A stretch of DNA of 64,000 nt from Odontesthes bonariensis (Eukaryota > Chordata > Actinopteri > Atheriniformes > Atherinopsidae), in NCBI RefSeq assembly GCF_027942865.1, contig NC_134510.1, forward strand, positions 22,933,209 to 22,997,208. Reading direction: 5' to 3'. The first letter of the stretch is position 1, and each line of letters starts with the position of its first letter. A program made the translations under genes and the position numbers. Under the pieces are notes generated by a model. The model was not told where the DNA came from. It worked only from the letters and a program-made list of their open reading frames with translations, and ran no database searches. Positions 1 through 64,000 of the stretch are shown in pieces.

Positions 1-3000
1 AAAATATAATTAATAATTAAAACATTTGATACAGCATCAAACAACTGCTTGCGTTGCGAAGATATAACAGTGTATTGATGGGAGAGCAGCCTCTATCTGT
101 CTTGTATCTTTTATTTCCAGCTGAGAAGCTTTTGTCTTGAGACAGTCCTCTAGTGTCTTCAGATTAAGCAAGGTTTGGGCTTTTCTTCCACTGCATAAGG
201 CGTATTTAATTCTCCAACAAAGAGTCCAAATGGCCTGTTTCATTCAAGATAGAGACATTTGTGAGCTGTTTAAATTGCTGGATCTTCACTTTTGCTTCTT
301 TGCTGTCTTGTTTTGATCTAATTGCTTCATCTTACTTCCTGACGTCGAATGTAACCTGGTTAGATTCCACCGAGATAACACAAAAAGCACAGGGCCAGAC
401 TTATCGGGATTTAGTTGAGAGGTTGAGCCATTTAATTTTGGTGTAGACCCGAGGAGAGGTGGAAAAGATCCAGATGCATATGTTTTGTTGTGTGGCTTTG
501 CATTATCAGCTGCGATCCAAGTGTTAATTCTTTATTGTGGTTGACATTTGTCTGGCAGTTCAAAGCAATGTTATTGTTACAGTACCATTTCTTTAAATTG
601 AAAAGGCGCAATACAATGGCTGTGAGATTTATACAATAACCTATATATAAAAAAAAAAACCACACAACCCAAATGGGCTGTGACTTTATACCTAAAAGTA
701 ACTATGACACATTACTGAATTTTATTCTAATAATAGCCCAAAACAAGGTAACATTTCCGTGATAGCACAGTAACATCCATCTGCTTCGAAGCAACTGGAA
801 TGCTGATTATAGTTGTCATAATTACAGCAGAATAGATAATAATGATTAACTTGCACCAGGAGTTTGCTTTGGTTAAACTGAGACCATAATAAAACAGCGA
901 GTCTCTCAATTATCCGCCTGAAGCGATTAAACAGCTGCCATGATTGCGCTGTAAAAAAAAAAAAATAAATCTGTGTCTTTAAGGGGTCATCTTTCTGGGA
1001 TGTTCAGCAGAATCATCATATCTGTAAATGAGTTTTGTTGATGGGTTAAGTGTGGTTGGAAAAGAAGGGAAAATGCAGCTGTTGGATAAAACATGCAAAT
1101 GATTTCATAAAGTCTCAGTATTAATTATGTCAGAGTTGAGAGAAAAGAGATGAGCTCTCAGCGGCCCTGTGTGCTATCGCTCTATCTTTTAATTATCCAC
1201 AACTCCTGTATGGAATAGCAGAGGGTTGGTGTGGAAAGGCAGAGATAGCAGGGGGCTTACATTCCCTCATCGGCTGCCTGATAGAAGAGTATGATGATTT
1301 AATGATCGAGTCCCCTCTTTCCTTTTCTCCCCTTCACACATACTGCACATCTTCCTTTCTTGTGCATAATATTTTGACAGAGGAAACGTCTCTCTTTGTT
1401 GAGTTAAAAGAGTCTCTTAAACTCTTGTCTGTTCTCTATCTCCGACAAAACACCTGCACCGTAGTTAGAGTATGGCACTGAAAGTCATTGTTGTGGAGAA
1501 TAACACGACCTGAATCTTTGACATTCTTGTTCCCCCTTCGGGGATCAGATGGGTGTGAGGAAAAGAGAGAAATGCCAGAACTATGAAACAACCATCAAAG
1601 ACACATGGAAAATGCTGAGTGCACCCTCCAAATACAATCCACTATCAAGTGAATCTCTTTTACAAGGAACAGGGAAGCATTTTGAAATGTGTCATTAAGC
1701 TGTGAATCACTCCCAATGGCTTGATATTTACCTTGACCCATGAGCCACTGCGTCTTAATTCACTGTGGCACTGTAAAACAAGGCGTGTCTCAGTAAAGTC
1801 TGTTGAAACAGATGGTTGCGTCTTTTTCCCAGACAAATGTGTTTGCTTCCTGGCTCAAGCTCCAGCAAATCTTGTTGTTATTTTTTCCTCTTTTTGGTTG
1901 CGCTGACATTAATGAAACCAATCAGCTGTTCCGTGGAACTTGTTGTCTTACCCATTATAGCGAACATCGAGTCTTCAAGCATTTTTCGCCAAAGTCACTT
2001 CCTTGTTGCTGCCATTTGTATGCTAATTAATTTAGAACGGTCCCCCATGCATTATCACACATAAATCAAAAATAGTGCTGAATCAGTGTTTGCAATGATG
2101 GATTACAGTGCATAGCTCAAGAAAGTTTCAAGAGTCTGCCAGCTGATTAAAATTACAGCAGTGTTTGCTCCGAGGAGAGGCAACCACTCCGGGACCCACA
2201 AACTCATTTTGTGGCAAGTATTTTGTGAGTCAGTAGTCTTTACAATATCTTATGTCCATCTTGAAAGATGGACATACCCACTGTGACATAACACATTGGT
2301 TTATGGACTCTCATATTGAAGCTTGGTTTTGCATTCTGTTGCATCATGTTGGGTGTTTCATAACAACAGGTAAACATAATTGGATGAGAGGCAGCATGGT
2401 TTTCAGTCTGCATCTGTAATCCATGTTGGTTGTACACATTCTTCTAAAACATTGTCTGAATTTGTATTTGAATTAGTACCCATCAGGAAATTAGATATTT
2501 ATTTTCGAAGAAGAAAAATGTATTTCACCGTAAAATGACAATAAAAAATTAATTAGGAATATAAACCTATTTTCCTGCAAAAGGAGGTGTCGTGTGGAAG
2601 AACATTCTGGCCTGTCTGTGGGCTAGAAGCAGATGGCCTTTTCATTTTAAACACATTTTGAGGCCTAATATCTTCATGGCTATAGAGGTATTCTCAGAAA
2701 TACCAAAAGCTCACTGATGATAGCGCTATAACTTCGTATTTCATGAGAGAAGTTGATGCGTTTTGAATGGGAATTTCTTGAAGCCAGAGATGTTTTGGAG
2801 GAAACACCCAGTGGCCATCAGCAGTATAGCACTTCAACCCATTTGAGCTTCACTTTTGAAACAGGGAATCTATGTCCAATGTGTTTTTATATGTGGTGTA
2901 TGCATGTTTCACGCCCTACACCTATCCACTCTCTCCTTTTCCCCCTGAAGAGTTGCAATATATTTTTGTACATCTTTGTGCTGATACAGATGAAGCCAAG

Positions 3001-5208
3001 CTTTTTTTCTTTTTGCCATGCAGGACGACTTCCAAAGTGATGTATTACAATAGGACATCTGGTTTGTATGTACAACACATGGGACAACACGCTGAGAGGA
3101 CAGAACTCATCAGTCTGTTATCCAGGAAAACGATATTTTGGTACGGTACAGCTTTAGAGGTTAAATTTTAATATCAACCATGCATATTTGCTAGCCTCAA
3201 CCATTTATCCATCTTACCTGAGGTCGCTTCATGGAGGCAACAGGTCCAAGAGGGAAAGGTTTTATGGGTACAACCAATGAACGAGGAGACCCAGAACACA
3301 CTGGAGGGATAACCTTAACCACCTCATTTTAAATACAAAACCGTAGTCATCTCATTTGTAGTGCCTGATCAAAGTAGTTTGTGATGTGTAAAACAGCAAC
3401 AAAACATGTAGTGAAAGCACAAGGAAACTGTGACAGAAGGCAATGATGACATTTCTTTTGTTGCCCCTAAAAATGCCATATTTTACCACCCATCTCAACA
3501 AAAGTCATGGGCGCTGAATAAAAAGGGGATTTCGGTGGGTAAAACCACTTGGGTGGAAGCAGGATAACTGTCTTCTGGGATGAGCTGTAAGTCAGTCAGA
3601 AGACAAAAAAGACTTGGACAAAAGTGTGACATACATATAATTTGTTAGGCTGATCTGAATGCGTCAAACCTCCCACCGTTGCCATGGTAAGTGACATGAA
3701 GCTCATTATGCAAATTCTTCATATTTCTTTTTTCTTATGCATCGTCACAAATATCCCATAAAGCTCATTAAAAAAGAAACAGTAATCTAACATTATTTGT
3801 TTCACATCAGCATTAATAATTATTATTAATTTCAGATAAGGATATTCAATCTTGGTGTCTCTTTTTATAAAAATCCCAACACTAACGCTGTCAAAAACGG
3901 GGTCTGGGTACAGTTTATGATCTGCAATAACTCTGTAAAGATGACCCACAGAAAGTGGAGTGCCAGATATGAATTGACAATGAGTACATTAGAGCTCAGC
4001 TTCGCAACTGAGATCTGCACATGTACAAATTACAGTGTGAGGTTACCATCCATGATACTGTAAGTACCCATGATCAATGATCGCAGCTTTGTATATTATT
4101 AGATTATTCTCACTGGAGCTTTGACGCCACCTAAGTGCTATCACAGACAGCACCAGGGAATTCCACCACAGTGAATTCACCCAACCAAAGAGTAAACTGG
4201 ATTTTTATGAGAGTCATGACTTTTTCATATGTTGCACCCTACTAGTTCCTCCATTTACTAAATTTCATCTTCTTACAACATGTGATATCAGTGTTGACAG
4301 ATATATGTAAGATCCAACCCAGAGAGAGAACGATATGATATACTTTATTATCTCTGTAGCAACACTGGCCTTGAACGTAAATGCTGCACACAGTGATGTA
4401 GTCACAGTTACAGCAAATGTAGATGTGAAATAAATTACAAATAATTCTCGATGTCCATACAAAATCTTGCATAGCCATTTTAGATAACCAGTGTGGCACA
4501 TGTTAAACAGTATAGCACCGTGAGGCTATCGCACAGTCCTTTCAGATTCACACAGATTAGTTTAAAAGATTGATAGAAGGAGGGATAAATTGTTTTTAAA
4601 ATAAATGATTTTACTGCGGGAGAGTTGATTTAGTGTCTTATTGTCACATTCATAAATTAACTCACAAGATACAAATGCCTGAATTCATGATCTATCCACT
4701 GAATATTTAGCACAATAGAATGTATGATGTCTGTATATGTATTTTTTATTTTGTGTCATTTCGAAAAAGGTCTCAGTCTCTCATGTCTGATGCTTTCTTT
4801 GTATAAATTGTTTAAATCTAACCTTTGTAAATAGAAACGCTGTTGACAGCCGAAGAATTCTATTACCTCATTTCTATTTCAATATTTCAGCTGCTTTGTA
4901 AACAATGAGAGGGACTACAAGTTTTCAGAAACTCACAAAGTGTTTTTTTTTTTCAAGTATTCATTTGCTGGAGTGAATATGTGTTTGTGTGCATAAATAT
5001 GCCTTTTTGTTTACCATAATCTGTAATCTTTAATTAATAATTGTCCCTGTCCCATAATGGGAGCTTTTTAAGCAATTGTTTTGACATCTCTCTTTTTTCC
5101 TGTCTTTTTCTTTTTCCTTATCTCTCCCGTGGGGAATGTCTATTTTCGGAACCTGATGTTCTCTGACAGTTTTCACACATTCCTCCTTGACATTAATGCT
5201 GAGAGAGG
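1..5208. other. gene-free DNA
   Basis: I see no recognisable exon, RNA gene or clear mobile element. The open frames are short, lack known motifs and are not flanked by convincing splice sites. The DNA is AT-rich with homopolymer runs. It is probably intergenic or deep intronic sequence of a fish genome. Confidence 0.6.
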
Positions 5209-5256
5209 CACACGCACACACACACACACACGCACACACACACACACACACACACA
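5209..5256. repeat. (CA)n microsatellite
   Basis: Nearly uninterrupted CA dinucleotide run with a few CG interruptions. It creates spurious Thr-His and Val-Cys open frames on the two strands. Confidence 0.95.
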
Positions 5257-8200
5257 TTATAAGGAAATGCACGCACACCTACATAATGGAATGTTGAGTC
5301 TCTAATGTTAACATTTACAGACAGTCCCCACGACATGTCAGCTGCACTCAAGTAAATTGGCCACATGAACCGACAACTGGATACCCGACACAATACAAAA
5401 CAATCTTCCAAAAGGCACAGCGCATTACTGCCCAAAATACAAAACAGAGCCATGCAGTGACATGATGTGGCACAATGCACAGAACATCAGCATTCATTAT
5501 AATATGATTCATTGCATAACAGGGATTTCCTCATCCATTTAGTACTGAGTGCAGTCAGCCTGTCTCTGGCGCGACAATATCATATCATGGTTTCTGTCAT
5601 AACTTGTCAAGTAAGATTATGGCCAGCTTCAGACGTGACACAGAGTGGGTGAATCAGATCCAGAGGCTGCTGCATCCTATGTGTTTGTCTGTGAGCATGT
5701 TTGTGTGCAGTGTGTGCAAACACAAGTCATACATCTTGGCACTAATATAATGCAAGCAAATTTGTACAATGACACAAACACACAACCAAGTGCTAATGAC
5801 ACTTAAATGTCAGTCTCTAGCTCAGGAAGTCAGAGACTAATTATAGTCTTTTGCTGACACAAAGACATTCCATTGGCTCTTTCTCTGAAACTCCACAGCT
5901 ACCTGACAGCTACGTGACCTGGACAAAACCAGAGGGATTAATGTCCTCATTAACACACACTCACGCACACACACCTTGACAAACACGTGATAAACTACAT
6001 GATTTTTTTTATAAAAACAAGATACATTTGTAATCAAGTTTACTGTGACCTCTATTCAAAGTTGGAACTCTCCATGAAAGACCAATTGAAATTTTTTACA
6101 GGAGCTTTTGCTGCTTCTGTGTCAGTCTAAACTATTAATTTGCTAGATTATAGTCTGCTCTAGTAAAATAAAGCAGCTAGGAGGATGGAAACTGCTATGA
6201 ATATTGAATTATTTGTGACACTGCACTGTGTCCTGGCATCCCTGTGAACATTTGTGCATGTGTTTTATATTATATTATCTCGTATGTGTGTCTGAAACGA
6301 GTTCTACTGAACACGAAGGTCATCAGCAAGGCTGTTCACCTTCATTATACTTTTTCTATTTTGCAAGCCAATCAGAAAAAACGCCCCTGACCCATGCAAG
6401 GCCAGAGTTCACTGCTACGTACATTCTCACGCAGCAATTAACCCACACATACTGTACAAACCGTTTCTCCTTTTTGCTCTCGGTCTGTCTCTTTCAAACA
6501 CAGTTTGACTGACACTATTTGGTATTGTTTCACTTTCTGCCTTCTTTCCATCTGTATCCCTACGAATGGGCTCAATTTTATCAAATGGAATATTTGAGCT
6601 CTGTCATTTGCACACTGAAGTGTGTAGATCTGGAGGGAATAGAATGCAATGCGTAGTAGTGAGAACAGCGAGTTTCCTTTGTCAAATACCCACATGGATA
6701 TATAGCATCCCCTGCATGTTACGCTATGGAAATTTAAGAATGAAAACTGTTATTTTTCAAAAGAATACTATGTTATCATGGAAATGAATTCAGTCATAAA
6801 AACATTTTTCACAGGATTTATCATGTAGCTTTAATTCTACATTAATTATGAATTAATTTACCTTTATATGTTTTACAGAGGATAGTGAAACTGTATTTGT
6901 ATTTGTTGAAACAATGCTTTGATACTCAGGGTTGACTCCACTGGTTAAAAGTAGGAAATGCTCCTTTTCGTTGGATTTTACTGTACAAAGTATAGAATAA
7001 GTATGTAATAGAATGAGATATAGAGCATATTTGTTTAATTTTACCTGTGAACATGGTTATGATTCCAACTGGAAATTTTACTTTGTCTTTAAGTATAGCA
7101 CTTATTTTTACATCGAACTCAAAGTTCACACCGTAATAACAACCAGGTCCAACTTGCGCTTTTAATGCAAAATTTGATTTGCAGCCTGGTCTCGTGAAAA
7201 TGTATCATGTCATTGCACCCGTTGTCCTGTTGTATGCTATTGCTGTTATCACTTAGTGTGTCATTTCACACTATGTGCTGCGACAATATGACACTCGGTA
7301 CTATAAACTAAACCTGGCCATTTGTTGTGTTTTTTAATGACGTGAAATGACATGCTGAAAGCTGAAGTTGTACACAAATAACACGTAAAAAAGTGCTCAA
7401 AGTGATGTGCTACCTACACACCTGCCATCTGATCTTGTAATGTGCAGAACAATCAAAGACTAAAAAGCACGACTGGTCATGCACATATCATCATCATGCA
7501 TCATGCCTTTCTCCACAACGGTAGGAACATCAAAGAGGAGGCATGAAGCACAAAACGCTGATGCGCTTTTCTTAGATCACCTGTAATGACTTAGAATGCA
7601 ATTTACAGAAGCTTACATGCAAGGCGGCCAAGAGCGTACTGGGAAAACTCTGCATTCTGGAAATTGCAGCCATGCGCTCCCTGACCAATAAAAACAAACA
7701 AAATAAAAGGGGATTTGTTGCAGCCAGCCTGGGCTCAAGTCAAGTTCACCCTGTTTCACTACATAAAAGAAAAGCCACTAGTGCCTTTAAAATCTTAAAA
7801 AAAAAAGATAGAAGTACCTCATTACAGTGAATTCACTTTACCTTTATGTTTTTTTTTGTAACACTTAGCAATTTACCTGTGATAACCTGAGATAATGGCT
7901 TCATTTATTAAGACATTAGTCTATTTTACATAAATACACCATCATAGCTGTATGTGAGAAGGCGCAGTTTGGAGCCCATACATAATTAGGTGACAGTTTT
8001 TTCATAACAACATGTAATTTTTGCCGTAAAAGAATCATAAAAACTAAACGAGCATGCTGTCTTGTGCTTCACAAAAATTAAGTAAAACATTTTTGGTTAC
8101 AAAATGCTGTAAAGCAGTTTACTATTGTTAATTTAGCTCAGAAGATGTGAAAACCAGTTATTTGCTGCTGCTGAATATTTTATGGAAAACCATGGAGCAG

Positions 8201-8870
8201 AAAAGTGTGGACTGGTATTTGGTTAAAGACAGCATCTGTCAGATTCTTCTGAATATAAATCATATAAACCCAGCATCACTCTGCATGTCAGTCTGTCGAT
8301 GTGAGTGCTGCTGTTAAGAAATTTGCTGTAATGAGAGCGATATATTTCAGTTACTTGGTCCGACCAAATATGATAGTTGGGATGCTCAAACAGACGTGAC
8401 ACAAACAAGTTCACTTGCCGACTGAATAATGAGCGTAGATGCATGTCTGACAGTGGGATAGTTTTGAAATGTTAACAGCAATGATAATAATTTTAAAAAA
8501 AAACATCAAATCAACATTTTTTTCTTAAGGGAAATCTTCCAGAGTCAAAAACAAGATGTCTGCACAGACACAAAGCTATTTCAGACTGTAGAATCAATAT
8601 AATAAAATTGGTTGTCACCAATCAGAAAGAGTTTTCCAAAACTTGAAATTTGACCTTTTTTTCAGTTATTAAACAAAAACAAATTCTTGTAAATTTAAGT
8701 GTAACTTTACAAACATAATTCAGATGGAGAAAGTAACAAAGTATTCATAATTCATAGTTCTTTACCGAAAAACTCAGGTCTGTTTATCTTATACACAAAT
8801 ACACAAAAATACATGCAATACTCTCTTTTTACAGGGTACACTCTCTATGTGTCAATCCCAAACACACTCA
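5257..8870. other. gene-free DNA
   Basis: No supportable gene. AT-rich sequence with several poly(A)/poly(T) runs and no conserved protein motif in any frame. Confidence 0.6.
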
Positions 8871-8914
8871 TGCACACGCACACACACACACGCACGCACA
8901 CAGACACACACACA
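8871..8914. repeat. imperfect (CA)n microsatellite
   Basis: CA-rich tract with CG and GA interruptions. More scattered CA motifs continue near 9,060-9,090. Confidence 0.9.
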
Positions 8915-9829
8915 AGGTATATACAGAAACGCACCGTGCATTGTCCAGGTTTTCACCTGTTTATGTCAACACCTGCCACTTCAGGTTTGCATGACCTGCC
9001 TTTTTTTTACCCATCTTCTAGCAAAGACTCCACCTCACAAAAAACAACAAGTGCATGTGTATACACACACGCATACAAAACACACATGTCTGCACACATC
9101 CATCATGCTTGAATTCTCAAGTATTTGACTGCTGAAAGTAATGAATTATTTGTGCTTCTTTCAAAATATGTTTACATCACGCACACCATGTGGTTTATAC
9201 AGCAGGTTCTCAAAGTTTCAGGTCTGATTTCTACTTAGATTCTTCTTATGATTTCTTACAAACTATTGCTCAGATTCTGCAGTGTTCATTTGAGAAAATG
9301 CCATAATTCTGTTATGACAGCTTGGCAGTATATGAATATAAGATAATACACCCAATCATCATTTATATTTATTAATTAAACTGCTAGATGTTTATTTCTT
9401 ATCACTGCTAGCAAGCCATCTGCTATTTAAAAACACAATACTGAATGAAAGCACTATAATGTTCAACACAATGGAACATAATAGAGGCACACACTGAATG
9501 GCAAACAGAAGTGCAGTTAACAGATTTGTGACCGTATAATTCTTTCTCTGTTAAATACTTACTTGAGACAGTAGAACACACAAGAATCTGGCGTGTCTTA
9601 TCGGCCCCTACAGTATGGATGGTTGTATCTTTCCAGGAGAGAAAGAAAGAGGACAATGCCTGAAGAATTAGCAGGAAATTGCAGAAAAGGCAGTTACAGG
9701 CAAAGAAATCATTCATTACTACCATTACACAGTCTGGTCGGCTGAATAAAATGTTACCATTTTACATTTCTCAAAACCATAGATATGTAAATTCTCAATG
9801 TTTCTCAGCTACAATTCCAATTCCTAAAA
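8915..9829. other. gene-free DNA
   Basis: I see nothing supportable here. The longest open frame (about 100 codons, minus strand) has no recognisable domain. Confidence 0.55.
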
Positions 9830-10020
9830 TGGTTGCAACACTCTGTACAACTTAGATTATAAACAGAATGCAATGATTTGCAAATCACCATAATAGATAA
9901 TTCACAATAGAACATAGAAAACACATTTAATGTTGAAAGTAAGACATTTTACTATTTCCTAAAAAATATAAGCTCATTTTTTTTAATTTATGGCAGCAAC
10001 ATGCGTTAACAAATTAAGTG
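9830..10020. repeat. degenerate fish interspersed repeat
   Basis: Contains the strings 'aatgcaatgatttgcaaat' and 'atggcagcaaca', which I recognise from memory as a common non-autonomous repeat of fish genomes. The copy is short and decayed. The termini cannot be defined by eye, so the class is uncertain. Confidence 0.5.
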
Positions 10021-13000
10021 GATGAAAAAGCATGAAACACATTGGGCTCATATTGTCTGCAATGACATGAATTTCAAAGTGAATGTCAGAATCAATTAAT
10101 TCTTACGCTCTCCTTCCTTTTTCAGATTTGGTCTAAAATATCGAAAATAGATAAAGAGATACTTATCAAACTAGACTGACGGTCTAGTCTCAATTAACTT
10201 GGTTACCATGCTGCTGATCTAACAGGCCTCCTGGCTTGTGATTATTTTTTTTTTACCAATCATGGCTCCGTCTGAGCAGCCTCATTTGGGTATTGTATCC
10301 CAGAGGGATGTTGGAAGGGAAATGAGAACAAATGGCATCCGTGCCTATTAGGACCATTTTTGTCCCCTTGTTAACTACAGATTTGGTGCAAAAATGTTCC
10401 GAGCAACAATATTTACCTAATCCCTAATAATCACGACAGAGCTCATTAAACTTGTACAAATTGCATGGTGACTGGTCCACGTTCTTTCTCCTCTGCTTTT
10501 CTGCTTTAAAAAAGAAAAAAAAAAAAAAACAGAGCAGAGAAATTGCACCTCTGATGAGTGTGAGTTTTTCATCCATGTAGAACTGTGTCAGCTTTTTCCT
10601 ACCTTGTCAGCTCTTTCACTTGATTGGAAGTAAGGCTGAGGAGATGAGGTGAAAAATTCTTTAGGCATATTTCAGCCTTATAATGGGCCTGTGCAGCCAG
10701 GAGGGAGGAGCATGGTGGATGCGTGCTATTTGCAGACCACAGCTGTTTGTCAAAGATACGATTATGTAGGATGACACATCTTTTCATGCCAACTTTCTCA
10801 GCATGCAAAACCAACAGGACAAAAGGAAGTTTCATCTTTCTCAGATCATACAAAGAGTGACATAGGGTGTAAGGGGGAGGGAAGAAGTAGATGAGGCAAA
10901 AAGATTATCATTTCCAAGGAGGAGATAAGACAGTCCCATGCAAGAATTGTCTTTGTGAAGACATTTTCAAATAATGAAATGAATAAGTCCACCTCCCCCC
11001 TCCCCTTGTTATTGAAAAGGCTGAATTTGGGTAAAAAATAAGGCCATATAATTCAGCAACGATGTGTCTCAGACAAAAGAGGGAAATCTCTAAATCTGCA
11101 GTTTCACGCAGCTCCTCCCCGCCTCTGATTTCTGCCGCTTGGCTCGCCAGATAAGATTCACAACTTCAAACATGCAGTTGGTGCTCATCCTGATAAAGCT
11201 GATGTGGAGGATGAGCCTCCACTTTGAGCTGTTTCTGCATGGCACACAGGCTTGTTAATGATAACAGCGTTAATAACTGAACATATACGATAGATTTATA
11301 CACGCATACAGTTTTGTTTAAGCACCAGATATAGAACAGGCGGGGCACTTAGAGGTGCTTGTGCACATGTATGAGGACACATCAATTTATCTCATCAACC
11401 CTACTGCAGTATTTTTCATGAAGACATATCTGCAAAAAGAGGGAACACTTTAATCCAACAGTTTATTTTCTCTTTAAACCCACTCCAAGTGTTTCATAAT
11501 AAAAATCCCAAGTATGTCTGTCTGGAAACCTGCGAATGGAATATTTATAGACTGGTTCTGAGAATGCTTGCGGGATACTGTCTTTATAACAAGTGAGGGA
11601 CAATTTCTTTTCTTCCTTTGTTGCATCTCTCTTTCTGTGTTGTCCACTCTCTTCTCCTCTAGTTTTTCAACAAGCTCATAACCTGAGCTCAATCAGAACT
11701 TCAATCTGAACCTCATACGTAATGCATTACCGTAGTAATCATGTAACAGAAACCCCTCAGAACAAATCTACCCTGCAGGCCGTTCCTTTTCCACTGTCAC
11801 AGCATGGAGCTATGCACAAAATGCATGTTCTACCTCAAAACTGATCCAACAACTGCATCTTTCATATATCTTTCAGCGTGCCTTCTGACACCCAGAAACA
11901 GCTGGAATTCCCGCCAGGAATTGACTTTCAGTACCACCGCCTTTCACTCTTATCACCATTGCATGTCCTGCGGTGTTATCCGCAGAAGCTGTAAATGAGA
12001 ATGAATTATTTTGTCTTTCAAGCCGGCAAAGTAAGTCCTCCATGTTTCCTATTGCATTTATATTCCTAATGCACTGTGTGCTGATACATCTCAAGACTGT
12101 CAAAAAATTTGAGACTGAATCCTTGCATAAGCTGTAAATGTTTGAATATGTGTGTATCGTGAGGGCAGCTCCTCTCTAATGATACTCTGATGTGAACCCA
12201 TCCCAGAGCACATCAATGTTAAGTCTTGCAAGAAGGTTTTGGATTAGCAAGAAATACATTTGGTGTAAAATCCTTTCTCCATGTGCATGACATTGGTCTT
12301 GAAGACCCACTTAAAGGTTTGCGTGTGTGTTTGTGTTTTGTTATGTGAGACAAAATAGAAAAAAAAAAAACATGTGCATTAGGCTGCATTCAGGGTTTGA
12401 ACAGATTACAGTTTGAGTGTGAGTAGTTGATGCCTTTGCGATGGTCATCAGCTCTTTGTAACATTTAACATTTCTTCTTAATTTTAACCTGCTACTTTGC
12501 TTTTATGTCCCATGGTTTAACTGTTAAGGGACCATTTCATTCAGACATCTGTATGCTACTGACTGGCAAAAGGAGACTAAAGCAGTCACAGCTGTCTCGT
12601 GGCTGCATCGAAATTTGATTCCAATTAGGACCACAAAATGAAGTCTGACACTGAAAATATCATTAGTGTTTAAAATGAGCACAAATATGTAACACTGCAT
12701 TCAATTTGCACATATAGTGTGGTGTATGTTTTTGCGCCGTATCCATAATTGGTTCATGCAACTCTGTAAGACAAATATTTGCAAACAGATGTTGAGAGCT
12801 CGCAGGTAAACAAAATAAGGACCTACGTCTTACGGTAACCTATTTTACATACGTTTCACCGGTGGGAGAAAATGTCTCTTGGGAACAGGACATCTCCCAT
12901 GCATTTTCCATGTCTTTTTTATCAAATAGAAATAAACAGAAAACACAACAAAGTGCAGACTTATTATGAACCAAGCACAAAAGTGTAACTGTAAATACGG

Positions 13001-16000
13001 AAAGGTCAGGAAGCAATGGAAAATACCAGAAAGATAAAGATAAATAACAAAAATATGCTGTTGTTCTTACATTTACTTTGACTTTTAATTCATAGCAGAC
13101 AGTGTGAATCCAAGAAATATCAGGTTTTGTCTCATGTGCTTCATCTATTTTGTTAACATACATAATTTTTGCATTTGAGGCTGCAACACAAACTAAATAA
13201 TGTCTTTGGGAATGAGCACATGGTGTCAATTCCTTCCCAAAAAAAAAACAAGGCTGATGAAAAAGAGGGTATGGGTACTGGCCTGCCTGCAGTCTCACCT
13301 TTCCTCAACAGAGGAGAATTTTTAAGGGAAAAAGAAAATGCAAAAATAAGCCCACACTGTTGCTCAACTTAAAACTTGTTTGGAGGAACAATGGGACAAA
13401 AAAAACACATAAAGCATTACTTAGCTTGGTATCCTCAGTGCCAGAATGTCTTTTAAGTATCATTATAGAGAATACCAACATTACAAAATGGTAAAAGCTT
13501 CAATTTCTTTTTTTTTTATGTACTGCAGACCTGAAATGCTAAAATAATTGTAAACAGTATCAACAAATGAAATGAAGCTTATGAGGCAAATTATGAATAA
13601 TTTGGGGTTTACATTGCTTGCAAGTAAATGTAGGAATCACTGCATTATCCCGTCCCAGCTTTTTCTTTTATGCTCATTAATGTAATCCATATGACTAAAT
13701 CATCGTGCTTGGGATTTTTAGGATGATGGACCAATCGTGGGCCGATTGGACTGCAGGCGGTTGGGGAGAAAAGTGCTTCATTTGGAGACAAACTCCTGTT
13801 CTGAACTACAGTTTACAGAGTTTAGAGACAGTTTTATCTCAGTGCCATTAGAGCAATTCATCCCCAGCTTCACTGCTGTGCAGAGCTATTAAAAAAGTTG
13901 ATTGATCTGAAGGATCTGGACTCAGTGAAACTGTGCATATTTGCACTGATTATAAAGTGAAGTCTGTGCTTCTAAGTGGTACAGTTAAAGTAAAATGCTT
14001 ATAGAAACTCAATTTGTGCCCCTAATTTTGACTTGAGGCTATTTTTCTAAATGTAAAAAAGCATCTGTATTGGTTATATATTGAATTTTAGTCTCCAGTA
14101 AAAACTCTGGTAAAAGCTTTATGCCATATTGGTATATAAATGATATGATTTGTTCCTCAAAGCACAGTTCAAACTAAAATTATTGAAAACAAAGTAAGAC
14201 TATCAAACAGCTTTTAAACAGACAAACTATGTCACAAAAATCTCCAACAATTAGTCGAGTCATAAATCTATGGGTAAAAGGAAAAACAACTGTCATTGGC
14301 AAAATAATACCGTAAGAAGTTTTAAAGCAAAAACACTGATCAGAGATGAATTAATGGGAAAACCTCGGCTTTTTCTTTCATTTTTGTTGGGCAAGGGCCC
14401 ACTGGCTTTTGGTGAATCACCACGGGACTGTTCCAACCTGCCCAGCATAGCTGGTTAGGGAATAGATCAAATTTAGTAAAAATATCATATTGGAGGGTCA
14501 TTGACATTAGGGCATCCTAAACGGCCGTCTAATGAAGAATTCTCAATCTCGGTGGACTTTGGGATAACTTTCCCACTTTGCTTCACTGATGCTAAAACGT
14601 TTGTCTTCCTGTAGACAGGATAAAACTCATACTGGAAAGATTCCTTTCCCATTAAGAATAGTTAGATACAAGGAACAGAGAAAACTGGGACACATTTTCA
14701 TGCACTCAGTGTACACAGTATTAGTCATTTCCTACTTTTATTTAAATAAAATTATTATTTCTTTTTTCCCATTTTGCCATAGAACATGTGAACCCAAGCT
14801 TTTCTTCTTTGCTAAATATTAATTCATACACAATCACATGAAGTGATTCATTTGTTAATTATTTTTAGACGCTAATCAGAAAAAAAAAAAATCTATTTGG
14901 AACTTTTAAAATCGACATTAGATCTCGATATTTTATTAATTTCAACCGGCAGAATCAACATTAATTAACTAAAGCAGAGTAAACTGTGGAGAGTGAAATC
15001 AATTTCTTAAACTTTCCGCAGAGCAGCTTGTCAAGAAACTTTTAATTCCTTCAGTTTTTTAATCTTTAAGTCAGAACTAGACACATTACCCTCTTAATAG
15101 CTTCTCATTTCTCACCACTGGGTCGGTGACCTGTCGAGAATGCATCCTGCCTCTTCTCCAATGGTATGCTCCCTTCGCCCTTAACAGGATAAAGAGGGAA
15201 TAGAAAATTAACTAATAAATTAATTTCTTATCCCTGAACTCAATTAACTATATGTGAGAATACATATGTGAAGATTTCAAGAATGAGGCAAGTAACAGTA
15301 AACTTTTTTGAAGAGGCATTCTGAAACCAGTATCTTCCAACTTTGTTATTTCCTCACACTCATGGTGTTTCTTCCTCTGTGTGACCGTAGGTCTTTGGTT
15401 GGAGATTTTTTTTTTCCTCAGCTTTGAAGTGCTGCTTTGAGATTTCTTTTTTACCACCACAAGGTCTCAAGGTCCGTCGAATCTTTGCTACTGTCGAATA
15501 ACAGTGCTGAAGAAAACAGCACCATGCTGTATCATTCAGCATCTCTGTGCTCAGTCTCTGCTTTAGGAAATGGAACCAAGACTGCGGGAAAATGAAAGTG
15601 GGATTTCGCTTATAATGAAGTATAGAAATGAGCAAAGTTTTATTTTCCTCACACAAATGAGCAGAATATGATCAATTCTTGTTCATTCACCTGGTTATAG
15701 TTTTACGACAAAGTAGAAATATCATCAACTTAAACTTTAACATCAACATTGATAATTATGATGTATACATATCGTACCGTCAGCGTTAAGTGGCCATGAT
15801 AAATTGGTATGTTGGATGGTTGCTTGTAGCCAATATTTATGCGATAAAAAGTTTATATGATAGACTGCAGATTTCGGCACTTTCATGTTGGGTTCCAGTG
15901 GATTTTGTTTACCTGCTCAGGGCGAGAACGACAGGCAATCCCCTATTTTTTTTATTATTTTTTAAACTCGTAAGACTCGAGTAGACAAATCTGTTTTTAG

Positions 16001-17514
16001 TGTCAGGAATTCAACACGTGTTCCCACTGAAGCGAACACACAGGTCTTTGGTGGAGCTACTGTGATTTTGGTCTCTTCCTGGTTGGGTTTAGACAATAAC
16101 ATTACCTTGGTAAGAATAATCTAATTAATTTAATATATAATTTGCATTTGGGATGAATAGAGAATTTCTTTCATTTCATTAGGAAATTATCATGGTTAGG
16201 TCCAAAACAATTCCTTTAACAATGAGCCTGTCACCGTCACAGACATCATTTTTACTCTTCGCATGCATCTGCTTTCACAACAGTCTCCCAAGGACCTCTT
16301 GGAGGGACTATAACGGGACAAAGGAAGGAACACATGCTCAACGGATTTGTTCTTGTGTGTTTATGTCAATATTAATACAAGAAAACTGCTGCTCGTTCAC
16401 TTTGCCAAACATTCTCCAGTAGAGAGACAGAGGACATGGCCTTGGAGGACATCATTACAGCCAGCTATAGCTGAATATACACAGAGGTTTAATATATCTA
16501 CTTTAGGAAAAAAATGTATAAGAGGTGAAAGAGTACTGGAAACTGAGTTATATGGTAAAAGAAAGAATCAAAATGAAAGAATCTGGAGAAGTGTTGATGT
16601 GATGGCACAGAGAGAGAGACTGTGTGTGAATTGAGGAAGAGATAAAGAAAAAAACCTTCCCAGAGGCAGAGCTAGTAAATGACTCATCAGAGTGAATCAG
16701 CGATCAGGTCTATTCTAACAGTGCTACAATTGAACGGGTCCTCTTAAAAATTGGGCATAAAATGATTTCTCATTTTGCTGCAATATCCCCCCAGGTAGAC
16801 ATTAGTGCTTAAGTTATGGACCTGGCTGTAAAAGCTCCTGAGGTAACGTGCTGCTTGTCTGCCATAAATATTTTGGCGGCTTTGTATATGTATATTGTGA
16901 TTTCAGCGAGGGTCCTTTTATGGAGAGGAGAATTTTTGTGCAAATAGACAGCAAACTTGATGCGATGCTGTGTGTCATTTCTACAGCCAGGTTGTCACCC
17001 TGTCTGCTGCGCCAACTCCCCAGGTGCTGCACATCACAGCCGAGACTCCATTCAGCTCTGATCGTTTCAACACATTTCAGTGGACACGCACACACATGTA
17101 CCTCCAGAAACTTGCAACCAATACCACAAATACAGTGCCAAGCAAAGCAGACACACACACATACAAAAAAAAAAAAAAAAACCTTACATATGTGCCAAGC
17201 TTCATTTCTGCTCTGTTGAATCTGTTCATGTCACAGCTTTGCAGATGTTTTAGCCATGGGGACATGAACACTAGATCTGCACAAATTCTCTTTCTAGTCG
17301 TTTGTTTGGAACAGCAGGTTTTGAAATGATAATGAATATGTGGGCCAGGATCTCCCACATGGCATCATGTCTGGTGTGAAAACAGAGGAAACAGAAAAAA
17401 GACAGCAGCCCTGGAAAACAGCAACATAAGATTTTTATTTTTTTTTTCCTGGCAAATGTAAAAGTCTAATTCTGGCTGAACTAGAATGTTAAAGCAGTGA
17501 TAAAACGTTGAAAA
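10021..17514. other. gene-free DNA
   Basis: No gene recognised. Stretches near 10,200-10,480, 13,640-13,760 and 14,880-15,240 look less repetitive than their surroundings and could be conserved non-coding sequence, but that cannot be shown from one genome. A 152-codon minus-strand frame at 12,840-13,298 has no known motif and is probably chance. Confidence 0.5.
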
Positions 17515-18570
17515 ATGTGAATCGGGGGTTAACATGACAGTTAGGGTTGCCCATGTTGCTCATTTACACCTGGAAGGTAAATGGAATGATAATGTTACAA
17601 AAATACAATTTTGACACTCAGATTTTTTGGGATGTAGTGATAACTTACAGAAACGTATTTGTGATCATACAGTCAGGTGAAATAGAATGTAAACCCTCTT
17701 TCACTTCTTTGTTTTCATGTGTCAGGACATACGAATAATAGAACAACCGTGTGAGCTTTAAAAACCATCCTCAGAAGCTAATTTAAAAAAAAAAAAAACT
17801 TTTTTCACTATTGTGGAGGAATTTTGGTTAACTGTTCTTTAAAACATTACAACAGTCCATTGAGATTTAGGCAGAAATGTTTATGCAAAGTTCTCTTAAG
17901 AGCCACAGCACTTCAGTCAGATTGAGGTCTTGACTTTGAATGGACCTCTGCAGCATCTCGATTCTTTTCTTTTTCTGTCACTCTGTTGCAGATTTGCTGC
18001 CGTACTTGGGATCCTCGTCCTGTTGCATGACCCAATTTTAGCCAAGCTTTAGCTAGCAGACACATGACCTCACATTTGACCCCAGAATACTTTCGTATAT
18101 TGAGGGGTTCATGATCGACTCAATGACTCGAAGGTGTCCAGGTCTCGTAGCTGCAAAACAAGCCAACCGCCGACGTGCTTGACATTTATGGCATGAGGTG
18201 TTTGTTCTGATTTGCTGTGTTTGGTTTTCTGCAAATGTGGTGCTTTGCATTGTCTGTCCAAAACATGCTGGGATTATTAGCTATCTTGAATGTTTTTCTC
18301 TTGTGAATAATCCTTCTCACTTCATAGTGATGAACCCCATAATGTGTTTGAAAAGGGTTTAAAACTTTTCTCGGGTTGATGGGCAGCAACAGTTGCTTCT
18401 CTAAGATCACTGTGGATGTCTTTCCTCCAACTGAAGGAGGGTGTGCTTTTTTTTTCTCACATGACTGCTTGATATAATGCCTACAAACACCAATACAGTT
18501 GCTCTTAGATACTGATTACAGGTGTAATAAACAAACACAACTTTATCTCTCTCTCTCTCTATCTCTCTGT
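17515..18570. repeat. degenerate interspersed repeat with (CT) tract
   Basis: The block carries text typical of an old fish DNA repeat: a run about a vibration-free 'ggttttctgcaaatgtggtg' word, then 'tgtctgtccaaaac', reading like a relic of a widely dispersed transposon. It ends in a CT-rich tract at 18,543-18,570. A short related segment containing 'gattacaggtgtaataaa' occurs at about 18,518 and again at about 18,855, so the end of the unit is duplicated. Class and exact ends are unresolved. Confidence 0.4.
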
Positions 18571-19040
18571 TGCTTACATCGAGCCAAAAGAGTGGAGAAA
18601 AACAGCGGACAGTTTTTTTGACAAAGTCTGTTATTTACAAAGTATAAAAATGTTTAATAATGTGAATCTGTAGTCAACGTTACAGTCACAAAGTGCACAG
18701 GGTGACTGGTGCTAAGTTACAAATCAATGTTTTACCTGAAATACCTGAAACGATATGGACATATGGATTTGTTGGGTGGAATGATGACTCACGGTGACAA
18801 GTCTATTATCATATAATGCCTGCACGCTCCAACACGTGTGCTCTCAGCTTTTGATTACAGGTGTAATAAAAAACACATACACCAACCTCTCACACTCACA
18901 CACACATGGACTCTTATTTCAGGCAGAGAGAGGTTAAAGACAAGAAGGGAGGGGTGGTGCACAGGTCAAATTCCACAGCAATATAATTCCACAGCACTGA
19001 GCATCCAAACAATCCTTTAGCAAGTGGCACATCAGAGGAA

Positions 19041-19229
19041 ATGAAGCCAAACAACATGCTGCTGCATCCTCTGGACATGACAGCGGCCCCTCAGCCGGAG
19101 CTGCTGTGTATCTTTGGTACCGGGGACTTGGGGCGCTCTCTGGGCCTGCGTCTGCTTCAGTCTGGCTACAGAGTGGTGTACGGCAGCCGCAGACCTAACG
19201 ACTGTGGCCCTCTGCCTCTGGGAGCTCAG
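19041..19229 (+). CDS. steap4: steap4 coding exon 1
   Basis: Codons 1-63. Encodes the start and the NADPH-binding GTGDLG and GSRRP motifs. The donor is CAG|GTACAG, phase 0. An AG at the end of 'cacatcag', 8-15 bases upstream of the ATG, could be an acceptor from a 5' untranslated exon. Confidence 0.92.
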
Positions 19230-22200
19230 GTACAGCACATGGCAAAAGCACTCAACACAAAGTTTATTTAAAAAATGCACAAAAAACACTGTGTATGTTC
19301 AAATCTGTCCATTCGCCCTCATGTTCTGAACGTGTGTTTTTTTTGTACAGGTGATGACGCATGCAGCAGCAGCCCAGTCTGCCAGTTTGATCTTTATTTG
19401 CGTTCACAGAGACCACTACGAATTCCTGGAGCAAATGGCACATCACCTCCAAGGAAAGGTGAATGAACAATTTATTAGCTGGATCCAAGAATTTACTTTA
19501 AACTGAGACTATAAGTATCTAAACAACAACACAAGCTTTCACATACTTTTTTATCATTCATTACATTTGTGAACTGACATAGTAGCAGCATACTTATTGT
19601 GTGAATTGTCAGTTGGGTTTATAACTGCTAAAAAGATCATTAGAAATTACTTTCTCAATACAATTGAGTTATATTTTTGCCCACTCCCTGTTAACTAGTC
19701 ATACATTTATATTTACTTGTGGACTAATAATGATTGAAGTTAATTATGTCATCTGAGGGGACTTAAAAACAAAAACTAATATGTGAATATTTTCATTAAA
19801 TAAGTCTTAATTAGACATTATCCTAAAGAATGCAGTGGTTACCAACCTTTATCATGTAAGACACATGATCGTGTCCATTTTCCAAGCTAATTCTGGGAGT
19901 AAGGTTCGTTTTCAAAGGACCTTGAGAAACATTTTTCTTGTGACATCTGAGGTGTCCCGCCCTACTCAGTGCTCAGTATGCCGATTCACAGCCAGAACTT
20001 GTGTAACAGTTCTGTCTATGCTGCACAAAATGTTTCAACATTTACAAATATTCCAGTTATATATCACACGTTTTCCTCTGTAACTGAAGTATTGTGTCAT
20101 AAGACATTTAAGTTTTGTGCTGTATTACCTGAGGATGTTTTTAGTTGACAACTTATAATTTGACATTCACATCATGAATATTGTTTCCCTCTAAAACTGA
20201 AATTTTACCATATACGTACACCTTTTCCTTACTATTTTCTCATTGACTTCCCCACAGCAGTAGGGGCGTACACACAGCAGTGCGACCTAGTCATATTGCT
20301 TCCTTTTTTGTGAAGATTTTTACAAAGATAGAATTCGTAGAATGCTTTGTTGAATCTAAATCTTTTATTGGGATGAAAAGACATATTCCAATTCTCCTCA
20401 TCTTTAACTAACACTTATCGTGTCAACAAATTGTAATACGATTTTTGAACGTGACTTTGCTCGATACTTAGATTTCCTTCCAGGAATTTAAAGCAATTTC
20501 ATTCAAATTAGTCAGAATTTCTGAATCAGAAGGGACAAAGCAAAACACGACAGCGTTTTTCCCAACTAGTTTAATTTGGAGATTAGGTGGTGGAAATCCA
20601 GTTGGCAGTGATTTTCAATTTGAGCCACTGAATGCCTCTACATGCTGCATACTGGACCTTTAACACTGAAACAGTATTTAGTCTTTGACACAAAAATTTG
20701 AATTTTCCCAGTAACAACTTTGGATGTGTTTGACGCTCAATATCACTGCTTAGAGAATAGACTGTGAACAGTTCATACTCTCAATAGATATTCTGAATTT
20801 CTTGTGTTCAATGTGAAAGATGTAGGTATGAAATAAGATAACAACGATAATTTAAAGGATGTGTATTTCCTTCTATTCGTCAATGCTGATGCATTGATTT
20901 CTAGGTGCTGGTGGACCTCAGTAACAACCTGAAGAAAAACATGTATCCAGAGGCCAATGGTAGCTACTTACAGAGGTAACAAACTCCTGTAAAAGTACTG
21001 AAAGGGAAAAAATAAAATAAAAATAGGTGTGTCTAAGTATGTTAGTAGGATAAGCATGTAAATCCTTCCTTTGAGTTTGGCATTATATCTGTCTTGCACT
21101 TACAAAGATAACATAACTTTTCTCAAGCTAGCAGATTTTGGCTGTTGTGCAAAGAAAAATTGCAGCGATAGTTACCAAAAAAGGCTGGACATCCTGAGAA
21201 TATTAATATTATCAGAAAGTTCTCCTAAACACCACTTATAGAATGAGACATCAAAACTCCTCAAAGAATCCAGAAGAATTGAAAAGACTGTGCAGGGCTG
21301 CAGCTCCCTTGGCAGGATAGCCTGCTGTGTGTCTATTCTGTTAAAGTCAAAACATTGATTTTCATCTTTTTGAGACAGTTTCTTCAACATCTGTGTGTCT
21401 GTAGACAGAAACAATATAAAAAAAAGAAAGCCCTTGTTGTGTGTTCTCCAGGCTAGTCCCCAAGGCTTTTGTAGTGAAAGGCCTTAACACACTGTCTGCC
21501 TGGGCCCTGCAGAATGGACTTCTGGCTCGAAAGCAGGTGAGAGATGGGAAGAAGTAAGTAATCTATTAGAGAATGTCAGTGGGATCATGGCAGAGCAGAG
21601 CCAGGAAGCTTCCAAGCATTAAGAAAGAATTTGATTCGACAAGAGGAAGGATAAAAAGACAGAGCAGGAGCTGGAGGGGGAGATTACCAGAATGATCGGA
21701 TCATGATGAGAAACATTTAGCATCAAACCAGGAAATATTAAACGCTTTCAACATTTTTCATACAAAAACAAAGTGCCTCTTAGAGTTGAAATCACTTCAA
21801 TACACACCCATGCAAAATTTAGGAAAAATAATTCATTAAATTAATCCAGCTGCTGATTATTGATTTTTGCTCTCTTTCCATAACAAGGCAACAGAAAATG
21901 AGGACACTGTTTGAAAAAGACACAAACAAACACGCTTTATGATGCCGCAAAGTTGAAAGACCAGTGTTTATTGCAGCCTTCGTTTCGCTGCTACAAAGAG
22001 AAACACAAACATTCCTGAACCTCTGGAGACCAAACCTGAATCTGCCTCAAATCCTCTTCAACACGAACAAGCTCTCGTAGATGCGCAAACAGACACAAAC
22101 ACGCTCTCACACATGACACACACACACACCTCTGCAGTGCTCTATTTCTTTGAAAGCAGGCAAAGAACGGGAGTGCTGTGTTTGAGTGTGTGTCTTCCTC

Positions 22201-23573
22201 AATGCATTTGTAGTTACAGTATATATTAAAGCACACACACCCATACCTGTAAGTGCGTGCTATTCCCTGGCCAGCAATTTGATTAGATCCACAGCGGGGC
22301 TGTGGCTCTGTCACATTTACATTCAGATGGAGATTTAGTCTGTCGGCCGTCCCCTGCTGTTACTGGTGCAGTAATGTAGGGAGACATGGCTGGCTGCCCA
22401 GTCCACTTATACACACACCTGGTGAAAACTGCTCAATCCTACCAACTCCCCTATTTGCCTGTCAAACTGCACTCTCTAACTCTCTCTAGCTCCCGGTTTC
22501 ACTCGTCTTTCAAAAACAACTTAATCGTCTTATCAGAAAGCTGTGAGTGTGGTAATGAGGTTCAGCATGATGAGATCCAGGAATGGGATTACATATTGAG
22601 CACATGCATATGAGGTGGGCATATGTCTTTACATAGTTGAAAGCTTCCACAAATTTCATCAAAAAAAAAATTTACTGAGATGACAACGAGAGATGAAAGG
22701 AAGAAGCGCTCGCTGTGCAGACAGGCTGCAGGTATAAACTGTGCAATGATGCACTGTAACAGGACTCATCTAACAACAATCTTAATGCAGTTATTAGCAA
22801 GGGCGCAGCTTGTGAGAACGCAGAAAGGAGAAGCGTTGACATCTTTATTGATGTCTGATGTGTTTCTCAAGAAAGGATCTATCTAATTTTTTTTTTAATG
22901 ACTGACTGATGGACAAAATAATCCTTCTGTAAAACAGGAACCTGAGAACTTTCCCATCATCAGACTGTCCTTGAGTGGTTACAACTGCTGCTGCCAATGT
23001 GAATCAGTCTTTTGAAACTGCTATAATGTCCATGTTATGAGAACTTAACAGTATATTTGAAAACTGTCCTCATGCTGAAAATGACACTATTGGTAGTAGA
23101 TGTTACATATCTATTGTTGCATTTAAATTGTGATTAACATCATAATATTCATGAGGAAAGTACATTTAAAATCTCCTGTGTCCTCGTCACCAAGACAACT
23201 TGGATGATGGAGCTTTATAATTTGCAATAAACATGTTTTTTTTTTCTCAGCCAAACCAAGTACTTTGAATGCCTGTTTCTGACAAAATACTTAGCAATGG
23301 CAAAAATAAACACCAAGTGAAAATAAGTACAAAAAACAAAACAAGATAGAAAGAAAGAAAAATGGTGCTACAGTGGCTTTTAACTCTGTTGCTTTTAAGT
23401 CCTCAGACTTCCTTCATTCATGGACTTTGGGACTCCTTTCTTGTACTGGATATTCGAAACAAGCACCCTGCGTTGTTATTTAGGTTGGAGGACCTGCTGA
23501 TATTTTTATATCACCGGGAAGACTGACTGTGTCATACATTTTGTTGCTCTGATTAGGAAACTTTTGACTGTAA

Positions 23574-23612
<39 letters not shown>

Positions 23613-26600
23613 ATATACCATATAGATATATATATACCATATAGATGATCAAACTTCTTAAAGAAAATTCCCCAACCAATCCACGATCTATTCTGATACA
23701 ACTAGCACTTGCAACACACTGCACTGCTTAGGATGAAGAAATGAAACAGAAACAGGGACATTTATATCTTTAGTAGAAACGAAGGGTTTAGGAAATGAGA
23801 AACTCATTTTCTATTTGCTCATTTTAAGGTATTTTTTTTTGGCAACAACAATTATAAAATATTACAGTTGAAGTATGTTTTTGTTTTTTTTAAATAGCAT
23901 CATCGTGTTGCAGGTGTACTTGTGTGGGGACAGTACAGAAGCGAAGCAGGTCGTGGCACAGATGGCTACCAAACTGGGCCTCACTGTTCTGGACAAAGGG
24001 TCTCTGTCAGCAGCAAGAGAGCTGGAGGACTTCCCCCTGCAACTATTCCCAGAGTGGAGGCTGCCTCTATCCATAGCTGTTGGGCTCACTGCCTTCTTCT
24101 TCTTCTACCTCCTGATCAGAGATGTCATCTACGCATACGTTGAAAACGGCAGCGACATCTCGTACCGTATCATTATTTCCCTGGCCAACAAAGTAAAGAT
24201 TTACCGCTTCTGTTTAGTCTTCAGCATGGTGGTGATGTATTGTTCCTGTTTTGAGAGGTGTAATCCATGTCTGGGTTTTTTTCTCCCATATTTTAGGTGT
24301 TTCCAATTGTTGCACTCGTCATGCTGTCTCTCTGTTACTTGCCTGGTGCTATAGCTGCCTTTCTTCAGCTCTACAGAGGGACCAAATACAGGTCAGACAT
24401 CAAACAGGGCCGATAAACTGAATAAATAAATGAATGAAATAACTTGGTTCAGCTTTACTATTGGATTCATTATTCTGGGTGTGTAAGGTACCTAACTCAT
24501 TTTTGCATGTTCCAGACGCTTCCCTAACTGGCTGGATCGCTGGATGCTGTGCAGGAAGCAGTTGGGTCTTATTGCACTGGGCTATGCTTTTCTCCATGCC
24601 ATCTACACATTCATCATTCCTATTCGCTATAATGTCAGGCACAAACTCATCTCACGCGTGGTGGATGAGGTAGAGCATAGCGGTCCAAACCAGTTGCAGT
24701 ATTTCTAGAATCTTGTACAATGAAGAACCTGACATAAAGCTTACATTTTATATATATATATAATTCATTGCTTATCCTCCTACTTGTCTCTCCCTTTCTT
24801 TAGATGAAGGATAATAAAACCACCCCATTTTACTTTGATAACACAGAGGCATGGGGCACAGACTCGTTCCTGGCCCTGGGAATGCTGGGCTTCTTTCTTT
24901 TTGTCCTGTTAGGACTAACATCCCTGCCCTCTGTGGGAGGCACCCTCAGCTGGAGAGAATTCAGCTTCATTCAGGTCAGAGCTCGGTTGGAAATGTGCAG
25001 TCCTTTGTGTGCATGTGTATGAGTGTGTTTGCCTGGGTTAACCTTTAAAGCTAACACACATTATCAGTCATGTGCAGTAAAACCATCACTGAAAACATCT
25101 TTTAGGGCCTTTGTAGTAATCTATTTTTGGACTTTCAAAGTTTTTATCAGAGTTATTAAAATGTTCCAGAGGCAGAATGGCACTCCTCTCCCAGGAGTCA
25201 AGTTAACTAACTGCCCAACACAGGCACTCAAAGTGAAAGTCTAGCTGACTTTTGCCCAAGATTTTAAATGTTAAGTTATTCATTAAATAGAATTATGATA
25301 CCTGGTATAATTCCCTGTAGGAACGTTGTTAATGCAGGTCACAGGCCCATTTGTGTAAAGGTCAAGTCCATAGGCAGAGAAGAAATGGGACTCAGAGACA
25401 GAATTCTAGGTCAAGATAAATCTTTTAATCTTGTGAGAAGAGTTGTGAAAAACATTAAATGATAGGTATTGATTTACAGAAACTTATATTTGTTTGTTGG
25501 AGTTGTGATCGTTGTTGTTACAGGGGAATTTACACATGTAAATGCTCATAAAAGAGGGATTTTCCATCCCAAACTGGTTAAATGGGGTCCCAGATTATCA
25601 TTACAAGGGATAATACTGCACCACATCAATGTGAATGATTCTTTATTGTGCTGTTTGCTCCTAATGTAAGTCACAGCGGATGTGAACATCAGCAGCCAAA
25701 TGCTGGAAATGTAAATGAAAGCGCATTATCCACGTAATTAACAATAACTGAGCCCCAAAGGCCATTGGTGTGCTACAAAACCAATTATTCTGGTACAACT
25801 GTGGAGCAGTTTGTATTTTTAGCTCATTGTAACACTTAACACAAAATTAAACCAGACATTCAAATTCACATCTATTAGGAAAATATCACAGTAGTTTTAT
25901 TTAGCTGAAGTAGCTTTCGTCTACTAAAATAGCCAGCGTGTACTAACTATTAACTATGACCAGCCAAACATACATAAAATAATATTTGTGATATGAAAAT
26001 GTGTGTTTGTGTTTACAGTTGGTGACAACAACACTTAATAAAAATTAAAAATAAACTCTTGTCAGAGCAGTTTCACATTTTGGAAAGTAGCTTAGTCCAT
26101 CTTGGACAATCCATCACATGGAACTCTGGGTAACAGTCACCATATAGAGGGAAATACATCTTTATTTAATTGTATGCTACCTTTAGTGGTCACCATGAAT
26201 AGATGGGGACATCATACACAAATAAAACAAGTATAAAAAGAAACAAATGAACAGTGTGAAAAATCAATCCCACATCAGAGGATAATTGAACTAGCACATA
26301 AATGTTAACTTAAAAAAAAAAAAATAGAGGAGATCATCAGGCTCGACCGAAAGAAACACAAGAGACCACAAAATTCCTGCCTGCTTGATGCAGACAGAAG
26401 TCATGTACCTGCTTCGTATAGCATTTTGTAACTGGCACTTTGGATTATTATTTGCATAATGTGAGCTGCTGTTATGAGTCGCCATGCTGTTTATGTCTAC
26501 CATAAAAGTTTATATGTGCACTTTCTACAGTTTATCTTGTCTACACTGGGTTTAGCTGTTATCTACGAGGGAGAGCAACAGATAAAGGACTCCGCACAGT

Positions 26601-27921
26601 TATCTGCATCCTTGGTCTACCTGTGTTGATGAAATATTATATGTTGACAAACCGGAGAGCAGATTTGACAGGCGCTACAAGTCAACTATTGTGTTGGCTA
26701 ACACATGTTCATTATGACATTTAGAAATCCTATTTGGACCAACGTGTTCTATGTATTCCATGCAGGTTGTTGACAACTTTCTATAGATTATCTATGTTGC
26801 AAATAAGTTACCAGCAGAGAGTGAGCTTGCTTTAGTTTAGTCGAGATCATTCTAGCTCAAGAGAATAACTGAAAAAGGAGAAAACAGCTTTGTTCCTTTA
26901 AAGGTGGGGTAGGGGATCTTTTTCTGGAACATTTTTTTACATATTGCTTGAAATACTCTTCACACCCCCATTGCAACCAATTAATTAAAAGTTTTGACAT
27001 TAATATGAAAAGTTTTAATGGCCTCTAGAACGTACAATCTAGGAAAAACAGTATCCAATCATTGTGAACGGACCGTTCACAATGATTGGATACTGATGCC
27101 GTCTATCAAACTGCAATCTGCTCCTCCCTCCCCCTCCCCCCCCGTGCGCGTACCCTGCTCCGTGAACGAATTAAGCGCCCAGAAGCTTGGCAGGAAGCTA
27201 AACTAGAGCCAGCTTGGCTAGCACCTAGCATTATTAAACGTATAGTTAGCATATACTAAATACGGCAGCGATCGATGCTTGCTGTCAGAACAGCGCTCGT
27301 GCACCTTCGTGCGCGTTCATGTACTCTAGAGGCGTGCCTTCGGGGGGAAAGTGAAGAAAAGGGTTGGGACTTTTTACCGGTGTATTTTCAAAATGCAGCT
27401 TCGCTGGACTCAAAATCCAGGATCTCCTACCCTACCTTTAACTCACTGATTAAAATATTTAATCTCTCTTGTTTGATCCATGAAAAACTGAAGGTTAACA
27501 ATAATAAATCTTGATTTCAGAGAGATTAAGTGCTTGATTTCTTGTCTTCCCTGCAGAGCACTAAATTCCTCAGAAACATTTAGCTTCCACGAAGGTGGAT
27601 TTTGTCTCAGTTCTCTGTGTTTATATTTCATGCATATATATTCTATTTGTTTTTCAGTCTAAGCTGGGCCATCTGACTCTGTTCATATGCACGGCACATG
27701 GCTACATTTATGGCTGGAATAAATTTCTTCGCCCCGCTACCTACAAATGGTACACCCCTCCGGGATACATGCTCTGTCTTATTGTGCCTTCTGTGGTGCT
27801 GGTGCTCAAACTGCTCCTCCTCCTCCCCTGTGTGGACCGCACCCTCACCCGCATTAGACAAGGCTGGGAGAGAACGCAGCCAAGGGAGGAAATGGATGAG
27901 ATCAAGGCCACCAACCTGTGA
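19041..27921 (+). CDS. steap4: STEAP4 metalloreductase, nine coding exons
   Basis: Complete gene for a six-transmembrane ferric/cupric reductase that moves electrons from cytosolic NADPH via FAD and one membrane haem. Exons: 19041-19229, 19351-19458, 20905-20975, 21452-21536, 23914-24192, 24297-24391, 24516-24669, 24804-24974, 27658-27921; all have GT/AG borders and the phases join to 471 codons (human STEAP4 is 459 from memory). The N-terminal Rossmann domain has GTGDLG at residues 26-31 and SR at 49-50 for NADPH. Membrane segments lie near 201-219, 247-268, 292-312, 348-368, 387-405 and 421-443. Haem-ligand histidines are H303 and H398. The ending [16 protein letters not shown] is characteristic of STEAP4 rather than STEAP1-3. 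The start was chosen because the N-terminus aligns with STEAP4. Any upstream non-coding exon was not identified. Confidence 0.93.
19351..19458 (+). CDS. steap4: steap4 coding exon 2
   Basis: 36 codons in phase 0 between TTTTGTACAG and AAG|GTGAAT. Encodes the Rossmann segment with VHRDHYEFL, which matches the STEAP4 'HREHYDFL' region. Confidence 0.9.
20905..20975 (+). CDS. steap4: steap4 coding exon 3
   Basis: 71 bases between TTTCTAG and CAGAG|GTAAC. Encodes VLVDLSNN, the conserved 'ILVD(I/V)SNN' strand of the oxidoreductase domain. Ends in phase 2. Confidence 0.92.
21452..21536 (+). CDS. steap4: steap4 coding exon 4
   Basis: 85 bases between TTCTCCAG and AAGCAG|GTGAGA. Encodes [16 protein letters not shown], a hallmark STEAP segment. 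Phase agrees with exons 3 and 5. Confidence 0.92.
23578..23610. repeat. (AT)n microsatellite in steap4 intron 4
   Basis: Uninterrupted AT run, followed by a duplicated 'ccatatagat' motif at 23,618-23,647. Confidence 0.93.
23914..24192 (+). CDS. steap4: steap4 coding exon 5
   Basis: 93 codons, phase 0 at both ends. Encodes the end of the oxidoreductase domain ([11 protein letters not shown]) and the first membrane helix (about residues 201-219) with the conserved RDVIYAYV that follows it. Confidence 0.94.
24297..24391 (+). CDS. steap4: steap4 coding exon 6
   Basis: 95 bases. Encodes the second membrane helix and LQLYRGTKY. Acceptor TTTTAG, donor TACAG|GTCAGA. The intron before it is only 104 bp. 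Confidence 0.93.
24516..24669 (+). CDS. steap4: steap4 coding exon 7
   Basis: 154 bases. Encodes [16 protein letters not shown] and the third membrane helix with haem-ligand H303. Acceptor TGTTCCAG, donor GATGAG|GTAGAG. The preceding intron is 124 bp. Confidence 0.94.
24804..24974 (+). CDS. steap4: steap4 coding exon 8
   Basis: 57 codons, phase 0. Encodes the fourth membrane helix and the conserved LTSLPSV...[10 protein letters not shown]. Acceptor CTTTAG, donor CAG|GTCAGA. Confidence 0.94.
26902..27437. mobile_element. TTAA-flanked non-autonomous DNA transposon
   Basis: TTAA at 26,898-26,901 and again at 27,438-27,441 flank an element starting AGGTGGGGTAGGGGATC and ending in the near-complement GATCTCCTACCCTACCT. 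TTAA duplication is the signature of piggyBac-type insertion, though the AGG terminus is not the usual CCC/CAC. The interior has a GC-rich segment and a perfect palindrome at 27,049-27,095. It encodes no transposase. It ends 220 bp before the last steap4 exon. Confidence 0.7.
27049..27095. repeat. perfect 47-bp palindrome
   Basis: Arms 27,049-27,070 and 27,074-27,095 are perfect reverse complements (22 bp each) around a 3-base centre. It lies inside the TTAA-flanked element and would fold as a long hairpin in RNA or cruciform in DNA. Confidence 0.92.
27658..27921 (+). CDS. steap4: steap4 last coding exon (9)
   Basis: 87 codons plus TGA. Encodes helices five and six, the second haem ligand H398 within [13 protein letters not shown], and the C-terminal tail. 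Acceptor GTTTTTCAG. The tail extends about 16 residues past the RQGWER motif. Confidence 0.94.
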
Positions 27922-28119
27922 ACTGTGATCTTTAAGTCAGTGTGGCAACTGATTATTAACAGGTTGATTCATGTGTTATTTTGGCAGGGAAAAAAAAAAA
28001 AAAAAAAAAAATCATACTTAATTAAAGATGTAAATTATTTGTAAATTGTAAATAGTTGTACATTTTTTATTAATTCTGCAAAGGAGAGGCCTAAATTGAT
28101 GCTAGCCAAAGAGCAAAAG

Positions 28120-28125
28120 AATAAA
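28120..28125 (+). terminator. steap4: steap4 polyadenylation signal
   Basis: AATAAA about 200 bp after the steap4 stop codon. An ATTAAA at about 28,021 is an alternative. A 20+ base poly(A) run at about 27,990-28,010 lies between stop and signal. Confidence 0.6.
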
Positions 28126-29888
28126 CAGTCTGGTTTCTGTCATCCAAATGGACAGCCCTCCATGGATATTTGAGTGTCTGCGTTGTTTGTGTGAAAAAGA
28201 TTACTTCTATTTCCCCAAATGTGTTGAAAAACAGATTGATATCTCCCACTGAACCCATTGCTTTGATAGATACAGGCAGTAGTTTCTGTTTTCCACTTTT
28301 CTTTCCCTTCAACTGCCTGCTATTGTATCCTTGAGTGTGCTCTCTTTTCAGGATGTTATTGATCTCCCGGTTTGCCAACACAAACAATCACTCTTTAAAC
28401 TCGCTTTGCTCTCAAGGGCATGCAAATTGCACGCTGAGACACACATGATCGTGCTATGTTTACACATTTATGCTCATACATAACTACAGGATAGCAGGGT
28501 TAAGCTGATAATACTGCATTTCCACAAGCAGAATGAGCACATGTGCACGCAAAGATGCACTCATGACAGTCACAAAAACAAAGGCTGTGAAGGGGGGAAG
28601 CAGGTTTTGTATCAAATGAAAGAGTTAGGAGGAAGAGTCATGGAAAGCTCTTTTACGATTGCATGTCTTATATAATGTTATAAACACCAGCAGATTTGCA
28701 GGTGATTTGCATGTGGAGATGAGGTCAAACTTGGAATGAGAAGAGCAGGGAAATGTTACAGCTTGAGAAAAAGTGCAGAATGGTTAGGAGAGCTTAGTAA
28801 GACCAACACTAATGATCCAGAGAAAGAAGAGGGAAGGACGTAAGATGGAGAAGGACTGGCTGTCGCTATGACAAAGTATGGTGCTTCTATAAATGAGAAA
28901 TCTGCCTTCCCTCTGATGCCCACAGCACAACATTTAGACAGACATCCTGTTATCTTGCATCTAAAATCATTATCTCCACACACAATCTGTAATCCCTTAC
29001 ACCCTCTTACATTGTGTTATTCTCCTATTACCAAGGAACTGCTGTTCATTTTAGCCCACTTCCTGCTGCTGGGGTGCATTCAGCTGTGTGTGTTGGTGTG
29101 TAAAGTATTCCAATACTGCCTTGGGAAAGAATTAAAATGTAGCAACATGCAGAAAAGCTGTGAAACAAGCTCGCTTACACTCTTTTTTTTCCTCTCACAT
29201 TAAATTTTACACTTCTAGACAGCCCTGAAACCTTTAATAACTTTATGTGTGACTAGCCATTAAGGTCTGAATGAGTATAAATAAACAGCACAGGCCACAA
29301 GTATTGAAAAGTTCACTCAAGGTTCATCCATGAAATGTGTGAATAGATGTTGAATGTAAATTGTATAACAAAAGTCATAGTTGGCTGGAATCGCTCTGCC
29401 AATCTTTGGACATTATGAGTTTATGCACAATTTACTATGTAACAAATGTATTCCACCTCAAAATTGTATATAAGAAAAAAAAAGCAGTAGAAAGCAGAAA
29501 GGGCAATCTCAGGTTTGGAGAATCACATATGAGAGGTAGAGGGCTAGCTCAGCTAACACCTGCAGATTAGCTCAGCTAGAACAAGGACACCATTTTTGTC
29601 ATCTTAAGCAAATACAGCCTTAAATAAGTCATGGCAGTTTGAGTGAATGCTTTACTGTGGCTTTTTATAAGTACCGTGTACTGACCGATTGGAGCTTTTT
29701 TTACCTTGGCTTTTTACTCCGTTTTACTCACATTCTTACTTTGTCACAAGATTTTCTACACCCAAGACCATCCATGCCGCATGTAATTGCAGCCCTGAAA
29801 AATGTAAGAATAAAATTTTACAAACATTTATTGAAAAGAAAATGTGTTCTCTTTTTGTCTCTCTGTCCTTGTGTGAGACCAGCTGGAT
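28126..29888. other. gene-free DNA
   Basis: No gene or clear repeat found downstream of steap4. Confidence 0.55.
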
Positions 29889-30172
29889 AGCATAAATGGT
29901 AAAAAAAAAAAAGACTGTACTTGTATAGCGCTTTTCTAGTCTAGCTGACTACTCAAAGCGCTTTTAACACTACCACATTCACCCATTCACTCACACAGCA
30001 TGTCTTAGTTCATATAGTGCTTCCTACATTCAAACACATTCATACACCTATGGATGCATCGGTAGGCAATGTGGGGTTAAGTGTCTTGCCCAAGGACGCT
30101 TCACCCAGGGAAGCCAGAGTCGAACCTTCCGATTGGTACACTACTGCTCTTCCTCCTGAGCTACATCACTTC
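29889..30172. repeat. fish interspersed repeat ('tatagcgcttttctagt' family)
   Basis: Contains 'tgtatagcgcttttctagtc', 'caaagcgctttt', 'cattcacccattcactcaca' and 'gtgtcttgcccaaggac', text I recognise from memory as a very common interspersed repeat of teleosts. Preceded by a poly(A) run. Confidence 0.75.
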
Positions 30173-31257
30173 TAAAAAGGTTTAAAACATGGTATGTGTT
30201 TGTGCACTTTACAGGGAGTTCATCCCAGCCGCTTGTCTCATAGTGGTTTTAAGATTAGACCGATAGAGGTGGCAGTCACAGCTGATCAGCAGGCCAGCTT
30301 TGTAAGCTTCAACGGTGCATCTAAGACTTATATTTTAAGGACAGCATGGGGTGCAACATGCGTCATGGTCCAGGACATCTGTGTGTACAACTTAAATCTA
30401 TTTCTCTTTGTCTGTTGAATAAAAGCTTTACAATATTCTTGGTCTCCCAGTGGGCTGAGCTAAAAGTTGCTCTGCATTACATCAGAAAGCAGCTTGCTGA
30501 TCACAAGGGGCTTTTTCTGAGTTCTCCCGCAGCACATTGTGCTTAATTGATTCAGCAGGAATGTCAAAAGAGAGTTGTTTGAGGTGAGTAGCATTACTGC
30601 TGCAGCTACTATGCACTCTCCTATGCGTTCTTGCAGGATAATTTGCTGTTGACTTCTGTGGATGTTTACAGCATTGTTTATGCCATAGTTTATGCAAGTG
30701 TTAAAATTCCTTCAGCAAGGACTTCAGCCCCATCAGAAAATTATGATAAATAACTAGTTGTTCCACAGCTATATTGCTACAGATTTAGCAAGAATACTCA
30801 ACCACATTTTGAGGACTTTAGCATTTAACAGTTTATTTTCACACATTAAGTTGCTGTAATGCTTTAAACACAGGATTAACTTGACTTTTTTGCAACTTGC
30901 CTGTGACTCTTAAAGGAATATTCTGTTTTGCTTTCTTTTTTTTTCTCTTTGAAGTGGGGTTGTGTGAATTACTTATGAGCCATCAGTGTCTTACCTGCAG
31001 TAGACAGCAGTCAGAGTCCTCTCAATTCGGAGAATTAGAATTGAATCCTGTCTAAAATAGCTCAAACGTCAAAACCTTTTGTAGCAGTTAATGCAAGTGC
31101 TATATTATCAATTTTTACAATGCATCACTTCTGCATCAGATGGTGATCTACTTTGACACCACATTTTCTCTACCACATAACATCTGTTGCAATACCGTTG
31201 TCACATCAACCTGGGCCTTGTTGCGTCTCTGTAACTGTTTGCAGAAGTAAATAAATG
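30173..31257. other. gene-free DNA
   Basis: I see nothing supportable in this stretch. Confidence 0.5.
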
Positions 31258-31313
31258 TAAAAAAAACAAAAAAAACAAAACAAAAAAAAACAAACAAAAA
31301 AAAAAACAACAAC
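31258..31313. repeat. A/AAC-rich low-complexity tract
   Basis: Run of A's with regular C interruptions, ending in AAC repeats. It encodes a spurious Phe-rich frame on the minus strand. Confidence 0.9.
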
Positions 31314-32679
31314 AATATAGTGTTTGAACCACTATGACATTTTTGAGGTTTGAGTGGTTGAAGGGTGAAACATTTGCTCTTCTGTGGCCCTGTTCCGAGC
31401 TTAGTTCCTTGCCAGAATTCCTTACTGGTTATCCAAACTGAGAGTACTCTGAGTCGACTGCAGGTCTGACTCAAAACCAAACAATTCTTACTTTCACGTG
31501 ATTCTCCACAGCTGAAGACATGGCTAGGATTTTTATATTGCACTTCATTCAGCAGACTATTCCAAATGTTATACAGAGGAATAAAGATGGACACAATTTG
31601 TTGACGTAAATCTGACACATATCAAATGAGTATACATTTGTCACCATTACATTTTTGGCGTAAGATAATCCTGCTTCTGCTCAGTCATATTTTAATCACA
31701 AGCAGAGCTGAACACTTTTACAGGGAATAAGTCAACACTCTGAGCACAAAATTGAAGCTGTATGATGATACACTGTCTCCCGTCAAGGGCTAAAGAGGGG
31801 CAACATTTACTTACATATGAATAAAATGGTTAAAGTAAGGCTCTTTTATCTTCGAAAGGCAGGAACTCTTCAAGGCTGACACTTGAATAAGGCTGTAGGG
31901 CATGCAAGATATCATACAAGATGTGATGCATGAAAGCTATTCAAGCTAAGGACTCAGAAACGTCCCTGCCTTTCACTCTTGTAAATATCAACTTTGGTTG
32001 AGACACCATTGGAGCTATGGAAGACTAGACATGACAGTAGATTACAATGCAAAAAATGACCTTGTTGATTATTTGTCAAGAGGAAAGACACACAAAAACA
32101 GCTGATGTGGCTGGTACATGTTAATTATTATGTAAAATGTAACATAAATCCATATAAGATTTATTTTTTCCTAATGGCAACTTTCTAAAATGTATGCATA
32201 GTCAAGAGCAAACTTATGGACATTTAGCTGCTTGCATGTTTGTGCACTAATGACAGTTTTTTTTTAGTCTTTGTCATTTAAATACCATTAATATTTAGAT
32301 AATTGACATGATTATTTTATATATTTTCATGTTGTAGCACAAGCAATAATCTAGGTTAGTTTGCATGTATGTGTGCGCCCTCTCCAGATCTGTATCCATA
32401 TATCAATTACAATCAATGACAATGATTTTACAATTAGTCTGCAATCCCATGTACAACCCTCTAAATGACCACATTTTACAAAGCAGTTCTGTGAGTTTGA
32501 AGCCCAGATAAAGACAGATCCATGCAACACATGGTACACATTTTTGAGTAGTTTTAAATTCCAGCAACACCAACAAATTTCAGCTTCTGTAGCTCTTACT
32601 GATCTCATTAGGAGACAGAGTAAATGCTCTTGAAAAAACATTGAAGAATACCATCAACTCTGTATATCCATGTTAGAAC
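31314..32679. other. gene-free DNA
   Basis: No gene, RNA or recognisable repeat seen. Confidence 0.5.
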
Positions 32680-32985
32680 CTTTCACGCAGCGCCCCACTT
32701 CCCCCTAAGTGACTATTACGAAAAATGCCAGTCCATTACAGGGCCAACACAGAGAAAAATGAGACTAAACATTCACACTCACACTAACTTCTAGGGTAAA
32801 TCCAGAATCACCAATTTCCATAAAATGCATGATTTTGGGCTGTGGAAGGAAGCTGGAGTCCCCAGAGAGAACCCACGCAGGCACGGGGTGGACATCCAAA
32901 ATCCACGCAGAAAGGTCCCAGCTGAGATTTAAACTGTGAGGCAGCAGTGCTAGCCACCACAACACTGCGCAGACCTCTGGAGCCA
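32680..32985. repeat. L2-type LINE 3' end fragment
   Basis: Contains the characteristic series 'cattcacactcacac', 'gggctgtggaaggaagctgg', 'gagagaacccacgcaggcac', 'ccacgcagaaaggtcccagc' and 'gaggcagcagtgctagccac'. These are the well-known 3' tail of L2-like LINEs in fish and other vertebrates, recognised from memory. No coding part remains. Confidence 0.75.
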
Positions 32986-33456
32986 TGCCAGCGAGCTAGC
33001 TCAGTCAGGCAACTCGAGCGGCTCTGCCATCTATCAAACACACCCCTCCAATCCGGATGGTCTATTTAAGTTGCAAAGCTCTCTGCCTCATGCTTGCTGC
33101 CGCCAATGTTGCTGCTTTTCTACAAAAACACTCTGTCTGCTTTTCAGCCCCTCCACCACCCCAGCATCCACCCGTAAGGCTTAATAACAGTTTATCAACA
33201 TCAACATGTGAGTTGACTGACTGAAACAGAAGTTAAGGAGGCTTATCTCCTCCCCAAAGGGCCTTGTCAGCTCCGATTGGTCAGCTTATCAAGCGCTGCC
33301 CGCTATTCTGAATCATCTCTGCAGGGATTCATATTTCAAAAAAGCATTTCATTGAATGCAAAATAGTACACACCCATGAGTACAAGGTGATTCATTTGAA
33401 ATGATTTTGCAGGTAATGTTAAACTCCCAAAGTTTACTTGAACATTTTTCTTAGTT
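32986..33456. other. gene-free DNA
   Basis: No supportable feature. Confidence 0.5.
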
Positions 33457-33672
33457 CTGTCAGAACCACTCTCGTCAAAACGAGACGAGAACAGAGATGA
33501 ATTTCAGAAGCTTATTCTGAATGCATACAATTTATGTTTAGCGGTATGGCTCTGTTCGGAGGAAGTTCCCGACTTTTCCATGAGCTCCATGGAAGCCAAG
33601 ACAGGGAACAGCAGCATCCTCAGGTGGAGTGCCTTCCATTTGCTGTAAAGGCAACAAACCCCCTAGAACAGA
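33457..33672. repeat. duplicated block A, copy 1
   Basis: Begins 'ctgtcagaaccact' and ends near 'aacagagc'. Repeated almost exactly at 33,941-34,153, offset 482-484 bp, with a few substitutions and a 2-base indel. Class unknown; it might be an LTR or satellite fragment. Confidence 0.85.
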
Positions 33673-33743
33673 GCAAGCAACAATGAACAACAGTATGACA
33701 TTGTTTGGCAATGAGAAGTCGGTGGAGCAGGGGAGGTGGTGGG

Positions 33744-33942
33744 TGCAAGCAGAGAGCAAAAAAAAAGCAGTGACAGCAAACCAAGTTTAAATGCAGTGCC
33801 CCAAATGCCAGCATCCAATTGCGAGCATCAGCTGATTACCCATTGAGCGCAGCTGGCCATAAGGGTTGGGTCGGCGTCAGACAATAGGCAAAGGGCGCGT
33901 TGACTACGTGGTCTGCCAGAACTAACGCGGTGCTCCATTTCT
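33744..33942. repeat. duplicated block B, copy 1
   Basis: 199-bp segment that reappears at 38,215-38,413 with only scattered single-base differences ('gacagcaaacc' versus 'gacagtaaacc'; 'cagacaatag' versus 'cagccaatag'). It sits between the two copies of block A. Confidence 0.9.
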
Positions 33943-34153
33943 GTCAGAACCACTCGTCAAAACGAGACGAGAACAGAGATGAATTTCAGAAGCTTATTCT
34001 GAATGCATACAATTTATGTTTGGCGGTATGGCTCTGTTCGGAGGAAGTTCCCGACTTTTCCATGAGCTCCATGAAAGCCAAGACAGGGAACAGCAGCATC
34101 CTCAGGTGGAGTGCCTTCCATTTGCTGTAAAGGCAACAAACCCCCCAAACAGA
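33941..34153. repeat. duplicated block A, copy 2
   Basis: Near-identical second copy of the segment at 33,457-33,672. It starts directly after block B. Confidence 0.85.
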
Positions 34154-34275
34154 CCATACTGAAACGCAGCCAGCCAATTGGATTGTTGGACCAGGGTGTC
34201 CTACAACCCCCCAACTGACCATACAGGAACGCAGCCAGCCAATTGATAAGTTGGAACCAGGGTATCCTACCCCCC
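34141..34275. repeat. two tandem ~65-bp units
   Basis: Two diverged units, each with a C-run, 'gaccatac', 'gaacgcagccagccaattg' and 'ccagggt(g/a)tcctac'. Confidence 0.8.
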
Positions 34276-34514
34276 CCAACGATTTATTAGCTACCAACGT
34301 GTGACACCATTATGATTAGTAGTAGTAATATTACAAAATAATTATTAAACCGCAACTAAGCTTGACGTTAAAAAGGTGGAACTGCCGTAGTCTCACATTA
34401 ACACAGACTGAAATGTGATGCGAGTATTTAATTGGGGCAAGCATTGAACTCAACCACTTAGGTACACCATAAAAATATATTCGGTCTCCACAGCAGCGAC
34501 AGCGCTTTGCGGCA

Positions 34515-34818
34515 GGGCAAAGCAGAGCAAGATCCAAGCAAAGCAGCAAGATCCAAGCAGAACAGGATCCGATCCAAGAACAGCAAACGAGATCCAAGCA
34601 AGGCAGAGCAAGATCCAAGCAAGCAGAACAGGATCCAAGCAAGCAGAGCAACATCCAAGCAAGCAGAGCAACATCCGATCCAAGACAGCAAAACGAGAGC
34701 CAAGCAAGCAGAACAAGATCCAAGCAAAGCACCATCCAAGCAAAGCAGCGCAAGATCCGATCCAAGAACAGCAAAACGAGATCCAAGCAAAGCAAAGCAA
34801 CATCCAAGCAAGCAGAGC
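34515..34818. repeat. minisatellite with ~20-bp unit
   Basis: Array of variants of 'caagcaagcagagcaacatc' with interspersed 'gatccgatccaagaacagca' spacers, giving a partial higher-order pattern. The repeat keeps frames open on both strands (a Lys/Gln/Ser-rich frame on plus, Leu/Cys-rich frames on minus). These are compositional artefacts, not genes. Confidence 0.88.
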
Positions 34819-34932
34819 CTTAACACACTTCACCTGAACACCTAGGAAGTTAAAGTCACCGTGAGCTTGCATATTTTGCTATCCACACAATTAAAAAGCC
34901 ATAAAGCATAACACAAATGACCTCTGTCATTG

Positions 34933-35669
34933 TAGCCTAGCAAGCCAGACCCGTACAGCAAATAGCTGGACAGGGGTCTAGTGACGCTGGATACCAGTGT
35001 GGGCGGGATAAACGGCTGTCTGTCAAATTCAACGCCACGCAATACGATGGCGCAACAACCAATCAGAGCGATGAAGAAGTTTTACGTAGTCAACGCGACG
35101 TGGTTTGTAGTCTATGGCCTGAAAAGCTGATTTCTCTTAAGCTCTAAACTCTGTAAATATATAACTTTAGCAACATTTGAAACATTTTCAGGCGAGAAAG
35201 TAGTCGTTTAGACCCCCAAGGTGTTGAAAATCTGACAAAATACCGGCTATTTACAATTTTGTTCAGACGAATTCAGCGCTGCTAAAGTTAGCCGCAATGA
35301 GTAACGCACTTCCGGTTTTGACTGCTCTCGTCCCGTTAACGGAATTTGACCGTTCAAATGCCTTACCCGAGAGATTTGTCAGCTCTGAGACGAAGATCGG
35401 CACGCCGTCTTCGGTACATCATGCTCGCAATCGACTGGGGAAAGCCTGTTCGCCGGGCGCAGCCATTGTTTACCTCTCTCTTGAACTACACACTGAAACG
35501 TCGCACCTCTGTCGTCACTAGGTAGCCCGGCCTCCGACCCCGCTCCTCACGATTTGATTGGCTCGATCAACTTTTGATTTGGAACGTTGCAAAACGACCA
35601 CAAGTGACTAGACTAGCCCCGGAGCAAATTCCATTTGCGGCCGCTAGGGGCGTCTAGATTTCTAGGCTA
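34933..35669. mobile_element. hAT-type non-autonomous transposon
   Basis: The termini TAGCCTAG and CTAGGCTA are inverted. Both sides carry CTGTCATTG (34,924-34,932 and 35,670-35,678), which fits the 8-bp duplication of hAT elements plus one ambiguous base. 737 bp, no transposase. The 74-codon plus frame inside is not recognisable. Confidence 0.8.
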
Positions 35670-35678
35670 CTGTCATTG

Positions 35679-37734
35679 CTGTTCGTGCCATCAATTCCGG
35701 GAGCGGTTTTAATGATTTGACTTCATCCCCAATTTATTTTCGATCTTAATCAGCATCTTTCATGCAAAGTTAAGCCCTACCAGTGGCTCTTGTTTTATTT
35801 AAACAGAGGCACAGCTGAACAATAAAACAATTATTATTATTTTTTTTTTTTTAAATATACCAGTAGGCAGCTATTCTAAGTGGAAAAATCTTTCAATGAC
35901 CCATTGAAAACTACCTTCCCCAGCACAAACTCCAGCTAGCTGAAACATCAGCTTATAGCAGGTTTAAGTAAAAATATACTGAAAATCTAGCTGTGGCAAG
36001 ATGACACATAGCATGGCACTTGGCATCAACAGGGCATCACAATGGCTTGAGTAAGCAGAGAAACATGATGCCATTTATTTTCAAACTTCCAAGAAGACCA
36101 GCAGCCTCCAAATGAGAAGAGGCAAGTGCTTCCTAACACGAGCACATCACATGCATAAGTCGTATACAAATAGCCAGAAAGCAACACTCAGTATTTGCAA
36201 GCAAGAAACTAAAGGAAAGAAAGAAAAGCCTCCAGTGTTTCCTGCAACATGTTTCTCAGAGGTTCATCCTGCACCAGTACTTACTGGACAGTTTGCTCTT
36301 TTATCAGTTCAGCTGAAATCAGCTTTTACAGGCTGCTTCTCAACAGAAGGAAAAAGGACAACGCTCCTCCTGAAGGGATTAGTTGTGGCATCAACCGTGG
36401 GGACGATGGTTTAAATGTTTTGATGTCATGCAAATTAGCATGCCATTTGCTGTGCAAGAGCCAATCACAATCAGGCTGGTGTTACACGAAGTGGCCGGAC
36501 GCTTGTCCACAAAGCATCACAACATATGCTGTAGAACTGCTACAGATGTCAGATCCTTTAAATCATCGAGTGCATCACTGATCTCAGGTGCCATCTTGTG
36601 TTTATGCTCAAGCCTTTAAACACGAAAACTGTTGGACGCATTGTGCTTGAAATTGTCCCCTAAATGGCCCCAAAGAACGAGTGAGGATGGCAGGGATTGT
36701 TTGGACGGGAAGCACAAAAGCCAGTACGTATGATTCTCTTAGTATATGAGCATCGCAGCTCACACAGCAGTGCTCAGGAGAGCAGTATGTATCCTTATGA
36801 TATGGTGTTATTTGTAGCTTAGAGGACTGGCTTTATAGAGCATAAGACTAGCTATCTTATTGTCAGTTATAGAGCGTTAAATAAAGGATTCCTGTTAGAG
36901 GCAATAGCTGTGTATTACTGGACAAGTCTCTTTAAATCGCTCTATATGAGCATCTGTAGAGACCTCCACTGTTTAAAATGTATAATTCCCAGAGCTCATT
37001 TACCAGTTGAATAAATATTCAAAGGTAGTTCAGTCAGCCAAGTACACTTAGGCTCCATTGTTTAACGATAGCCTAGCTAATCAGCCTCTTACTGCTGCTT
37101 TTGTTAAGCAAAAAATGCAGCTAAGTAGTGAAGTTTCACTGTAGGTCTCTGGAGGTTGTTATACGACGAAGTGCATTCAGGGTAGCATCCTGACGTTCTT
37201 CTCTTCAGGATCAAACCTTTTCAGGGCCTATCAACGATGAGCCGAATTAATACAAGCAGAACATACATGAGCAATAATAATCACAGTGGATCTACATGAT
37301 GAGATCAATTCGACCACAACCACAGTTGGGCTTCATTCACAAATGCTTTTGTATTCATCCATTCTTCATCCATTGAGCATGGGATTTCAGTTCATGACAC
37401 CGTGGTCATTACAGCAGCAGAACAGCTCTGACTTTAGCATTCCATGCACAGAATTGATTCTCCCTCCACTGAGTTCACGGTGAAACCCTGAAAACTTGTC
37501 AATGAATCTCTGATTTTATTATAAAAGCACTCACTTCACTTTACCTGGCAGCTTTGCATTCAATACAGTGGGAAAAAATAAAAATAAAATAGACTTGTTT
37601 GCTGGTGGATAAACGAGCAATGCTGTAGCTAGCAACTGAGGAGGAACTAGTCCAAACAATGTTTTCAACATTGACCGAGGAAAGGCAATAGTTGTTAATC
37701 CTCTGACTCACATCACCTCCCACTGTATCCACAG
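35679..37734. other. gene-free DNA
   Basis: No gene recognised. The open frames at 36,112-36,619 have no known motif. A T-rich run lies near 35,840-35,855. Confidence 0.5.
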
Positions 37735-38104
37735 GCACAAGCACTCCGCACCCCGACACGACGGGTGGCGCCGCACCCATCAGACTGTATGATAATACCA
37801 ATCAACAGCGTGTAGCGCCAGAGGCGCGCGCTCCACCTTAGAGCATCACCGCGAGGATCCACGGACCAATAGTCACGCAAAATCATGTGAATCGGTGTAA
37901 AATAAGCTGCGTGTCTAACCGCGGCAAGCCCTGCCACGTACAGGAGCCCGCCGCGGCCTACCTTGACTCTGACCGCGGCCTCTGTGACAGCTCGCCCGGT
38001 GTCGCGTCTTGGCTCGGCTGGATGTCCTCCACGCGTCCATCTCAGCCAAATCTCAGCCGAATCTCCGACTCCGCCGGCAGCGGGGATCCATGCCGGACGA
38101 CAGG
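37735..38104. promoter_or_regulatory. CpG-rich segment, candidate promoter/first exon
   Basis: This stretch is far richer in CpG and G+C than its AT-rich surroundings (for example gcgccgc, ccgccgcggcc, gaccgcggcc). At its right end a plus-strand ATG (38,090) is followed by MPDDR and a consensus-like donor, AGG|GTAAGC at 38,104/38,105, so it may be the first coding exon of an unseen gene. I do not recognise the peptide. A minus-strand exon is equally possible. Downstream exons, if any, would lie beyond or within the retroviral insertion. Confidence 0.4.
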
Positions 38105-38214
38105 GTAAGCAGCACAATAATAATACTAGCATCGGCGCGTATGCTAATCGGAGCTACGTCTTGTAAGCAGAAGCTAAACTTTTTGCCCCTACGCGGGGAG
38201 CTGCTGTGGAAGGC

Positions 38215-38413
38215 TGCAAGCAGAGAGCAAAAAAAAAGCAGTGACAGTAAACCAAGTTTAAATGCAGTGCCCCAAATGCCAGCATCCAATTGCGAGCATC
38301 AGCTGATTACCCATTGAGCGCAGCTGGCCATAAGGGTTGGGTCGGCGTCAGCCAATAGGCAAAGGGCGCGTTGACTACGTGGTCTGCCAGAACTAACGCG
38401 GTGCTCCATTTCT
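38215..38413. repeat. duplicated block B, copy 2
   Basis: Second copy of 33,744-33,942, lying between the CpG-rich segment and the retroelement. Block A is absent here. Confidence 0.9.
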
Positions 38414-38638
38414 CGGTGTCCTGGTTTCTACAATGATTTTACCTCAGTAGGCTACAATTAGAAATCAGCTACGAAACGTTGTCTTTCCTGGTTAACTTTA
38501 GGCTCTAACAGCACTTGGTTAGGGTTAGAGAAGGATAATATTTAGAGCTAAAATACTTTTTTTTTTTACAATGCCATATTGACTTCACAGACATCAAAGT
38601 CATTAGTCTGGGTTTAGGAAATTAGATAATATTTGGTG
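38414..38638. other. left flank of the retroelement
   Basis: Unremarkable AT-rich host DNA with a T-run at about 38,559-38,567. Confidence 0.6.
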
Positions 38639-38642
38639 ACAG
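38639..38642. repeat. target-site duplication, left copy (ACAG)
   Basis: ACAG directly precedes the left LTR, and ACAG directly follows the right LTR at 54,097-54,100. The fifth base differs, so the duplication is 4 bp. Confidence 0.85.
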
Positions 38643-38870
38643 TGTAGCGTTGACACGTTATTAATTAATATTTACCTCGAAAATAGTAGGGCACCACCTC
38701 TTTTATTTTAATTTGTTACGTTACAGTCCAAAGAGGAAGACTGTTTAAAATCTTGCAATCCTAGTATGTTATTTTAAGAATCAGTCTCATTCTGAGTCGT
38801 GCGTCCTATTTGGATTGGTAACCGGCTTTAGTAACTGTCTGTGACACTCTTAAGTGGCTTAACATAAACA

Positions 38871-38876
38871 TTTATT
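38871..38876 (-). terminator. candidate retroviral poly(A) signal in 3' LTR
   Basis: AATAAA on the minus strand, downstream of the candidate TATA box. A second AATAAA is at 38,707-38,702. Confidence 0.45.
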
Positions 38877-39186
38877 CAACATTGCACAGGTATATAGGGG
38901 TATAAACAATTGATAAAGAGACAGAAATTAGAATTATTGGGGAAACAAAAAAAAGGGTAATAGGGAAGAAAGGAGCAGGCCATTAACAGGGTTACCTATC
39001 AAAAATGTGACTAAATCTGGTTCATAACACGGATATTGTGCCAACAGTCTTCTGCCCGCGTAGGTCTGTTCATTCGTCGCTTCCAGAGAAAGTTTTCACT
39101 TTATCCACGGTTTCAAAAGATCTCAAACCAGCACCTTACTTTGTCGTAGAGTATCGTGGTTATTTACAAGGTGAGCGTCAGTCCTT

Positions 39187-39300
39187 GGAGACCACGTTTC
39201 CTTGGTTACCAGCGGCTGGGCGTCGTTGTTGGAGACCACGTTTCCTTGGTTACCAGCGGCTGGGCGTCGTTGTTGGAGACCACGTTTCCTTGGTGACCGG
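39187..39300. repeat. 44-bp tandem repeat in 3' LTR
   Basis: Units start at 39,187, 39,231 and 39,275 with 'ggagaccacgtttccttggt'. The third unit diverges after about 20 bp. The same array is in the other LTR at 52,710-52,823. Confidence 0.92.
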
Positions 39301-39377
39301 CTGGGTGACGTTTAGTCGGCTGTTCTTCTTGGGCCGGGCGGTGTGATTTAGCAAACACTCGCGTGTATCGGACCAGA

Positions 39378-39384
39378 CTTTATA
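39378..39384 (-). promoter_or_regulatory. candidate LTR TATA box
   Basis: TATAAAG on the minus strand. The matching, functional position in the 5' LTR is 52,901-52,907. Chosen on sequence alone. Confidence 0.4.
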
Positions 39385-40573
39385 AAAAAAAGGAAGTCTA
39401 AAAAAAATGGGAATTAATAGTTACGGAGTAAAATAGAGAGAGGACAGAAGACTTGAGCTAAGAGCAAGCGATAAGACAAGAGAGAGGTCAAAAATTGTAA
39501 GCATAAGCTTAGGGGACAAAGGGAGTGGTCAAGGCTTGGAGGACCACAGGGAGGTCCCAGAGTTGCGGATTTTGAGAGTAAGCAGTAAGAGCGAGCTAAG
39601 AGGGGGAAGATGGTAGATATGAGAGAGAGAATCTCTGGTGCGCTCGGGTTTTAAACTCGAGGTCACATGTCAGCTTTCGTCCAATCAGAGTTCAGCTGGC
39701 TTTTGACCCAAGGGAAAAAGGGGGGTTGACCATGCTGAATTCATGAGACAAAAAGGGGGGATTCTGCTCCTTTCTTATACCGTATTTAACCCATATGACA
39801 GTGATTTTAGACAATATAGTGTTCTTAACAGACAATAATGTCACATAAAAGCAGGCATAAACACAAATATGAGCATGAAACACTTATTAGCATACAATAC
39901 TTCATATTATCATGACAAAAATGGTAATGACAACTTTGCTTGCTGTTAATTTAGAATGATCTGCAGCTGTTTGAGTAATACCTGTGGAATTAAACCCTAT
40001 TAGGTTATGCATTGCACATAATGAGAACATTAAACATCCGTAGTTGAAATTGTCCATGGTTGTTTAGGCTGACATATTGAAAAGTGTCCGTTATCCATGT
40101 CCTTTGGGGGGCACTGTGGCTCCACGAGAGGGATCCCTTTTAAATCCAATTTTCATAATTTGCTAATTGAAGAAGGTACAAGAATGGCGAATGTTTCAAA
40201 ATGATCTGTAGGTTTGTCCAGTAATGATTTTCACACTTTCAGTCTACGGAAAGCGAGGTTTATAGTGGAATTTTCACTCTCTGAAAATAGGGAAGTGTGG
40301 CATTCCTTCAGGTTGGACCAGCAGGACATTTGAGGCTACATCTGCTCTCTTATCAGGAGGTGTCCTACATAATTTATTATTCGTAGCTGGTCTGGGGGGG
40401 AGAAGACTCGGAAACAAAGAACCCCATTTAGTTGGTCTCACATCTGGCTCCGTTATCTCCTTTGAGCTGATCCGTTGAGAGGGTCGTAAAGAGGGTACGT
40501 TTCTTGATGTCAAGAAAGGTTGGATCTTTATGTAAACATCTCTGTGCTCTGTCTTTCCTGAGAGCACGCTACA

Positions 40574-40585
40574 TATCCCCCACTT
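40574..40585 (-). other. polypurine tract
   Basis: Minus strand AAGTGGGGG followed by ATA directly abuts the 3' LTR start. This is the usual position and composition of the plus-strand primer for reverse transcription. Confidence 0.75.
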
Positions 40586-40908
40586 GATTTGGAGGTGTCC
40601 TGGGGAGATCTCGGAATCACGGAGGAGTAATCCCAGTGGTCTCAGGTCCAAGAGGCTGAGGTGTTCTCTGAGGTGGTTGTGTTGGCTTTTCCTATCTTGT
40701 AGTACTATTTTACTGTAAGACTTATGGAATTAGAAAAACATATAAAAAGATATAACGAATTTAACTACGGTTTCTTAAGGGACTATAGTCGTAGCCTGAA
40801 ACTAATGTCTAACCTATCTTCTAGCTAATTCTTTATAAAAGGGTAAATGGACTAAGTAACAAAGAAAAATCAAAAAGGGGCAGAGGTGACAGAAAAGTTG
40901 GCTTAGAG

Positions 40909-41760
40909 TTATACTTCATTCGCTAGTTCGTGGACTGCGGGGGAGTATATGACTCGGGGTTCTTCCGATTCTGTCTCCTCATCAAAAGTCACTAGATCGG
41001 TGGTGTTTTTGTCCTGATCTGGCTTCTTACGTTTGTTACGTCTCGTGGTCCATTTGAGTAGGTTAATTTGGCCCTGGAGGGCGTTAGCGCGTCGAGAATA
41101 TAGGTACGCGATTCCGAAGGTGAGGAGGTAGCCTAGGGCAACCATAGTCGCGGTTACTGTGTCGGGGCCTGACCATGAGTAGGATATAGTTGGTCGGGGA
41201 GGTTTGTTGCTGGAGGTTATTTCTTTCAGCACGTTCTCTATGGGACTAACGTCAATGGTTTTAAAACCTTCAAATTGGAGTTGAGTGACCGTGTCTGCCT
41301 CAAGCTCCAGGGATTGCTTTGAGTAGAAATCGGAGATTTCTATTTCCCCGTCGTATTGGTCAGGATTAAGGTGGTAAAGGGCCAGGTCTCCTATGTGAAG
41401 GATTGCGCCTTCAGGAACTGTGACCCACAATGTGCGGTTTGGTAGTTCCATTTTGGTAGACGTGTCGTGTTGATCGTAACTAATAGTGGCGGTCTTCGCT
41501 GGAGTGTTAACCAACCAGCGACTTCCCACAGTTTCTGCTTGGGTGTTAGTTACTTGGTATTTTGGTGTGAGAGTTGTTTGGCACTGGGAGTCTTCGGTGA
41601 GAAGTTTAAGTCCACAGAGGCCCCCAGTGTCGTCTCTAACGAATGGTTTGCTGGGGCAGAGATAATGAATGTCTCTGGTAAGGGTGCACATTTTTAAATT
41701 GGGCGCGAGGTAGAGATCTGGAGAACTATCGTGGTACGCTACCACTGTTGGTGTGTGCAC
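40909..41760 (-). CDS. env: env C-terminal segment after the stop
   Basis: 283 open codons directly after the TAA, beginning with GTG rather than ATG, so it is unlikely to be translated by itself. It holds several cysteines (near 24, 35, 49, 60 of the segment), an NRT glycosylation site near 108, a helical stretch near 160-183, a hydrophobic membrane segment near 203-221 with following RR, and a cytoplasmic tail with a lysine/arginine cluster and a YSPAV motif. Confidence 0.75.
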   Translation of the reverse strand: MHTPTVVAYHDSSPDLYLAPNLKMCTLTRDIHYLCPSKPFVRDDTGGLCGLKLLTEDSQCQTTLTPKYQVTNTQAETVGSRWLVNTPAKTATISYDQHDTSTKMELPNRTLWVTVPEGAILHIGDLALYHLNPDQYDGEIEISDFYSKQSLELEADTVTQLQFEGFKTIDVSPIENVLKEITSSNKPPRPTISYSWSGPDTVTATMVALGYLLTFGIAYLYSRRANALQGQINLLKWTTRRNKRKKPDQDKNTTDLVTFDEETESEEPRVIYSPAVHELANEV

Positions 41761-42726
41761 TTAAACGTGGGTTTCACCTTTCCAGATTCCTACGTTGATG
41801 ACGTCTTTTAGTCGGTAGATGTTGTCGAGGGTAACTATGGGAAGATTAATGAGGAAGGCTATTTCGCGGCCTTCGGGATTTACGTGAATGGGGACTGCGC
41901 TGCCTAGTGTATAAGCTAGATGTGCTTGCAAGGGGTTAACAATTTCTCTAGTGGCCGTGGACAGAATGTCCTGTACTACGGCTAGCGACACTAGGTACGG
42001 AGGGATTTTTCCCATAGCTAGAGTATCAACGGAGGAGCTAACATCTCTTATCAGATCAGACATGAGCATAGTTACCAGCTGTGTGTGAGCATAATCAACC
42101 TTTAAAACTCCCAGCAGTGTGTCTTCTGCTGCGACTGTCTTCATCAGGGTTTCACTATGGGAGTTCAAAACCAAGACCGTGCCTTCCACAGTTTTGGTCA
42201 CCGTGCTGAGCTGTCCTCTCTGCAAGTCTAGTTGCTGTTGGATGCCCGGGATTTCACCCTGCAACTCACCCATATGACGCTTTATCGCGGCAATGTTTAC
42301 GGCATTCACGGCTGACGCCCCCAAACTGAATAGGGAGCCGACGGCGGATGCGGCTGCCAGTAGTCCCCCAATGAAGCGTTTCTCCCTTCTGTTCGCCCCA
42401 CTCAGTTCTGATTGAGTGATGGTGAACTTCTGGAGTTGTTGCAACATATGGGTGATGTCTACCTCCGCATGAGTGATGACTTCTCTCTTCCACCGAGCGC
42501 CGGCCCACGAAGTCAGTTTGGCGGAGCTAGGCACGTTCCTCGTGCACAGCACACTAGGACTGAACCGGACATACACCTTCTGGGTGTGTAGCCGGCAGTT
42601 GGTGATCAGGAGTCCGGGTTGTTCCATTAGAACAATTCCGGAGTCTGGTCCGGGTTCAACGATCTCAGTCCAAGTGGGAATAGTTGCCAGTCCCATCGTC
42701 GCAAGTATGAGCCAGAGTGTCATCAT
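41761..42726 (-). CDS. env: env N-terminal segment ending at in-frame stop
   Basis: 321 codons from tandem ATGs at 42,726 and 42,723. It holds a signal peptide (about residues 1-19), RREKR at 113-117, a fusion-peptide-like Gly/Ala stretch at 118-140 and a long helix-prone region to about 200. The first ATG lies 2 nt after a good splice acceptor, so expression from a subgenomic spliced RNA is likely. Without the downstream part it lacks a membrane anchor. Confidence 0.8.
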   Translation of the reverse strand: MMTLWLILATMGLATIPTWTEIVEPGPDSGIVLMEQPGLLITNCRLHTQKVYVRFSPSVLCTRNVPSSAKLTSWAGARWKREVITHAEVDITHMLQQLQKFTITQSELSGANRREKRFIGGLLAAASAVGSLFSLGASAVNAVNIAAIKRHMGELQGEIPGIQQQLDLQRGQLSTVTKTVEGTVLVLNSHSETLMKTVAAEDTLLGVLKVDYAHTQLVTMLMSDLIRDVSSSVDTLAMGKIPPYLVSLAVVQDILSTATREIVNPLQAHLAYTLGSAVPIHVNPEGREIAFLINLPIVTLDNIYRLKDVINVGIWKGETHV

Positions 42727-42727
42727 C

Positions 42728-42745
42728 CTGGTGAAAAACAGTGAT
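42728..42745 (-). promoter_or_regulatory. env splice acceptor
   Basis: The minus strand reads CACTGTTTTTCACCAG|G then ATG: a pyrimidine-rich tract and AG (42,729-42,728) placed right before the env start. The matching donor in the leader was not identified. Confidence 0.65.
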
Positions 42746-43012
42746 GGATATTAGGGCTTATTTCAAATTGATACACTTTTGGTTGGACGGAGGTTAGAGT
42801 TGGCTAGTTCACCCCCACTTGCAGTTAGTGTGTTAGTAGCTTTTATTAGACAGGCAGTCGGATCGGGAAGACGGACTTTAGTTTGAACTATTCTGGTTTT
42901 GCCTATTTTGATTTTAGTTCCTTGCTAATAATATTGTTTAGGAGGGAGCTCTGTGTTCTTTTCTTTTATCGTTTTGTTAAGGCTTTTGCTCCCCCCCTTG
43001 TGGATCTCGGTT

Positions 43013-46000
43013 TTATGGGTTTGCTGAGACCTGATTGTCCTCAGCGGGTCCCCTAAAGCTTTTATGTGGTCTAATTTGGTTTCTGTGGACCCATTTGGAC
43101 TTGGCTTCTTTCTGTCCTTGGCTGATTTTTATCTGATACACCACTGGTGACAGTTTTTCGGTGATCAGGTGGGGTCCTGTCCATCGAGGAAGGAACTTTT
43201 TGGCCAGCTTTCCAACCTTGTGACTCGTCTGTTCACCGGTTTTGGTGAAGTTGTAGTACCAGACCTTGTCCCCCACTTGGAGTTCCTCCTGTGAGGCTTT
43301 TTGGTCATAATAGCTCTTTCTTCCCTCGACCGATTTTTCCAGGTGTTTCTGAGCGAATGCAAAGGTTACCTGTAGGTGTCTGCTGAGGTCCTTCATGTAC
43401 TGGTGAGTGGTGTACGCTGTTGCTACACTGGCTTCACCTGGTTGGTAGAGCAGATGCAGTGGCATTGTCATCTGTCTGCCTGTCATCATTTCAAACGGGG
43501 AGATTCCCGTTGCTTCGTGTGGTGTTGCTCTGATGGCCATTAAGACCAACGGCAATTTTACATCCCAATCTCGTTGGTTGGATGCAACGTACTTCTTGAG
43601 TATGTTCACCACAGTTCGGTTGGCTCGCTCTACTTGACCTGAGGCTCGCGGGTGATAACTGATGTGAAAGTTTGCTTTCACACCCAGAGCTTGCCACAAC
43701 TGTTGCATGACTTCTGCCGTGAAGTGTGTTCCTCTGTCTGATTTGACACGACTCGGAAGGCCGAATCTTGAGAACACATGGTTCATGAGCAGGTAGGCGG
43801 TAGTTTCAGCTGTATCGTTTGCAGCTGGTAGGCATTCTACCCATTTGGTGAATGCACATGTAACCGTGAGGAAGTATTTGTTGCCTCTGGTTGATTTGGT
43901 GAGAGGTCCCACCCAGTCAATTTGGAGGTCTGACCATGGGAATGAGATGCCTCTCCTCTGCAACGGAGCTCGGTGTATCGGGTTTGTCGGCTGAAACTGG
44001 CAACACACAAGGCATCCTTTGATGTAGTCGGCTACATCTTTTCTCATTTTTGGCCAGTATGCCACTTGTTTTAACGCGCTGTATGTTGCTTTGACACCTT
44101 TGTGTCCAGCCGCGGGAAGGTCGTGTGCGTGCACGAGCATCACCCCCCTTTGGTTTCGAGGGACCACGAACGCAGGTGAAGAGAGTGCGTCGGAAACATG
44201 AACTAAGACACCTTTGACCAACCGCAGGGCTGATCGAGTGGCAAAGAGTTTCCTTAAATCAGGGATGTTATTGAGGTCAGACTCAGAGGGTGTGTTTGAG
44301 CCGTCAGACACGAACAACACCATTTTATTGATGGCAGGGTCGAGCGATTGAAGGGTGACCAGGTCAGTGTCGGTGAACGCTGGTTCCACTGACACTGATC
44401 CATCGTTAGATGTCTGGGCGGGAGGGTTTGTTTTGGAACGCGTCACCACACAGATCTGTGGTTCGGAGGAGTCCGCGGTGGCTGCGGTTAGCCACGAGGG
44501 ATCCAGTGACCAGGGGATGCCATGCATCGCTCCCTGTTTTGCCAAGGAATCAGTTAGATCGTTCAGTTCTTTGTCTTGCCCCGGTACACGTGAGTGGCCT
44601 CTGACCTTTTTCCAGTAGATCTGCATGTTGTTGGACTCAATGGCGTGGTTACATGCCAGGAACAATTCTTTATTTTTCACAGGTTTTCTGCTGGAAGTCA
44701 GGAAACCATTGCGTTTCCACGTGGCAAGGTGGCAAGAGAAACTGAGACGGGCGTAGTTTGAATCAGTACAAATCAATAAGTCTTTCACACCTTTTTCTGC
44801 AGCGAGTTGTACCGTGATCAGGACACCTGCCACTTCTGCGTATTGGGACGACTGTGAACCAAGCTGGAAGCTTTGAGGTTCATAGGGGTTGTTCTGGAGC
44901 CAAACGACGCCTGCACCTGCTCGTGTAACCGTGTCATGATGAAAAGAGCACCCATCTACATACGCAGTAGTCATGTTTTTACACACGTTTTCATCGTAGT
45001 AGTGATGGTGGGGGTTGGTTACAGGTGAGGGTTTATCTGTAATTGCGCAGAGTGGAGGTGTATCTGCAGTGCAGTTCTGACATGCAGCAAGATCGGTGCC
45101 GAGAGGGCTCTTTTTGTTCTGCGCGTAGCGGACTTCTAAGTCGAAACTTTGCAGAGCCATTAGCCATGAGGCCACACGGGCATTTGTTACAACTCCATCC
45201 CTTATACGTTGGCTGTTAAGGAACGTGGTAGGTTGGTGTTGTGTTTCTACAATGACCTTTTGGCCTCCAAGGTAGTTGGAGAAATGTTTAACTGCCCAAA
45301 CTGTGGCAAGCAGAGCTTTTTCACAGTCAGAATATTTCAGCTCGGGTATAGCTAGCGTTTTACTGGCGTACGCCACTACTCTCTTATCCTGGTCGTATTT
45401 CTGATACAGACCAGCGCTTAAACAGTGAGTTGAGAAGCCCACTTCGAGGTGGAATGGTTTGTCGCAGTTAGGGTAGTTTAAACATGGTGCTGTGCACAGT
45501 TTTTCTTTTAAGGTGGACATGGCCTTTTGTTGTGGCCCAGCCCAGATAAAAGGTGTGTCCTTTTTAAGTAGTTCAGTTAGAGGTTTTGCTATGTCGGCAT
45601 AGCTCTCAATGAACTGTCGAGAGTAGTTGCAGACTCCTAAGAAGCTGCGGAGTTCAGAGACATTTGAGGGAACTTTGATGTTACTGATGCCCTGGATGCG
45701 GTTAACTTGTGGCTCGACACCACTTGGTCCTACTAGGAGACCGACGTAGTCTACTTTGGTTTTGCACCACTGACATTTTGAGAGTGATATTTTTGCACCC
45801 GCAGTGGTGAGTTGACCCAGGACATGGTCGATTTCCTGAATGTGTGCATCCAGGTTGGGGCTACGGAGAAGGATGTCATCGACGTAGATGAGGTTACCTC
45901 GTTCGCCGGCATCAGGACATGCTTTGTTCAGAAATATGTTGAATTCAGCAGGTGAGTTGGCGTAGCCAAAAGGACACCTGGTGAATGTATATTGACGGTT

Positions 46001-49000
46001 AGCGAACGTGAATGCCAACTTGTGTTGGTCCTCAGCGTGTACTGGAATGGTCCAGAAACCCGACGCCACGTCTAGAGTGGAGAAGTATTTGGCATTTTTA
46101 ACGCGAGGAAGTTCTTGTTCAAGCTGAGTCATTGGCCATCTCGAGAGAGGGACCTGTTGGTTGAGTTTTCGATAGTCGATCGTGAGTCTCCATTTTCCAT
46201 TGGGTTTCACGACCGGCCAGAGCGGTGCCGAGTAAGTGCTGTTACAAGGCCGAATGATCCCGTTTTTCAACAGGTCGTCTATTATTTCTTGTATAGGCTC
46301 CTGTGATGCTAGAGGAATCTTATACTGACGCACAAAAGTTGGCGGTGCGTCTGGTGGAGTAGGAATGCGCATTGAGTGGATTGTGGTTAACCCACAATCC
46401 GAAGAATCAAGTGAGAAAAAATCCTGATATTTGAGAAGGGTTTGGCGTAGCTTGTCGCGTTCCTCGTCATTAACGAGAGCGTTAGCTTGCGTTACCACTT
46501 CTTCGATTCGATCAGCAACATTAGGGGATGGCCCTGTTGTTACTTTTTCCTGTGCGTCGGGAGAGTCTGGGGTTGATGTAACCGCCAAGACGTCAACCGT
46601 GTGAAGTGTCATTTGTTCATCATGACTAAGATCAATGCGACTGACTGAGTTCTGGTCGAGAGTCACGACCGAAAAGAGTGCGATCGCCCTTGAAGGCTTT
46701 GTGTAGACAACGTGAGTTGTCTGATGTTTTGGGTAGAGTGGAGTTGGGATTTGTCCCAGTATTGGGATGCCCAGCTCAAAGTCATGGAAGTCAGTACTGA
46801 TAAGCCAGCCCAGTGGCGTGCCTTTTGGGATCAGTATGGCTTCCTCGCCGATGTTGTTGATCAGCAAGAATGTGGTCCTAGAATTTAGGCCCAAAAGAGG
46901 AGTTGCTTCCAGGGACAGTCCAAGTTCGAAGAACAATGGCGAAGGTTGAAACAGAGCTTGTGAGTGGTTAAGATTCTGTCCTGGTTGCATGCATATTTGG
47001 AGAGGGACATTCGCCGTGCGTGCTGGTATTGTGGCATGTTGGAAGTTAGCTACTTGACATACCTCTGGAATTGTCTGTCCTGACTTCAGGTTGTCTGCGT
47101 CAGGCAGATAAGAAGAATCACGCACGGGTGTTAGTGACCACAGAATGTTATTTACTGTGTCAATTTGGACACCTAGTCTCACCAGTATATCGCCTCCTAC
47201 GTACACTGAGTGTGGAAGGTCGGGAATAACCAGAAAAGTGTGAACCAGCATTCTGTTATTCCACTTTACTGTGAGGGCACAAACACCCATGGCAGTGAGT
47301 GTTGTGGTTGGTGTAGGATCTGATGGGAAACGGAATGTCTTTTTCACCATCCGGAGATTGGCGTTTTCTCGTGCCAATGACTCATACAGATCCTTACTGA
47401 TTGCGGATTTATCAGCCCATAAAGCTATAATCACATCATCTATCTGCGACTTTTGCAGTTCAAGACCTCCGAGCACCTGTGGACAGTACTCGTCCTGCGT
47501 GGCTGACGGTTGTAATGCACACAGGAGAGTGTCTCGCTGTGTCGCGAGCTGCGTCACCAGGTTGTCAGGGTCGGCCTGAGCGGCTGGACTGCTGTGGACA
47601 ACCTCATCGTGTGTTACGGTTTCGGACGGCTCGAGTAAAGTTATCTGTTGGACAGAGTTATGCTTTTCACTTTCAAGGACATAGCAGCTAAAATCTTCAT
47701 TGTACGGAAAAGTAATCGTCAGAGGTTCTCGCACTTGTGCCCACACTTTCAATCGTTTGAAATCGAGTAAAGGCTCGAAACGGTTCAGAAGATCTTTTCC
47801 GACAAGCAAAGGAATGGACTCAAGTGATGACACATACACGGGATGAATCAGAGTCATTGGTCCGATTGACAGTTGTATCAGAGATACTGCTGACAGCGTA
47901 GTGTTATTAGAGGCGTACGGGCGCACCTCCAGAGAGCAAGGTTGGAGTTTTAACTCTTTATTGCCGTGGTTTGCTGCCTTACGAAGTCTGTTAAAAAGAG
48001 ATAGAGACATTAAAGTTATATCCGCGGCGGTGTCAAGGAGAGCTTCATGTCTCAGCACATCTTCCAAGGTTAGTGAGATGTAAAACTTGCGTGCGACTCC
48101 CTTTTCAGAGAGGTTGCAAAGAAATTGGTGTACAGGTGGTTCAACTTGTATCAGAGAGGCATCCTGGTCAGAGGAGATCTCTTTTTGATCCAGCTGTACA
48201 ACCAAGACTGCGCTAGGTGGGAGAGGATCTTTTGCCTCTTCTTCTGTGCTGTTCACAGGAGTTTGTGACTCTGTTTGAGCCTGTTGTGGGTCCAGCTCAG
48301 ATTCTGGAGTTGGCTCGGCTACTCGTTCTGGCTGTAAAATGGAATCAGCTGGCAGGGCCAGGTTCTGTGTCACAGTGGTTATAGACAGAAGATCAGACTT
48401 TTTGTTAACTTTCTTTTCTTTCATTTCTTGCAACAAACGTTTAATATTGTCTATCTCATCCTGGCTGAGACCAAAGGCTTCTTTTTCCTTTTCAGATCTC
48501 ATGCCTGGAGAGTCTTTGTTGCTCCTTTTGTGTGAATCATTCGATTCCTGTTGGGATAATTTGGACCATTCCGTGCGTGGATGTGTGTCCCGAGGCCTAT
48601 TTTTATAGTCACTCTGGTTCTCCCGAGCTGGGTATTTGGGAAACCGGTTTGGGAAGAACTTTCCTCTGTGAGGGTTAAAAGGAGGTTCGTTGTGTTCTGC
48701 ACGTGAGTGAGATCGCTCTTTACTGGGCCAGTGAGGTTTCGAGTAGCCGTCTGTCGGATGAGACGGTTGAGTCTGTGATGTCTTGTGACTCTCACTAGAC
48801 CGCTGTGGTCGGGTGTCGTGACCAGGTGCCTTACCCCTTTGGGCTCCTTCGAGCTCCATAGGTGGGTGTTCGGCGTTCAGCGTCAGAACAGTGTTATGCT
48901 CTGGCTGTTTAGCTTGTCTGTGTTTCTGGAAACCTAAAGTGGCCCACTCACGGAGCTGCACAATTGTGGCTGTTCGCGGATTAGCCATAACCCCCAAGTG

Positions 49001-50401
49001 GTGACTAGTAACGGGATGGAGATTTTGGATGAAGAGCGTTTTGAAATTTATATCTTCCTCCATTCCCTTGTCGTTGCGTGAGCCAAAATAAGCTTTGAGG
49101 AGACGGTAATAGTACTGCTGAGGCAGCTCACTACGTCCCTGTTTAACCATCATGGCGGTACTTAGACCAGACTGAGACAGCTCATCTGAAAATTCCCTCT
49201 CCATCGTTTGACAGAGAAGTGCATAATCATTTTGGATGGAATCAAGCTGACGTTCGATGAATCTACTTACTTCACGGCTGGACGTGATTTTAATCAAGTA
49301 GATTTTGTCCGTAATGGATGCGTTTGGAAATCGACGCAAATAGAAGTCAATATCATTTAAGTAAGCTCGGGTGTCGTGCGGCCCCCCAGGAGTGGGTTCG
49401 AACCTTGGCACGTTGCGAGCGATTTTGTCTAATTCTCGGTCAGAAGGTCCCAACGGTGTATGGTTTCCCAGAGCAAGGACCGACTGATCCAGTCTGGTTG
49501 GTTCTGGGGACTCACCGTGGGCTCTGAAAGGATTTGGGGTAGCTGGCCCTGTTGGGGGAAAGAACGACTCCCCCTGGGCTCCCTTATAGCTAAAACGGCC
49601 TTCCTTTTCTGGTTGAGAGGTATCATGCATTTTCAGTTTGCGTTCAGCCTCCAAGGACTGACGTAAATCTCTTTTTGCATTTATCAACTCTCCTGTTAGG
49701 CGTTCGTTTTGCTGATACGCTTCATTGATTTTGTCTTTAGCTTCGCCGAGGTGTTCCTGCAAAAGCTGTATCTGTTTTTGTTTAGCACTGAGATGCGTCT
49801 CATAGGATGCGACTTCAGTGTTCAAATCCTGCACTGTCTGCAGGGCATCGTGGAGAGGTTGTTGCGAGTCCTTATGGGCTTTATCAACCTCTTCCAGTTT
49901 AGCTTGGTTAGCCAGCAACTCTTGTTGGCACTGCTGGAGCGATTCCCCAAGCTCCCCGTTTATCCCTTTTAGTTGATTCATATCTCTGTCTGATTGTTCA
50001 ACCTGGGTTGTTAATTTCTCTATTTGGTCAGCAGCCTGGCTTGCTGTCCTTTCAGAGACTTCTAATTTATGTTGGAGGAATTTCTTTTCCTCCTGTAATT
50101 GCGTTATCGTTTGCGACCGAGTTTTGAGTTTTTCAGCGGCTTGCTCCACCACCTTATGTGCATGTTTGAATCGCGCGGAGAAGACGACAGCTAAGCTCCC
50201 CAATAACTTTGTTAAAGTTTTGTCTTTGGGCGTCTTCGCTTCCACTCCTGCAATAAGTTCTGACACTATTGCCCCGAGCTCGTTGGGGTCAGTGCCTGTT
50301 ATTTTGTTGACATAACCTGGAATTAGCTCTTCAGTCAAATCCATCAGGGTGTTTTCCATTGCTTCGAATGGATCGTCCTGACTGGACGTGTCAGAAGTCA
50401 T
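43013..50401 (-). CDS. gag-pol: Gag-Pol polyprotein, single uninterrupted frame
   Basis: 2,462 residues with no stop or frameshift between Gag and Pol. Order: coiled coil (85-258), capsid-like region (325-500), basic Arg/Pro/Gln-rich linker without a CCHC knuckle (500-670), retropepsin with LLDTAAD (788-794) and GKDLL (868-872), a second retropepsin-like domain lacking DTG (985-1092), a beta-rich region (1112-1205), reverse transcriptase with LDV (1443-1445) and YVDD (1506-1509), a degenerate RNase H/tether (1645-1730), an intact RNase H (D1816, E1856, D1880, H1936, D1951), and an integrase with H2093, H2100, C2130, C2133, then D2162, D2222, E2258 and a C-terminal GPF/Y-like module near 2409. 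All core catalytic residues are present, so the enzyme could be active. The ATG at 50,401 is the first in the frame and precedes the coiled coil. Confidence 0.95.
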   Translation of the reverse strand: MTSDTSSQDDPFEAMENTLMDLTEELIPGYVNKITGTDPNELGAIVSELIAGVEAKTPKDKTLTKLLGSLAVVFSARFKHAHKVVEQAAEKLKTRSQTITQLQEEKKFLQHKLEVSERTASQAADQIEKLTTQVEQSDRDMNQLKGINGELGESLQQCQQELLANQAKLEEVDKAHKDSQQPLHDALQTVQDLNTEVASYETHLSAKQKQIQLLQEHLGEAKDKINEAYQQNERLTGELINAKRDLRQSLEAERKLKMHDTSQPEKEGRFSYKGAQGESFFPPTGPATPNPFRAHGESPEPTRLDQSVLALGNHTPLGPSDRELDKIARNVPRFEPTPGGPHDTRAYLNDIDFYLRRFPNASITDKIYLIKITSSREVSRFIERQLDSIQNDYALLCQTMEREFSDELSQSGLSTAMMVKQGRSELPQQYYYRLLKAYFGSRNDKGMEEDINFKTLFIQNLHPVTSHHLGVMANPRTATIVQLREWATLGFQKHRQAKQPEHNTVLTLNAEHPPMELEGAQRGKAPGHDTRPQRSSESHKTSQTQPSHPTDGYSKPHWPSKERSHSRAEHNEPPFNPHRGKFFPNRFPKYPARENQSDYKNRPRDTHPRTEWSKLSQQESNDSHKRSNKDSPGMRSEKEKEAFGLSQDEIDNIKRLLQEMKEKKVNKKSDLLSITTVTQNLALPADSILQPERVAEPTPESELDPQQAQTESQTPVNSTEEEAKDPLPPSAVLVVQLDQKEISSDQDASLIQVEPPVHQFLCNLSEKGVARKFYISLTLEDVLRHEALLDTAADITLMSLSLFNRLRKAANHGNKELKLQPCSLEVRPYASNNTTLSAVSLIQLSIGPMTLIHPVYVSSLESIPLLVGKDLLNRFEPLLDFKRLKVWAQVREPLTITFPYNEDFSCYVLESEKHNSVQQITLLEPSETVTHDEVVHSSPAAQADPDNLVTQLATQRDTLLCALQPSATQDEYCPQVLGGLELQKSQIDDVIIALWADKSAISKDLYESLARENANLRMVKKTFRFPSDPTPTTTLTAMGVCALTVKWNNRMLVHTFLVIPDLPHSVYVGGDILVRLGVQIDTVNNILWSLTPVRDSSYLPDADNLKSGQTIPEVCQVANFQHATIPARTANVPLQICMQPGQNLNHSQALFQPSPLFFELGLSLEATPLLGLNSRTTFLLINNIGEEAILIPKGTPLGWLISTDFHDFELGIPILGQIPTPLYPKHQTTHVVYTKPSRAIALFSVVTLDQNSVSRIDLSHDEQMTLHTVDVLAVTSTPDSPDAQEKVTTGPSPNVADRIEEVVTQANALVNDEERDKLRQTLLKYQDFFSLDSSDCGLTTIHSMRIPTPPDAPPTFVRQYKIPLASQEPIQEIIDDLLKNGIIRPCNSTYSAPLWPVVKPNGKWRLTIDYRKLNQQVPLSRWPMTQLEQELPRVKNAKYFSTLDVASGFWTIPVHAEDQHKLAFTFANRQYTFTRCPFGYANSPAEFNIFLNKACPDAGERGNLIYVDDILLRSPNLDAHIQEIDHVLGQLTTAGAKISLSKCQWCKTKVDYVGLLVGPSGVEPQVNRIQGISNIKVPSNVSELRSFLGVCNYSRQFIESYADIAKPLTELLKKDTPFIWAGPQQKAMSTLKEKLCTAPCLNYPNCDKPFHLEVGFSTHCLSAGLYQKYDQDKRVVAYASKTLAIPELKYSDCEKALLATVWAVKHFSNYLGGQKVIVETQHQPTTFLNSQRIRDGVVTNARVASWLMALQSFDLEVRYAQNKKSPLGTDLAACQNCTADTPPLCAITDKPSPVTNPHHHYYDENVCKNMTTAYVDGCSFHHDTVTRAGAGVVWLQNNPYEPQSFQLGSQSSQYAEVAGVLITVQLAAEKGVKDLLICTDSNYARLSFSCHLATWKRNGFLTSSRKPVKNKELFLACNHAIESNNMQIYWKKVRGHSRVPGQDKELNDLTDSLAKQGAMHGIPWSLDPSWLTAATADSSEPQICVVTRSKTNPPAQTSNDGSVSVEPAFTDTDLVTLQSLDPAINKMVLFVSDGSNTPSESDLNNIPDLRKLFATRSALRLVKGVLVHVSDALSSPAFVVPRNQRGVMLVHAHDLPAAGHKGVKATYSALKQVAYWPKMRKDVADYIKGCLVCCQFQPTNPIHRAPLQRRGISFPWSDLQIDWVGPLTKSTRGNKYFLTVTCAFTKWVECLPAANDTAETTAYLLMNHVFSRFGLPSRVKSDRGTHFTAEVMQQLWQALGVKANFHISYHPRASGQVERANRTVVNILKKYVASNQRDWDVKLPLVLMAIRATPHEATGISPFEMMTGRQMTMPLHLLYQPGEASVATAYTTHQYMKDLSRHLQVTFAFAQKHLEKSVEGRKSYYDQKASQEELQVGDKVWYYNFTKTGEQTSHKVGKLAKKFLPRWTGPHLITEKLSPVVYQIKISQGQKEAKSKWVHRNQIRPHKSFRGPAEDNQVSANP
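43112..44149 (-). other. integrase domain of Gag-Pol
   Basis: Residues about 2085-2430. The zinc-binding H2093-H2100-C2130-C2133 set is followed by the DDE triad D2162, D2222, E2258 (SDRGTHFTAE and GQVERANRT contexts). The downstream WTGPHLITEKLSP resembles the GPY/F module of Ty3/Gypsy and some retroviruses. Confidence 0.93.
44522..44977 (-). other. second, intact RNase H domain
   Basis: Residues about 1809-1960. AYVDG (D1816), YAEVAG (E1856), CTDSNYA (D1880) and the HSRVPG...DLTDSLAK stretch (H1936, D1951) retain the catalytic set. This copy sits downstream of a degenerate one, as in retroviruses. Confidence 0.88.
45212..45469 (-). other. degenerate first RNase H / tether
   Basis: Residues about 1645-1730. 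The usual LETDAS and TDH motifs of Ty3-type RNase H read LEVGFS and TQH here, so two catalytic aspartates are missing while the fold-defining YASKTL and YSDCEKALLA remain. Confidence 0.8.
45722..46375 (-). other. reverse transcriptase domain
   Basis: Residues about 1343-1560: WRLTIDYRKLN, FSTLDVASGFW, FTRCPFGYANSPAEF and LIYVDDILL. YVDD, rather than the FADD-type box common in Ty3/Gypsy, is retrovirus-like. Confidence 0.95.
46787..47068 (-). other. beta-rich, dUTPase-like region
   Basis: Residues about 1112-1205, with ATIPARTANVPLQI, and IGEEAILIPKGTPLGWL. Similar beta-rich segments follow the protease in many vertebrate Ty3/Gypsy Pol proteins; a dUTPase-like fold is inferred by resemblance only. 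Confidence 0.45.
47126..47449 (-). other. second retropepsin-like domain, catalytic triad lost
   Basis: Residues about 985-1092. The C-terminal half, TFLVIPDLPHSVYVGGDIL..LGVQID, reads as a retropepsin end. The position of DTGA holds ALWA (993-996) in IIALWADKSAIS, so the catalytic aspartate is absent. Confidence 0.65.
47732..48079 (-). other. aspartic protease (retropepsin) domain
   Basis: Residues about 775-890. HEALLDTAADITLMS holds the active-site D790-T-A (DTA in place of DTG); IPLLVGKDLLNRFEPLLDF is the usual C-terminal block. Confidence 0.85.
48902..49429 (-). other. capsid-like region of Gag
   Basis: Residues about 325-500. VPRFEPTPGGPHDTRAYLND, then helix-rich sequence, resembles the capsid core of Ty3/Gypsy-type Gag. 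No major homology region was confirmed. Confidence 0.6.
49628..50149 (-). other. long N-terminal Gag coiled coil
   Basis: Residues about 85-258 are rich in Glu, Gln, Lys and Leu with heptad-like spacing and few prolines, typical of a long coiled coil. Confidence 0.8.
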
Positions 50402-52165
50402 GTTGATTTGTCGAGAAAAGTTTTGTTAATCTATTTGTTTAGGCGTAACCGTGGTAAGCAGTTAGGCAAGTTATAGACTAAGTTTAGCGTGTCTGGAAGA
50501 AGGGAAGGAAAGTAAGAGAAAGAAAAAGAGAGAAAGGAAAAAAAAAAGAAATATTCAAAAAAAAAAATTCTTTAAATTTAAAATGAATAAAATATAAAAA
50601 AAAATTAAAAATAAAAAAAAATTAATTAATGATCAGAAAAAATTAAAGTTTATCGCTTAAAATTATTTAATTCCAAATTGCTTTTGAAATTAAACTTAAA
50701 ACAAAATTAAATAACAACAAGATGGAAATAATCAAACAAAAGAAAATTCAGAAAGAAGTATTCCTTAATAAAATTTATCTTACTTGATTAAGCCAAATTA
50801 TTGATAAGTTCTTTCCTTCTTCCAAGTGTCGTTCCTTTTCTAATGATGTTAATTTTGGGGTTGCTGATTGGGGTGTCGCGATTTAGGAGTTGTGGATATA
50901 ATCCACCGTTTTAGGTTGACTCTCTTTTAACCTTAAAAATCAGTTACTGTTGAGTTTTCTGATTTTAAATTTCCTATTTATTTAAGAATCGTTTTTCTCT
51001 TAAACCCTTAAACAAGTTATGCAAACAGTCATTGTTAGTACAGGAATTAGTTGTGAACCACGTGATTGCTTTTCAATTCAATCACTTCACCACAAGTTAC
51101 AATGGCGCTGGTCAGATTTGTTAGTCAAACACCATTTCCCAGAATTCCTTCACTTTGTTGTAATTAACCAAGCTACCAGCAGATGACGCTGAGGCTCGTT
51201 CTTGCGTTATTTGCAGCGGACTTCCAGGGGAAGAGTGAGAAAGTGCTGACGTCAGATGTTGACGACTTTGGCACCTCCCACTCAGGAAGTGTCAGTGCTG
51301 TGTGGCTCTCAGCCCACAGCAAATTTTTAGCTTAGCAGACTCACGCCAAGCTTTTAAACAACATTCATGTCACAAGCAAAGAGAAACACGGCGGTTTCTA
51401 ACACAGCTTTTATCAACAGCTTTGCAGAAGAGGCAGCATTTGCGAGACGTGGCAGTCTCCAACTTTCCACCTTAAGCTTTTAAGGGCTTCCAACACGTCA
51501 GCGCTCCTGCCGACGTGCTGACTCAATTGGGCTCGTGCTTCTACGAACACCAAGTTAAAACAGACTTGCCTTTAGGCACTTCAACTCTTCAAAATTGACT
51601 ATAACTACCCTCTCTTCGGGAAGTGATAATACACACGCCGTATAGACGTTACTTTTCGGTCACGGGAAGCTTCGCCGTGCCGCCTCTAATCTCCTGGCTG
51701 TTTGTAAACAAACCAGCTGCTGGCTATGTAGCTACACTAGCTTCAGCACGGAGTCCTGAGTTCAGCAGATGATCACCGGAATCTCGCGGATAATTATCTC
51801 TGTTTCTCAGAGTGGTTATATCAATGTTGGATACTCGCAACCATTAATCCCCACTTGGCCATATATAATTGAGCGTTTTTTTTTTTAACAGCTCTTGCAT
51901 GCAAAATTACTTCAGGAGGAAGCACACTCAGGCAGCGCTGACGTGTTCCGTTTCTGTGTTTTTGTAATACTTTCTTACTACAAAAACAATTCAAACAACA
52001 AGTTTATGCGTCCATAAAGTTTGTTATTCGGCTCTATATCTTTGCTTTCGTTAACTCTTAACTGCAGGAAACAAACAGTTTGTAGAACAATGCTCACACA
52101 CACAGGCAGTTTTGCTAAGCGCGGCTACTTCACAAATCGCCTCGCACGGACGGCACCAAAATATA
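50402..52165 (-). other. retroelement 5' leader
   Basis: 1,764-bp untranslated leader, long for a retrovirus. Next to gag it is very A/T-rich (about 50,510-50,780); farther up it is mixed sequence. It should hold the primer-binding site, packaging signal and splice donor. I see no gene in it. Confidence 0.8.
52141..52158 (-). other. candidate primer-binding site
   Basis: The minus strand reads TGGTGCCGTCCGTGCGAG, 7 nt after the 5' LTR end. The first nine bases equal the tRNA-His primer site as I remember it; the next nine do not. The tRNA is therefore unresolved. Confidence 0.5.
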
Positions 52166-54096
52166 TGTAGCGTTGACACGTTATTAATTAATATTTACCT
52201 CGAAAATAGTAGGGCACCACCTCTTTTATTTTAATTTGTTACGTTACAGTCCAAAGAGGAAGACTGTTTAAAATCTTGCAATCCTAGTATGTTATTTTAA
52301 GAATCAGTCTCATTCTGAGTCGTGCGTCCTATTTGGATTGGTAACCGGCTTTAGTAACTGTCTGTGACACTCTTAAGTGGCTTAACATAAACATTTATTC
52401 AACATTGCACAGGTATATAGGGGTATAAACAATTGATAAAGAGACAGAAATTAGAATTATTGGGGAAACAAAAAAAAGGGTAATAGGGAAGAAAGGAGCA
52501 GGCCATTAACAGGGTTACCTATCAAAAATGTGACTAAATCTGGTTCATAACACGGATATTGTGCCAACAGTCTTCTGCCCGCGTAGGTCTGTTCATTCGT
52601 CGCTTCCAGAGAAAGTTTTCACTTTATCCACGGTTTCAAAAGATCTCAAACCAGCACCTTACTTTGTCGTAGAGTATCGTGGTTATTTACAAGGTGAGCG
52701 TCAGTCCTTGGAGACCACGTTTCCTTGGTTACCAGCGGCTGGGCGTCGTTGTTGGAGACCACGTTTCCTTGGTTACCAGCGGCTGGGCGTCGTTGTTGGA
52801 GACCACGTTTCCTTGGTGACCGGCTGGGTGACGTTTAGTCGGCTGTTCTTCTTGGGCCGGGCGGTGTGATTTAGCAAACACTCGCGTGTATCGGACCAGA
52901 CTTTATAAAAAAAAGGAAGTCTAAAAAAAATGGGAATTAATAGTTACGGAGTAAAATAGAGAGAGGACAGAAGACTTGAGCTAAGAGCAAGCGATAAGAC
53001 AAGAGAGAGGTCAAAAATTGTAAGCATAAGCTTAGGGGACAAAGGGAGTGGTCAAGGCTTGGAGGACCACAGGGAGGTCCCAGAGTTGCGGATTTTGAGA
53101 GTAAGCAGTAAGAGCGAGCTAAGAGGGGGAAGATGGTAGATATGAGAGAGAGAATCTCTGGTGCGCTCGGGTTTTAAACTCGAGGTCACATGTCAGCTTT
53201 CGTCCAATCAGAGTTCAGCTGGCTTTTGACCCAAGGGAAAAAGGGGGGTTGACCATGCTGAATTCATGAGACAAAAAGGGGGGATTCTGCTCCTTTCTTA
53301 TACCGTATTTAACCCATATGACAGTGATTTTAGACAATATAGTGTTCTTAACAGACAATAATGTCACATAAAAGCAGGCATAAACACAAATATGAGCATG
53401 AAACACTTATTAGCATACAATACTTCATATTATCATGACAAAAATGGTAATGACAACTTTGCTTGCTGTTAATTTAGAATGATCTGCAGCTGTTTGAGTA
53501 ATACCTGTGGAATTAAACCCTATTAGGTTATGCATTGCACATAATGAGAACATTAAACATCCGTAGTTGAAATTGTCCATGGTTGTTTAGGCTGACATAT
53601 TGAAAAGTGTCCGTTATCCATGTCCTTTGGGGGGCACTGTGGCTCCACGAGAGGGATCCCTTTTAAATCCAATTTTCATAATTTGCTAATTGAAGAAGGT
53701 ACAAGAATGGCGAATGTTTCAAAATGATCTGTAGGTTTGTCCAGTAATGATTTTCACACTTTCAGTCTACGGAAAGCGAGGTTTATAGTGGAATTTTCAC
53801 TCTCTGAAAATAGGGAAGTGTGGCATTCCTTCAGGTTGGACCAGCAGGACATTTGAGGCTACATCTGCTCTCTTATCAGGAGGTGTCCTACATAATTTAT
53901 TATTCGTAGCTGGTCTGGGGGGGAGAAGACTCGGAAACAAAGAACCCCATTTAGTTGGTCTCACATCTGGCTCCGTTATCTCCTTTGAGCTGATCCGTTG
54001 AGAGGGTCGTAAAGAGGGTACGTTTCTTGATGTCAAGAAAGGTTGGATCTTTATGTAAACATCTCTGTGCTCTGTCTTTCCTGAGAGCACGCTACA
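52166..54096 (-). repeat. 5' LTR (1,931 bp)
   Basis: Sequence matches the other LTR at constant offset with no indel. It would drive transcription leftward; candidate TATAAAG at 52,907-52,901. Contains the same 44-bp tandem repeat. Confidence 0.95.
52710..52823. repeat. 44-bp tandem repeat in 5' LTR
   Basis: Three units as in the other LTR. If the TATA call is right, they lie downstream of the transcription start. Confidence 0.92.
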
Positions 54097-54100
54097 ACAG
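54097..54100. repeat. target-site duplication, right copy (ACAG)
   Basis: Directly follows the CGCTACA end of the right LTR and matches the left copy. Confidence 0.85.
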
Positions 54101-54295
54101 TTTGATGACACAAACAGAAAAGAAAACATGGTCTAGCAATAATGCATCATGATTAGTCTCAATTTTCCCACAAATTAATGCACATATATGATAAAGCTGT
54201 CGTTTATGTCTACAGGGCATGAAAATTCACACTTTAAGAACAAGACCTTGTGCTGACAAGGTCATTTTGCTTTGCTTTAGTGATAGGTCATCTGT

Positions 54296-54354
54296 CAGAC
54301 TCTGCAGTTCAGCACATTTCCTGGAGTGAAATTTTGATTATCCATGTAATCTGG
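54296..54354 (-). pseudogene. decayed pentraxin exon fragment
   Basis: The minus strand encodes DYMDNQNFTPGNVLNCRV followed by a stop. It lines up with SYVDDLNFTPGNVLNWRA in the intact pentraxin exon at 63,479-63,697. The conserved Trp is Cys, the frame ends at once, and the upstream side is replaced by a GA repeat. It is a relic of another tandem pentraxin copy, only about 200 bp from the retroviral insertion. Confidence 0.75.

Positions 54355-54358
<4 letters not shown>

Positions 54359-54406
<48 letters not shown>
54359..54406. repeat. (GA)n microsatellite
   Basis: Perfect GA run of about 48 bases. It gives a spurious Arg-Glu repeat frame. Confidence 0.95.
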
Positions 54407-54409
<3 letters not shown>

Positions 54410-56390
54410 CACAATCATGCCCACAAAAGAAACAACTTAAACTGATTTTTTTTAAACCTGGACCTTATCTCTGGCATTAAATACGTTAATCTAGTCAGTG
54501 ATAACAGTCCTTCGGACGATATTTAGATCACTCAAGATCCGCGTATATCCATATAACGGGAGAGAACATGGCATAGACAATACAGCCTCTAAATAAGGCA
54601 TTCTCTGTCTTTATTTCACCAATACTTTAAGATGAATGAACGCGTACTATTGCACTGTTTAATCAGAGCTGCCGTGTTGTTGTTATCTTAAGCAGCACAG
54701 CTCATTCACTCTGTGCTCTGTGACGGTCGGCTATCTTTACATGGAGTTTGCTACTGCTAGTTTTGTGAAACATGACAATTTCAAAATACGCAATCACGAA
54801 CCATGTTACCAGCAGCAGTAGCAAATTCTGTGTGACGCGTGTGTAGGAAGCCCCCGATAACGTTTACCAAAATTTGAGTGAGAAATTCATGCTCATTAAA
54901 GAGGCCACTCTTCTTAAAGTCTCAGACCTACCACTGGATAGCAGCTGTGGATAATAGCCGTTCAAGTCTACAGGGTGTGAATATTGATTCAAACACCATG
55001 TGAGGACGGTGACTTGATGTTTCTATTGTAGTGTGGCTTTAGTGACAAGTCATTAGTCTATCTTTTACCAGCACTATTCAAGTGGTCTGGATCTTCTCGC
55101 TGTCAGTTTTATTGCTGTCAGTGAGTGTTTCAGTGTGGGAAAAATACAGGTTGCAGTCAAACATTCACGTTGACATCATTCTTTTCACATCATTACATTA
55201 AATATCGGGATCAAGCACAAGTTAAATATAGTCTTATTTTAGATAAGCTTATTTGTGGAGCAGTATTCTTCTAAGAGCAGGGATATGTGCATCACTATCT
55301 GTGGGCTAAATGCTGTCTGAATACCTGTATTATATTAACGGGTGATATTTAATAGATTTAATAAACTAAAGACGGCAATCAGTTCAAGAAATGAGTGCAC
55401 ATCGGATAAAAAACTCTTCATAAAGTTGAGGTGTAAGGAAATCCTGCAGCTGACTGTTGTTCTTTTGTCTGGAGAACAAGACCTTTAAAAAAGGTATTTG
55501 GCTGAAGGCCTAAAAGTGTGTGTGTCTGTTTTCCATTAAACTGGTCGTGTCTCCCTTATCACTGCAATAGGTATAACTCATGAAAATGCATGTCTGATAT
55601 GAGAGTCAATGCATGTGTGGCAAGGGCAGAGACATGTTCTTGGTTGGTAAATTTAACTTCTCCTTGTTTCAGTTTTGTGATCAAAAACAATTTTCTTTCT
55701 TTCTTCTTTCTACCATTTGGTAAAGCTCATTTTTCACTGTCTATATTCCGTATTATCAAAGATTAGTGGAAGTAAACCTACCCAAACTATCTCTAAAACT
55801 TTGTTTAGGTATGTAATGCTAAAAGAAAGTATGTGTTATGATGTTACTTTATCAGACCATAAAGACTCACCCCAACTATTTGTGGAAGTTAAAGGGTCAA
55901 GAACTATGAGTTGTACAATTTGTTCTGTGCTCTTAAACAACTAAAATGCTTTTTCTGAAGCCAATCTGTGCATGTACATACTGATGATATCACTTGTTTG
56001 CAGAGCACATGTGATTTAGCGATTTTGTGGAGAATGGCATCGGATCAGTCTAAGGGATGAACCCTGGAGAGGGATTAGACCTCGACGACTAGACAGAGCA
56101 CACACAACTCAGTAGGGAAATGCTCCCTGAGTTTGACTGAGCTTCCAGACAGAATGAAACGAAGTCTCGTCTTGTAGAGACACAGCTGGGAAAGAAATAG
56201 AACAACATTTCTGAAACACGCTGTTGTCCGTTTTGAAGGTCATTCACCAATTTTATTCAAACACTTTGAACTTTTAATCCGATTTTATATCTGACAAAAA
56301 AGTCAAAAGCTTGAATTGTATGTGCAAACAACAATTCCAGTGTGCTTGCAGAAAAAGAAAGGGAATAGAACTGAATTGTATGTTCTTTTG
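54407..56390. other. gene-free DNA with a diverged duplication
   Basis: No gene. The segment around 54,960-55,060 ('gtctacaggg', 'ggctttagtgacaagtcat') resembles 54,205-54,300 ('gtctacaggg', 'gctttagtgataggtcat'), consistent with an old tandem duplication of pentraxin flanking DNA. Confidence 0.45.
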
Positions 56391-56394
56391 TTAA

Positions 56395-57040
56395 AGGACA
56401 AGACCGTTTTTTTTACATTGGGCCCTTGATTTCACATTATAACATGATGTTCTACTCACCCCTGCTTGTTGGTAATTTGGAGCTGTTCCGAAGATATTCA
56501 AGAGGCGTCTGGCTGCTCTCGAGATATTCGGCCATGAAACGGTTTCCTATGGGCAACGTTATACAGGCACAAACTATGCTGTTTATAATTTATTAATTAC
56601 TGTACACTAGCACTGATAACGTGGAGGTGCGTCGCTTACTTAAAAAAATCCGGGTTACTGTAATTTTGAATTTTTGTCGTAAAGTGGGTGTTACTGACGT
56701 CATCGTCGTGCTACTACCACAGACAGCCCACAGACCTGCTGCCTATTTATTCATTCGGCTAAAATTCAAAATTACAGTAACCCGGATTTTTTTAAGTAAG
56801 CGACACACCTCCACGTTATCAGTGCTAGTGTACAGTAATTAATAAATTATAAACAGCATAGTTTGTGCCTGTATAACATTGCCCATAGGAAACCGTTTCA
56901 TGGCCGAATATCTCAAGAGAGCAGCCAGACGCCTCTCGAATATCTTCGGAACAGCTCCAAATTACCAACAACAAGCAGGGTAGAACATCATGTTATAATG
57001 TGAAATCAAGGGCCCAATGTCAAAAAAACGGTCTTGTCCT
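56395..57040. mobile_element. 646-bp palindromic (foldback) transposon
   Basis: Arms of about 280 bp (56,395-56,674 and 56,761-57,040) are near-perfect reverse complements around an 86-bp centre. It starts AGGACAAGACCG, ends CGGTCTTGTCCT, and is flanked by TTAA on both sides (56,391-56,394; 57,041-57,044). TTAA duplication suggests piggyBac-type mobilisation. No transposase. The centre holds a consensus cAMP-response element, TGACGTCA, at 56,695-56,702. Confidence 0.88.
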
Positions 57041-57603
57041 TTAAAAAGAGATAGTTTGCCCCTGTTTATCTGTGCTCTTTAATCATAGGATCATATCAGG
57101 TAGTGAGCATGTCCTAAACCTCACTCTTTTCTGCCATTCTTTTGTAAGTGCACCTCATAAAATAACTATTGCAGTGACAAATGTGTTGTAAATAGCTTGT
57201 TTATGTCTGATAAGTGATTTTTTGTTTCTTTTACATGCAAATATCATTTGTCACAGGAACCCTAAATGACGGGTGATCTGATAGCCAAGTCATACTTCGG
57301 CATAGTGGGAGGAAAATGGTTTGATCCCCTCGTGTTGCAGGGTTTCTCAGGCAGGGCACAGAATCCAAAGTTTTAGTTCTTGGCCAGGGAGCACCTTGTC
57401 AAGAAGGAATGGTTTTTGCAGATTATTTAATATCATGTCGTGATGTGTTTTACATTTCAGGACATAGAAAATAAAACATCTGGTCTTAAAATCAAGTAAA
57501 TACAACCCAAAATGAACAACAACACGTGACATCCTACATCCTACACTGTGTCATTATTTTTTAAACAAAACAAACCCAAAATGCGGAAGCAGTGTGTGAA
57601 ACA

Positions 57604-57870
57604 TTAAAGGGATAGTTCGCCTCTTTTGACATGAAGCTGTATGACATCCCATATTAGCAATATCATTTATGAACATTGACTTACCCCCTGCTGCGTCCTG
57701 TGAGCCGAGTTCCAGCCTCGTTTTGGCGTTGACGAAGGTAGTCCGGCTAGTTGGCTGGGGTCCCGAAAATAAAGCGTCTTGCTTCTCAAAACAATATGCG
57801 TTCAAAAGAGTAATACATTTGCATCGCAAAATCGTCCCTCCAGAAAAAGTCAGACCTCACAATCGCTTGG
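57604..57870. repeat. fish interspersed repeat fragment
   Basis: Starts TTAAAGGGATAGTTCGCC and continues 'gacatgaagctgtatgacat' and 'gacttaccccctgctgcgtc', text I recall from a very common TTAA-flanked non-autonomous repeat of teleosts. The right end is unclear. Confidence 0.6.
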
Positions 57871-59181
57871 CGCTATTTTTGCCTCCCGCACCTGTTCTGT
57901 TTGTGTGCATGTGTGCGGACACATGAGATAGGGTCTCCCAATATTATCTTAACAAATAATTAAGATAGAGCAGTACAAGACATCTTACATTCATCATTCA
58001 ACACGTTTAATTTCACACATCTAGCCAACCCTGAAACCTATGATAAGATGATGTGAATCCAGGCATCAATGCTTTTTTTTTTTTTCTATGGTCATGAATA
58101 AACAGATTAAATCATTGTTGATTAAGTTTGGAGAGAGGGATGGAAGTTTTTATTAAAAAACATTTTAAAAGTGTTGGCACAGACTCAGATTCCATGGATA
58201 GTGAGGTCGATGCTGAATCCTGGCAAATCGCTCTGCAGGCGACCGGCAAAGAGTCACAAGTCCTCTGATGGTGTTTACAAGATGAGGAATAGTGAGTGAA
58301 AGCGCCATTTTCGAATAAGAGGAGAAATTACGGAAAGGCTGAAAGAATGCACTGATTGAATGAATGAGAGTGGAAAGTTCGAGAATACAGAAGAGTCCGG
58401 ATTTGGAGGGGAGAGCCCGAAATGATCAGGCTCATTGTCATCAATGAATAGGAATAATTCACCCAGTATTCATGTGCAAAATGTGAGATCAGAGACTAAA
58501 TTGTGCCAAGACAACTTGGCAGTACACAACAATGGCTTTATTTTCTCTCGCCAGTAATAGTTAGTGTCTAAAAATAAAGTTTGTTTAGAATAGAAGGTTA
58601 ACTTTTTCGCTGACTGTTTTCAAGCACAGCATTTGAACTTACTCCTACAATAATAGATAAGCCAGAGTTAATAGCGACCTGTGATGTTCAAAAAGTAAAG
58701 TTCTCCATTTTCTGATTGTTTGTGTAGCTCAGAAGTGCGAGATAAGCCTTTTGTCAGTTTTTTTTGTCAGCCCTGTCAGTTAGAACAAGTTGTATATATA
58801 TACTGTATGCAGAAAAAAGCAAGGAAGCAGACTGCAAAGTGAACTATTAACCATACTCTATATACTTACACCTGCACTACACCTGCATAAAACTTGAACA
58901 ATTTAAAAACATCTTAACATCTTGTTTCTATCAATCTATTACCCTTTCATTCTCAGAGACGCCACGCAGAAACGCTTCTGCTTTTTGCATATTATGCATA
59001 CGAATTTCGAATATCTTACTTATTATTTACATTAGTTGTTGTGCTACAGGAGTTATTTAACATGTTATGACTTTAATGATCATGCCTTACATACATAAGC
59101 AGACAGATATGATGCCACTGGGAGGGTGAGGGAAATAAGTACAACAATATTTACACGCAAAACATATATAAAAACAGCAAA
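57871..59181. other. gene-free DNA
   Basis: No gene recognised. A T-run lies at about 58,073-58,085. Confidence 0.5.
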
Positions 59182-59187
59182 TTTATT
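59182..59187 (-). terminator. possible pentraxin poly(A) signal
   Basis: AATAAA on the minus strand about 370 bp after the pentraxin stop codon; no closer consensus signal was noticed. Confidence 0.3.
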
Positions 59188-59556
59188 TAAGATGTGAGCA
59201 ATATCTGTAGAATTACACAGCATCCACAATCAACATTTCATTCATCATTCATCTGTAGGTGGAGTACATTGTTAATAATGACAACACATGGTCATAAGAA
59301 GGTAGTAAGAAAATAATTGAGAAGAAAAACATTTTGATTTTACAAACAGTAAAAAAATGATAATGTGAAAAATCTGCTCAATGAATATATAAAATATTAA
59401 AATATTTTCAAAGCTCCTTATTACAACATGCAAGACACCACCAGTCTGGTTTCCCTTTAACAAAACTTTTGACAATCCCTTAGATTTTCCTGTGAAATCA
59501 CAGAAAAAAATATTCACTTCGCATCAATTGGAAAGTCACATTTCAAGCGTTTAATA

Positions 59557-59772
59557 TTAACACATCTTTTGTTTCTCTTCGATCAGCACTCTTCCTGACA
59601 TCTGAAATGATAGTGCCTTCCAGTTCAGCACATTCCCTTCAGGGAAATTTCGATCTTCCACGTAGTTCTTGATATCACAGGGAGAAAGGACATAGTCCCA
59701 CATGTGGACATCGGACGTCATCCCAACAAATGATTGATTTATGTCAAAACCACCACCATGGGAATCTTGTTC
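59557..59772 (-). CDS. pentraxin 1, coding exon 4
   Basis: 71 codons plus TAA after acceptor TTTGCAG. Encodes EQDSHGGGFD, VHMWDYVLSP and NVLNWKALSF. Confidence 0.93.
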   Translation of the reverse strand, partial: EQDSHGGGFDINQSFVGMTSDVHMWDYVLSPCDIKNYVEDRNFPEGNVLNWKALSFQMSGRVLIEEKQKMC

Positions 59773-61616
59773 CTGCAAAGTTTCAGACAATAAAGTTAAA
59801 GTTAGGTCAATTTTCCTTTGCTTTATAGATATTGTCAGATATTGTTAATATTGATCATATCTTGTTCTCAGAGAGACCATTAAAATATTTCACATTATGA
59901 TAAGCAATATTACTAATTGTGCTGCTAAAAACATACCTGTCCTAAAACCATTACGATTGGTCCATTTATTGATCCAGTGCTGGTGAATTTCCTGCTCGAA
60001 GGCTTTCCATCCACCCACAGTTGTGCCAGTCCAGATGTCGCATTCCAAGTGGCACAAATAGAGTGCCACGTGTTCTGCTTCAACTCAAGCCCATCAAAGG
60101 TTGCATCAACATCTCTGGCAGACACACTTAACGTATCACCACTCGATTTGAATATCAGGAAGTCATTAATCTTAGAGGGTGTGGCCAAAGAGAATAATGA
60201 GTGGTCTCTCTTGAGGTCAGTAAAGGACCTTTAGGAAGGAAAAAAAGAAGTATGTGACTGAAAATGATTATTTGTATTGTCAGAGACGAGTACATCTTTA
60301 AACTCAATTTGCAAATACAGCATTACCTGAGACAGACGGTCACGGCATTTAGATTTTGTCTTGATGTGGTGAGCCTCACTTGAGCTGTGTTGGTTTGTTG
60401 TGGGAATGTGAACATTTTGCCCAAAAGATCTTTAAAAAAAACAAAACACATACATTTGAATAGTTCATCTTTAAAAGGGATATCCAGAAGACATACTGCA
60501 AGATACCTATCCAATCCAGCACAGATTGAGCCATCAAGGAGCAACAAGCAATTATTAGGCAAGGCTAGGCAAGGCATCTTTATTTATATAGCGCATTTCA
60601 TACCACAGGCAACTCAATGTGCTTTACATAAAGACAAGGCATTTAAAAGAACAGCATAAAGCAGCAATTTAAAGAAAAAAAATAAAATAATAAAAAAAAT
60701 AAAAATAAAAATAATAATAATAAAAATAATAAAAAAATTAAAAAATGAATAAATAAAAATTAAAAACACAGTTAAAAGCAATCAAAAAGAGGGGAAAAAG
60801 ATATAAACTCAACCATAAGCACACCGAAAGAAATGTTTTTAACCTGGATTTAAAAGTGCTTACAGTTGTGGCTGATTTCAGTTCTGCTGGTAGTTTGTTC
60901 CAGTTTGTTCCATTACAGAAATATGATTATAAGACTTCAGATTTCACTTGTTACCACATCAGCATTTTCCACAACTCCAGCTCCATCTGAGCTTTTTACT
61001 TTGTACTATCTGACCATACATGTTTCATGTTTAATACAAGAAATTCACCACATCTCATGGAGCTGATATTTAGGTACTTGCCATAATTTGATCATCCATA
61101 AAGTGATAAACACAACATGGTTATAAAATAAACGTGGATAGCTCTTTATAACTTTATCATGCTTTTGCTCCTTGCATTCGACCTCCTATCTTGTTTACAG
61201 GTTGCTCAACAAAGGCGGACAAATGCAATCTTAATCAAAATATTTACAATCATATACGTTTGAATTAAAACATTTATGGTCAGTATTGTAGATATGTGGT
61301 TAAGAACAAGGCTTATGATTTACCCATTTATGACATACAGTATTTTACAAAATTTGTGTATGAAATGCTTTGCTTTAAAATAGTCTCACACTATTTCATT
61401 CCCTATTGAAATAGAAAAGTATTTATAGTCATTTAAGGTGATAAACATAGAAAATGTACACATCTAGTACGTACTGCAGTCTTACATCCATTTTCTCCTC
61501 GAGTATCTCCACATTTACAAGGACAAAAATAACAAAAATCGATATATATGTTTTTATTTACTTTGAGGAAGGGCAGCACATGATGTCAGCATCGCCAGTA
61601 GAATCAACAGCTTCAT
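59557..61616 (-). CDS. short pentraxin (CRP/SAP-like), complete
   Basis: Secreted calcium-dependent ligand-binding protein of innate immunity, expected to form pentamers. Coding exons on the minus strand: 61,616-61,562, 60,429-60,327, 60,228-59,937, 59,772-59,557; all GT/AG and in phase, giving 221 residues (human CRP 224). Signal peptide MKLLILLAMLTSCAALPQ, then the FTFPQ start of the domain. The disulphide cysteines are C51 and C111; the pentraxin signature region reads SICATWNA (109-116). Calcium-loop EQD is 151-153 with Q163, while D160 replaces the usual Glu and I73 sits where CRP has Asp60 (alignment from memory). FVGMTSDVHMWDYVLS and NVLNWKAL are typical C-terminal motifs. A start and a TATA promoter support expression. 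CRP versus SAP cannot be decided in fish by eye. Confidence 0.92.
59937..60228 (-). CDS. pentraxin 1, coding exon 3
   Basis: 292 bases after CCTAAAG, ending LGQ|GTATGT. Encodes the domain core with HSICATW and LWVDGKP. Confidence 0.93.
60327..60429 (-). CDS. pentraxin 1, coding exon 2
   Basis: 103 bases after TTTTTTTTAAAG. Encodes the N-terminal strands through VTVCL; ends CTCAG|GTAATG in phase 2. Confidence 0.88.
60557..60935. repeat. fish SINE-like repeat in pentraxin intron
   Basis: 'caaggcatctttatttatatagcgcatttcatacc', 'aactcaatgtgctttacataaagacaaggc', then an A-rich stretch and 'cctggatttaaaagtgcttacagttgtggctg', recognised from memory as an abundant teleost repeat. It sits between coding exons 1 and 2. 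Confidence 0.75.
61562..61616 (-). CDS. pentraxin 1, coding exon 1 (signal peptide)
   Basis: 55 bases, ATG at 61,616, donor CAAA|GTAAAT in phase 1. Encodes an 18-residue hydrophobic leader. The ATG is preceded directly by an acceptor AG (TATATATCAG). Confidence 0.85.
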
Positions 61617-61832
61617 CTGATATATAGACAAAAATACACATCACACATATAGAATACATTTTTTTTTATATTTTCATTGTTAGACTACATAGACTTTACC
61701 TTGACTTAAAGTAGCTTGCTAAAATAAAATCTACAGATAAAAAAAGATTCCCTCCTAATACCTAATTCTTAGAAGATTAGAAGAGTCCTAATTCACTCCA
61801 CTTTCCAATCAATCATTCACGTCATCTCTTAC

Positions 61833-61887
61833 CTTGAAAGTTTTGTTCTGATACTGCCTACAACAGTGTTGGATAGGACGTTTTATA
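61833..61887 (-). promoter_or_regulatory. pentraxin 1 core promoter and 5' untranslated exon
   Basis: The minus strand reads TATAAAA at 61,887-61,881, then about 25-30 bp later a short non-coding exon ending TTTCAAG|GTAAGAG (exon end 61,833), which would splice to the ATG exon. Two CCAAT motifs (GGCCAATTC and GAGCCAATG) lie about 20-50 bp upstream. A GGGGAATTGG string on the plus strand resembles an NF-kappaB half-consensus. Start site is inferred. Confidence 0.65.
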
Positions 61888-62400
61888 ACCTGGCTGTTGG
61901 GGGAATTGGCCGTACTTCATTGGCTCTCAGTGTGTGGCCTTCCTGTCTACGTATGTGTATAAAGTACAACATAGGGATTTAGGTCACGCCATATATAAAT
62001 GGACCAAAAGTAATGTCAACAACACAGTTGCATCTGATAACAGAGTTAACTTATCATAAAGGTGAGAAAGGAGAAATTTTGTTTATTTTAACCTGGACAA
62101 TAGATTCTCTTGTTTGGTCATCACTGAAATATTGAGATTAACACTTTGCAATAATAGTAGCATTCTGTGTAGATAATCTAGCTCGCTAGCTCGATGGTAG
62201 ATAGATAGAGTTTAAGGTTTGAAAAATGCTATTTTAAATGATAACGCCAGTAGTTTGAAAAAAAGAAACACATTAACTGTAAATGAATCGTACCCTAATG
62301 TCTGTCAGTTCGTTCACTGCTGGAATTACAAAAAAAGAGGTACTGTATTTGTGGTCAGTAGTGTTGCTTTTCCAGCTGTTATTGTGAAGACTGATGAATT
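61888..62400. other. upstream region of pentraxin 1
   Basis: Proximal promoter sequence and unannotated DNA; no gene seen. Confidence 0.5.
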
Positions 62401-62565
62401 GAGGAAGTCCTTTCAGATTAGGCATTTAGACTGATCCTGGATCATTCAAGTCCAGTATAGGAGTGAGTTGGATTTGTTATCAAAGAATTTTTTCCCTGTT
62501 GCCCCTTGAACTTGTTTACTCACAGTACTCTTCCTGCTAAAATGTTGCTGAACATGCAAATCATC
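62401..62565. repeat. direct repeat, copy 1
   Basis: 'gaggaagtcctttcagatta' to 'gttgctgaacatg'. It recurs at 62,896-63,089 with a 30-base insertion in the latter. Locally duplicated intergenic DNA between the two pentraxins. Confidence 0.88.
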
Positions 62566-62895
62566 ATAGTAGTTATTGGTTTAATTCCATTGTCATTTGG
62601 AAAAAAAAATAATAATTATAAACGTGTGAATGACAAAATTAGTATATCGTGCAGCGTCTTATCCATCTATCTTTAACAAGAAGATTAAGGAAAGATAAGC
62701 ATAAAGAAAATGTCTATAACCAGGTTTACAAATCTGTACTTTCTCACATAATGTAGTGTGGAACTAGTGATAAAACTTAGACTGCCGTCATTTATAGTAA
62801 TATAACTGTAAAAAGTGATGATCACTGAAGCAGTTGAAACCCTTTTGAACTTTTATTTCTACTACCACTAATGATAATTGTTATTGTGATTTACT

Positions 62896-63089
62896 GAGGA
62901 AGTCCTTTCAGATTAGGCATTTAACCGATTTTACTGGCAGCCTCTGTTAGTGATAACTTCCTGGATCACTCAAGTCCAGTATAGGAGTGAGTTGGATTTG
63001 TTATCAAAGAATCTCTTCCCTGTTGCCCCTTGAACTTGTTTACTCACAGTACTCTTCCTGCTAAAATGTTGCTGAACATGTAAATCATT
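62896..63089. repeat. direct repeat, copy 2
   Basis: Second copy of 62,401-62,565, about 495 bp away, with few substitutions. Confidence 0.88.
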
Positions 63090-63113
63090 ATATTACATTA
63101 CGAGACAGACATT

Positions 63114-63172
63114 ACATGTCTCAAAGTGTAGAGAAGAAAATTCTTTTCTCTTCTCCACACTTTGAGACATGT
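63114..63172. repeat. 59-bp imperfect hairpin
   Basis: 'acatgtctcaaagtgtagagaa' is followed after a short centre by its near-complement 'ttctccacactttgagacatgt'; one mismatch and a small bulge. Confidence 0.85.
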
Positions 63173-63478
63173 ATTCATGATTCAGCACTTTGCTCTTCAG
63201 CTGAGTATCGCTGCTTTATTGTACATAGTTTTGTCCCCAAGTTTAACAGCAGAAATACAGTCATGTTACAAAGTGGAGCTTTTTAATGACATCAACAGGT
63301 AAAATATTCAGCACAACCAAAATGACTCTGTCATTGTGGAATTAAGATAGACGAAGAAAATCAACACTCATCCTACCATGAATAATGATTTCACATAAAT
63401 TGCTGACATTGGACACACTGCAAAACAGAAAATAAGATTTATGACCTCCTCTGGGACTGATGGAAGGGTTTTGAAAGT
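63173..63478. other. downstream flank of pentraxin 2
   Basis: Region 3' of the second pentraxin. A TTTATT at about 63,217 would be AATAAA on the minus strand and may be its poly(A) signal. Confidence 0.35.
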
Positions 63479-63697
63479 TTAGTGACATACCATTAATCTA
63501 TTCTCTAATAACACTCTGCCAAAAATCTCATATTCCAATGCTCTCCAGTTGAGCACATTCCCTGGAGTGAAGTTCAGATCATCCACATAGCTCTGCATCT
63601 CACAGGGGGAAAGGATGTAATCCCACATGTGGACGTCACACATCATTCCAACGAAAGACTGCTTAGCATCAAACCCCCCACCGTGGGCATCCTGCTC
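63479..63697 (-). CDS. pentraxin 2, last coding exon
   Basis: Acceptor TTTTCTTCAG|GAG, stop TAA at 63,481-63,479. Same phase and length class as exon 4 of the neighbouring gene. Confidence 0.93.
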   Translation of the reverse strand, partial: EQDAHGGGFDAKQSFVGMMCDVHMWDYILSPCEMQSYVDDLNFTPGNVLNWRALEYEIFGRVLLENRLMVCH

Positions 63698-64000
63698 CTG
63701 AAGAAAATCCAAAAGTTTGAGCCAGTAAACAAGAGCTTTATTGTGTAGAATTTACAATAGAATTTATACAAAATCCATTAAAACTTTACCTGTCCTAAGA
63801 TAATTATAACAGGTCCTATGATGTTTACTCCAGCGGTGGTAAATTTCCTAATCGAAGGTTGGCCATCAAACCACAGCTGCACCAGTCCAGACTCGGAGTC
63901 CCATGTGGTGCACACAGAGTGCCACATGTTTGGCTTGTAGTCACGCCCTCCAAATTCGGCCTTCTTATCCCTGACGTGGGCAGGGGCGGCTTTAGGAAAT
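63479..64000 (-). CDS. short pentraxin (CRP/SAP-like), partial at window edge
   Basis: Second pentraxin on the same strand. The last exon (63,697-63,479, 72 codons plus TAA) and 211 bases of the preceding exon (64,000-63,790) are visible; the 5' part lies beyond the window. The visible exon encodes WHSVCTTWDSESG (disulphide Cys region) and LWFDGQP, ends LGQ|GTAAAG, and the last exon has EQDAHGGGFD, VHMWDYILSP and FTPGNVLNWRALEYE. It matches the complete neighbour in exon borders and motifs, so the two are tandem paralogues. It shares with the first the Asp in place of the calcium-loop Glu. Confidence 0.92.
63790..64000 (-). CDS. pentraxin 2, penultimate coding exon (partial)
   Basis: Open through the window edge and ending CAG|GTAAAG. 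Contains the second disulphide cysteine in WHSVCTTW. Confidence 0.92.

What the first reader, a model, noticed from the sequence alone, without database searches (positions are those of the whole stretch)
40909..42726. Retroviral env with an F-protein layout, cut by a single stop
Seen: furin-type RREKR only about 117 residues from the start, an immediate Gly/Ala-rich fusion peptide, then a long cysteine-containing part with one membrane anchor near its end. Known: gamma- and betaretroviral Env have a large SU before the cleavage site, whereas paramyxovirus and baculovirus F proteins have a short F2 and long F1. Inference: this lineage took its Env from, or shares it with, an F-like class I fusion protein.
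Basis: partly seen in the sequence, partly recalled or inferred. Interest (0 to 1): 0.82.

Follow-up and report, generated by a model that had tools for sequence, protein, structure and literature searches.

The report
Fish retrovirus envelope resembling paramyxovirus F
A recently inserted retrovirus-like element, most probably in a fish genome, carries an envelope gene whose protein is built like the fusion protein of paramyxoviruses; this copy is interrupted by one stop codon, and the kind of element (lokiretrovirus) is already described.

The parts
52166..54096 (-). 5' LTR (1931 bp)
   Evidence: identical to 3' LTR, 0 mismatches over 1931 bp at offset 13523
38643..40573 (-). 3' LTR (1931 bp), TG...CA ends, element flanked by ACAG on both sides
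43013..50401 (-). single unbroken gag-pol ORF, 2462 aa
   Evidence: domains
47798..48073 (-). retropepsin-like protease (DTAAD)
   Evidence: Asp_protease_2 E 0.0052, under its cut-off; among 17 aligned rows gag-asp_proteas in 9, best 3.8e-6
45737..46207 (-). reverse transcriptase
   Evidence: RVT_1 6.8e-28; best solved match 7kse, 173.5 bits (recalled to be a foamy virus)
45092..45544 (-). first RNase H-like domain (tether)
   Evidence: RT_RNaseH_2 1.3e-19; six solved chains at 6.5e-5 to 4.6e-4, MLV-type RT and Ty3
44528..44974 (-). second, RNase H1-type RNase H
   Evidence: RNase_H 1.5e-19; Ribonuclease H1 6.8e-15
43649..44164 (-). integrase zinc-binding and core
   Evidence: Integrase_H2C2 1.5e-17, rve 8.9e-13
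41761..42726 (-). env piece 1: F2-like part, cleavage site, fusion peptide, first heptad repeat; ends in TAA at 41763..41761
42376..42390 (-). RREKR cleavage site
42307..42375 (-). Gly/Ala-rich hydrophobic fusion-peptide-like stretch
42193..42297 (-). heptad repeat (HRA-like)
   Evidence: 0 of 1000 shuffles at width 35
40909..41760 (-). env piece 2: rest of F1-like part, anchor and tail
41581..41688 (-). cluster of four cysteines present in 33 of 33 aligned rows
41101..41157 (-). single membrane-anchor-like segment

Best explanation
This is the env gene of a young endogenous lokiretrovirus (a dual-RNase-H LTR element of vertebrates) and encodes an F-type class I membrane-fusion protein. Shown by computation: F-like layout, profile similarity of many relatives to Mononegavirales F, F-like predicted fold of the closest full-length relative, and one stop codon in this copy. 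Inferred: in an unbroken copy the precursor is cut by a furin-type protease after RREKR into a short F2 and a long F1, trimerises, inserts the freed hydrophobic N terminus of F1 into the target membrane and refolds to fuse membranes; because no obvious attachment-protein gene was seen in the element, receptor binding would be done by the same protein. This copy should yield only a truncated, unanchored product, so the element would move inside the cell or depend on Env from other copies.
Against: Window piece 1 itself reaches Fusion_gly only at E 0.17 and piece 2 matches no family; the closest full-length relative, P0057, whose model was used, has no Pfam match at E 0.1, and 9 of the 34 rows have no Fusion_gly match. 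The 7 relatives scanned apart fall just under Pfam's cut-off. The A2 profile found no F chain in the PDB and the A1 profile only at E 0.36. Foldseek TM-scores by query length are low (0.23-0.35) and rmsd large; the fusion-peptide and part of the heptad region are modelled with pLDDT under 50. Viral-model matches extend to other class I proteins (filovirus, chuvirus, torovirus, herpesvirus). No pre-anchor heptad above chance. No tree against named lokiretrovirus sequences was made.
Confidence: 0.91

Rival explanations
1. A vertebrate errantivirus (Metaviridae) with a baculovirus-F/errantivirus-type Env.
For: Single gag-pol ORF, Ty3 RT is a strong match (157.4 bits), baculovirus F among fold matches.
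Against: A second RNase H1-type domain follows the Ty3-type one; the best solved RT match is 7kse (173.5 bits; recalled to be foamy virus); the Env relatives that carry a source name are from fish taken, from recall, to be teleosts; no baculovirus-F family among the 16 families listed at E 0.1 for 34 rows.
Confidence: 0.05
2. A canonical retroviral SU/TM Env that only looks F-like because SU is short.
For: It lies in the env position of a dual-RNase-H provirus; class I fusion proteins share heptad and furin features.
Against: No CX6CC in either piece, and in 0 of 32 relatives; no retroviral Env Pfam family among the 16 listed at E 0.1 for 34 rows, whereas Fusion_gly matches 25; fold matches begin with F proteins.
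Confidence: 0.02
3. F-type Env is not a capture from a negative-strand virus but the ancestral Env of deep retroviral lineages, shared by lokiretroviruses, foamy viruses and perhaps epsilonretroviruses. (A different history for the same protein, so compatible with the best explanation.)
Confidence: 0.3

Closest known systems
Lokiretroviruses (lokiortervirus; Wang and Han 2021, as described in PMC9040795), incl. zebrafish BHIKHARI families (PMC10996621)
   Same: dual RNase H, gag-pol-env with LTRs, Env with similarity to Mononegavirales fusion glycoproteins, fish relatives
   Different: nothing that sets it apart was shown; this copy has one stop in env; gag-pol is one frame and pol has a possible second protease-like domain whose occurrence in named lokiretroviruses was not checked
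Paramyxovirus / pneumovirus fusion glycoprotein F0 (Pfam PF00523)
   Same: short F2, furin-type site, hydrophobic F1 N terminus, first heptad repeat, colinear profile match of relatives, predicted fold
   Different: 6-15% identity in structural alignments, short or absent second heptad, carried by a retroelement without an obvious separate attachment protein; fewer cysteines (recalled)
Foamy virus Env (PDB 8rm0)
   Same: fold over 320 aligned residues, env of a reverse-transcribing virus
   Different: longer chain (696 residues modelled) with a receptor-binding part (recalled); no sequence-profile match found here
Errantivirus Env / baculovirus F
   Same: F-like layout, fold matches to baculovirus F
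   Different: element has the second RNase H; no baculovirus-F family match at the threshold used

Membership tests
Lokiretrovirus | dual RNase H (degenerate tether plus new RNase H) | tested here: met
   RT_RNaseH_2 then RNase_H; RNase H1-type 6.8e-15; tether weak matches to MLV-type and Ty3
Lokiretrovirus | Env with detectable similarity to Mononegavirales fusion glycoproteins | tested here: met
   25 of 34 rows Fusion_gly, best 1e-8; fold matches. Against: window piece 1 alone E 0.17, P0057 none
Lokiretrovirus | LTR-gag-pol-env-LTR | tested here: met
Lokiretrovirus | vertebrate host | tested here: inconclusive
   host of the window not named; Env relatives with a source name are fish (taxonomy recalled); own-genome search not answered
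Lokiretrovirus | RT groups with Loki-Odin, beside canonical retroviruses | tested here: inconclusive
   only a ranking against solved chains: 7kse 173.5, 7o0h 158, Ty3 157.4, MLV-type 118.6 bits, 60 of 205 shown; no tree made
Canonical retroviral Env (SU/TM) | CX6CC motif in TM | tested here: not met
   absent from both pieces and from 32 of 32 relatives
Canonical retroviral Env (SU/TM) | large SU before the cleavage site | tested here: not met
   site ends at residue 117; 106-162 in the 32 relatives, the higher values from longer N termini
Paramyxovirus F (PF00523) | Pfam gathering score | tested here: inconclusive
   7 of 7 relatives scanned apart at 24.4-28.8 bits against a cut-off of 29.8; best of 34 rows 1e-8, its bits not shown; precomputed label on 25 of 103
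Paramyxovirus F (PF00523) | second heptad repeat before the anchor | tested here: inconclusive
   109 of 1000 shuffles reach the score at width 14
Errantivirus (Metaviridae) | single Ty3-type RNase H, no second RNase H | tested here: not met
   second RNase H present
Foamy virus Env | shared fold of the fusion module | tested here: inconclusive

The most novel reading that the evidence does not exclude
F-type Env is the ancestral envelope of the deepest retroviral lineages: the lokiretroviral Env, foamy-virus Env and perhaps epsilonretroviral Env descend from one F-like protein present before the split, so negative-strand viruses and retroviruses exchanged it once, early, and the familiar SU/TM Env with CX6CC came later by replacement.
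Probability: 0.27. Interest if true: 0.65.

Novelty: new member of a known kind. Interest (0 to 1): 0.32.

Why it matters
It is a complete, very young member of what by its features are the lokiretroviruses, a group placed beside the root of retroviruses, with an otherwise open env frame and many uninterrupted relatives in fish. Such copies give the diverse alignments needed to ask whether retroviruses captured an F protein from negative-strand viruses or started with one, a question sharpened by the foamy-virus Env structures of 2024.

Tried and rejected
Sequence search of the two env pieces against solved structures: nothing meaningful (12 chains, best a tRNA deaminase at E 0.23; 2 chains, best E 0.57). 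Profile A2 against solved structures: one short helical peptide at E 3.3. Scans of viral contigs with the RT piece and with the Env alignment: no relative confirmed (5 and 76 pattern matches, none by tblastn). Structure prediction of the two protease-like stretches: pLDDT 31.6, unusable, not searched further. No tRNA gene and no Rfam match in the window. Attachment-protein gene: no ORF of 60 aa or more lies wholly between the 5' LTR and gag; the coding-strand ORFs of 80 aa or more elsewhere in the element either overlap an LTR (40274-40651, 53797-54129) or lie in other frames within env and gag-pol (42266-42508, 48499-48795); none was tested as an attachment protein. Wang and Han 2021 itself was not in the listing and was seen only as described in PMC9040795 (abstract and passages). 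The foamy-virus fusion-protein paper PMC11468914 is not held; its title was seen in reference lists and its finding in passages of PMC12390576. Other papers: PMC12583693 passages and section 9; PMC12440569 abstract and passages; PMC10996621, PMC11521997, PMC11089739 and PMC12456133 passages; PMC13064090 reference-list passage only. PMC10508981 was seen only in the listing.

Full report
WHAT IS THERE. The finding lies on the minus strand inside a complete LTR element of 15,454 bp, window 38643-54096. The two LTRs are 1931 bp long and identical, have TG...CA ends and are flanked by ACAG on both sides. Zero differences in 1931 bp means a very recent insertion (with substitution rates recalled, not looked up, as about 5e-9 to 1e-8 per site and year, probably under about 0.2 million years). 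Seven bases inside the 5' LTR edge comes TGGTGCCG, a plausible primer-binding site, and a GTGGGGGA purine tract ends two bases from the 3' LTR (sequence; reading of function inferred). Gag-pol is one unbroken ORF of 2462 aa, 50401..43013.

THE ENV GENE. It is 42726..40909, cut by one TAA at 41763..41761 into pieces of 321 and 283 residues in one frame. RREKR ends at residue 117 and is followed directly by a 23-residue Gly/Ala-rich hydrophobic stretch; then a heptad repeat (2 of 1000 shuffles reach its score at width 28, 0 of 1000 at width 35), four cysteines in piece 2, and one anchor-like segment with a tail of 63 residues. The combination of cleavage site and adjacent hydrophobic stretch appeared in 27 of 20,000 shuffles of piece 1. 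The pre-anchor heptad is not above chance (109 of 1000 at width 14). Piece 1 has no N-glycosylation sequon and piece 2 two, one of them in the predicted tail.

RELATIVES. Piece 1 found 25 proteins at E 0.01 or better; the species named in that list are, by recall of their taxonomy, teleosts. A relative from Leuciscus (P0006, which lacks a short internal stretch) found 103, again with fish names only. Both searches scored only the 7993 and 7997 candidates that share most words. Of the 120 proteins held at that point, 117 matched piece 1, 103 matched piece 2 and 100 matched both. The closest full-length relative is P0057 (76% and 67% identity to the two pieces). I aligned 32 natural proteins with the two pieces as A2; in these the cleavage motif R-x-K-R-F is present in 32 and CX6CC in 0; five cysteine columns are conserved, one in 31 of 33 rows and four in 33 of 33. 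Uninterrupted copies therefore exist; the stop is not shared by these 32, so it is a lesion of this copy or of a close group of copies.

PROFILE EVIDENCE. Window piece 1 alone matches Pfam Fusion_gly (paramyxovirus and pneumovirus F0) at E 0.17, below threshold, but across the cleavage site and fusion peptide; piece 2 matches nothing. In A1, 4 of 17 rows match it, best 0.00047. Among 34 rows of A2, 25 match Fusion_gly at E 0.1 or better, best 1e-8; the next family, Pox_A6, matches 9 with best 0.018; no retroviral Env or baculovirus F family is among the 16 listed. P0057 itself has no match there. Seven relatives, chosen from those with a precomputed Fusion_gly label, match colinearly over about 260-300 residues, 5.3e-7 to 1.1e-5, 24.4-28.8 bits against a cut-off of 29.8. 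Of the 103 relatives, 25 bear that label. Against: the A1 profile's best solved chain is F0 but at E 0.36, and the A2 profile finds none.

WHAT ELEMENT. Pol contains RT (RVT_1 6.8e-28), a Ty3/retrovirus-type RNase H-like domain, a second RNase H, and integrase. The second RNase H is RNase H1-like (6.8e-15); the first weakly matches the same place in MLV-type RT and in Ty3. The RT's best solved match is 7kse (173.5 bits, recalled to be a foamy virus), then 7o0h (158, likewise), Ty3 (157.4) and MLV-type (118.6). A dual RNase H plus an Env similar to Mononegavirales fusion glycoproteins in a vertebrate LTR element is how lokiretroviruses are described (PMC9040795, abstract and passages); zebrafish BHIKHARI elements are placed in that clade (PMC10996621, passages). 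I therefore file it as a lokiretrovirus by features, without a tree.

HOW IT WORKS (inferred). By analogy with F proteins: signal peptide, furin-type cleavage after RREKR, short F2 and long F1, trimer, insertion of the F1 N terminus, refolding. No obvious attachment-protein gene was seen (see Tried and rejected for the ORFs that remain), so attachment would be by the same protein or absent. This copy would make a truncated product without anchor.

NOVELTY. What stays open is the direction: PMC9040795 suggests that the lokiretrovirus ancestor might have acquired Env from negative-strand viruses and lists four scenarios (passages); foamy Env structures (passages of PMC12390576) and a virus-wide structure survey (PMC12583693 section 9) show F-type fusion modules in other reverse-transcribing viruses. 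The fold match here to foamy Env fits either history. The word lokiretrovirus is in 6 papers of the held library (5 listed); in the passages I saw of four of them none compares loki Env with foamy Env by structure. I make no wider claim.

Noticed in passing
window 47440-47150 (minus), with 48073-47798: A second retropepsin-like stretch about 200 residues after the protease; profiles of the two stretches align colinearly over 86 columns (hhalign P 0.0019 and 0.0029, but probability only 11-14%; controls against the stretch between them P 0.63 and 0.24). The aligned columns begin just after the catalytic Asp of the first; by eye the second has no Asp there. A possible degenerate tandem protease; the AlphaFold2 model was unusable.
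   Followed up: partly
window 39185-39298 and 52708-52821: A 44-bp unit repeated 2.6 times inside each LTR.
   Followed up: no
window 50402-52165: Long stretch (about 1.76 kb) between the 5' LTR and gag with no ORF of 60 aa or more lying in it.
   Followed up: no
window 34517-34818: Degenerate 20-bp tandem repeat, 14.6 copies, which produces several overlapping ORFs on both strands.
   Followed up: no
A2 alignment: Five conserved cysteine columns in the Env family, one in the F2-like part (31 of 33 rows) and four in F1 (33 of 33), an odd number; the window copy has a sixth at residue 61 of piece 1, in a column where fewer than half of the rows have it.
   Followed up: no
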